Assembly: GCA_937911345.1 (NCBI GenBank)
Contig: CALDPP010000069.1
Coordinates: 1-38,775 of the forward strand
Source: an uncultured euryarchaeote
Lineage (GTDB): Archaea > Thermoplasmatota > Poseidoniia > Poseidoniales > Poseidoniaceae
DNA: 38,775 nt
Direction of reading: 5' to 3'
In this document: piece after piece, positions 1-38,775 of the stretch
How positions within the stretch are numbered: the stretch's first letter is position 1
How the letters are laid out: the number at the start of each line of letters is the position of its first letter
Program-made: the position numbers and the translations under genes
Notes under the pieces: model-generated
Told to the model about the DNA's origin: nothing
Database searches by the model: none
The model's input: only the letters and a program-made list of their open reading frames with translations

Positions 1-2
1 CA

Positions 3-1526
3 TTAACAAATACTGCATGGATATGGACCGTCAATTTACAGTCTGGAGAAACTCAGGATATATTCGCTTGCCACTTTTTTGATCAGCAAGGTGTTCTACA
101 ACTTGGCATGCCGAATGGATACAGTTGTGACATGGCACTAAAGGCCCAAGGCGGTGTCTACATCTTTTCTTCTAGCGGAGAAATTCATTATCATGTAATT
201 AGTGAGAACACCGGTGCACTATTACCACCACAGGCACAATGGGTGGTCCCAAGTCACATCAGTTTCAGGGAAGGTTTCATAGAAGCAACCCAAATATCCG
301 AAGACAGAATGGTATTGACGACAGATAAAACTGTGGCAGTATTTGCGTTAGAGACAACAAAGCAATCTTTGACTGCAGAAATTATGCCGATTGAATTTGA
401 GTATTATTCAGAGGAAATCATAACATCTTCCGACTTTGGACACTCTCCATGGTCTACCCAAGAAATATCAGAAAATGATGGGAATAGTGGATTTCTATTA
501 GTCGGAGAAGCAAATGGGAATATTTCTGGTTGGGAATGGAATGGCACCAAATCAGATACAAATCAATTCACTGAACAAAATAAAATGAACGTCGATGGAT
601 TAGTTGATACCGTTTATCAAGTACAGATAACTGATTTAGACAACTCAGGCTTTACTGATTTATTGATATCCGGTGATGATAAGTCATATTGGCTCCACAC
701 GCATTTGCTCAAGAACCGTTTAACATTTGATGTCGATGACGATTTCTTGGTTGGTGTATTTTCTAATAGTGATTCAGATGATTACTTCTTTGCCGTTTCA
801 CAGGACTCGATTGAAAGTGGTATAATCAATGAAGATATGTATACTTTAGATGGATTACAATTGTATGATATCCCCTTCCTTGTAGGGGTTATCCTTGCTT
901 TGTTACTAATGGTCTTACTTTATTTCCACAGTGAATGGTATGTAGTAAATACTGTGGGTATCTTAGTAGGTGCGGGAGTGATAGTAATGCTTGGCGTTGC
1001 TTTTGTTCCTGGATTGATAATGATTTTCATGATATTAGCTGCAGTCTATGATGCATGGGCTGTTTATCGGTCTAAGCATATGCTGGAACTGGCTGATACG
1101 ATGATTGGACTACAGTTACCAATTTTACTCGTTGCCCCACAAGACAAAGGATACTCATTCAAAGATGAGAAAACCAAGATGGTTGAAAAAAGTGATATTT
1201 CGCCAGTGCCACAAGTTCACAAGACCATGATTCCAGCCAAGAAAAAGAGTAAGGAAGCATTATTCATGGGGCTCGGAGATATCATATTCCCTGGTATGCT
1301 GGTACTCTCTGCAGTTCAATGGCTAGAGACCGACAACTCGTTTGCTATTGCAATGTTCACATTGGCCGGTTCATTACTTGGATATCTAGCATTGATGAGT
1401 TATGTAGCAAGGGGTAAAGCGCAAGCTGGTCTACCATTACTGAATGGAGGGGCAATCTTGGGCTATATCATTGGTGGAATGATTTTTATTGGTACTGAAA
1501 TTTTTAATCTAGGTATCTCATTGTAG
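3..1526 (+). CDS. Presenilin-like (PSH/A22) intramembrane aspartyl protease with FG-GAP-like domain, 5'-partial
   Basis: The reading frame is open from base 3, so the true start lies outside the window; the first ATG in view (108) is internal. Residue numbers here count from that ATG. Both GxGD-protease catalytic motifs are present: YDAWAVY with Asp315 (codon at 1050) and GLGD with Asp391 (codon at 1278). GLPLLNGG at 441-448 is the archaeal form of the presenilin PAL motif. Six hydrophobic segments (about 253-273, 277-300, 302-320, 384-402, 409-433, 441-464) match TM4-TM9 of the family. The TM6-TM7 loop is lysine-rich, hence probably cytoplasmic. About 250 soluble, beta-rich residues precede TM4, including an FG-GAP/VCBS-like loop (DLDNSGFTDLL, 176-186). 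If TM1-TM3 lie upstream, this domain is inserted in the extracytoplasmic TM3-TM4 loop. The inferred role is cleavage of membrane-spanning peptides. serS follows after 8 bases. Family call strong; substrate unknown. Confidence 0.85.
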   Translation, partial: LTNTAWIWTVNLQSGETQDIFACHFFDQQGVLQLGMPNGYSCDMALKAQGGVYIFSSSGEIHYHVISENTGALLPPQAQWVVPSHISFREGFIEATQISEDRMVLTTDKTVAVFALETTKQSLTAEIMPIEFEYYSEEIITSSDFGHSPWSTQEISENDGNSGFLLVGEANGNISGWEWNGTKSDTNQFTEQNKMNVDGLVDTVYQVQITDLDNSGFTDLLISGDDKSYWLHTHLLKNRLTFDVDDDFLVGVFSNSDSDDYFFAVSQDSIESGIINEDMYTLDGLQLYDIPFLVGVILALLLMVLLYFHSEWYVVNTVGILVGAGVIVMLGVAFVPGLIMIFMILAAVYDAWAVYRSKHMLELADTMIGLQLPILLVAPQDKGYSFKDEKTKMVEKSDISPVPQVHKTMIPAKKKSKEALFMGLGDIIFPGMLVLSAVQWLETDNSFAIAMFTLAGSLLGYLALMSYVARGKAQAGLPLLNGGAILGYIIGGMIFIGTEIFNLGISL

Positions 1527-1534
1527 GTGGTTTA

Positions 1535-2827
1535 ATGTTAGATATTCACATGTTTAGAGATAACCACGAGCAAATTCGTGCCGATCATGATAAGCGTGGA
1601 ATTTCACATGAAAGGATAGACCAAGTGATACACTTTGACAACTTATGGCTGAGTTTGCAACATCAAACGAACCAACTAAGGCAAAAAAAGAATACTGCGG
1701 CCAAAGGAATTAGCGAAGCAAAGAAGTCTGGTGATGAAGAGAGAGCTCAAGCGATATTAGCTGAGGTCGCTTCATTGGGTGCTGAGATCTCAAAGTTAGA
1801 AGCAGAAACCCAAGAAGCCATAGAACAAAGGGATCGAATTCGCATGTCAATTCCAAACCTCCTTCATCCTGATGTTCCGCAAGGTGCGGATGAATCTGGT
1901 AACACTGTCCACAGTATCTATGGTAGTAAACCAGAATTTGATTTCGAGCCTCGAACTCATAATGAATTGATTGAGTTGAATAAATGGGTAGATTTGAAGC
2001 GGGCTGCAAAAATCACAGGTAGTAGATTTTTCTTCTTGAAAGGAGATTTGGCAAGATTAGAATTAGCATTACAGACATTTGCTGTTGATTTTATTGGTCA
2101 AAGGGGTTTCACTTTTGTGCAACCTCCAGTAATGATGAATAGGCAAGCGTATGAAGGCGTTACCGACCTCAATGACTTTGAGACCGTGATGTATGGTATA
2201 GAACCTGACAAGTACTACATGATTGCTACTTCTGAGCACCCGCTAACCTCGATGTATATGGGGGAAACAATACCCATTGACATGTTACCACTCAAAATAG
2301 TCGGCGTATCTCCATGTTTCCGAAGAGAAGTTGGTTCGCATGGGCAATCAGACTTAGGGATATGGCGAGTTCATCAGTTTACCAAGATTGAGCAAATAGT
2401 TATCTCTACGCCAGAGCAATCATGGGAGATTCATGAAGAGTTGTTACAAAATTGCATAGATTTGTGGAACGAACTTGGCTTGCATTACGAAGTGGTGAAC
2501 ATATGTACTGGAGACATGGGTACAGTGGCTGCTAGAAAGTATGACTTAGAGGCTTGGTTGCCCGGCGCAGGCCAATACAAGGAAATTGTTTCATGTTCAA
2601 ACTGTACTGACTACCAAGCGAACAGGTTACAGATAAAATATGGACAACCGGGGCACTCAAACCAACCGATTGTTCACACGTTAAATTCAACTGCGGTTGC
2701 GACATCTCGAGCTTTAGTTGCAATAATTGAGCAAAATCAATTACCAGATGGTAGAGTTTCTATTCCAGAACCATTGATTCCATTGATGGGTGGACAAACA
2801 ATTCTAGAACCTTGTTCTTGGGGTTGA
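1535..2827 (+). CDS. serS: Seryl-tRNA synthetase
   Basis: Cytoplasmic class II aminoacyl-tRNA synthetase that charges tRNA-Ser (and tRNA-Sec if present). At 430 residues it has the normal length. The N-terminal tRNA-binding coiled coil covers about residues 30-105, with charged heptads rich in Lys, Glu and Gln. Class II motif 2 is FRREVGS near residue 265, preceded by the serine-site TSEHPL. Motif 3 is the NSTAVATSRALVAIIEQNQ region near the C terminus, followed by IPEPLIP. This is the common bacterial/eukaryotic SerRS, not the rare zinc-dependent methanogen form. The ATG at 1535 follows GGTGG at a short distance and begins at the family's usual MLDI. It lies 8 bases after the protease gene, so the two are probably cotranscribed. 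Its stop codon directly abuts that of the convergent gene at 2828. Confidence 0.97.
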   Translation: MLDIHMFRDNHEQIRADHDKRGISHERIDQVIHFDNLWLSLQHQTNQLRQKKNTAAKGISEAKKSGDEERAQAILAEVASLGAEISKLEAETQEAIEQRDRIRMSIPNLLHPDVPQGADESGNTVHSIYGSKPEFDFEPRTHNELIELNKWVDLKRAAKITGSRFFFLKGDLARLELALQTFAVDFIGQRGFTFVQPPVMMNRQAYEGVTDLNDFETVMYGIEPDKYYMIATSEHPLTSMYMGETIPIDMLPLKIVGVSPCFRREVGSHGQSDLGIWRVHQFTKIEQIVISTPEQSWEIHEELLQNCIDLWNELGLHYEVVNICTGDMGTVAARKYDLEAWLPGAGQYKEIVSCSNCTDYQANRLQIKYGQPGHSNQPIVHTLNSTAVATSRALVAIIEQNQLPDGRVSIPEPLIPLMGGQTILEPCSWG

Positions 2828-5398
2828 TTAGTCAATAAGGCCTGCATTTTCAATTGCAGTGAAGTCTATTTCACCGGGCAATCCAAGGTCAACCGGCATT
2901 CCGCCAATTGTGACAATTACTCCAGTGATGTGGGTATACAGACATGGAGGGAAGTCAGATTCAGTTTTCTTATCAGTCAATAGTTTCCAACCATTACTTG
3001 CCTTTTTCTTGGCTTTAGAAAATAACTCCTCATCACCAAATGCAATCCAGCCATTAGCCTGCCATGCATGCTTTTGCAATTCTTTGGTAACCAATGCCGG
3101 CGCTGGAGCGACAGTGTGGCGATACGGCCATGCGTTTACCCAATCAAGGCCAGAATCTCTCAGCCATTCTATACCAGTTGTCTCGCTACTTGCAGAGATG
3201 GTATGGCCTATTGATTCCAAATGCCTCAATAGGCTTCTCAAGTGTGGATGTCTTGATTTTGTTTGCGCCAGTGTTTTTGCAATGTTTGTAGCAGTTAGAA
3301 TTCTTCCTTCATCCAAGTGTAGCAAAGCACATACAACATTACCATGAACCCAATCACCTAGTGAATTCTTTTTCATGTAACGTTCTAACAGATTCAAACC
3401 CTCTTCATATCTTCCAGATAACCTCAGTCTTGCAATGTCACCCAAGAGAATTAACCTGTCAGATGGTTCATTTCTGTAGGATATTTCTGTGGTTGCATTT
3501 CCTTGATTAAAGCGCTTAATCAAATCGATATTACGTTTTGTTAACGGATCAACAGACAACAGGGATTTCAATTTCTCGTCCAATTTTCGCTTTTTTGGCT
3601 GTAATACTGAAGCATACCACTGTAATCTAGCGGCTTCGATATCGTCGTCAGGTAGTAATGCTAATCGGGGTTTTGCTTCGGCATAATCTCGCTGGCTTAG
3701 GCTAGCAGCAACTAGAATCAATCGAGCAATCTGTGCTTCTCTGCCACCTCTTAATGCAAGGATAGAAACAGCATTGTTTTCAGCATCATCCCATCTGCCC
3801 ATTGCGGCAAATATTTCCATCATGGCATCGGTTTTTCTTACTAAATCTAGACCTTCTAATTGTTCTCCATGTCCTTCAATCACTGCATCAATACGTTTCA
3901 GTGCCTTGTCCCAAGAATCATCAGTAATCAATTTTCTAATCGCTTTTTGTTTGAGGTAAATTACATCTTCTAATTGAGACATTCTAGCCCGATTCTCACC
4001 CATTGATGCATCGAACGAGATGTCTTCGAGACGCGAACCTATTTTTCTAGATCTCGCCCAAATAACCACAAATGCGACTTGACCACCTGAAGAAAGCATC
4101 CACGTCAACTCTTCTAACGCATCTTTCTGGATAATCATACAGAGATTGTTTTCCCAAGTACCACATGCTGCTCCTTGGGGTAAGAAACTAGAGTCCCAAA
4201 ATGTAATCATCGCTAATGCCAGCAATAGCATCGACTGTCCGGCAAAACCAGTGAAGCAGAAATTCAAAACCTTGGCTTGTTGACTTCTTTCTGCCCTCAA
4301 TAGGCGGCTATCTGCTAGTGTTATTCCACCTTTGCCAGAAACATCTTGTACATCCAAGAATAATATTCTAGCAACTTCATAGACAAATAAGAAACCAATC
4401 AGTGCGACGTTGAGTAGTAAAAATAGTAACACCATGTTCACAAGAGGTACTCTGATTCCTTCTGCTGGGATGAATGAGAATAATTCAATTAAAGCAAATC
4501 CAAGGATTCCTCCTTCCTCCATTATTGAAGATTGTACTCGATACTCTGGCAATTCAAGAACTCTATCTGAGTGAGTGAACATATTTGGGTCAATTGCTAA
4601 GGCTAGAATTGAAATGATTGTATTAATTGCAATAAATGGCATCACTGAAAGGTTGATATTGACTATTTGGGCAATAGCTTGTTGTTTCGGACTTGGTTTA
4701 TGGTTGTGGAATGGTGATGGTTGTCCACTGGCGATTTTTACCGAGGATTGCTTCAATGCTTGCCAAGATGACCCAAGCACCCTGCCATAGGCCAACACAG
4801 CCGGAGAAAAAGCAATGAAGGCACATATACTGAATACCCTAAAAGATGGGACGTCTATCGAGGTAAGAATTACCGCAATGACTCCAACCAATATCATCCA
4901 ACTCAATGTCAAAACGACGTAAGAATAACTCTGCCAAATGTCAGAATTTTGTAATGTTGCTTTTCCTGCACCAACTGGTTTCACTACTTGCGCACCTAGT
5001 GATGAGCCGCTAGATATTACCGCAGGAATCGCAACAAAAAACAGTGCGATAATGATTGATCCAGCATGATATCCCTCTGAAAAGTTGTATTTCGTCATTA
5101 AGAATTCGAACACCAAAATTAGTACTCCGGTAAGTGCGAACAGGTAACTTGTTACCCCAAAACGCATTCCTTTTGTTTGCAATAGGTTTCTAGCATCTTC
5201 TACTGAACGAGTCACATTGTGAACCTCGTAACGCTTTTCTCCGGTTTGAAAAGCCACCTGTAGACCTCTTAATTGACGTGGAACAACACTGTTCCAAAAC
5301 AGATATGCGGTTAATGCTGCAAAGAAAAAAGGAATTATTGCCGCAAGTCCAAAACCATCAATAATTGGCGGTGCTGAAATTTCAAAGCCTCCTTTCAA
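2828..5398 (-). CDS. Polytopic membrane protein with C-terminal TPR-like region, function unknown
   Basis: I do not recognise the family. The 856-residue product has about nine or ten hydrophobic segments in residues 12-450 (for example 12-37, 77-100, 111-137, 156-182, 186-209, 247-270, 298-350, 380-405, 435-450). From about 480 to 760 it is soluble and alpha-helical, with Ala/Leu/Arg-rich helical pairs that resemble TPR or SEL1-type repeats (for example DDAENNAVSILALRGG and RYEEGLNLLERYMKK). The start is a TTG whose bases overlap the thrS stop (TTGA), which implies translational coupling to thrS; the next in-frame ATG would remove TM1. The overall layout, a membrane domain plus a helical repeat domain, suggests a scaffold or transport-assembly role, but this is inference. 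Its stop codon abuts that of serS with no intergenic base. Confidence 0.85.
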   Translation of the reverse strand: MKGGFEISAPPIIDGFGLAAIIPFFFAALTAYLFWNSVVPRQLRGLQVAFQTGEKRYEVHNVTRSVEDARNLLQTKGMRFGVTSYLFALTGVLILVFEFLMTKYNFSEGYHAGSIIIALFFVAIPAVISSGSSLGAQVVKPVGAGKATLQNSDIWQSYSYVVLTLSWMILVGVIAVILTSIDVPSFRVFSICAFIAFSPAVLAYGRVLGSSWQALKQSSVKIASGQPSPFHNHKPSPKQQAIAQIVNINLSVMPFIAINTIISILALAIDPNMFTHSDRVLELPEYRVQSSIMEEGGILGFALIELFSFIPAEGIRVPLVNMVLLFLLLNVALIGFLFVYEVARILFLDVQDVSGKGGITLADSRLLRAERSQQAKVLNFCFTGFAGQSMLLLALAMITFWDSSFLPQGAACGTWENNLCMIIQKDALEELTWMLSSGGQVAFVVIWARSRKIGSRLEDISFDASMGENRARMSQLEDVIYLKQKAIRKLITDDSWDKALKRIDAVIEGHGEQLEGLDLVRKTDAMMEIFAAMGRWDDAENNAVSILALRGGREAQIARLILVAASLSQRDYAEAKPRLALLPDDDIEAARLQWYASVLQPKKRKLDEKLKSLLSVDPLTKRNIDLIKRFNQGNATTEISYRNEPSDRLILLGDIARLRLSGRYEEGLNLLERYMKKNSLGDWVHGNVVCALLHLDEGRILTATNIAKTLAQTKSRHPHLRSLLRHLESIGHTISASSETTGIEWLRDSGLDWVNAWPYRHTVAPAPALVTKELQKHAWQANGWIAFGDEELFSKAKKKASNGWKLLTDKKTESDFPPCLYTHITGVIVTIGGMPVDLGLPGEIDFTAIENAGLID

Positions 5399-7461
5399 AC
5401 TAAATTTGGCTGCGATGATTTGTTATTTATCTCTGATACAATGTTGGTAATAAAATCATCAAGGGGAATATCAGAAACTTGCTCACCACTGCGCGCCCTA
5501 AGACTGACAGTGTTGCCTTCTGCTTCACCATCTCCGAGAATAACCATATATGCAGGGTGAAGTTTTCGATGGGTTCTAATTTTCTTTCCGATTGTACCAT
5601 CACCATCATCAATCTCAACTCGTATGCCATTTTCTTTCAGTTTATTGGCAACTTTGGACGCATACTCAGTGTGTTTTTCAGAGATGGTGAGTATGTGGCA
5701 TTGTGTTGGAGATAGCCAGGTAGGAAAGCGTCCTGCAAAGTGCTCGATAAGTACGCCACAAAATCTCTCCATCGAGCCAAAAGGCGCTCGATGAATCATC
5801 ACAGGCCGGTGTAATTCACCATCAGAGCCTTTGTAAGTTAAATCAAAACGCTCTGGTAGATTGTAATCAACCTGGACGGTCCCCAATTGCCACTCTCTGC
5901 CAATAACATCTTTCACGACAAAATCAATCTTAGGTCCGTAAAATGCTGCTTCTCCTTCTTCTTCGGACCAATCAACGCCAAGGGATGCAGCAGCATCACG
6001 GCATGCCTTCTCAGCTTTATCCCATCTTTTGGGGTCGCCAACATATTTTGTGGAATCAGGATCTCTCAGCCCCACTCTTACTCGATAATCCGTCATCCCC
6101 AATTTATCAAAAATAATCTGGACTAGTTCAATACAACCCAGTACCTCTTCAGCAATCTGGTCTTCTGTAACAAAGAGATGTGCATCATCTTGAGTAAAAC
6201 CACGGACTCTAGTCATTCCTGATATTTCTCCGGATTGTTCCCATCGATATACTGTGCCAAATTCCGCAAGTCGCAATGGTAAATCGCGATACGATCTTGC
6301 TTGTGAAGCATAAATTTTGACGTGGTGGGGGCAATTCATTGGTTTTAGCATATAACCATCGATCTCACCAGACTTCATTAGATTGGATAATTCTGAACAT
6401 GAACATCCTTCATCTGAAAGTTTTTTCATTAAGTCTTTTTCAACCAGCGGAGGATATTGTGAGTCTTGGTAATAAGGAAAATGTCCAGAGGTACGATAGA
6501 GGTCTAATTTGCCAATGTGCGGGGTAAATACTTGTGAATAACCCTGCCGAGTCAAATGTTCGCCAATGAAATTCTGTAATTCTTGACGGACAATCGCACC
6601 TCTTGGTGTCCATAATATGAGGCCTTGTCCGACCTCCTCGTCGATATGGAAAAGTTGGAGGTCTTTGCCGAGTTTTCGATGGTCGCGTTTTTTGGCTTCT
6701 TCCATCCGGTGCAGGGTTTGTTTGAGTGCTTCTTTTGTCGGTTCTACAATGCCGTATATACGAACCAGTTGCTCTCTATCTTGGTCACCCCTCCAATAAG
6801 CAGAGGAAACGCTGGTAAGTTTACAAAACATCAATTTTGCCGTATTTTGCACGTGGGGCCCTAAGCATAAATCATACCATTCTCCTTGCTTGTAGATTGT
6901 TGAACCAGTTCCTTCACCAATTTTATCATCGATAATCTCTATTTTATATGGATTAGCAGCAAAGTGTTCTCTTAATTCACCGTCATCGAGTTCAACTCGC
7001 TCAACTGTGAGATTTTTTCTTGCGATTTCTTGCATCTTTTTCTGAATCGGTTTTAAGTCACTTTCAGTGATAGTTTCCATTGCAAAATCATAGTAAAATC
7101 CTCTATCGATAGCGGGTCCGATTGTTGGTTTTGCATCTGGATAGATTGCCATTACTGCTTGTGCGAGAAGGTGCGCAGCACTGTGTCTTAGAATGTGCAT
7201 TCCGGCATCGGACTCAGCTTTAATTCCCTCAATTTGACATGAATCATGGATTTCGTATGACATGTCTCGTTCATGTCCGTCCACTAGGGCTGCTAGGCAG
7301 CCATTTTTCCGGCCTAGTACATCTGTTATCACTTCAGAACATGTGATGCCAGCAGCATATTCGTTGACAGTTCCGTCTGGTAGTGTGATGTTAATCAGCG
7401 CCAATTTGCTCTCTCCTACAATTGCCGGAGGTGCCAACCCTTCATCAATTGCGCGATTCAA
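5395..7461 (-). CDS. thrS: Threonyl-tRNA synthetase, bacterial type
   Basis: Full-length class II ThrRS (688 residues) that charges tRNA-Thr and edits mischarged Ser. Domain order: TGS (about 20-85), second N-terminal editing domain (90-240) with HSAAH (93-97) and CLGPH (199-203), catalytic core (265-585), anticodon-binding domain (590-680). Zinc ligands appear as Cys377 in MKPMNCPHH, His428 in DDAHLF and His557 in MIHRAPFG. Motif 2 is TRVRGFTQDD. This N2-type editing domain is the bacterial architecture, unlike the D-aminoacyl-deacylase-like N terminus of many archaeal ThrRSs, so transfer from bacteria is likely. The editing motif usually reads CRGPH; here Arg is Leu. The start is TTG, supported by an AGGAGA site 5 bases upstream; no in-frame ATG precedes the TGS domain. 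Confidence 0.97.
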   Translation of the reverse strand: MNRAIDEGLAPPAIVGESKLALINITLPDGTVNEYAAGITCSEVITDVLGRKNGCLAALVDGHERDMSYEIHDSCQIEGIKAESDAGMHILRHSAAHLLAQAVMAIYPDAKPTIGPAIDRGFYYDFAMETITESDLKPIQKKMQEIARKNLTVERVELDDGELREHFAANPYKIEIIDDKIGEGTGSTIYKQGEWYDLCLGPHVQNTAKLMFCKLTSVSSAYWRGDQDREQLVRIYGIVEPTKEALKQTLHRMEEAKKRDHRKLGKDLQLFHIDEEVGQGLILWTPRGAIVRQELQNFIGEHLTRQGYSQVFTPHIGKLDLYRTSGHFPYYQDSQYPPLVEKDLMKKLSDEGCSCSELSNLMKSGEIDGYMLKPMNCPHHVKIYASQARSYRDLPLRLAEFGTVYRWEQSGEISGMTRVRGFTQDDAHLFVTEDQIAEEVLGCIELVQIIFDKLGMTDYRVRVGLRDPDSTKYVGDPKRWDKAEKACRDAAASLGVDWSEEEGEAAFYGPKIDFVVKDVIGREWQLGTVQVDYNLPERFDLTYKGSDGELHRPVMIHRAPFGSMERFCGVLIEHFAGRFPTWLSPTQCHILTISEKHTEYASKVANKLKENGIRVEIDDGDGTIGKKIRTHRKLHPAYMVILGDGEAEGNTVSLRARSGEQVSDIPLDDFITNIVSEINNKSSQPNLV

Positions 7462-7466
7462 ACGAA

Positions 7467-7472
7467 TCTCCT
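7467..7472 (-). promoter_or_regulatory. Shine-Dalgarno site of thrS
   Basis: On the minus strand AGGAGA lies five bases before the TTG at 7461-7459. This is a near-perfect anti-16S match and fixes the TTG as the thrS start. It also shows that Shine-Dalgarno-led translation operates here beside genes with very short leaders. Confidence 0.7.
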
Positions 7473-7579
7473 GCGCGCCTTTATCGGTTCATTTGCAATT
7501 GAATTATTTATTGTAAATGGATAATTTTGTTAAACATTATTCCACAAGTATTGAAGAGTAGTGGGTATACAATACAAGC
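7473..7579. promoter_or_regulatory. Divergent intergenic region between thrS and the surface-protein gene
   Basis: This AT-rich gap separates two outward-facing genes and must hold both promoters. TATA-like stretches (ATTATTTATTG near 7502-7512 and a TACAATA near 7567) are visible but cannot be assigned confidently to one direction. No tRNA, hairpin or repeat was seen. Confidence 0.45.
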
Positions 7580-10500
7580 ATGGGAAAAACCAAGAGATTG
7601 GGTTGTCTTGTTCTTTTGTTACTCTTGACACCATTATTCTCGTCACTCGCTACTGCTGATAGCCCGCCAGGGCAACCACAAATAAACGCAAATTGGGTCG
7701 CGGATGAGTTCGGTGAAACCATGCACGCATATCGGGTCTTGTTTGCTGACGGTGAATCTTACCAGGCACTAGTTGATATTGAGCATGATAGGGGTGGAGA
7801 GATTTTAGCAACTGAGATATTCCAATCTTGGGATTTGATTGATGGACTCAGAGTTTTGGATATACAACTCAATACGAGTCTAGAATGGGGCGACATTGTT
7901 TCAGTTGCGATAACCATTACACACTATGCAGGGCAAGAACTAGTTGATTCAATAGAAGTCGAACGGAATTTTGAAATTGGTACATGGAATCAACCAATGG
8001 ATGATCATGAAATTATGCTTGAGACAACTTGGGATTTGGATCAAACATTCAACAACTCATATGGCTCACAAGGTTTCGAACTTGACTTCATCGGACAAGG
8101 ATGGCAACAAAGGATAGGTAATACTGTTGAATCTTGGGAGTTGGGTAATGGGAGTGTGCTGTTTATCGAATCAACCGATGTTGGTAGTAACAACTTATCC
8201 CTTGACCTGCAGTCGATTTGGAAGAATGAGACAATAGAAAACGGTATACTTACTTCCCAGGTGTTTGAAGCAATTGGTTCTGGTACCCTACACGTAATTG
8301 CTATTGAGGACGACCTATCCACTTCTATCTTAGTCGACGTGACTAATGCTGAATTAAACCGTTCGAACATTAATCAAGTCATTTCGGAGCGTCTCAAAAT
8401 AGATGCTAATGGCATGTTAAACATAACCACAGAAGGGGATGAAAATTCGTCTACAACAGTAGATGGCGATATTGGCGTTTTTTATCTTGAAACCTGGGAT
8501 GAAAATGGTGTTAGACGATTCTATGACCAAAGGTTTGAGGCGATAGCCCAAATGGTAGTTATTGACGAAGGTACAAGACTGGATATCAATCTAAACACCC
8601 TGAATTCCGAAGAGACTTGGGTAGAAGGTGTACGAACAAACCAACTCGAAGAGTTGCTTGGTTCGGGAACATTTGGCTTCTCAGAGAGTGATAACGAATC
8701 CTCGGTGACGATAAACGGAACGATATATCAATTTCATACTAAAACCGAACAAGGCATAACAATGGTCGATGAAGTCCATATTGATGGTGACATATCAGGA
8801 GATGTGCAAGGAGATTTTGGTGTAGTTAGGGGAATTGAACTTACCGGTACACAGGCAAATGCAACAGGTATTGAGTTTCCTGTTAATGTAATTCACGAAG
8901 AGTCTTGGTTTAATCTAACTGGGATAAATGGTGGTAACTTCTTCGATGGTGCTGGAATTGGAGCTACACATAATCAAACATGGGATTACCAAGTGATTTA
9001 CTCTGATTGGGAAAACCGGACAGTTCGCTTAGTATGGGAAGAAACGGGAGCAGATGCCTCCAGTGGAGAAGAATACCCTGAGCGCAGTCCAATTGAAAGA
9101 ACAGCAGAGCCGCCAGAATATGAAGAAGCGTTGGGTAATCTGACAATCAGCAGAGAGACTGGTTTGATGCCGATACCAATGCATCCAGGCGACACAATAA
9201 GACTCGATGGACAAGAAGGTCTTACTTTGGTTGTTACCGCAGAAACCTTAGCAAACGACCCAAGAGACGGCCATAATTTCCATGTTGTAACATGGTCGGG
9301 AGTCTATGAAGGGAATGAAGCAGGAACAGCAATGGGAGCAATCATTGACGAGGGGCCATTGAAAGGTTTAATTTCCAGTGTGTCAAGAGTCCTGTCAATT
9401 CCATTTGGTGAAGATGGTTACCTTGCTAACTTTACTGAGACCCAACTTTTGACTAGAGTGATTTCACCCTCGGTAGTAACTGCTGAGGAAAATTCAGCAC
9501 CAGTAATATCCAGTTTAACATTGCTAGAAGGCTTGGTTGTTTCCGAGGGTGGAAGTGTTGCAACCTTAATTGCAGATGTTAGCGATGTCGATTGGAATTT
9601 AGAGCAAGTCACTGTTGACTTGACTCCCATCGGTGGCGGTATAGTAGAGATGAATGATCGTGGCCTAGATGGTGATGCAGCAATTGGTGATGACAAATTC
9701 TCTACTCGTATTGTTGTTCCTGGATTACAAGTCGGTAATGCAACTTTAGATATTGAAGCTAGAGACTCGTTTGATGTAGTTACCACATCGTCAGGTCAGA
9801 TTGTTGTGGCTAATCAAGCACCGAGATTAGTTGGAGCTGAGATACTTCCAGATGAAGGTCCAAGAGGCACTAATATGGTGATTAATTTAGAGGCTTATGA
9901 TGGTCACGGAGTTGCCAACATCAGTCTTGATTTGCGAGAATATGGTGGTGAACTTCTTGAGTTAACGGAAGATTCAGGAACATGGACAATAATGATGACA
10001 GTGCCTGAAGGAATGTCTCCAGGGGTTCAAGATTTGAGATTCGTAACAGTAGATGGTTTAGGCAAAGTAGGTGTGACTAATCTATGGCTGAATGGTGAGC
10101 GGGATGAATTCCATGCATATGGACCACATTTCATACCCGATGATGAAGTAATTCCAATTTCGATAACTGTGGAGAATTCAGCGCCGACGTTTACTTTACC
10201 GGATTCAGTAGTTTTTGCTAGGCAAGATGTGTCGACAACGGTTGTTTTTGAAGTAGAAATATTTGATTCAGACGGGATTACTAATGCTAGAGCAAATCTA
10301 GGAGTATTTGCCCCATTAGGGGCACAAACGGGTTGGGTCACAATGAATGATAACGGTATCAATGGCGATGAAGTCCCCGGTGATGGAATCTATTCTGTAG
10401 AATTGTCTTTACGCACCAGCACCCCTATTGGCACACATGAAATACAAATTCAAGCTATTGACAGTTTTGATGTTGCAACTCCTATCACTCCAGTTTCAAT

Positions 10501-10675
10501 AGTTGTTCAAGAAGAGACAAGTATCCTGCCAAGTTTGGATAGCGATTCGATTTCAACCACAGTTTTGGTCGTGATTTTGATTGGATTCACCGCTGTAGCA
10601 GCGATTTCAGTATTCTTTTTGATGCGAAAAGGCAAGGATAAGGAATACCTCGAGGATAGGTTTGGATTTGAATAG
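7580..10675 (+). CDS. Secreted, membrane-anchored surface protein with Ig-like repeats
   Basis: A 1031-residue product with a clear signal peptide (positive MGKTKR, hydrophobic core LVLLLLLTP, small residues to about 26). A single C-terminal transmembrane helix (about 996-1018) is followed by a short charged cytoplasmic tail. The protein is therefore exported and anchored at its C terminus. Residues about 30-620 are beta-rich, acidic and full of N-x-S/T sequons, fitting a glycosylated archaeal surface protein. The last third holds three Ig/cadherin-like domains. Two carry near-duplicate modules, MNDRGLDGD near 690 and MNDNGINGD near 921, each followed by a GD-rich turn and a DSFDV strand; this resembles the choice-of-anchor-X type domain. 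Ligand and role are unknown: S-layer component, adhesin or polymer-binding protein are all possible. It stands alone, divergent from thrS. Confidence 0.88.
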   Translation: MGKTKRLGCLVLLLLLTPLFSSLATADSPPGQPQINANWVADEFGETMHAYRVLFADGESYQALVDIEHDRGGEILATEIFQSWDLIDGLRVLDIQLNTSLEWGDIVSVAITITHYAGQELVDSIEVERNFEIGTWNQPMDDHEIMLETTWDLDQTFNNSYGSQGFELDFIGQGWQQRIGNTVESWELGNGSVLFIESTDVGSNNLSLDLQSIWKNETIENGILTSQVFEAIGSGTLHVIAIEDDLSTSILVDVTNAELNRSNINQVISERLKIDANGMLNITTEGDENSSTTVDGDIGVFYLETWDENGVRRFYDQRFEAIAQMVVIDEGTRLDINLNTLNSEETWVEGVRTNQLEELLGSGTFGFSESDNESSVTINGTIYQFHTKTEQGITMVDEVHIDGDISGDVQGDFGVVRGIELTGTQANATGIEFPVNVIHEESWFNLTGINGGNFFDGAGIGATHNQTWDYQVIYSDWENRTVRLVWEETGADASSGEEYPERSPIERTAEPPEYEEALGNLTISRETGLMPIPMHPGDTIRLDGQEGLTLVVTAETLANDPRDGHNFHVVTWSGVYEGNEAGTAMGAIIDEGPLKGLISSVSRVLSIPFGEDGYLANFTETQLLTRVISPSVVTAEENSAPVISSLTLLEGLVVSEGGSVATLIADVSDVDWNLEQVTVDLTPIGGGIVEMNDRGLDGDAAIGDDKFSTRIVVPGLQVGNATLDIEARDSFDVVTTSSGQIVVANQAPRLVGAEILPDEGPRGTNMVINLEAYDGHGVANISLDLREYGGELLELTEDSGTWTIMMTVPEGMSPGVQDLRFVTVDGLGKVGVTNLWLNGERDEFHAYGPHFIPDDEVIPISITVENSAPTFTLPDSVVFARQDVSTTVVFEVEIFDSDGITNARANLGVFAPLGAQTGWVTMNDNGINGDEVPGDGIYSVELSLRTSTPIGTHEIQIQAIDSFDVATPITPVSIVVQEETSILPSLDSDSISTTVLVVILIGFTAVAAISVFFLMRKGKDKEYLEDRFGFE

Positions 10676-10693
10676 GTAAATATCCGATAACGG

Positions 10694-10699
10694 TTTATA
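10694..10699 (+). promoter_or_regulatory. TATA box (box A) of the tRNA-Gly gene
   Basis: TTTATA lies 27-32 bases before the first base of the tRNA, the expected distance for an archaeal TBP site. A purine-rich GATAA precedes it where a BRE would lie. It stands just downstream of the surface-protein stop codon, so the tRNA has its own promoter. Confidence 0.65.
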
Positions 10700-10725
10700 C
10701 CTCCGTTAGGTGGGATGGCTACTAA

Positions 10726-10800
10726 GCGAGCGTAGTGTAGTGGTTATCACCGGGCGTTGCCAACGCCTGAACCCGGGTTCGAGTCCCGGCGCTCGCACCA
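10726..10800 (+). tRNA. tRNA-Gly (anticodon GCC), CCA encoded
   Basis: A complete cloverleaf can be folded by eye. The acceptor GCGAGCG pairs with CGCTCGC (10790-10796). The D-arm contains GTGG and TTATCAC. The anticodon stem GGGCG/CGCCT (one G-U pair) encloses loop TTGCCAA with anticodon GCC. A four-base variable loop follows. The T-arm CCGGG/CCCGG encloses TTCGAGT. The discriminator is A and the CCA end is encoded at 10798-10800. There is no intron. It decodes GGC and GGU glycine codons. It lies between the surface-protein gene and alba. Confidence 0.96.
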
Positions 10801-10865
10801 AAATCTATTGACATTAGAAAAGTAACATTTAACCGTTGGACGCTTATAGGTTGTCAGGGTTAAGC

Positions 10866-11189
10866 ATGACAGACAGACGCACAATTTTCATCGGCAAAAA
10901 ACCGTTACACGCATATGTAAGAGCAGTAGTTATGGCTATGGAATCGGGTGACCGCAACTTGGAATTAGTTGCACGCGGGGCTACAATCGGAAGAGCAGTT
11001 GATGTTGCAGAGGTTTGCCGCCGAAGAAATGGAATTATTGCCCAAGGCCTGCCTGAAGAGGTAATTATTGGTGAGATTACTTGTGAAAGTGAGGTTATTC
11101 CTTCCCAAGATGGTAGAGACCGTACCGTGAGCGTCCTAAGGATTGAACTTGATGGTCATGGCGATCTTCCAGAAAGAGAGGAAGAATAA
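10866..11189 (+). CDS. albA: Alba chromatin / RNA-binding protein
   Basis: A small basic DNA- and RNA-binding protein that coats archaeal chromatin as dimers and also binds structured RNA. The sequence shows the Alba signature: IFIGKKPLHAYVRAV with the paired lysines that bind nucleic acid, then a helix, the ARGATIGRAVDVAEVCRRR segment, and strands ending in VSVLRIEL. I chose the ATG at 10866 (107 residues), the usual Alba length. A TTG 30 bases upstream would add ten residues not seen in the family. A TATA-like CTTATAGG 18-23 bases before the ATG suggests a very short leader. Its stop abuts the stop of the convergent phosphatase gene with no gap. Confidence 0.95.
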   Translation: MTDRRTIFIGKKPLHAYVRAVVMAMESGDRNLELVARGATIGRAVDVAEVCRRRNGIIAQGLPEEVIIGEITCESEVIPSQDGRDRTVSVLRIELDGHGDLPEREEE

Positions 11190-11549
11190 TTATTCTAGTA
11201 GCATTATTTTTCGCTCAATTTCTTTTGCTGTTTTTTCGAATATTTCGAGGGATTGACCCACTGGATCTTCCAATTCCCAATCATCATCTAGCTTGATTGC
11301 AGGACATTGAACTCCGCAACCCATTGAAATAACTAAATCAAAGTCATCTGGGTTGAATTGGTCTAGATTTTTAGGCCGCATGCTTGAGGTATCATGTCCC
11401 ATTTTTTCTAGAATTGTAAGCGCATGTGTTGAAATTTTTACCGCAGGGTGAGTGCCAGCCGAGTGTGCATCATGACCATGCAATCTCGCAATTCCCTCAG
11501 CCATTTGTGAACGACAGGAGTTGCCAACACATACAAACAAAATTCTCAT
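11190..11549 (-). CDS. arsC: Arsenate reductase / low-molecular-weight tyrosine phosphatase family protein
   Basis: A 119-residue cytoplasmic protein of the LMW-PTP fold. The phosphate-binding loop CVGNSCRS carries the CX5R signature near the N terminus, and DPVG near residue 90 matches the catalytic-Asp loop (DP) of the family. The segment MGCGVQCP supplies two further cysteines in the place where thioredoxin-coupled arsenate reductases keep their Cys82/Cys89 redox pair. Arsenate reduction is therefore favoured over protein-tyrosine dephosphorylation. The ATG at 11549 (MRILFVC) fits the family; a TTG nine bases upstream is possible. No arsenite efflux gene or ArsR regulator is nearby, so the physiological substrate is uncertain. 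The gene is convergent with alba. Confidence 0.85.
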   Translation of the reverse strand: MRILFVCVGNSCRSQMAEGIARLHGHDAHSAGTHPAVKISTHALTILEKMGHDTSSMRPKNLDQFNPDDFDLVISMGCGVQCPAIKLDDDWELEDPVGQSLEIFEKTAKEIERKIMLLE

Positions 11550-11642
11550 GCTTTTCAAGGATAAATGGGATTATTTAGACTATTCCTATTTAGAAATCGT
11601 TAGAATTATCACGGAGTTTTCATTCGCACGGTTGACAGAAAA

Positions 11643-12002
11643 ATGCTATTACGTTATCGAGGCTTAACAATCTACGCTATGTTGTTCACCTTGTTGTTTG
11701 TACTACACATTATTTTTGCCGCCAACGACCAAAATGTACTGTTTCAAATTGTCGCAGTTGCGATTACCGCAATGTCGTTTTTTTGCGGACTAATTTGTGT
11801 GTTTTTGGAAACTAAAAATGAGTCATATGGCTATGTTTTCAAGTTCGGAATGATTGCTTCGGTGCCAATATGCGTAGGTCTTGGGTGGGCGTACAATGAT
11901 ATGTCATTCGGAAGTCAAATGGTCACATTTCCATTGCTTTCTGTTTTGATTCATTATATCATAAGGTTGAGTCCTATCGGAGATACCTATGGGTTGAAGT
12001 AG
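11643..12002 (+). CDS. Small four-helix membrane protein, function unknown
   Basis: A 119-residue hydrophobic protein with four predicted transmembrane helices (about 9-28, 33-55, 64-83, 88-108) joined by very short loops. It has no recognisable motif and begins with a short basic segment (MLLRYRG). The ATG at 11643 has no strong Shine-Dalgarno sequence; a TATA-like CTATTTAG lies about 50 bases upstream. The mrp-like ATPase starts 20 bases after its stop, so they may share a transcript, but nothing in the sequence ties their functions together. Confidence 0.7.
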   Translation: MLLRYRGLTIYAMLFTLLFVLHIIFAANDQNVLFQIVAVAITAMSFFCGLICVFLETKNESYGYVFKFGMIASVPICVGLGWAYNDMSFGSQMVTFPLLSVLIHYIIRLSPIGDTYGLK

Positions 12003-12022
12003 GATTATCATTTGGAAAATTC

Positions 12023-13030
12023 ATGTCCGATTCACCGGTAACAACCCATGACCCAAAAGGGGCAGAATCAGCAGAAGGCCCAAGCGCTCAACAGCAAAAA
12101 CAGATGGAGAGCGCTTATGCAAACATGAAGCGTAAAATGGCCATGCAGGAAATTGGCAAGAAAATCAAACATAAGATAATGGTTCTTTCAGGAAAAGGAG
12201 GAGTTGGCAAATCCACAGTTTCTACAGGTTTGGCGCTATCACTTGCGCAGCAAGGTCACACAGTGGGTATTCTTGATATCGATATAACAGGCCCCAATGT
12301 TCCAAAGATGATGGGTTTAGACGGTAAGCGATTGCATGTTGAGCAAGGAAGAATTCATCCGGCTCAAGGCCATCTTGGCGTGAAGGTAATTTCGATGGCC
12401 TTTTTACTTGAAGATGAAGACACTCCAGTCGTTTGGCGCGGTCCTATCAAACTTGGAGCAATTCAACAATTCATTGGTGATGTCGAATGGGGAGAACTAG
12501 ATTATCTGGTAATTGATTTCCCACCAGGGACCTCAGACGAACCTTTGACAGTTGCCCAATCATTGCCAGACATTGATGGAATGGTCATTGTAACTACGCC
12601 ACAAGATGTTGCTTTGTTGGATAGTAGGAAATCTATTACCTTCTCCGAATCACTGAAAGTTCCTGTCTTAGGAGTGGTTGAAAATATGAGTGGTTACACA
12701 ATATCGGGTACAACAACCCCAGAAATATCCCTTGAAATAGCAGGCCCGGGTGGTAAAAAGCACAAGGTCACGTCCGACAAAGATGGTAAATTCAACGTAA
12801 CCTTGGATATTTTCAAACAAGGAGGAGGAAAATCAACAGCAGATGAATTTGGTGTCCCTTTCCTTGGAGAGTTGCCCTTTGATCCTGGCTTTGTTCGTGG
12901 TGGAGACGATGGTGTTCACAGAATTGTTAGTGAGCCGGACGGTGCCTCAGCAATTGCTTTTGCCAAGGTAGTTGAAGCAATTAAATCTCAAATCGGCACT
13001 TCGGAAAGCCAAGGTCTAGAAATTATCTGA
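12023..13030 (+). CDS. Mrp/NBP35-family P-loop ATPase lacking all cysteines
   Basis: The 335-residue product is an Mrp/ApbC/NBP35-type ATPase, a family that carries and delivers Fe-S clusters as homodimers. The deviant Walker A motif GKGGVGKS (57-64), the switch segment DIDITGPNVPKMMG (85-98) and the Walker B-like DYLVIDFPPGTSDE (160-173) are intact. After ENMSG (220-224), the family normally has CPxCG, which binds the bridging cluster. Here about 35 residues (225-259) replace it, and they read like an Ig/carboxypeptidase-regulatory-like beta unit ending SDKDGKFNVT, before the normal IFKQGGG resumes. The whole protein contains no cysteine, and it also lacks the N-terminal ferredoxin-like motif of NBP35. 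ATP-driven conformational work is likely; classical cluster carriage by its own thiols is not possible. A DUF971 gene follows after 10 bases. Confidence 0.93.
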   Translation: MSDSPVTTHDPKGAESAEGPSAQQQKQMESAYANMKRKMAMQEIGKKIKHKIMVLSGKGGVGKSTVSTGLALSLAQQGHTVGILDIDITGPNVPKMMGLDGKRLHVEQGRIHPAQGHLGVKVISMAFLLEDEDTPVVWRGPIKLGAIQQFIGDVEWGELDYLVIDFPPGTSDEPLTVAQSLPDIDGMVIVTTPQDVALLDSRKSITFSESLKVPVLGVVENMSGYTISGTTTPEISLEIAGPGGKKHKVTSDKDGKFNVTLDIFKQGGGKSTADEFGVPFLGELPFDPGFVRGGDDGVHRIVSEPDGASAIAFAKVVEAIKSQIGTSESQGLEII

Positions 13031-13040
13031 GGCAATAATC

Positions 13041-13391
13041 ATGTCAGAAATGCCCGATTTAACCAGGTTAGAACGTCAAGACACAGAGATGAACTTGACT
13101 TACTCAGACGGCGGTGAATTTACCGTTAGTTATGATGATCTCAGACATGCATGTCCTTGCGCAAAATGCGCGCCACTAAGAAATGAGGACGAATCAAGCA
13201 AGTCTCTCCGAAGACAAGTTGAGGCAATGCCTGCTGAAAAACCAAAAGTTCGCACCGTAGGAAAGTATGCACTCGCCTTTGAATGGAATCAAGGATGTTC
13301 TAGTGGAATCTACCGCTTTGAAAGAATTTGGGCTTTAGCAAATAATCAGGACCCGGATGATGGGCGTTCCTATGTCCATGGCGCTTGGTAA
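13041..13391 (+). CDS. DUF971 (GBBH-like N-terminal domain) protein
   Basis: A 116-residue protein consisting of one DUF971 domain, the fold found at the N terminus of gamma-butyrobetaine hydroxylase and at the C terminus of the plant Mrp protein HCF101. The core signature is present: YDDLRHACPCAKC with Cys38, Cys40 and Cys43, and GKYALAFEWNQGCSSGIY. In the hydroxylase domain, three cysteines and one histidine bind zinc. Here the position usually held by His (DGHxxGIY) is Cys86, giving a four-cysteine site able to bind zinc or an Fe-S cluster. It sits 10 bases after the Mrp-like gene with GAGG just before its ATG, so the two are cotranscribed. A functional pair equivalent to the HCF101 fusion is inferred. 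Confidence 0.9.
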   Translation: MSEMPDLTRLERQDTEMNLTYSDGGEFTVSYDDLRHACPCAKCAPLRNEDESSKSLRRQVEAMPAEKPKVRTVGKYALAFEWNQGCSSGIYRFERIWALANNQDPDDGRSYVHGAW

Positions 13392-13396
13392 CTTTG

Positions 13397-13418
13397 TAAT
13401 GCTGATTTTTTTGCATTA
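13397..13418 (+). terminator. Candidate hairpin plus oligo-T terminator after the mrp-DUF971 pair
   Basis: TAATGC (13397-13402) and GCATTA (13413-13418) form a perfect six-base inverted repeat whose loop contains seven T residues (13406-13412). It begins six bases after the DUF971 stop. Oligo-T on the coding strand is the archaeal termination signal. The repeat could instead be a regulatory site for the next gene, which starts about 30 bases on. Confidence 0.5.
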
Positions 13419-13446
13419 GAAGGCGAGGGTTTGATGTATAATTGTC

Positions 13447-15552
13447 TTGACGCCTTTTTGGAGTGACCCGATTATGCAAGGTGTATATCTCACTTGGATG
13501 ATTAGCGCACTTGCCCTTGGTGTCATTCTTTTACCCGTTTTCAAACCTAAGTGGATGGAATTAAGGTTAACTACATTCGTCGATTTTTTCCGCAGGTATT
13601 GGATTCACGTCCTAATTCTATTTATGATTTACAATGCCAAGGACGGCTTGGATGAAGTTGATAGGATTTTGATGGCCAGTACAGGGCTTGATATGACTCC
13701 ATGGATTTATGCGATTGAAGGTAATCTAGTACTACATGTCCAACAATTCTTTGAGGCAGAATGGTTAACCGTGGTGCTAACTCATTTCTATGTTGCAGGT
13801 TTCATGTTCATATGTTATGTTTCTGTGTTCTACTTTGCTTATTTCGATGATCGTTGGATGGCTGATAGAGTCACTCTAACAATTGCTTGGGTCTATATCA
13901 TGGCCGTACCATTTTACTTATTCTTCAATGTTAGAGTAACGGGTGCTTATATCCCCGAGATGGAAACGTTGGCTTACTCTCTAAATCCAGAAATATCTGA
14001 CTGGTTCCGTAGAATCGACCCATTTACTAACTGTATGCCATCATTACACATTGGTATACCCTACGCAGTATGGCTATGTATCAAGCGATTTGACCATGAC
14101 GAAAGGTGGGCATTGTACCGGAAAATTGTATTTGCCTATGTCATACTTACAGCTTTTACAATTATTTATCTTGGAATTCATTGGATTTTAGATATCGCTG
14201 GAGGCATGATTGTCGCCTCAATTGCGGTGAATTTAGCAGATAAAACCTCAAAACCTGTTTGGAATATATTAGACGAGAGGACCATTAATGCTAGACTTGT
14301 TACTGTATTGACAAACCCAAGAAAGGCTTACAATTTTGTTGCAAAAAAATTCAGTAACACAGTAAGAAAATTCGCTAGGCCTACTTCACGTGAAACAGGT
14401 ATTCTTTCGGTGGTAGTACTGTTAGTTGTTGCTTCAGTAATTACCTGGGACCTTACTCATCAGTCCTTATCGGCTAAAGGTGTTGAAGCACCGGAAGGTG
14501 CTGCTGGTGCAGATGGTTGGCTTGCGACGATTGACAATACTTCCGAAGATGGTAGATTACTAAAATTGTATGATTTGTCAGATTTAGATGATGAGGGTAT
14601 TGAAGTGATTCAACCAAGTCTTGGTATAGATTCAAAATATGAATTAACCGGAGATAAACTAGTTATGGCTAATGATACCGTGTTATATGTAGTAGATACC
14701 GCACAACCAAATGTCATAATCTTTGAAAAATCAATCCAAAATATCAACCAAGTGGAGTTATGTAATGTAGGAGAAAATTATGTTTTGATGACATTATCCC
14801 AAGGTGAATTGTCAGCTGAATACATCAGCGGGGAGATAATTGATTTAGGTATTGAAGATGATGACATATCATACGTTAAGTGTCAAGGTAACGATTTTGC
14901 TTTTATGGTCGAAGATGAACCATCGAAAGTGTACCTAAGTAATTTGGAGTTAGATGGTTCACTAACATATACGATCAATGCATCTGCTAGTGAAGAAGAC
15001 GAACAAGTCTTAGCAGATTGGGGTACTCCAGTAGACATTGAAAATGCGACAATCATTAATTTAGTATTTGACCGTACTCATATTTTGGTAAATGTTAACG
15101 TTTCAACCGTAGATCGCTTAGTTCTGGTTGACCGAATTTCTGGCGAGCAAAGATTGTTAGGTGATAGTAAGTATTCATCTTATGATCCATCGATTAGAGA
15201 TGGTGTTGTAGCTTGGGTAATGAAGGACCACCTTAACCCATCCAGTCCGATTGAGGAATATTATGATGGAGAGATTTTGTACATGTCTTTGACAGATAAT
15301 TTCACTCATGTATTAACTGCCGATGAAGTTGATCAATGGGGCCCAATTGTCCTTGAAGACCATCTCATTTATCTCGAACAATCGGAAGATGGCGTACTAA
15401 TTCAAGTACATTCTTGGGAGCCTGAATTGAAGTCCTACTCAAACACGGTATTGCAAATAGCATCAATAATTGGAATAGTTTTGGTGTTTGTATATATCAA
15501 TCAGAAACAAAACGAAGCAAAATCATCGTTAATTTACACCGAAGAAGAGTAA
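13447..15552 (+). CDS. PAP2-superfamily (Aur1-like) membrane enzyme with large C-terminal extracytoplasmic domain
   Basis: The N-terminal part (about 1-265) is a polytopic PAP2/inositolphosphotransferase-like domain. The phosphatase motifs are CMPSLH (196-201) and GIHWILDIAGG (243-253, with His245 and Asp249). This family transfers or hydrolyses phosphate head groups of lipids. After a basic cytoplasmic stretch and another transmembrane helix (about 316-334), about 340 acidic, beta-rich residues follow with repeated short strands resembling a WD40/PQQ-like propeller. A final helix (about 677-695) ends in a short charged tail. The large domain is therefore probably outside the cell. The TTG at 13447 opens the frame. 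An ATG at 13474 preceded by GGAGTGA is an equally good start and is close to TM1. Substrate unknown; archaeal phospholipid or glycolipid head-group metabolism is a guess. Confidence 0.85.
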   Translation: MTPFWSDPIMQGVYLTWMISALALGVILLPVFKPKWMELRLTTFVDFFRRYWIHVLILFMIYNAKDGLDEVDRILMASTGLDMTPWIYAIEGNLVLHVQQFFEAEWLTVVLTHFYVAGFMFICYVSVFYFAYFDDRWMADRVTLTIAWVYIMAVPFYLFFNVRVTGAYIPEMETLAYSLNPEISDWFRRIDPFTNCMPSLHIGIPYAVWLCIKRFDHDERWALYRKIVFAYVILTAFTIIYLGIHWILDIAGGMIVASIAVNLADKTSKPVWNILDERTINARLVTVLTNPRKAYNFVAKKFSNTVRKFARPTSRETGILSVVVLLVVASVITWDLTHQSLSAKGVEAPEGAAGADGWLATIDNTSEDGRLLKLYDLSDLDDEGIEVIQPSLGIDSKYELTGDKLVMANDTVLYVVDTAQPNVIIFEKSIQNINQVELCNVGENYVLMTLSQGELSAEYISGEIIDLGIEDDDISYVKCQGNDFAFMVEDEPSKVYLSNLELDGSLTYTINASASEEDEQVLADWGTPVDIENATIINLVFDRTHILVNVNVSTVDRLVLVDRISGEQRLLGDSKYSSYDPSIRDGVVAWVMKDHLNPSSPIEEYYDGEILYMSLTDNFTHVLTADEVDQWGPIVLEDHLIYLEQSEDGVLIQVHSWEPELKSYSNTVLQIASIIGIVLVFVYINQKQNEAKSSLIYTEEE

Positions 15553-15553
15553 T

Positions 15554-16717
15554 TCATTTTTTGATGCTCAACATTCGTTCTAGAGCAAGAAGTGAACCTT
15601 CTTGTACTTCTTTTGAAACTATAATTTGATTAGGAATTTCTCCTTCTACCAATTTTTCTAGAACATCCATTAGATATGCGGGGTGAATCATGTACATTGT
15701 TGAACAAGGGCAGATTTTGTCATCAAGGCATTCAATGTGCTTATCTGGATGAGAATCAGCCAATCTTGCGACCATATTTATTTCCGTACCAATAGCAACT
15801 TTACTTCCACTTGGTAAATTCTCAACATAATTTTTGATAAACTGAGTTGACCCGTTCGCATCGCTAACCTCGACGGTTTCTTTCGGGCATTCAGGATGGA
15901 CAACAACTAATCCGTCGGGGTATTTTTGTTTGAATAGGTCAACTTGTTCTACTGTAAACCTCTTATGTACCGAACAGAACCCGTGCCATAGAATAATTTT
16001 AGCGCCATTCAAATCTTTATCGGAACCTATCTTTGGCACCCAAGTCGGCATCTTATCCTCGCTAATTCCCATCGAAAGCCCAGTGTTCCTTCCAAGGTGC
16101 TGATCGGGGAAAAACAGCACTGCGCCATCGGGGCCTGCTCTTTCAAAAGCCCAATTAAGGATTCCAGTTGCATTTGATGAGGTGCAGACAATACCGCCAT
16201 GTCGGCCAACAAAATCTTTCAAATCGGCACTACTGTTCATGTAAGTTACAGGAATTAGGTATGATTTTCCATCATTTGGAATTTCGCCTGGAGACTGGCG
16301 GTTTATTGGGTCGCTCAGACCAGTTTCAGAAAGAATTTCACTCCATGCACTTTCGACATCAGGAAGAGTAGCCATATCGGCCATCGAACAACCAGCTCGC
16401 AAATTTGGCAGGATGACTGACTGGTCATCATCGGTTAGAATGTCTGCCGATTCAGCCATGAAATGAACGCCACAGAAGACAATAAACTCAGCATTGGAAT
16501 CTGCCGCTTTTTGACTTAGCATAAACGAGTCACCAATGAAATCTGCGTGCATGACAATGCTATCTCTTTGGTAGTGGTGCCCCAGAATCATTAGCTTATC
16601 GCCCAGTTCTTGTCTGAGTTCAGTAATCCTTTCAGCGATTGCTTGTTCTTCAGGAGACATCGATGTGTCCATGAAATCAATTGAGCACATCGGCAATGTG
16701 ATAGTCATATGCTTCAT
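15554..16717 (-). CDS. nadA: Quinolinate synthase A
   Basis: NadA condenses iminoaspartate with dihydroxyacetone phosphate to quinolinate, the second step of NAD synthesis from aspartate, using a [4Fe-4S] cluster. Family motifs are clear: ILGHHYQRDSI, DFIGDSFMLSQKA, FCGVHFMAESADIL, a second cysteine in VCTSSNATGI, PECP, and the third in CPCSTMYMIHP. The frame stays open to an ATG at 16780, but that start would overlap the kinase promoter and adds residues unlike NadA. I use the ATG at 16717 (387 residues). The ATG at 16663 (MSPEEQ) is also possible and would give the commonest family length. No nadB or nadC is in the window. The gene is divergent from bud32 across a shared AT-rich element. 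Confidence 0.95.
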   Translation of the reverse strand: MKHMTITLPMCSIDFMDTSMSPEEQAIAERITELRQELGDKLMILGHHYQRDSIVMHADFIGDSFMLSQKAADSNAEFIVFCGVHFMAESADILTDDDQSVILPNLRAGCSMADMATLPDVESAWSEILSETGLSDPINRQSPGEIPNDGKSYLIPVTYMNSSADLKDFVGRHGGIVCTSSNATGILNWAFERAGPDGAVLFFPDQHLGRNTGLSMGISEDKMPTWVPKIGSDKDLNGAKIILWHGFCSVHKRFTVEQVDLFKQKYPDGLVVVHPECPKETVEVSDANGSTQFIKNYVENLPSGSKVAIGTEINMVARLADSHPDKHIECLDDKICPCSTMYMIHPAYLMDVLEKLVEGEIPNQIIVSKEVQEGSLLALERMLSIKK

Positions 16718-16763
16718 CACAACCGAGGAGATGCTCCTTTTCAAGAATTGTGATTCCGTGATG

Positions 16764-16772
16764 TAAATAAAT
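16764..16772. promoter_or_regulatory. Shared TATA-like element between nadA and bud32
   Basis: TAAATAAAT is centred about 25 bases before the bud32 ATG, the distance expected for a leaderless archaeal transcript. Read on the other strand as ATTTATTTA, it lies about 50 bases before the preferred nadA start, where a transcript with a short leader could begin. It probably serves bud32 and may serve both genes. Confidence 0.5.
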
Positions 16773-16792
16773 GAGAGCATTTAGCCGACATC

Positions 16793-17476
16793 ATGGTCTT
16801 CTTGCCGGACTCTAGACTTTACCTAGGCGCCGAGGCAGAAGTTTGGTCAGGTCTATGGATGGGTAAGCCAGCGGTAAGGAAGTTACGGCGTAACCGTGCC
16901 TGGCGCCATCCTGATTTGGAGAAACGCCTCGGCTACCGTCGGATGCTTAGTGAGGCTAGGATTTTAATTCGGATAAAGAACTCTGGATTGCCAGTGCCCG
17001 CAATTTGGGATGTCGACTTAGAAAATGGTCGCATAGTGATGGAGAAAATAGCCGGGAGGCCATTAATCGAAGTTTTGCGAGATCAATCGCTGACTAAGCA
17101 ACAAATCGATAAAGCATTGTTCAATACTGGGGCTTCAGTGAGGTTGCTGCATCGATTGGCGGTTACTCATGGTGATTTGTCAACAAATAATATTTTGATT
17201 GACGAAGATTTCAACGCAGCCCTGATTGATTTTGGGTTGTCTGCAGTTGAGTATGAAGTTGAACGTTTCGGAATAGACCTGCACGTGATGGATGAAATTT
17301 TAGGAGCTTCTCATCCAAACATTGAGAATGCAATTGATGTGTTTTTGGATGGATATCGACAGTGTGATGCTAGGGAAGGTCCAACATTGGAACTGTCTGG
17401 TGGTAAACCACCGGCTGCTAAAGAAGTAATCAAGCGCCTTGACGATGTGAGGTCAAGAGTAAGATATCACGGATAG
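16793..17476 (+). CDS. bud32: Bud32-type kinase (KEOPS subunit)
   Basis: A 227-residue atypical small Ser/Thr kinase/ATPase of the KEOPS complex, which makes t6A37 on ANN-decoding tRNAs together with Kae1, Cgi121 and Pcc1. Visible motifs: LGAEAEVW replacing the Gly-rich loop, VRKLRR with the ATP-binding Lys30, the Bud32-typical RHPDLEKRLGYRRMLSEAR with Glu54 on helix C, catalytic THGDLSTNN (Asp128, Asn133), and IDFGLS (Asp146). The end is basic (DVRSRVRYHG), like other Bud32 C termini that contact tRNA. It is a stand-alone gene, not fused to kae1 as in many euryarchaea, and no other KEOPS gene is near. The ATG at 16793 lies right behind a TATA box. It ends two bases from the convergent ferritin-like gene. 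Confidence 0.95.
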   Translation: MVFLPDSRLYLGAEAEVWSGLWMGKPAVRKLRRNRAWRHPDLEKRLGYRRMLSEARILIRIKNSGLPVPAIWDVDLENGRIVMEKIAGRPLIEVLRDQSLTKQQIDKALFNTGASVRLLHRLAVTHGDLSTNNILIDEDFNAALIDFGLSAVEYEVERFGIDLHVMDEILGASHPNIENAIDVFLDGYRQCDAREGPTLELSGGKPPAAKEVIKRLDDVRSRVRYHG

Positions 17477-17478
17477 TT

Positions 17479-17886
17479 TCAACCTACTAACAATCTCATC
17501 TCTTCTACGCTTTTCAACTCTGAGAGATAGATTTGTTCAATCGAATCATACAAGTCATCCGTTTGGTCGATTAGAGGGAGTAATTCAGCATAAACTTCAG
17601 ACGCTTTAATTTCAGTTTCTAGTGCAAAGTTTAGCATCTCGATATAGTCAGTTGTATGGGTTATCGGATGAGCACTTCTTTCAGTGACCGGAATTCCGCC
17701 TAACTGAACAATTCCTTTGCGTACAATATCTGCATGTTCAATAGATTCAGTCATTTCGGTATTAAACATCGGCGATAGTTGCAAACGGTGGATTCCTTTG
17801 ACATTAGCAGAATAGTGTGCATACATGTTTATTGCTCTTAGTTCCCAGCCTAGTGCCGCATTCATTTTTTCTATTAACTCACTCAT
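17479..17886 (-). CDS. Bacterioferritin-like four-helix protein with incomplete diiron site
   Basis: A 135-residue protein of the ferritin/bacterioferritin fold. It aligns by eye with E. coli Bfr: LGWELRAINMY matches LGNELVAINQY, and ESIEHADIV with a following GGIPV matches the ESIDEMKHAD region and its GLPN. Helix 3 starts ALETEIKA (Bfr ALELDGA). Of the six ferroxidase ligands, equivalents of Glu18 (Glu15), His54 (His51), Glu94 (Glu90) and Glu127 (Glu123) are kept. The equivalents of Glu51 and His130 are Ser48 and Ser126. The protein also ends about 20 residues short, without the fifth helix. Iron oxidation like that of Bfr is therefore doubtful; another metal site or a binding role is possible. 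The ATG at 17886 is clear, and a TATA-like AGTTTAGTG lies about 25 bases upstream. Confidence 0.75.
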   Translation of the reverse strand: MSELIEKMNAALGWELRAINMYAHYSANVKGIHRLQLSPMFNTEMTESIEHADIVRKGIVQLGGIPVTERSAHPITHTTDYIEMLNFALETEIKASEVYAELLPLIDQTDDLYDSIEQIYLSELKSVEEMRLLVG

Positions 17887-17976
17887 ACTATCAACTCTTA
17901 GGGCTCACTAAACTTTTCCCCACGCTTGTCTTACATGAGACCGTTGACACTTGGTGTTAATAAAGTAATGGAATTG

Positions 17977-18351
17977 TTAACTGATTTCTAACCTATCGCC
18001 CAACTCATAACCAAAAAATGCGAATGAAATGCATGTGAAAAATGATAGTGTTGCATAGCCTAGTGCAAGCATAAAATCATCATTCTTTAGCATTGTAATC
18101 GTCTCGACTGAAAAAGTTGACATTGTGGTAAATGATCCAAGCAAACCAACTCCGAAGAAAAGCAGCACATCTTCCGAATAACCTTGTTTGATTGCCAAAA
18201 TGGCTAACAGCCCAAGCGCAAAAGAACCGACGACATTAACAAAAAAGGTAGATGTAGGAAAACCATCGGTTTCTATCATATTCCCTGCAGCATATCGCAT
18301 TACTGCACCAATTGCACCGCCAAAGGCAACTAAGGCTACTTGCTGAAGCAT
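17977..18351 (-). CDS. crcB: Fluoride channel CrcB/Fluc
   Basis: A 124-residue protein with four transmembrane helices that forms dual-topology dimers and exports fluoride. Diagnostic motifs: GGAIGAVMRY near the N terminus, the polar FFVNVVGSFALG of TM2 with the pore Asn, and GLLGSFTTMSTFSVE of TM3 with the Phe-box and sodium-site segment. The length matches the family. A single copy is present, consistent with a homodimeric channel. The ATG at 18351 overlaps an out-of-frame ATG just upstream. I searched the 100-base divergent gap for the fluoride riboswitch core and did not find it. A TATA-like ATTTAACA lies about 27 bases upstream of the start. Confidence 0.95.
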   Translation of the reverse strand: MLQQVALVAFGGAIGAVMRYAAGNMIETDGFPTSTFFVNVVGSFALGLLAILAIKQGYSEDVLLFFGVGLLGSFTTMSTFSVETITMLKNDDFMLALGYATLSFFTCISFAFFGYELGDRLEIS

Positions 18352-18452
18352 GCATAATCGTAGTGGTTATGTGTGTTAAATCATCTCGTGAAAAAACCCC
18401 TACAGTGATATTTTATCGATAGACATGATAACTCGGATGCTCTAGCACCACT
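18352..18452. promoter_or_regulatory. Divergent intergenic region crcB / HAM1-type gene
   Basis: A 101-base AT-rich gap. On the minus strand ATGATTTAAC lies at the distance expected for a crcB TATA box. On the plus strand TATTTTATCG (about 18410-18419) and CATGATAAC (about 18424-18432) are candidates for the downstream gene. No hairpin, riboswitch or RNA gene was recognised. Confidence 0.4.
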
Positions 18453-19118
18453 ATGAGTCCGACAGTTTGGTTCTTGACTGGCAACACAGGAAAACTTGCT
18501 GAAGCAAATAATCACTTGACTAAACTTGGGTACAATGTTAGACAATTAATTGTTGAAAATGATCAATTGTATGAGCCTCAAGCGGCAACATTAGAAATTG
18601 TTGCAGAATCTAAAATAAATCAAGCGATAGAACACCTGCCTAACGAATTCGTTGATGGTGATATGATTTTAGTTGAGGATGCAGGATTATTTGTCTCTGC
18701 GCTAGATGGATTCCCTGGAGTATATTCATCATATGTGTATTCAACTATTGGGAATTTAGGGATTATTAGGCTGCTTAGCCATTTAGAAACCGAAGACCCA
18801 GTTTCAAGCGCTAATCTAAGAGCGGCTCAATTTAGAGCAGTTGCAGTCATGTGGCGTGATGGTGAAATCATCGTAGGGGAAGGGATTTGTCCGGGTCACA
18901 TAGCCACTGAGCCAATGGAGGGCAATGGATTTGGGTTTGACCCGATATTCATTCCTTATGACCTAGATGCAGAATTCCAACCACTTGAAGCTGGGACTTA
19001 CGGAGAGCATAGCACTCACGGCAAAACCTTTGGCGCAGTAGATGTGGAAGTAAAAGGCAAGTTTTCTCATCGAAGCAGGGCACTAAAAAACTTGTTTAGC
19101 CAATTGCCATCAGCATGA
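18453..19118 (+). CDS. rdgB: XTP/dITP diphosphatase (HAM1/RdgB family)
   Basis: A house-cleaning enzyme that hydrolyses dITP, ITP and XTP to monophosphates and pyrophosphate, keeping deaminated purines out of nucleic acids. The family opening WFLTGNTGKLAEANNHL matches the T(G/S)N..K..E substrate motif. VEDAGLFVSALDGFPGVYS is the core metal and base-binding segment, NGFGFDPIFIP is the GFGYDPIF box, and SHRSRALK is the C-terminal SHR motif. At 221 residues it is slightly longer than the usual 185-200. The ATG at 18453 is the only start that keeps the first motif at the N terminus. It stands alone, divergent from crcB. Confidence 0.95.
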   Translation: MSPTVWFLTGNTGKLAEANNHLTKLGYNVRQLIVENDQLYEPQAATLEIVAESKINQAIEHLPNEFVDGDMILVEDAGLFVSALDGFPGVYSSYVYSTIGNLGIIRLLSHLETEDPVSSANLRAAQFRAVAVMWRDGEIIVGEGICPGHIATEPMEGNGFGFDPIFIPYDLDAEFQPLEAGTYGEHSTHGKTFGAVDVEVKGKFSHRSRALKNLFSQLPSA

Positions 19119-19151
19119 TAAATTAGAACCAATTGGGCGAGAGTGAGGGAC

Positions 19152-20048
19152 ATGGGATTTTTGAGGACGCTTTGTGGACTTGTTGCTGCAAGTGCGGGTA
19201 TTTTCTATCTCACGTCAGCATCTAGTCTTTCCGACAACGGCTCATGGACTCTAATTGGAATTACTTTTGGTGCTACCTTTGCTTGGGTTTTACTTGGCGG
19301 TAGAGGTGTCAAGCAGGGAGCTCGAATTGCTTCTGCACAGACAATTGATACTGTTACTGAACCGGCGATGGTTGAAACAGAAGAGGAAGCGGCAGATATT
19401 CCGCCTCCAGTCACTGCTGATGAAAACCTAGACGGAGTTTCTTTACGAGAAAGGAAGATGGCCAAAATAAAGTCTGCTAACCAACAAGAAAACGACTCTG
19501 ATGAAGAGGTTGAAGAACTTGTCACTGTTGAGGTAACTCTCGAAAATGTACACACCGCTGATGAATATGTAGTCGACGTCAGCCCTGAATCAGTAGAAGA
19601 TGCAGATATTGAAATGACAGTTTCCAATCGCAGAGTCAAACATCAAGAAATTAGACAAAGAATCGAAAAGCGAAGACGCAATCAACTCGCAGAAATAAGA
19701 GCCTCAACAGTCAGAATGTGGGAAGAACACAACGAGGGTGAAGATCTAGTTGCGGTTTTACAAAATCCACAACATGGAATGAATGTTATCGATGAGCCAC
19801 TAAAGCCAGAGGCTGGCCATGTATACGGGGCTACCTTCATACGTCTTGATGAAGGTACAATTCTCAAACTAAGAACGCCACTAGACTCTGGATTTGAAGA
19901 AGTTGAGAAGAAGGCAAAATTGCCAGAACTGCCGGGTTTAGACGGTATGCCATTACCCCCACTGCCGGATGGAAATTTGCCATTGCCTCCATTGCCTAAC
20001 GCAAGCGATGCGCTCGCTGCAATGAAGTTACAAATGGATGAAGATTGA
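19152..20048 (+). CDS. Membrane-anchored acidic protein with Pro/Leu-rich tail, function unknown
   Basis: Not recognised. About 298 residues: two hydrophobic helices near the N terminus (about 5-24 and 31-48) form a hairpin anchor. A very acidic, low-complexity region (about 65-150, rich in Glu, Asp and Val) follows, then a strongly basic predicted helix (RRVKHQEIRQRIEKRRRN, about 155-175). A small folded segment (ATFIRLDEGTILKLR) comes next, then a tail of repeated L-P-x-L-P units (PLPPLPDGNLPLPPLP). The tail could serve as a ligand for a proline-recognising partner, and the basic helix could bind nucleic acid or lipid; both are inference. The start could be the GTG at 19143 or the ATG at 19152; a TATA-like GATAAATTAG lies about 26 bases upstream of the latter. 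Confidence 0.7.
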   Translation: MGFLRTLCGLVAASAGIFYLTSASSLSDNGSWTLIGITFGATFAWVLLGGRGVKQGARIASAQTIDTVTEPAMVETEEEAADIPPPVTADENLDGVSLRERKMAKIKSANQQENDSDEEVEELVTVEVTLENVHTADEYVVDVSPESVEDADIEMTVSNRRVKHQEIRQRIEKRRRNQLAEIRASTVRMWEEHNEGEDLVAVLQNPQHGMNVIDEPLKPEAGHVYGATFIRLDEGTILKLRTPLDSGFEEVEKKAKLPELPGLDGMPLPPLPDGNLPLPPLPNASDALAAMKLQMDED

Positions 20049-20059
20049 GCCTCTTATTC

Positions 20060-20902
20060 TCAACAGTCTTGCCACTTCGGCTTACTTCTTTCCATGAATG
20101 CTTTAACTCCTTCTTCCTTGTCTTTACTGTCAAATAGATTGGCAAACTCTTGTGCTTCTATTGCTATGCCTTGGTCTAAGGTGTTGTTTAATGCTGCTTT
20201 GATGGTCCGCTTCGCAGCGGTCAAAGTAAAAACGGATTTGCTACCAATTTTATTTGCCATATCCAAGGTAAAATTTTCCAGTTCCTCTGATGAACAGACA
20301 TGGTTTACCAAACCAATTGATTTAGCCTCAACCGCATCAATCATTTCGCCAGTCATTACCATTTCTAGCGTCTTGCCATAGCCAATCAATTTGGCTAACC
20401 GTTGAGTTGCTCCATAACCCGGGATTAATCCCAGATTAATTTCAGGAGTTCCAAATTTAGCTCGATCGGATGCAATTCTAATGTCACAAGAGCATGCTAC
20501 CTCGCATCCTCCACCCAAAGCAAATCCGTCAACCATTGCTATGGTTGGTTTAGTTAATCCCCAAAGTGCTTCTACAGCATTATCAGTGAACTTAATTTTC
20601 GTAGCAACACTATCCATTCCGACAAATTCCGAAATGTCAGCACCGGCAACAAATGCATTTGGTTTTGGCCGCTTTCCTTCCTCTGCAGGTAATGGTTTAG
20701 CCCCGGCAATTATGACGCACCTTATCGATTTGTCATTCTCAACCCAAGCACAGAATTTCTTCAATGAATCCATGACTTCTGCGTTCAAAGCGTTCAATTT
20801 ATTTGGTCGATTTATTGTCGCTTTTGCAATGTATCCATCTATTGAATCATCATTCAATGGAATTTTTTCTACCGTCAGAACTGATGTACTTGGGTCGTCC
20901 AT
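20060..20902 (-). CDS. Enoyl-CoA hydratase (crotonase family)
   Basis: A 280-residue crotonase that hydrates trans-2-enoyl-CoA in beta-oxidation-like pathways. The oxyanion-hole segments are FVAGADISEF and GFALGGGCEVACSCD. Both catalytic glutamates of true hydratases are present: Glu134 in GGGCEVA and Glu154 in GTPEINLGLIPGYGATQRL. This distinguishes it from the second crotonase at 31502. The frame stays open upstream to 21202, but that extension lies opposite the ABC ATPase gene and is non-coding. The family N terminus begins at the ATG at 20902. A longer than usual loop at about 70-82 (LPAEEGKRPKPNA) precedes the oxyanion segment. It is divergent from the ABC transporter genes. It may supply the hydratase step for the CoA-ester pathway at 30-36 kb, but it is not in that cluster. 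Confidence 0.93.
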   Translation of the reverse strand: MDDPSTSVLTVEKIPLNDDSIDGYIAKATINRPNKLNALNAEVMDSLKKFCAWVENDKSIRCVIIAGAKPLPAEEGKRPKPNAFVAGADISEFVGMDSVATKIKFTDNAVEALWGLTKPTIAMVDGFALGGGCEVACSCDIRIASDRAKFGTPEINLGLIPGYGATQRLAKLIGYGKTLEMVMTGEMIDAVEAKSIGLVNHVCSSEELENFTLDMANKIGSKSVFTLTAAKRTIKAALNNTLDQGIAIEAQEFANLFDSKDKEEGVKAFMERSKPKWQDC

Positions 20903-20987
20903 GAACCTGCTATTGCAATCAACTTCATGATTTATCCGATTGTGGTTGAATCCAATAATACATAGAATAGAACAGATACGAATAATC

Positions 20988-21764
20988 ATGGGTGACGATG
21001 CGCCACTAGTCAAAGCAGTTGATATGGCAAAGAAGTATGGTGACTTTATTGCTCTCCATCCACTAAATGTGGAGGTACACTCAGGGGAATTTTTTGGAGT
21101 ATTCGGTCCTAACGGTGCAGGAAAATCAACATTTATCAAACTACTAACTGGGCAGTTGAAACCAAGTAAAGGACAAATCGAAGTTTTGGGAATAAATGCC
21201 ACGAAATCACCTCAAAAAGTCAAAGCCAATATTGGAATTGTTCCTGAATCTGAGTCGCCGCCATCTTACTTGACTCCGGTAGAATTTCTACAATTTGTTG
21301 CAAAACTAAGAGATCTTGACGACAGTGACAACGAGGTAGAATACTGGTTAGATTGGTTTGGTCTTGAAGAAAAGCGGAATACAATGTGCAAGGACCTCTC
21401 CAAGGGGCAGCGTCAAAAGGTAATGCTAGCATCAGCCTTCATACACAAGCCTAAGTTATTATTTTTGGATGAACCATTTGCCAATTTAGACCCAATTTAT
21501 CAAAGAAAATGTCGCGAATGGTTGCTTGAACATGTCAAAAATGGCGGGACTATTTTCCTATGTTCACACGTTCTTGAAATGGCAGAGCGAATGTGCAATA
21601 GAATGGCAATAATCAATGATGGCAAGGTACTTGCTGCTGGCACTGTGCGGGGTCTTAAACAAAACTCAGAGGAGACACTTGAAGATGTGTTCATTCGCCT
21701 GGTAGGCAAATCGATTGAGGACGTTGAGAAATTATTCGAACAAGAGGTAAGTGAGGAGGAATAA
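20988..21764 (+). CDS. ABC transporter ATP-binding protein
   Basis: A 258-residue ABC-2-type ATPase. Walker A GPNGAGKST, the Q-loop region near VPESESPPS (a Glu sits where Gln is usual), signature LSKGQRQKV, Walker B LLFLDEPFANLDP and the switch His in LCSHVLEMAE are visible. The C terminus (about 225-258) is acidic and helical, typical of ATPases that drive a separate two-half permease. The frame opens upstream at 20940, but the ATG at 20988 (MGDDAPL) is the family start. It overlaps the permease gene's leader: its stop is two bases before the TTG of the permease gene, so the two form an operon. Substrate unknown; polypeptide or drug export is typical for the class. Confidence 0.93.
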   Translation: MGDDAPLVKAVDMAKKYGDFIALHPLNVEVHSGEFFGVFGPNGAGKSTFIKLLTGQLKPSKGQIEVLGINATKSPQKVKANIGIVPESESPPSYLTPVEFLQFVAKLRDLDDSDNEVEYWLDWFGLEEKRNTMCKDLSKGQRQKVMLASAFIHKPKLLFLDEPFANLDPIYQRKCREWLLEHVKNGGTIFLCSHVLEMAERMCNRMAIINDGKVLAAGTVRGLKQNSEETLEDVFIRLVGKSIEDVEKLFEQEVSEEE

Positions 21765-21766
21765 TA

Positions 21767-23461
21767 TTGCCAGGTGCTCACATAATCTCCAGAGATTGGG
21801 ATGATGTAGATCATTCCAAATCACTGAACGGTTTAGGCACTTATTCAGGCGGTCAACAACTCTTAACTCCGCTGAAAGGGATATCATCATTTCAAGCGAC
21901 TTTTACCGTTATGTTCAAAGAAGAATTCCGCAAGAATGTTGAATTTGCTAAGGCTAGGCAGATGGTGCTGTTTCCAATGTTACTGGCGCTTGTGACTATG
22001 GTTTCTACAGTTGGTTTACAATTTCTTGTAGGAGATTCTGCCGCTCAAACAACTGATACGGATGCCAATAGTTTCACATGGCAAGAGTTACGATTTGCAC
22101 TTCACTTGCCTCTCCTAATGTTCAGTCTAGGCATGGGTACGTTTGCTTTCATGGGCAGAGATGCGTTGGTTAGAAGAACGGCCACTAAGAATCATCTGTT
22201 AGCATCACCTGCATTACAGCCTTTGCCGAACTCAATGGCTCACTTCGCATACTTTGTCAAGGATTTAGTATTCTATGTTTTACTAATCTTATCGCCCATT
22301 ATCGTTGGAATGGGTCTTGGAAAGGGACTAGACACTTTTTTCAGTATTACAACTCCCCTGGAATATTCTAGTCTACCATGGACATGGTTCGCTATGGTTG
22401 TTACTCTTGCTCAGGGCTTAGCCATCTCGTTTTTAGCATCAGCACTATGGATGAGAGGCAGACCATTCACCATCTTTGGACCGCTAGTGGTTATTCTTAT
22501 TGGTATCATTATCGGAGTAGGCGTATTTGATATCGAGACAGTATTAATTGGTTTGAGCATTCAAACCAGCAAGAACTTGTTGCTTGGAGTTATTGGATTT
22601 GGCTTATGTCTGTTGTTGGGATATTTATCATCGCTTTTGATAATTGATGATTTTGATGTTAGCGTCGTTGAAAAAGGGGATTTATTCAAACCGATTTACG
22701 ACAAATTGTCATTCTTAGGACGAGGTGAAATAAGACTCATAGTGGCAAAGGAATTCGTTGATTTATTTAGGTCAGGCTCGATTAAGAAAATGGTTGTATC
22801 CTATTCAATTCCTCTTGCAGTATTGCTTGGAATGGCTTGGCTTATCGATTTCGCAGAAGCACCAATACCGATCAATCTTCTGTCATACGCTCCTTTTTTG
22901 GGTTTCTTTGGATTCAATTTTTACTCCTGGCTAACCATTCTAGATTCTCCAGAATTCATGAATGGATTGCCAGTCAAGGTTCCACAGCTAATTAGAGCAA
23001 AAGTGATTGTATACTTCTTAATTACATCGTGGATATCGTTAATTTTCATCATCATGATGGCTTGGAGGTTAGATGAGTGGGCTTCTCTACCAACCAGTAT
23101 AATAGTGATGTTTGCTAACTCAATTTACATTGTTGCATTAACAGCATTCTTAATGGGTTTGAGGCCGAATAAAGCTATTTTTGATGCATCGATAATGATA
23201 TGGTTTTGGGTAGGCACAGTTTTGCCATTACTAGGTTTATTCTTACTATCATTTACCCAAGGAGATGTTTCTCTATACGGTAACTGGTGGGAACGTGCAT
23301 CACAAGATGGACTGGCCGCTACTGCTGGAATGTATGATGACACTATGGTTAGGCAAGGCTATGTCGGCATGCTGGCAATATCTGGTTTCCTATTGTTCGC
23401 CTCTGCAGTCCTTTGGAAATTGATGGACAGGCGTTGGGGAAGCGCTGAATTCAGTAATTAA
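21767..23461 (+). CDS. ABC-2-type transporter permease
   Basis: A 564-residue membrane protein with about 12 hydrophobic segments in two sets (about 65-290 and 345-555), separated by a soluble loop (about 292-335, DDFDVSVVEKGDLFKPIY). This suggests a fusion of two six-helix ABC-2 half-permeases in one chain. An amphipathic N-terminal region of about 60 residues precedes TM1. The start is TTG with AGGAGGA (21754-21760) six bases upstream, inside the end of the ATPase gene; no ATG is available before TM1. It pairs with the ATPase upstream as a complete exporter. I cannot assign the substrate. Confidence 0.88.
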   Translation: MPGAHIISRDWDDVDHSKSLNGLGTYSGGQQLLTPLKGISSFQATFTVMFKEEFRKNVEFAKARQMVLFPMLLALVTMVSTVGLQFLVGDSAAQTTDTDANSFTWQELRFALHLPLLMFSLGMGTFAFMGRDALVRRTATKNHLLASPALQPLPNSMAHFAYFVKDLVFYVLLILSPIIVGMGLGKGLDTFFSITTPLEYSSLPWTWFAMVVTLAQGLAISFLASALWMRGRPFTIFGPLVVILIGIIIGVGVFDIETVLIGLSIQTSKNLLLGVIGFGLCLLLGYLSSLLIIDDFDVSVVEKGDLFKPIYDKLSFLGRGEIRLIVAKEFVDLFRSGSIKKMVVSYSIPLAVLLGMAWLIDFAEAPIPINLLSYAPFLGFFGFNFYSWLTILDSPEFMNGLPVKVPQLIRAKVIVYFLITSWISLIFIIMMAWRLDEWASLPTSIIVMFANSIYIVALTAFLMGLRPNKAIFDASIMIWFWVGTVLPLLGLFLLSFTQGDVSLYGNWWERASQDGLAATAGMYDDTMVRQGYVGMLAISGFLLFASAVLWKLMDRRWGSAEFSN

Positions 23462-23534
23462 TTCATAATGAATAACTATCCATTCATACTGAATAATAGG
23501 TACTTTGATGTGTTGCCCACAATAGGACACAGCC

Positions 23535-24095
23535 ATGGGTCATGCAGTGGCAGTGTGTGGAATGCCAGGTTCTGGCAAGGGGGAGTTCGCCAACATCATC
23601 GCCGCTAACGGTGTACCAGTGCGATCCATGGGTGACATGATTCGTGCCGAAGTAAAATCTCGAGGAATAGAAGGCGGACCAACAATTTATGGTGAAGTTG
23701 CCGCTGATTTAAGAGCGAAATATGGTGAAGATGTTCTTGCTGTCAGACTTGCTGATGAGGTGACTGAGTTGCTCAAATCACATCCAATTGTGCTTATTGA
23801 GGGTATGCGTGGTACTGCTGAATATGACATTTTCAGCTCAAGATGGAACCCCAATTTCAGTAGTATTGCAATAACTGCAAATCAAGAAGTTAGGTTCAAG
23901 AGAACCCAAGAACGTGGGCGCTCCGAAGATGGTGACAGGAAACAGTTTGAGATTAGAGAGGCAAGAGAAGCAGGATGGGGGTTGTACACACTCATCGAAA
24001 ATGCAGACTTTTCCCTGAATAACGAGTCGTCATTGGAAGATTTAGTTAGAGTTGCTAATCGTTGGCTAGAGGAGTTTAAACAAAATATCACTTGA
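23535..24095 (+). CDS. UPF0200-family P-loop nucleotide kinase-like protein
   Basis: A 186-residue archaeal P-loop protein related to adenylate and dephospho-CoA kinases. Walker A GMPGSGKGEF (9-18) sits right at the N terminus. SMGDMIRAEVKSRG matches the nucleoside-binding region. VLIEGMRGTAEYDIF holds the Walker B-like strand. An Arg-rich lid follows (RFKRTQERGRSEDGDRKQFE). This combination is the UPF0200 signature found across Archaea. The substrate is not established from sequence. The ATG at 23535 is the only good start, with TATA-like ATACTGAATAATAGG upstream. Seventy bases separate it from the pilus operon, so a regulatory link to that operon is possible but not shown. Confidence 0.88.
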   Translation: MGHAVAVCGMPGSGKGEFANIIAANGVPVRSMGDMIRAEVKSRGIEGGPTIYGEVAADLRAKYGEDVLAVRLADEVTELLKSHPIVLIEGMRGTAEYDIFSSRWNPNFSSIAITANQEVRFKRTQERGRSEDGDRKQFEIREAREAGWGLYTLIENADFSLNNESSLEDLVRVANRWLEEFKQNIT

Positions 24096-24097
24096 AC

Positions 24098-24147
24098 GGT
24101 AAAATTAGTGGTTAGTGTAGCCATTTTTACCCTTCGTTTCACCGAAG
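24098..24147 (+). other. Two tandem inverted repeats ahead of the pilus operon
   Basis: GGTAAAA (24098-24104) pairs with TTTTACC (24125-24131), and CTTCG (24132-24136) pairs with CGAAG (24143-24147) around TTTCAC. The first includes five Ts and could end the UPF0200 transcript; the second could be a regulatory hairpin or operator. A TATA-like GTTATAGTT follows directly. Confidence 0.4.
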
Positions 24148-24166
24148 TGTTATAGTTATCCAATGT

Positions 24167-25732
24167 ATGTCATCAAATGCATCGGCAGGGGGTAATGGTT
24201 TGGCGAGAAAACGTGGGAAGCGCGGAGATTCCAAAAAACGACAGCGCGCACAGCAAAGAGCGCAATATGATGAACTTGACAAATATCCAGTTATGCCACC
24301 TCATGCATTTGCTAGAGTTGTGCGTGACAGAGCAACCCTCAACATCATTTACCAGATTATCGAACCACCTATGACTAAGAAAGAAGAGCAATACAGAGAA
24401 GAAATAATGGATATTTTCATTCGCTCTCTAACTGCCAACATCGATGAGATAGATGCTAACCCCGAAGCATATCTCAGAACCGCAATGGATAAAGTAATCA
24501 AATCATATGGTATGAAGATCAATAAAAAATCAAAGTCTAAAATTTTCTATTATCTAAAAAGAGACCTGATTGGCTATGGTGAGATGGATGTTCTGATGAA
24601 CGATGCAAACGTAGAAGACATCTCTCTGGATGGTACAAATGTTCCAATTTTTGCCTACCACAGAAAGTTCGAATCTGTTGAAACCACCTGTATTTGGAAA
24701 ACGGATGACGAGTTAGAATCTTATGTTATCAAACTCGCACAACGATGCGGCAAGCACATTTCAGTTGCTGACCCTCTTCTCGATGCTACGCTAATGGATG
24801 GTTCGAGAATTGTTATGAAATTGGGACACGAAGTATCCACCAGAGGTTCGTCGTTTTGTATTCGTAGATTCAAAGACGATCCATTTTCTCCAGCAGATAT
24901 CATTGCCTTTAGAACAATGTCGTCACTGATGGTTTCTTATCTGTGGATTGCATTCCAAAATGAAGTACCTATGCTGTTTGTCGGAGGTACCGCATCCGGA
25001 AAAACGACAACATTGAATGCAATGTGTATTTTTATCCCTTGGCAGATGAAAATTGTATCAATTGAATCTACCAGAGAAGTAAACATTCCTCAGCCGAACT
25101 GGGTGCCTGGTTTGACAAGACAAGGTTTTGGTGGCGAATCAACTGAGGGTGTAATAGGAGAATTCGAATTATTGAAAGCAGCTCTGAGAGAACGGCCAGA
25201 ATATATCATCGTGGGTGAGATTCGTGGTGCCGAAGCATACGTTCTTTTCCAAGCGATGGCAACGGGTCACTGTGCTTATTCAACAGTACACGCAGATTCT
25301 GTGCCATCATTAGTTCACAGGTTAGAAAACAAACCTATCGACATCCCTCGTGTACTTCTGCCAGCTTTGGAAGCGTGTTCTATTCAGATTCAAACCAGAA
25401 TCAACGGAAAGCGTGTGAGAAGGACCAAGCAGTTGGTTGAAATTGTCGGTATTGACCCTAACTCTTTGGAAGTTATTACAAATGAAGTATTCCGTTGGGA
25501 TGTAACTTCTGACGACTTTATTTTCAGCGGTAAATCTTACGTTCTAGAGAAGATTATGGTAAAACTAAATTATTCTCAAGATGATATGAGAAGAGAGTTG
25601 AGAACACGTAAGAGAATTCTCGAATGGATGGTACTTAATGACATCAGGAAGGCCGACCAAGTTTCACAAATCGTTACAGAATATTATGTACGTCCTAATG
25701 AAATTCTTGCTAGAGTTGACGGATTGCGTTGA
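24167..25732 (+). CDS. Type IV pilus / secretion ATPase (TadA/ArlI/VirB11-like)
   Basis: A 521-residue cytoplasmic hexameric ATPase that powers assembly of type IV pilus-like filaments. A basic N-terminal tail (RKRGKRGDSKKRQRAQQRAQ) precedes the N-terminal domain, which contains YGEMDVLMNDANVEDISLDG. Walker A is GGTASGKTTT (about 272-281), followed by the Asp box with IESTREV. The Walker B region is IVGEIRGAEA, and the His box is ATGHCAYSTVHADS. All four boxes of the family are intact. It heads an operon with two T2SSF-type membrane proteins and two small pilin-like proteins. There is no flaH/arlH or archaellin, so a Tad-like pilus or secretion system is favoured over an archaellum. The ATG at 24167 begins within a few bases of a TATA-like element. 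Confidence 0.92.
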   Translation: MSSNASAGGNGLARKRGKRGDSKKRQRAQQRAQYDELDKYPVMPPHAFARVVRDRATLNIIYQIIEPPMTKKEEQYREEIMDIFIRSLTANIDEIDANPEAYLRTAMDKVIKSYGMKINKKSKSKIFYYLKRDLIGYGEMDVLMNDANVEDISLDGTNVPIFAYHRKFESVETTCIWKTDDELESYVIKLAQRCGKHISVADPLLDATLMDGSRIVMKLGHEVSTRGSSFCIRRFKDDPFSPADIIAFRTMSSLMVSYLWIAFQNEVPMLFVGGTASGKTTTLNAMCIFIPWQMKIVSIESTREVNIPQPNWVPGLTRQGFGGESTEGVIGEFELLKAALRERPEYIIVGEIRGAEAYVLFQAMATGHCAYSTVHADSVPSLVHRLENKPIDIPRVLLPALEACSIQIQTRINGKRVRRTKQLVEIVGIDPNSLEVITNEVFRWDVTSDDFIFSGKSYVLEKIMVKLNYSQDDMRRELRTRKRILEWMVLNDIRKADQVSQIVTEYYVRPNEILARVDGLR

Positions 25733-25746
25733 GAGGATTGAGTTAA

Positions 25747-26766
25747 ATGGAACTGACTGCGTGGCAGAGATTCTGTAATAGGATTCTTGGTAGAATCTTG
25801 AAGAAAAGAGCCCGCAGAGACGTAGCACTTTCAGAAAATCTGGTCAAAGGTTCTATGGGAATCATGCCGGAAGTCTATTTGTCAACTGTCATTTTCACAT
25901 CAATTGCCATAGCCCTAGTTTGTTGGGGAATAATTGGCATATTTTTCATGCCTGAACTGGGTGTAATTGCATTTTGGGAAAGCCTGCAAGACCCTGCAAC
26001 AATCAACCCGTGTCTTGACTGGGAATACTGGGAGCCGGAACTTGTCGATAAATCAAAACCTGGAAATGGTTGCCCGGATTACGCAACTAGAGTATTCCCT
26101 GCACCGTTTAAAATATTTATTTTGGTAATTCTGGGTGCTATTGTTCCTTATTCTGGCTTCCTACTAGTTCGAGGTGGAGCAAAGCGAGAAGCCGATAAAA
26201 GGGGTGCACAAATCGAGAAGTATCTTCCATATGCAGCATCATACACTGCAGCTATGAGTGCAGCTAACGCAACTCCAGCGAAGATTTTCCGATCATTAGC
26301 AATGAACAAAGATATCTACGGTGATGTATCTGAAGATGCAGGTTTGATTTATCGGGATGTAACATTGCTAGGTTATGACCTAATCACTGCGATTAAACTC
26401 AGTGTAGATCGAGCGGCATCTGTTTGGCTAACCGAGTTCTTCCAAGGTATGGTAGGGACTTTGACCTCCGGTGGTCACCTGAAGTTGTATTTCTTGAATC
26501 GTGCAGAACACTACATGAGGGAAAATCGAACTAGATTGCAACAATTCTTAGAATCTATTGCCCTACTAGCGGAGTCTTATATCGTGGTAGCTGTAGCAAT
26601 GCCGTTGTTTTTGATTGTGATGCTGGTAATTATGTTCTGGGTTTCAGGTTCTGGTGCTCAAATGTCAGAAGGGATGCTGTATGGAATTGTTCTCGGATTT
26701 ATTCCAATGATTCACATTGCTTATGCCGTATTGGTATACACAAGCAGTAAAGAACAGGAAATGTGA
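25747..26766 (+). CDS. T2SSF/TadC-like pilus platform membrane protein (first)
   Basis: A 339-residue inner-membrane platform protein that works with the upstream ATPase. It has a basic N terminus (RILKKRARRDVAL), two transmembrane helices (about 38-62 and 120-142), and the cytoplasmic T2SSF helical domain (about 155-270), which contains ASYTAAMSAANATPAKIFRS and a conserved GLIYRDVTLLGYD stretch. Two C-terminal helices (about 278-303 and 310-332) complete it. Between TM1 and TM2 lies an extracytoplasmic loop of about 55 residues with two cysteines (NPCLDW and GNGCPDY), which may form a disulfide. The ATG at 25747 has GAGGATTGAG upstream, and the gene follows the ATPase after 14 bases. A second T2SSF protein follows, the two-platform arrangement seen in Tad-type systems. 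Confidence 0.9.
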   Translation: MELTAWQRFCNRILGRILKKRARRDVALSENLVKGSMGIMPEVYLSTVIFTSIAIALVCWGIIGIFFMPELGVIAFWESLQDPATINPCLDWEYWEPELVDKSKPGNGCPDYATRVFPAPFKIFILVILGAIVPYSGFLLVRGGAKREADKRGAQIEKYLPYAASYTAAMSAANATPAKIFRSLAMNKDIYGDVSEDAGLIYRDVTLLGYDLITAIKLSVDRAASVWLTEFFQGMVGTLTSGGHLKLYFLNRAEHYMRENRTRLQQFLESIALLAESYIVVAVAMPLFLIVMLVIMFWVSGSGAQMSEGMLYGIVLGFIPMIHIAYAVLVYTSSKEQEM

Positions 26767-26775
26767 GTTGAGATT

Positions 26776-28392
26776 ATGGCTAGGAAGAAAAAGAAAAAAC
26801 TAGTCGTTGAACTAGATCTTCCTAAAGACGACAGAACTTTGAAAAATCTGTACATAATCATATTTTTCTCTGTAATACTCGGTCTATCTTCAGGGATAAT
26901 GTGGGTGACAAACTCTGGATTTATTCCGACAGCAAACGGGGAACCAATGTTCACTAATGTTTACTGTGGGGCAACAGCGCAAGATGACTTAGGGACAGAT
27001 TATTCTGCAGAGTTTAGTGGTACTGTAAAACCATCTTATCAGGCGAATGAATCCTGTGCAATCCTGCAGGACCAACCAGACCAACTAGAATGGTCAGAGC
27101 GTCCATGGACAAATTTCATTTCGAAAGCTAAGTCTTTCGATGTACCAGGAATGCCAGAGCAGATTAAAGGCAGTGTTGTTATTGAACAGCCCCTGTCTTT
27201 AGACTGTGATGTGGAGGCAGCCACCCCTACTGAATATACAGTGGCGATAAGAGATCCAGATCTCAACGTGCTAGGTTCCTTTACAGGAACTACTGGCAAA
27301 TCTAGTGATGTATGTGAGATTGAGATTGACAATTTAGAACCTGACCGTGGTTATGAAGTTGCCATATTTTCTAATGAGGATGGTAAGCGTCTAAATTCCG
27401 CAGAGTTTGATTTGACCCTAGATTTTTATGATGGCATTCCAACAAATATGAACAATAAATCATACTGGCTTGGACCTAAAGTTGAATTTGGCCCATTCGA
27501 TCTTAGACCGATGATATTCCTCAATTTCTTTGGCTTGACTTTCTTTTTCCTACTTTATCCCGCATCCTTCTATTGGGAAAAGGTAGAACAAAGGAAGAAT
27601 GAGATTGAGGAGAAGTTCCCCGATTTCCTAAGAGATATGGCAGAATATTGGAAAGGCGGTCTCTCCATGACAGTAGCAGTACAGACGTTAGTAAAGTCAG
27701 AGTATGGTGCCCTTAATGACGAAGTCAAGAAAATGTCAGATCAGTTAAGTTGGGGTATCAAGTTCAGTGATGTAATCAAACAGTTTTCTGAGCGCGTTGG
27801 TACTCCACTGGTGAAACGTGCTATTACATTGATTGCTGAAGCAGATAGAGCAGGCGGAAAGATTTCTGATATATTGGTAACCGCTGCAAACGACTCTCGT
27901 GAAATCAAGTTCTTGGAAGGTGAAAGAAATCGAGCAATTGGCTCTTACATTGCCGTTATTTGGACTTCATATTTCGTTTTCTTGGGTGTAATTACCCTGC
28001 TGGGCAAGATCTTTATTCCTGCTATTGCGAAATCTAATTCTGGTGATGAGGGTGGTGGCGATTCAGGCGGTGCTAATATCGGAAACATGACGATTAGGTC
28101 GATAGATCCGTTGTTTTTCGTTACGGTGTTTTACTATGGAGTTACTATGCAAGCACTTGGCAATGGTTCGATGGCAGGTTTGATGCAAAATGGTCGGTTT
28201 TCAGCGGGTTTCAAGCATTCTGGAATGATGATAGTAGCGGCCTTGTTGGCATTTAATCTACTCGTATTCAGCCCTGATTTGATCGGTGAATCAAGCCACG
28301 CTATTTCTCAAATGATAATCACCTCGGATTCGACATATACCGTTGGGTTAAATCCATCTGGTGGTGGTTATGTTCCATCACCAATAATCTGA
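26776..28392 (+). CDS. T2SSF/TadC-like pilus platform membrane protein (second) with extracytoplasmic domain
   Basis: A 538-residue partner of the first platform protein. After a Lys-rich N terminus (ARKKKKKLVV) and one helix (about 24-45) comes an extracytoplasmic beta-rich domain (about 46-235) with four cysteines. The next transmembrane helix (about 250-270) leads into the cytoplasmic T2SSF domain (about 275-395), with KFPDFLRDMAEYWKGGLSM and the AEADRAGGKISDIL segment. Four hydrophobic segments end the protein (about 395-418, 445-465, 482-505 and the terminal region). The extra domain is absent from the first paralogue and may contact the filament or substrate outside the membrane. The ATG at 26776 follows GAGTTGAGAT. 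Its TGA stop is in the same frame as the next gene. Confidence 0.88.
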   Translation: MARKKKKKLVVELDLPKDDRTLKNLYIIIFFSVILGLSSGIMWVTNSGFIPTANGEPMFTNVYCGATAQDDLGTDYSAEFSGTVKPSYQANESCAILQDQPDQLEWSERPWTNFISKAKSFDVPGMPEQIKGSVVIEQPLSLDCDVEAATPTEYTVAIRDPDLNVLGSFTGTTGKSSDVCEIEIDNLEPDRGYEVAIFSNEDGKRLNSAEFDLTLDFYDGIPTNMNNKSYWLGPKVEFGPFDLRPMIFLNFFGLTFFFLLYPASFYWEKVEQRKNEIEEKFPDFLRDMAEYWKGGLSMTVAVQTLVKSEYGALNDEVKKMSDQLSWGIKFSDVIKQFSERVGTPLVKRAITLIAEADRAGGKISDILVTAANDSREIKFLEGERNRAIGSYIAVIWTSYFVFLGVITLLGKIFIPAIAKSNSGDEGGGDSGGANIGNMTIRSIDPLFFVTVFYYGVTMQALGNGSMAGLMQNGRFSAGFKHSGMMIVAALLAFNLLVFSPDLIGESSHAISQMIITSDSTYTVGLNPSGGGYVPSPII

Positions 28393-28396
28393 GGGG
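28391..28396 (+). promoter_or_regulatory. Shine-Dalgarno site before the proposed CTG start
   Basis: GAGGGG overlaps the stop codon of the second platform gene and lies eight bases before CTG at 28405. No ATG, GTG or TTG is in frame at that distance. It supports a non-canonical start for the first pilin-like gene. Confidence 0.5.
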
Positions 28397-28404
28397 CTGA
28401 TTTC

Positions 28405-28845
28405 CTGCGCAACGAAGAGGATGCCCAAATTCACATTCTTGAGATGTTGACTTTATTCTGGTTATTCTTTATGTCTGCGACATTCTTGATTCGAATAGAT
28501 GTACCAGATTCAAGGTCGGTTGCTCACGATGCTAGTTTAGAGGCAGCCGGAGAATCTGTTTTTCAGTACGGCCTCGGTCTAGATGCAGAGATTTCAGGTG
28601 AAAATCGGTTAACTGAGTTGTTGTCGAATTCCGATTATGATGGGGCATGCACGCTACTCCAAGATTCTTTGATGGCTGGAAAGGAAGCAAATTGTTGGCT
28701 GGCAAAAAACAGTGGGACATCAAGTCCCCATGGCTTGGTTGGCACACCCTCAGGAAACACCGTCACTGTACATCAATTAGTAACTGATGGAGATGATTTG
28801 TGGACAATCAGCTTGACATTATGGAACATAGGGGGTGGTGCTTGA
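28405..28845 (+). CDS. Small pilin-like protein, probable non-canonical CTG start
   Basis: From the proposed CTG at 28405 the product has 146 residues: a short charged head (LRNEEDAQIHILEM), one hydrophobic helix (TLFWLFFMSATFLI), then a soluble domain with two cysteines. The head resembles haloarchaeal Tad-associated proteins that start RGQAHTLE, and the partner encoded next starts with a comparable R/D/E/AQ pattern. This is a class III prepilin-like layout. The first in-frame ATG (28444) would remove the head and leave a bare helix at the N terminus. The frame is continuous with the preceding gene across its TGA. Exact cleavage site and role (major pilin, minor pilin or pseudopilin) are not known. 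The stop shares bases with the next start (TGATG). Confidence 0.65.
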   Translation: MRNEEDAQIHILEMLTLFWLFFMSATFLIRIDVPDSRSVAHDASLEAAGESVFQYGLGLDAEISGENRLTELLSNSDYDGACTLLQDSLMAGKEANCWLAKNSGTSSPHGLVGTPSGNTVTVHQLVTDGDDLWTISLTLWNIGGGA

Positions 28846-29282
28846 TGAATCAGAGGCATAGAGTCAATGATGAAAAGGCACAAATGTTGTTAGCAACTGG
28901 AGTTGTTTTACTTCTATCACTGTTGTCAATGGCTGTTTTCAGTGTAAAGGTAGCAGGTTTAACTTCTGCCCATGAACCAAATGCTGATTCGGTTATAGAG
29001 ACTACAAAAGAAGTAGTAGATGTTCTTCCTTCGTTAGCTGAGAATCGTACTGAGATATGGATCGATAATGGAATGGAGAGAATTGATGCGGCAGAATTAG
29101 CGATGTCTAGTGTGCACGATGATTTGTTACATCACGGTGAGATTAGAGGGGTTGAAGTCAAGATGCTGAATATCACAATTGTTGAATTAGACGCCTCATC
29201 GATTGAGATATCGCTCGAATTAGGAGTAACTGATGATTCTTCAACCTTGCAGAGTCAAATTAACTTCATAATAACTGCCTAA
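28845..29282 (+). CDS. Small pilin-like membrane protein
   Basis: A 145-residue protein with the N terminus MNQRHRVNDEKAQMLLATG followed by a hydrophobic helix (about 13-37) and a soluble, acidic alpha/beta domain. The positively charged head, AQ before the helix and the single helix recall haloarchaeal proteins that start RGQLLLVGA in Tad-like loci; this resemblance is from memory, not a search. The true start is the ATG at 28845, in a TGATG overlap with the previous gene and with GGTGGTG upstream; an in-frame ATG at 28800 lies inside the upstream gene. It is the last gene of the pilus operon. Its TAA shares three bases with the stop of the convergent kinase gene. Confidence 0.75.
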   Translation: MNQRHRVNDEKAQMLLATGVVLLLSLLSMAVFSVKVAGLTSAHEPNADSVIETTKEVVDVLPSLAENRTEIWIDNGMERIDAAELAMSSVHDDLLHHGEIRGVEVKMLNITIVELDASSIEISLELGVTDDSSTLQSQINFIITA

Positions 29283-29938
29283 TTTTGACGTTGATTCCAA
29301 GCAATGTCAAGATAATGTTCGATTTTTTCTTGATCACTTGTGATTCTTGAAATATCTACAACTGGCCATGATGCAATTTTTGAACGTTCAATTAAACCGT
29401 CCTGGATTTTGCGAATTCTATCGAAATTAGCAATGTATCTGTCATGTCTACGAAACGAGTGAGCATCCCGGGATTTAATCATTGATTTGTGTTTTTCCTC
29501 ATCACTTACCGCCATAATTACCCCCACAGCAATTCCACCAGATTCAATCCAACTACGTATCAAACGGTCACTGGGAATAATATGTACTCCTTCCAATAGC
29601 AAATCTATACCCTCTCTCATGGCACGATTAATTGTCGCCTCAATACCTCCTTCAACGGCTTTACATGTGTCAACCCAGTCAATTACCGCATCATTTGAAT
29701 CTCCAATCGAAAAAGAGGAACGGTGAAGTGCAGAATTTTCCCGTTCTTCATCAGTTGAACGTAAAATTTCTCTTATCGCATCCGTTGATATGAGTCTAGC
29801 AAAGTTACTCTTTGCTCCGATTTTCATGGCTACTGTAGATTTTCCTGTCCCGGTTGCTCCGGCTATAATTAGTAACCGCGGAGGTCTGTTAGCGATAGTC
29901 CTGGCGGTAGTTCCAGCAAGACCAACAGTTCGAGCCAT
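29279..29938 (-). CDS. 2-phosphoglycerate kinase-like P-loop kinase
   Basis: A 219-residue single-domain kinase. Walker A is IAGATGTGKSTVA; STDAIREILRS carries the substrate-side Asp/Arg. An HRSSFSIGD segment, a Lys/Glu-rich middle and LLLEGVHIIP (Walker B side) match the archaeal 2-phosphoglycerate kinase family. In methanogens, 2-phosphoglycerate kinase starts cyclic 2,3-diphosphoglycerate synthesis, but those proteins usually carry an ATP-cone or longer N terminus that is missing here; the substrate is thus uncertain. The ATG at 29938 is favoured over a TTG at 29962, because a TATA-like ACTATAATT lies 23-31 bases upstream of the ATG. The gene overlaps the end of the pilus operon by four bases and is divergent from the aldehyde dehydrogenase gene. 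Confidence 0.8.
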   Translation of the reverse strand: MARTVGLAGTTARTIANRPPRLLIIAGATGTGKSTVAMKIGAKSNFARLISTDAIREILRSTDEERENSALHRSSFSIGDSNDAVIDWVDTCKAVEGGIEATINRAMREGIDLLLEGVHIIPSDRLIRSWIESGGIAVGVIMAVSDEEKHKSMIKSRDAHSFRRHDRYIANFDRIRKIQDGLIERSKIASWPVVDISRITSDQEKIEHYLDIAWNQRQN

Positions 29939-29960
29939 GGCGGATGTATGATACACTGTC

Positions 29961-29972
29961 AATTATAGTTAT
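29961..29972. promoter_or_regulatory. Shared TATA-like element, kinase / aldehyde dehydrogenase
   Basis: AATTATAGTTAT reads on the minus strand as ATAACTATAATT, at the right distance for a leaderless kinase transcript. On the plus strand, TTATAGTT lies about 90 bases before the preferred aldehyde dehydrogenase ATG. This would leave a leader of about 60 bases. Confidence 0.45.
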
Positions 29973-30055
29973 CATGGTTGAAATGGTAAATTCTGTTGAT
30001 TGATGAGGAAAAAATACGAGCGAACACCTTTCAAGAGAAACTTATTCGGGGTATT

Positions 30056-31492
30056 ATGAGCGCAGAAAAAATGTATATTGCAGGCGAGTGGTCAGACTCT
30101 GAGAATGGCGATGTTAGTCAAGCAATTAACCCAGCAACAGGTGATTCTATTGCTACAGTGCCAAAAGCAACGGTTAACGATGTTAATCGAAGTGTCGAAG
30201 CATCTAGAGCGGCTTTACAAAACTCTGATTGGAAGAATATGGATCCTGCTCAAAGAGGACGAATACTAAACAAAATGGCTGCAGTAACTTATGGTGCAGC
30301 AAAAGAATTAGCGAAAATAGAATCCGAGAATAATGGTAAAACCTTCAGAGAAGCACTGTCTGAGATTCGCTATGGTGCTTGGACGTTGGAGTATTTTGCT
30401 GGTTTGACCGACAAAATAGAAGGTAGTACTATCCCTGTTCCCGGTAACCGTTTGAACTATACCTTACGTCAACCGATTGGCGTAACAGCTCACATAGTCC
30501 CATGGAATTTTCCGCTTCAACTTGCGCTTAGGTCAATTGCCCCGGCTCTTGCTGCAGGATGTACGGTAATTGCTAAACCTGCATCATGGACGCCATTATC
30601 ACTAATCGCATGGATGAAGAAAATCGACGAAGCAGAAGTAGGCCTTCCATCCGGTGTTTTGCAGGTAATTACCGGATCAGGCGGATTGATTGGCGATGCA
30701 CTTGCTGGACACAAAGGAGTAGATGGGATTGTCCTAACTGGAGGAGTCCCTACTGGTAAAACAGTAATGGCTAAGGCTAGTGATAACCTTACACCAGTGA
30801 CTTTGGAACTTGGTGGAAAAGGAGCCAATATCGTGTTCCCAGATGCGAACCTTAAGTACGCTGCTAAAGCAATCTGCTTTGGTATTTTCATGAATGCAGG
30901 TCAGATGTGCTGGGCTGGTTCTCGACTGATTGTTCATGAGGATATTCACGATGAATTGGTGGATGCAGTTGTCGCAGAAGTTGGTAAGTGGAAAGTAGGC
31001 CCTGGTATGTCTGAGGGTGTAAGAATCGGTAGTTTGGTACATGAAAATCACCGAAGTGAAGTATTGGAAAAGCTTGCAAATGGTCTAAATCATGGCGGTC
31101 AAATCGTTTGCGGGGGAAATGCTGTATCTGGAGAGGGGGCATTTATGGAAGCAACTGTTGTGACAGGTGTAGATCAAGAAAACCCACTCTTCTATGATGA
31201 ATTGTTTGGTCCAGTTCTTTCAGTCACAAAATTCGCAACAGATGAAGAAGCATTAGCATTAGCAAACCACTCAGATTTCGGATTGCTGAATGGTATTTGG
31301 ACAAATAATCTGAGTAGAGCACACAACTTAGCACGCGACCTTGAATCAGGTATGGTTTCAATAAATGAATATCCGATAACCTTCCCACAAACCGCATTCA
31401 CTGGTTGGAAGCAGTCGGGAATAGGTATTGAGCAAAGCAAAGACGCACTGAGATTCTACACTAAAGTCAAGAATGTCAATGTCAAACTTTGA
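30056..31492 (+). CDS. NAD(P)-dependent aldehyde dehydrogenase
   Basis: A 478-residue cytoplasmic enzyme that oxidises an aldehyde to an acid. It opens MYIAGEW, the usual family start. The NAD-binding segment is VPWNFPLQLALRS with AKPASWTPL, the general-base Glu lies in VTLELGGKGANIVF, and the nucleophile Cys in NAGQMCWAGSRL. A C-terminal FTGWKQSGIG segment completes the fold. A TTG at 29996 would extend it by 20 residues, but the ATG at 30056 with GGGGT upstream fits better. The PaaG-like isomerase follows after nine bases. In ring-opening pathways the aldehyde dehydrogenase (PaaZ N-terminal domain or BoxD) acts on a CoA-ester semialdehyde. That assignment here rests on context only. Confidence 0.95.
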   Translation: MSAEKMYIAGEWSDSENGDVSQAINPATGDSIATVPKATVNDVNRSVEASRAALQNSDWKNMDPAQRGRILNKMAAVTYGAAKELAKIESENNGKTFREALSEIRYGAWTLEYFAGLTDKIEGSTIPVPGNRLNYTLRQPIGVTAHIVPWNFPLQLALRSIAPALAAGCTVIAKPASWTPLSLIAWMKKIDEAEVGLPSGVLQVITGSGGLIGDALAGHKGVDGIVLTGGVPTGKTVMAKASDNLTPVTLELGGKGANIVFPDANLKYAAKAICFGIFMNAGQMCWAGSRLIVHEDIHDELVDAVVAEVGKWKVGPGMSEGVRIGSLVHENHRSEVLEKLANGLNHGGQIVCGGNAVSGEGAFMEATVVTGVDQENPLFYDELFGPVLSVTKFATDEEALALANHSDFGLLNGIWTNNLSRAHNLARDLESGMVSINEYPITFPQTAFTGWKQSGIGIEQSKDALRFYTKVKNVNVKL

Positions 31493-31501
31493 GGTCTTAA
31501 C

Positions 31502-32284
31502 ATGGCAGTTACAGTCAAGGATTTGGGCGAAGGAATAAGTTTGGTGACAATGGCAGGTAAGTCTGCTACCCAATCATTCTCAATGGAATTTTTGCCTAAG
31601 ATAGCCGAAGCCATACAATCGACACTTTCAGATGCATCTGTGAAGGCTGTTGTAATAACTGGAGAAGGTAAATTCTTCTCTGCGGGTGCAGACATTAACG
31701 CCTTTGCTGAGTCTATCAAAGATGGCGACGCTCCTAAACTAATTAGAGATTTAACTGGAATTTTACATCCGCTGATAGTTAAGATGCGACAATCACCGAC
31801 TATTTGTGTGGCAGCAATAAACGGAGCATGTGCAGGTGGTGGCTTAGGATTGGCACTCGCTTGTGATGTTAGGATTGCATCTTCGGGGGCTAAGGTAGCA
31901 GCCTCATATTCCGGCATGGGGCTATCGCCTGATGGAGGAACTACTTGGCTACTCCCAAGACTTGTAGGCAACCAGGTTAGTAGAAAATTCTTCTTTGAAA
32001 ACAGTATATGGGATGCTAATGAGTCTTTGGAACATGGTGTAATCGATGAGTTGGTTGATGATTCAAGACTTATTGAAAGAGCGAGTGAAGTAGCTAAACT
32101 TTGGAGTTCCTGGGGACCACACACTAAAGAGGCAACAAAACACCTGCTCGATGTGCAAACCACTCAGGATTTTGAAACTCACCTGAAACATGAAAGAACC
32201 TTGATCGAGGCTGCCGGTACCACCGAGGCCTTCAAAGAGGGCGTCGCTGCTTTTTTAGAAAAGCGAAGGCCGAAGTTCGATTAG
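31502..32284 (+). CDS. PaaG-like crotonase (enoyl-CoA isomerase group)
   Basis: A 260-residue crotonase. The oxyanion segments are FFSAGADINAF and NGACAGGGLGLALACD. Both glutamates used by true hydratases are missing (AGGGLGLA and SYSGMGLSPDGG). Instead Asp144 in SPDGGTTWLLPRLVG matches the catalytic Asp of PaaG, which isomerises ring-1,2-epoxyphenylacetyl-CoA to oxepin-CoA; related enzymes are Delta3-Delta2-enoyl-CoA isomerases. It starts nine bases after the aldehyde dehydrogenase gene, so the two form an operon. Its last four bases overlap the convergent 3-hydroxyacyl-CoA dehydrogenase gene. The isomerase group is well supported; activity on an aromatic-derived epoxide is inferred from the nearby diiron epoxidase. 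Confidence 0.88.
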   Translation: MAVTVKDLGEGISLVTMAGKSATQSFSMEFLPKIAEAIQSTLSDASVKAVVITGEGKFFSAGADINAFAESIKDGDAPKLIRDLTGILHPLIVKMRQSPTICVAAINGACAGGGLGLALACDVRIASSGAKVAASYSGMGLSPDGGTTWLLPRLVGNQVSRKFFFENSIWDANESLEHGVIDELVDDSRLIERASEVAKLWSSWGPHTKEATKHLLDVQTTQDFETHLKHERTLIEAAGTTEAFKEGVAAFLEKRRPKFD

Positions 32285-33171
32285 AATTCTGGCATTTCAG
32301 TTTCTTCTGCTTGGCCACTAGACCAATCATAGATGCCCATTCCAGTCTTTTTACCTAGACGGTTCTCTGCAACTAATTTGTCTAGTAACGGATGTGGTGC
32401 GTAAGAATCATCATCAAAGGATTCTTGTAGATTTTTCAAAATGTCTCTTCTAACATCTAAACCAACCAAGTCGGTAAGGGCTAAAGGGCCCATTGGATGT
32501 TTGTATCCAAGAACCATCGCTGTGTCTATATCTTTCGCACTTGCAACCCCATCAGCCAACATTCTAATCGCTTCATTACCTAGAACAACACCAAGTCTTG
32601 AGGTTGCAAAGCCTGGAATATCATTGACCAATATAGTGGTTTTTTGCATGGCTGAGCCAGCCTCTTTAGCAAAATGGACCGTCTCTTCGCTAGTTCTTTC
32701 ATGCTTGACTAATTCAAGCAATTTCATTATTGGCACAGGGTTAAAAAAATGCATCCCAATCAATCGTTCTGGATGATTTATCACACTAGCAATTTTACCA
32801 ATCGATAGACTAGATGTGTTGGTTGCAAATACGGCATTTTCACTAGCATACTGTTCAACTTCTTGGAATATTTTCTGTTTGAGTTCGAGGATTTCAGGTA
32901 CAGCTTCAATAATCAAATCACAGTCTCTTACAGCATGTTCTAGGTTGGATTCAGCGCGGAGGTTTTCTGACCATTCCTGTTTTTGCTCTTCAGTTGTTTT
33001 GCCTCTTGCAATACCTTTGTCCCAAAAAGCATCAATTCTCTGCATGCCTTTCTCAAGCCCCACCGGAAATGCATCATACAGGACTGTGTTCCATCCTGAT
33101 TGTGCACAAACTTGGGCGATACCAGCCCCCATAGTTCCTGCGCCGATTACTGCTACTTTCTCAATGCCCAT
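32281..33171 (-). CDS. 3-hydroxyacyl-CoA dehydrogenase (PaaH/Hbd type)
   Basis: A 296-residue NAD-dependent enzyme that oxidises 3-hydroxyacyl-CoA to 3-oxoacyl-CoA. The Rossmann motif GAGTMGAGIAQVCAQSG starts near residue 10. The active-site His lies in IGMHFFNPVPIMKLLELV. NDIPGFATSRLGVVLGNEA and GYKHPMGPLALTDLVGLD mark the C-terminal dimerisation domain. The length matches single-domain Hbd/PaaH enzymes. It begins one base after the EamA stop, as the last gene of a minus-strand operon with the BoxB/PaaA-like epoxidase. In phenylacetate degradation PaaH performs the late beta-oxidation-like step; general beta-oxidation is the alternative. Confidence 0.95.
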   Translation of the reverse strand: MGIEKVAVIGAGTMGAGIAQVCAQSGWNTVLYDAFPVGLEKGMQRIDAFWDKGIARGKTTEEQKQEWSENLRAESNLEHAVRDCDLIIEAVPEILELKQKIFQEVEQYASENAVFATNTSSLSIGKIASVINHPERLIGMHFFNPVPIMKLLELVKHERTSEETVHFAKEAGSAMQKTTILVNDIPGFATSRLGVVLGNEAIRMLADGVASAKDIDTAMVLGYKHPMGPLALTDLVGLDVRRDILKNLQESFDDDSYAPHPLLDKLVAENRLGKKTGMGIYDWSSGQAEETEMPEF

Positions 33172-33172
33172 A

Positions 33173-34117
33173 TTACACCCCAGTCAATGATGCTTCATGA
33201 TGGTTGCTTGTCAAAGAATTCTTCCTTTGAGCGATAATCACTCCTCCCGTGATCAGTAAGAACGCCAAAATAAGGGACATTCCTAGTTTTTCTTGGAGCA
33301 GTAGGTAACCGCCAATAATTCCGAATGGGGGCACTAAATAGACATACAAAGCACTCATTGACGCGCCAATTTTTATGATACCATCGGCAAACCAAACGTA
33401 TGCAATTACTGTGGAAAACAGTGCTAGGAAGATTATTCCAATCCAACCATCACTAGTCGGCAATACAACTCCTTGAGTAGCAACTTCAAATGCCGTTATT
33501 GGAGTCAATATAATTAGGCCTGCGGCAGATGACCATACGGTCAATTCAAGTGGATTTAGAGGCTTTTCAGCATCGTTTGCTGAAGTCGTCATTGCTCGTT
33601 TCATGAAAATTGTATTGCATGCCCAAGCAAGTGCCGCACCAGCAATCAAGATATTTCCAAGTATTCTATCTGCTAAGGGTATATCGACATTTGGTGAATA
33701 ATAGAATAGTATTCCAACACCTGTCATACCCATTAGTAAGCCTATAATCAGGTTTAGATGCATCTTTTCACTGAGAAAGATGACTGCTAAAATTGCGGTA
33801 AATAATGGGTTAAAGGTAATCATCAATGAAGCATCACCGGCTGCGGTATATTGCATTCCAAACATGAAGAACGCTTGGTATACACATGTTGAAAAGAATC
33901 CAATGAGAAATATTCTTTTCCATTCAGATTTATTTGGAATCATCCATTGTTTAGACAATTTAAGGAACAAAAGAAAACTCCCGGTGGCAATTACATATCT
34001 TAGCCATGAAGCCATAAACGGTAGGATGTCAGTAGCAACAACTCTGCCAGCTGGCCAGCCAAGACCCCATATTACAGCAACCAGAAACAATTTGAGGTGA
34101 ACTAGAAAATTTTTCAT
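33173..34117 (-). CDS. EamA/DMT-family transporter
   Basis: A 314-residue membrane protein with ten hydrophobic helices in two EamA repeats (about 8-140 and 155-300). The family signature appears in the first repeat (AVIWGLGWPAGRV) and in FNPLFTAILAVIFLSEKM, mirrored in the second by YLVPPFGIIGGYLLLQEKL. DMT transporters usually export metabolites or amino acids. The ATG at 34117 overlaps the stop of the unknown 179-residue gene in ATGA, implying translational coupling. Position inside the epoxidase operon suggests uptake or export of an aromatic acid or intermediate, but nothing in the sequence identifies the substrate. Confidence 0.92.
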   Translation of the reverse strand: MKNFLVHLKLFLVAVIWGLGWPAGRVVATDILPFMASWLRYVIATGSFLLFLKLSKQWMIPNKSEWKRIFLIGFFSTCVYQAFFMFGMQYTAAGDASLMITFNPLFTAILAVIFLSEKMHLNLIIGLLMGMTGVGILFYYSPNVDIPLADRILGNILIAGAALAWACNTIFMKRAMTTSANDAEKPLNPLELTVWSSAAGLIILTPITAFEVATQGVVLPTSDGWIGIIFLALFSTVIAYVWFADGIIKIGASMSALYVYLVPPFGIIGGYLLLQEKLGMSLILAFLLITGGVIIAQRKNSLTSNHHEASLTGV

Positions 34118-34650
34118 TCAAATCGCTCCAAACCAAGTTGGAGCATTCTTGATCGAGGAAGTCCAATCTCAGGAAGCCCTTTGGCAGGTGCGTACATTTT
34201 GAGTCCTTCAATTCGGGCAACATACAACCCGTAACTTGCCATATCATCGAGTTTGAACGGAGTCTCAAGTCCCATTTCGTTTAGCGCATTACACGCTTGT
34301 TGACTGTAGATGGGATACAGGTTAGTTGAGAAATGCATCCATTCAGAGATTCTTTGAGTATCGATGCCGTCAATGGTTAAAAGATGTTCAAGTAAGGCCA
34401 CGTCTGGATATGAAACTGTTCGAATAATCATTTCTATTTCATTGGCGACTTCTTCTGGAAAAGCAAATGGTTGTCGTTTCGACCAATTTTCTGCAACTCT
34501 AACATGTTCCATGGATGCTTTGTCTTGGATTGCAAAGAGTGCTTTTGAGTATTCTTCGTCATCGATACTATCCGCTACTAAACCCGGTAATTTCGAATAG
34601 AATGTTTCACATCTATCGACATCTACACCGTAGAGAGAAACTGGGATCAT
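34114..34650 (-). CDS. Unknown protein encoded between BoxB/PaaA-like epoxidase and EamA transporter
   Basis: I do not recognise this 179-residue protein. It is soluble, mostly helical, acidic in its first half, with no signal peptide. Notable stretches are VDVDRCETFYSKLPG, ENWSKRQPFAFPEEV and an Arg-containing C terminus (LPRSRMLQLGLERFE). No cysteine cluster, nucleotide-binding loop or diiron motif is evident. The ATG at 34650 has AAGGAAGGA upstream and sits 13 bases after the epoxidase stop; the upstream frame extension lies inside the epoxidase gene. It overlaps the EamA start by four bases. Sitting directly behind a diiron oxygenase gene, it may be a structural or regulatory partner, but that is inference only. 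Confidence 0.75.
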   Translation of the reverse strand: MIPVSLYGVDVDRCETFYSKLPGLVADSIDDEEYSKALFAIQDKASMEHVRVAENWSKRQPFAFPEEVANEIEMIIRTVSYPDVALLEHLLTIDGIDTQRISEWMHFSTNLYPIYSQQACNALNEMGLETPFKLDDMASYGLYVARIEGLKMYAPAKGLPEIGLPRSRMLQLGLERFE

Positions 34651-34663
34651 TATGATTCCTTCC

Positions 34664-35824
34664 TTATGCTGTAGCGCCAATACCTGACTCAATTTGTCTG
34701 GTAGACATTGGTTTGTTAGCAATCCATTCCTGTTCGAATAGGTCTTTCAAATCAACTTCGTCTTGTGCAGTTGGTAATACCGTTGTTAGGTAAGCTGCAT
34801 AATCCTCGTCAGATCCTTCGAAAGGCGTACCATCAACATTGAAATTTTGTCCTTTGGTTGCACCGATGTCTCGATTGAAGTTTTCGTGAGGCACATACAA
34901 TTGTGTTGCACCGTCAGGTAGGTAGCCGCAGAGTTTCTTGACTTCACCGACGATTTCTTCGTGATAGTGTCCTCTTCCTTCTTCGTTGAGAATTTCCTTG
35001 TTGACCTCGATGCCTGCGTCAAGTTTCTTTCTCTCATCCCAGCGACCCTTGATTCCCCAAACATACGCCCAGTGAGCAGATGATGATGCGTCAACACCAA
35101 ACAAATCGTGAGCAGTTGAAACCCACTTGTTGATGTATCTTTGAAGCATGTCAAGAGGAATTACTCCCGCTTTGATTATTCTTCGTAGTCCGTTTGAACC
35201 AGTACCAAGATGGAATGACTCTTCTTTGAGCATAGGTCCCATCGATGCTGCAAGAGGTTTGAATGCAGAGGTTGATAGCATTCCTAACTGAAACTTACCA
35301 TCTCTATCAACAAACATTGTGTAGCAGAAGAAGTCCAACCAGTGAGGCATTGGGCGATTGAATGCGCCTAGCAATCTGTCACCATCTTGAGCGTTTCTTT
35401 CGAGCAGCTTTTGTGCCTCTCTTCTTCCCTGTTGTCCGAAATAAGTCATCAAAAGGTAAGCCATTTGCCATCCATGTCGCTGTTCTTCGGCCATTATTCT
35501 AGCAGCAGCGTAGCGATCGTAATCAGTGGGTGCAGACGCAAGAAGATGTCTTTGTTGTTCGACGGATGCGAATTCAGTATCACCCTGTACGGTAATCATG
35601 GTGATTAGTGCATCACGCATGCTTTGGTGTGGTACCTGAAGCGCTCTCTCCCATTTTGCTCTACCTTCATAGTCGCCAAATTCAATGACATCGCCTGCTC
35701 TTTCCCAGTCGAATAACACTGATAATTCGAAGTCACCCAGCCAAGACGGGTCAAAGCCGACCCTCTTTTGCCATTCTCCAAAGTTTGAAATCCACTCTTC
35801 CCAAGTATTCGGTAAATTGTCCAT
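34664..35824 (-). CDS. BoxB/PaaA-like diiron acyl-CoA epoxidase
   Basis: A 386-residue ferritin-like diiron oxygenase. It reads closely like BoxB (benzoyl-CoA 2,3-epoxidase): TVQGDTEFASVEQQRHL (79-94), EEQRHGWQMAYLL (113-125), LGAFNRPMP with FVDRDGKFQL (152-180) and LKEESFHLG (199-207). Likely iron ligands are Glu84 or Glu89, Glu113/114 with His117, and Glu201/202 with His205. PaaA is the related phenylacetyl-CoA epoxidase subunit. The protein is shorter than typical BoxB at the N terminus. No BoxA reductase or PaaBCDE partner lies in the window, so electrons must come from elsewhere. The ATG at 35824 is clear. It heads an operon with the unknown protein, EamA and PaaH-like genes, behind an HTH_10 regulator and a 12-bp palindrome. 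Ring substrate unproven. Confidence 0.88.
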   Translation of the reverse strand: MDNLPNTWEEWISNFGEWQKRVGFDPSWLGDFELSVLFDWERAGDVIEFGDYEGRAKWERALQVPHQSMRDALITMITVQGDTEFASVEQQRHLLASAPTDYDRYAAARIMAEEQRHGWQMAYLLMTYFGQQGRREAQKLLERNAQDGDRLLGAFNRPMPHWLDFFCYTMFVDRDGKFQLGMLSTSAFKPLAASMGPMLKEESFHLGTGSNGLRRIIKAGVIPLDMLQRYINKWVSTAHDLFGVDASSSAHWAYVWGIKGRWDERKKLDAGIEVNKEILNEEGRGHYHEEIVGEVKKLCGYLPDGATQLYVPHENFNRDIGATKGQNFNVDGTPFEGSDEDYAAYLTTVLPTAQDEVDLKDLFEQEWIANKPMSTRQIESGIGATA

Positions 35825-35860
35825 GTTAGACCGAAGAAAGGGTCTTCCTTATTGTCTTTG

Positions 35861-35872
35861 CGAACATGTTCG
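35861..35872. promoter_or_regulatory. Candidate operator: 12-bp perfect palindrome CGAACATGTTCG
   Basis: A perfect twofold-symmetric 12-mer lies in the 50-base gap between the HTH_10 regulator and the BoxB/PaaA-like gene, 37-48 bases upstream of the latter's ATG. On the minus strand a TATA-like TCTTAATACG (35871-35880) lies directly upstream and overlaps it by two bases. A protein bound here would cover the region between TATA and transcription start. The sequence does not identify the binder. Confidence 0.55.
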
Positions 35873-35874
35873 TA

Positions 35875-36489
35875 TTAAGAAAAAATTTCTAGGGAAAATT
35901 TCTCAATAACTTTGCACTCAATAGAATGTAACATTACCGATAAGGTCGATTTTGCGACCCCTAATTCCAATGATAATTCAGTCAGTGTAATTTCTCTAGG
36001 AGATTTCCAATAACCTCTACGCAGTGCCAACTCGAATACCTCTGTTTGTCTCTTAGTGAGTAGTTTTTCTTCGCTAGACCGAGTAGATTTTAGTCGCATT
36101 TGGATGCCATCTTCCTGTATCTGCTTTATCAAATTCTTAGCCTGCTCAGACGAGCATTGAATTGTCCAATCAGCCCATCCGTCGATGACGTCAAACGGTG
36201 TTCTTGGTACTACTCCAACAGTTCTCAGCGGTTTGATGAACCCACCGCCTCCGCTGGCGATTGTGACACTGGCTTTCCCACTGCCAAGAGAATCAACTCG
36301 TTCAACTCCACCTAAATTTTCCAGATCATTTAGTAAATCAGGTTCTGTGGCTATCTGGGCAGTTCCTCGACCTTTACCAAGCGGCATAGTTTCAATGATT
36401 TGTAGAACCGCATTTGGATGATTTCTGGTCGCCTCACCAGCCCAGTGACCTTCTGGTAAGCAGACTTCTATCCTAACAATTTGAGACAT
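35875..36489 (-). CDS. Bat-like HTH_10 transcriptional regulator
   Basis: A 204-residue regulator. The N-terminal part (about 1-140) has alternating strands and glycine-rich turns like the domain that precedes HTH_10 in Bat-type archaeal proteins. The C terminus (about 144-197) is HTH_10: LLTKRQTEVFELALRRGYW, then SPREITLTELSLELGV and AKSTLSVMLHSIE. This matches the recognition helix and the LT..Q...L..A...GY consensus. The ATG at 36489 lies four bases after glpX. It is upstream of, and in the same direction as, the BoxB/PaaA-like operon, and its stop codon nearly touches the palindrome. Control of that operon in response to a ligand of the N-terminal domain is inferred. Confidence 0.88.
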   Translation of the reverse strand: MSQIVRIEVCLPEGHWAGEATRNHPNAVLQIIETMPLGKGRGTAQIATEPDLLNDLENLGGVERVDSLGSGKASVTIASGGGGFIKPLRTVGVVPRTPFDVIDGWADWTIQCSSEQAKNLIKQIQEDGIQMRLKSTRSSEEKLLTKRQTEVFELALRRGYWKSPREITLTELSLELGVAKSTLSVMLHSIECKVIEKFSLEIFS

Positions 36490-36493
36490 AAAA

Positions 36494-37450
36494 TCACAAT
36501 CTATGAATTCGATCGTGCCTAGTTAGTGTTTGTTTTTCTACATCGATCATTTCAGCATATGTTGTTAACGTACCATCAGCGTTGTGCATTACTCCTGGTA
36601 AATACCCGTCACAGACACCGGATGCAACAAAAATTGCATCTTCTGATTGGCACAAATCCTTTGCATCCCATAAACGCGTTAAATCATCATCAATCATGTT
36701 TGCAGCACGGGCTTCTTCCTCCTTAGAACGGAATACCAACCTTCCTTCGAAAACGCCTCCAATGCCACGTATTGCAGTTGCGGTAATCACCCCTTCAGGA
36801 GCTGCTCCAATACCTAGCAGCATGTCATGTTCTCCTTCTGGTCTAGCCGCCCACAAAGCAGCAGCAATGTCTCCATCACTCATTAGATGAAGTTGAGATC
36901 CAATTTGTTTGATTTCTTTGAATAGACTTTGATGTCTTGGTCTGTCGAGTGCAATTATTCTGACCTCATCAACAGGCTTGTCTAACACTGAAGCAACTTG
37001 TTCAATGTTGTACGCTACGCCTGCATCTAGGCTAATATGTCCTTCCATCTCTGGTCCTGCTGCGATTTTATCCATGTAACAATCTGGAGCGTGCAGCAAT
37101 GTCCCTCTCGGCGCTGCAGCAAGAACTGCGATTGAATTGGGCAGATTATCGGCACAGTTATTGGTACATTCTAGCGGATCTACAGCGATATCTATCGCTG
37201 CTACGTCTGGATTGCCAATTTCACATCCCAGTTGTTCTCCAATGTATAGCATTGGTGCTTCGTCTCTTTCACCTTCGCCAATAGCAACTCTGCCATCGAA
37301 TGGGACACTATCAAAGGTCATTCTCATGGCTTCTACAGCAGCTGCATCGGCAGCCATTTTGTCTCCTTTGCCACGCCATTTTGCACTGGCGATAGCCGCC
37401 ATATCGACGGCATCAAGGAAGTGATTTGCTAGTTGTGAGACCTTGCCCAT
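36494..37450 (-). CDS. glpX: Class II fructose-1,6-bisphosphatase
   Basis: A 318-residue GlpX-type FBPase that hydrolyses fructose-1,6-bisphosphate in gluconeogenesis. Active-site motifs line up with E. coli GlpX: KWRGKGDKMAAD, GEGERDEAPMLYIGE, DPLECT (Asp, Glu and Thr kept, the usual Gly replaced by Cys), LDRPRH, MSDGDIAAAL and GIGAAPEGVI. Most archaea use the class V FBP aldolase/phosphatase, so this bacterial-type enzyme suggests lateral acquisition. The ATG at 37450 is clear. The HTH_10 regulator follows after four bases, so they are probably cotranscribed, which could link carbon flow to the CoA-ester operon downstream. Confidence 0.95.
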   Translation of the reverse strand: MGKVSQLANHFLDAVDMAAIASAKWRGKGDKMAADAAAVEAMRMTFDSVPFDGRVAIGEGERDEAPMLYIGEQLGCEIGNPDVAAIDIAVDPLECTNNCADNLPNSIAVLAAAPRGTLLHAPDCYMDKIAAGPEMEGHISLDAGVAYNIEQVASVLDKPVDEVRIIALDRPRHQSLFKEIKQIGSQLHLMSDGDIAAALWAARPEGEHDMLLGIGAAPEGVITATAIRGIGGVFEGRLVFRSKEEEARAANMIDDDLTRLWDAKDLCQSEDAIFVASGVCDGYLPGVMHNADGTLTTYAEMIDVEKQTLTRHDRIHRL

Positions 37451-37498
37451 GAGACAGGTTGACAGACTCTAATCAATGAATAATGCGGTTTGATATGA

Positions 37499-37948
37499 TT
37501 ACTCAGATTTGTACTTTGAGATTATTTTTACTTGGCTAATCTCACTGTCGGGATATTGTCCATCGTTGTCTTTTTCATACGATTTGACCATGTCGAGAGC
37601 GCACAGAAGGCCTGCACATACACCAGTAATGGCCTCCATTTCGATTCCTGTCTTGTAATTTGCAGTTACAGTAACAGTACAATGTAGTACGGTGTCAGAA
37701 ATTTCCCAGTCAACATTGCATCCTTCTAACGGAATGGGGTGACAATGCGGTATTATCCGTGGTGTTTCTTTGACAGCTTGTATAGCCGCTATGGTCGATG
37801 CCTCAATGACATTTCCCTTTTTTACCTTATTTGCGTTGATTGCATCAATTGACGGCTTGGACAACTTGAGTTGGCCAGTGGCAGTTGCTACTCTTTTGAC
37901 CAATTTCTTTTCACTTATGTCAATTATTCCTTCAATTTCTTTCTTCAT
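37499..37948 (-). CDS. moaC: Cyclic pyranopterin monophosphate synthase
   Basis: MoaC converts 3',8-cyclo-dihydro-GTP, made by MoaA, to cyclic pyranopterin monophosphate, the first stable molybdopterin intermediate. DISEKK with following VATATGQ matches the VDVS.K start of the family. RIIPHCHPIPL is the PHCHPL-type motif. TGIEMEAITGVCAGLLCALDMVK carries the active-site Asp and Lys. I use the ATG at 37948 (150 residues), because the GTG at 37981 lies inside moaE and adds residues unlike MoaC. moaE ends five bases upstream, so the genes are cotranscribed. Confidence 0.95.
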   Translation of the reverse strand: MKKEIEGIIDISEKKLVKRVATATGQLKLSKPSIDAINANKVKKGNVIEASTIAAIQAVKETPRIIPHCHPIPLEGCNVDWEISDTVLHCTVTVTANYKTGIEMEAITGVCAGLLCALDMVKSYEKDNDGQYPDSEISQVKIISKYKSE

Positions 37949-37952
37949 AATA

Positions 37953-38399
37953 TCAACCCAACCCTGCTTTCCATGACTCACCAGTTTCAGAGACTTCCTT
38001 TTTCCAAATGGGAGCTTGCAATTTCAATTCATCAATCAGCCACTCGCAAGCTTGGAATGCTTCCTTTCTGTGAGGGCTTGCTACATGTATGGATACTATA
38101 TTTTCACCAGCGGCAACACTGCCAATTCGGTGAGACATGGCGATTTTTTTTACTCCAAAACGGGTAATTGCCTCATTAGCTAAATCGCCTAATACTTGTC
38201 CCAACTTATCTTGCCATGCATCAAATTCCAACCGATAAATTTCCTTGCCATTGTCATGCCCTCTAGTGATGCCTAAGAATGAAACAACTGCTCCACAACC
38301 GTCTAGATTTAGTGAATTTAGTAATGCTTGATGATCCAAACTTTCCGGAGATTCTCTGATGACAATCTCTCCGTCCATGCCCACGCGAAGGAAACGCAT
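37953..38399 (-). CDS. moaE: Molybdopterin synthase large (catalytic) subunit
   Basis: MoaE receives sulfur from thiocarboxylated MoaD to form the dithiolene of molybdopterin. In the 148-residue product, GCGAVVSFLGITRGHDNG matches the family's GA...F.G.VR, and a MSHRIGSVAAGE motif follows (HR.G...GE). HRKEAFQACEWLIDELK carries the helix signature. PIWKKEVSETGESWKAG holds the two catalytic lysines of the PiWKKE..G..W motif. It starts at the ATG at 38399 and precedes moaC; no moaD or moaA is in the window. Confidence 0.95.
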   Translation of the reverse strand: MRFLRVGMDGEIVIRESPESLDHQALLNSLNLDGCGAVVSFLGITRGHDNGKEIYRLEFDAWQDKLGQVLGDLANEAITRFGVKKIAMSHRIGSVAAGENIVSIHVASPHRKEAFQACEWLIDELKLQAPIWKKEVSETGESWKAGLG

Positions 38400-38430
38400 A
38401 ATTCAAACCTCACGCCTCATTGCAGCATAC

Positions 38431-38775
38431 ATGGCGGACACCAAACCAGTCAACATCATGGGCGCTGGATTGTCAGGTCTAGCCGCCGCAACGGTTCTGG
38501 CAAAATCCGGAATCGAAGTCCATGTACATGACATCCGAGAAGAATCAGGCGCTAGGTTTGATGGTGATTTCCAAGCCTTGGAGAACTGGAGTATGGATGA
38601 TGACTTCTTTGACCAACTAAAATCATGGGGCTTTGATACAAGCGAGTTCAAGGCCACTGAGTTTAATGTTGTTGACCTAATTCATCCAGATGACACAATA
38701 ACACAGGCTAAAAGTCCTAGAATCGCTTATCGTATAGTCGAACGTGGTACTTCCAGCCATACCATCGATCAAGGT
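38431..38775 (+). CDS. FAD-dependent oxidoreductase, 3'-partial
   Basis: The frame is open from the ATG at 38431 to the end of the window (115 residues seen). It begins with the Rossmann FAD-binding motif IMGAGLSGLAAATVLAKSG and an acidic residue in VHVHDIREE, where the ribose-binding Glu/Asp lies. The following acidic segment fits flavoproteins of the geranylgeranyl reductase/lycopene cyclase-like group, common in archaea for saturating membrane lipids. The truncated length leaves other FAD enzymes possible. It is divergent from moaE across about 30 bases. Confidence 0.8.
   Translation, partial: MADTKPVNIMGAGLSGLAAATVLAKSGIEVHVHDIREESGARFDGDFQALENWSMDDDFFDQLKSWGFDTSEFKATEFNVVDLIHPDDTITQAKSPRIAYRIVERGTSSHTIDQG

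Follow-up and report, generated by a model that had tools for sequence, protein, structure and literature searches.

The archaeal presenilin homologue (PSH) MCMJR1, crystallized as 4HYC, is a 301-aa chain with a nine-helix GxGD core, YD and GxGD aspartates, a PxL motif and a short link between transmembrane helices 3 and 4 (TM3-TM4), and it works without the partner subunits of gamma-secretase (PMC2947513). In gamma-secretase (presenilin, nicastrin, APH-1 and PEN-2), the large outside domain associated with the presenilin-type core belongs to a separate subunit, nicastrin, which acts as the size gate of the complex (PMC6551803, PMC7248309). SPPL2 is likewise an A22 intramembrane aspartyl protease with a luminal/extracellular PA domain that affects substrate choice (PMC12043953), whereas in RseP, a site-2 metalloprotease of another fold, it is inserted PDZ domains that form a size filter (PMC7728848). 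The protein described here shares the MCMJR1 core and motifs and matches its sequence over TM4-TM9 and, when the upstream contig is used, over TM1-TM3; however, it carries 370 residues where MCMJR1 has a short link and no ectodomain. It resembles gamma-secretase in its core, in a large domain associated with the protease on the outside and in its predicted orientation, with a cytosolic N terminus and an outside C terminus, but the propeller-like domain, a putative gate, resides within the protease chain. The nicastrin fold is unrelated to the beta-propeller. The SPPL2 PA domain precedes TM1 in the inverted topology of SPP/SPPL proteins, whereas the archaeal domain lies between TM3 and TM4, an arrangement closer to that of RseP-type proteases in that an outside domain interrupts the transmembrane segments, albeit as a propeller rather than a PDZ domain.

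The window, that is, the whole 38,775-nt stretch of DNA analysed here, is contig C69 of the 1.88-Mb draft genome, in 219 contigs, of a marine archaeon. Its positions 3-1526 (+) hold a 507-codon frame that is open at the 5' end and closed by a stop at the 3' end, and which constitutes the 3' part of a gene crossing the left edge of the window. The last ~215 residues of this frame are homologous to presenilin, as revealed by matches of residues 291-494 to PF06550 (E 8.5e-47, 160 bits against a cut-off of 23.9), of residues 293-491 to NCBIfam NF041679 'PSH' (E 5.8e-57, 193.3 bits against a cut-off of 125) and of residues 297-494 to the 4HYC sequence (E 4.6e-30). Profile matches and hydropathy also recovered the elements listed in the initial annotation, namely the YD motif in TM6 (VYDAW, catalytic Asp D567), the GLGD motif in TM7 (FMGLGD, catalytic Asp D643) and, before TM9, a PAL-type motif that reads PLL (GLPLLNGG), all of them carried in six C-terminal helices equivalent to TM4-TM9. 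TM1-TM3 were assigned by model match and TM4-TM9 by hydropathy and alignment, which gives nine transmembrane helices, and the sequence match over the whole family lies above the curated cut-off. By its sequence, the protein is thus a nine-helix PSH of the GxGD type (peptidase family A22) with predicted proteolytic activity, and as a protease it is an ordinary representative of a known family.

The remainder of the gene was found in the same genome, at the end of contig C104, which overlaps the start of the window (Table 1). Joined to the window frame, the C104 sequence is in phase and free of stops from an ATG at L003:15431, yielding a protein of 724 aa. Its upstream piece matches positions 2-88 of NF041679 (E 2.1e-8) and thus provides TM1-TM3, so that the joined protein comprises TM1-TM3, a 370-aa insert and TM4-TM9 with YD, GLGD and PLL. 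That TM1-TM3 might lie beyond the window edge had been anticipated from the window sequence; indeed, neither an upstream stop nor a start just before base 3 was encountered, and the frame continues through these helices both on C104 and on the contigs of relatives. A chimeric contig join or a misread frame could be invoked because the window begins inside the gene and the join depends on a 55-bp overlap. However, the joined ORF has no stops, at least six relatives from public genomes (Ca. Poseidoniaceae and further Poseidoniales, marine group II) carry the whole gene on single uninterrupted contigs, and in several of them the genes on the two sides of the join follow one another in the same order (helicase, 349-aa protein, dCMP deaminase, Mur-ligase/FolC-like protein, PSH and SerRS), which renders such an artefact extremely improbable. 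One relative, L034, shares 88% identity with the part of the protein that the window encodes, and six other aligned relatives are 69-77% identical to L034.

Synteny locates the PSH gene among housekeeping genes, with no obvious substrate gene adjoining it. The 349-aa protein conserved in this neighbourhood is a lipoprotein-like ORF with a long PE repeat (L003:12481-13530, -), and a site-2-type metalloprotease-like ORF (HEFGH; L003:4959-6416, +) lies ~9 kb upstream of the PSH gene. On the window side, an 856-aa polytopic protein with no Pfam match (2828-5398, -) adjoins SerRS in several relatives. Farther downstream, positions 7580-10675 (+) encode a 1031-aa protein, also with no Pfam match, that exhibits a signal-like start, beta-type repeats discernible by eye and a C-terminal membrane helix; it is possibly a surface protein and a possible kind of type I substrate.

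Alignment with insert-less homologues delimited the insert to residues 135-504 of 724, between TM3 (...ALMYTTVPLMHVLVID) and TM4 (YDIPFLVGV...), and the NF041679 match of inserted proteins splits at this same place, near positions 88/94. The roughly 280 residues originally noted ahead of TM4 correspond to the 287 that the window encodes, which are the C-terminal part of the insert. To place the domain with respect to the membrane, we considered the distribution of charges in Poseidoniaceae. Lys and Arg occur mainly in the N-terminal region and in the TM2-TM3, TM6-TM7 and TM8-TM9 loops (on average 2.7, 10.6 and 1.6 per loop, respectively), with means of 0 in both the TM7-TM8 loop and the C terminus, and the insert averages 65 Asp/Glu versus 12.6 Lys/Arg. 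This positive-inside distribution and the strongly acidic insert argue for the presenilin orientation (N-in/C-out) with the insert outside. In addition, every MGII insert contains two or more Cys, the core being mostly devoid of them, and the C125 column of the insert alignment (A2) is invariant across 27 inserts; this Cys pair fits a disulfide and, weakly, an outside location. An extracytoplasmic position of the insert, as proposed in the initial annotation, is therefore supported by the charge distribution and, to a lesser extent, by the Cys pair.

The fold of the insert was approached with sequence profiles and structure models. Among known propellers, those of the FG-GAP, BBS7 and PQQ types come closest to the insert, by weak sequence matches, and Foldseek also matched it to propellers; no Pfam propeller model matched the inserts at its curated cut-off. 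FG-GAP_3 was weakly matched by seven of the 27 MGII inserts (best E 0.049) and the BBS7 propeller by three of them, and the insert of L070, from another class, matched BBS7 at 1.3e-4 and FG-GAP_3 at 0.0024 (18.9 bits versus a cut-off of 26.9). Compared with the PDB, the MGII insert profile best matched designed propellers and, far more weakly, a quinoprotein propeller and Vps18; the E-values to the designed 'Cake' propellers are inflated by the summing of identical repeats and inform solely on the kind of fold. These matches to designed propellers map onto the most conserved patch of the insert (A2 positions 245-277). Profile self-alignment of the insert uncovered no significant internal repeats.

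An AF2 model of the insert alone (10 sequences, mean pLDDT 57) was nearly all beta over residues 25-222, mostly at pLDDT 55-91, and the remaining half or so was of low confidence. The full-length model (seven sequences, mean pLDDT 41) was used solely for its beta segment. A Foldseek search of the PDB with the insert-only model returned propellers as its best hits (EMC1, BamB, Utp proteins, WD40 proteins, Atg18 and DDB1), with E of about 1e-5 to 1e-4, a probability of about 1.00 and TM-scores of only ~0.3, the latter because half of the model is unreliable; the full-length model gave the same kind of match. On these models, the insert is probably beta-propeller-like and only loosely FG-GAP-like, the matches leaving its family beyond propeller unassigned. 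The FG-GAP-like domain of the initial annotation thus stands, roughly, as a beta-propeller, but is not assignable to the FG-GAP repeat family (PF01839/PF13517), for which nothing rose above the Pfam gathering score. That this region is a folded domain is in turn backed by its all-beta half modelled at fair confidence, the propeller matches and a dN/dS of about 0.04.

Table 1. Coordinates of the PSH gene, its insert and its flanks; positions are those of the window unless another record is named.
Feature	Position	Strand	Basis
Overlap with the end of contig C104 (L003:16080-16134), 55 identical bp	1..55	.	Contig of the same genome; carries TM1-TM3
N-terminal part of the insert, residues 135-217	L003:15833-16081, contig C104		Joined ORF
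C-terminal 287 residues of the insert (218-504 of 724)	3..863	+	Insert-less alignment, joined ORF, A2 profile match 84-374
Two Cys codons (69-71 and 126-128; C240 and C259), possible disulfide	69..128	+	Cys conservation
Most conserved patch of the insert, DFGHSPWS ... LVGEANGNISGWEW, FG-GAP/propeller-blade-like	435..539	+	Alignment A2
Blade-like motif of the insert, TDLDNSGFTDLLI	630..668	+	Alignment A2; by eye like D-x-D-x-D/N-G of FG-GAP blades
TM4, TM5 and TM6 of the PSH core, with YD catalytic Asp D567 (1050-1052)	870..1064	+	PF06550, NF041679 and 4HYC matches, hydropathy
TM6-TM7 loop, predicted cytosolic, Lys-rich	1065..1262	+	Positive-inside count
TM7-TM9, with GLGD Asp D643 (1278-1280), PLL (1434-1442) and predicted extracytoplasmic C terminus; stop 1524-1526	1263..1523	+	Profile matches, charge count
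Seryl-tRNA synthetase, conserved 3' neighbour anchoring orthology, outside the mechanism	1535..2827	+	Pfam, synteny

We surveyed the distribution of the insert in the class of the window and then in the phylum Thermoplasmatota. In the family of the window (f1, Poseidoniales), genomes with the whole gene carry the long form, of about 680-900 aa. The sister family f2 is mixed, with the insert in genera g5, g7, g9 and g21 and insert-less proteins in g2, g3, g4, g6, g8, g19 and g20, and the sister order f3, which we take to be MGIII, lacks it (about 283-337 aa). Most families of the phylum have proteins of about 280-400 aa, i.e., without the insert. Nevertheless, the insert occurs in two further classes, one represented by genomes G144, G134 and G152, and the other by G163, with complete PSH genes of 595-749 aa in the latter. 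Insert lengths across lineages range from 226 to 405 aa. Free-standing copies of the MGII insert were absent outside PSH genes in the genome of the window and in 40 related genomes, insert-less ones included, so nothing indicates that the domain was relocated to a gene of its own. No PSH relatives were found in viral contigs.

The survey also yielded some variants of the core and of the locus. In L044, L045 and L133 (MGIIb genus g8), the place between TM3 and TM4 that holds the propeller in other MGII proteins is taken by ~55 residues, which include two additional hydrophobic segments and perhaps form an extra membrane hairpin. In G061:C38:855-1673 and G110:C115:5786-6532, the PF06550 match breaks once more, at about position 194, which suggests additional residues in the cytosolic loop between TM6 and TM7. 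The PSH neighbourhood in the class of G163 differs from that of MGII; in L103, L106 and L107 of this class, the gene lies beside ORFs that by eye resemble HMG-CoA reductase and a small conserved kinase-like protein.

The history of the insert was traced on trees of the core, built with the insert columns removed. The presence or absence of the insert changed state twice on a quick tree (94 rows) and three times on a careful one (63 rows), versus about 21-31 changes with shuffled labels; the quick tree has long branches, and the three changes of the cleaner, careful tree are preferred. Insert-less MGIIb proteins form one clade (100/100) within an MGIIb group that also holds inserted members (98/97). 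The insert-less orthologues L152, L154 and L156 sit at the same locus, beside FolC and SerRS, so that the insert was lost in place. As the loss in MGIIb left the catalytic motifs intact, the insert is not needed for catalysis as such. In AU tests, a clade of the inserted proteins alone was rejected (p-AU 4.5e-5), whereas one of all inserted plus insert-less MGIIb proteins was not rejected (p 0.34). One early gain followed by at least one in-place loss fits the core tree best and is the simplest reading. The competing view is that different beta domains entered one permissive loop independently on several occasions and have lineage-specific roles, in which case a single gained propeller would not hold outside MGII. 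It is compatible with any mechanism and gains from the variable insert lengths, from a deep clade supported at merely 90/90 with two insert-less rows (L111 and L113) inside, and from hhalign, which relates the inserts of the two MGII families to each other (99.1%) but found nothing significant when the MGII insert was compared with the inserts of the other classes; indeed, profile-profile comparison between insert classes was significant only for L069 with L071, which belong to one class. Against it, the insertion site is identical in every case, the L070 insert also matches propellers, and the single clade, insert-less MGIIb included, is not rejected in the AU test. We regard repeated insertion as a serious but minority possibility.

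Irrespective of origin, the insert is maintained by purifying selection yet diverges faster than the core. Relative to L034, dN and dN/dS are 0.094 and 0.042 for the insert and 0.031 and 0.024 for the core, the ratios being rough because dS is high. Between the two MGII families, identity amounts to 13-15% in the insert versus 52-55% in the core (14% and 52% against L048), and only four columns are invariant in the 27-insert alignment.

By analogy with nicastrin, the RseP PDZ domains and the SPPL2 PA domains, we propose, with a probability of about 0.5, that the propeller is an in-cis ectodomain gate and receptor restricting which N-out substrates with short ectodomains reach the active site. 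The domain would sit over the outer face of the protease, admit N-out (type I) stubs in the membrane whose outer parts are short or already trimmed, for instance those of shed surface proteins, and shut out intact surface proteins. An outside event, either shedding or ligand binding, would thereby be coupled to cleavage within the membrane. An outside domain tethered to TM3 and TM4 on an N-in/C-out fold would be well placed to control the entry of N-out substrates. With so little of its sequence conserved, the insert is more readily understood as a steric or lineage-tuned gate than as a fixed ligand pocket, although its variability is still compatible with a sensor or a docking role.

Alternatively, the propeller could bind a soluble ligand (a peptide, glycan or metal) and work as an allosteric on/off switch via TM3/TM4 rather than by selecting size or shape. 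The two tethers do connect straight to TM3 and TM4 in the catalytic bundle, and the conserved patch (DFGHSPWS, GEENG) is partly common to both MGII families; but the insert being the fastest-changing part of the protein is unusual for a fixed ligand pocket, and the gene clusters at the PSH locus suggest no ligand pathway, and we hold such a sensor to be unlikely. We give a similarly low chance to the propeller tethering the protease to a surface complex (translocon, signal peptidase or surface layer) with no direct action on substrates. Propellers commonly serve as docking platforms, and the closest Foldseek folds include those of EMC1 and BamB, both components of machines that insert membrane proteins; however, similarity of this degree is seen between propeller folds in general, so that their ranking has no functional weight, and surface conservation is low.

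The architecture appears to be new and occurs in several Thermoplasmatota lineages. The initial annotation knew of no characterised member with this layout, and the literature searched, with most subscription papers outside its coverage, agrees in that no archaeal presenilin with an inserted ectodomain was found in it. Tentatively, and at somewhat less than even odds, the presenilins of several Thermoplasmatota lineages would have acquired a built-in extracytoplasmic propeller doing the substrate gating or reception of nicastrin, which MGIIb later lost in place. Should this be true, gated and ungated orthologues would be available at the same locus, allowing a direct test. It has long been asked how intramembrane proteases select their substrates and for what reason presenilin depends on a bulky partner on the outside. 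Here, a presenilin has an outer domain of its own in some lineages and lacks it in close relatives, at the same locus and with intact catalytic motifs, and such pairs offer a simple one-protein system to ask whether presenilin owes its size limit or its specificity to an ectodomain. Our analysis suggests that one presenilin chain can by itself provide the substrate gating for which human gamma-secretase relies on a separate subunit.
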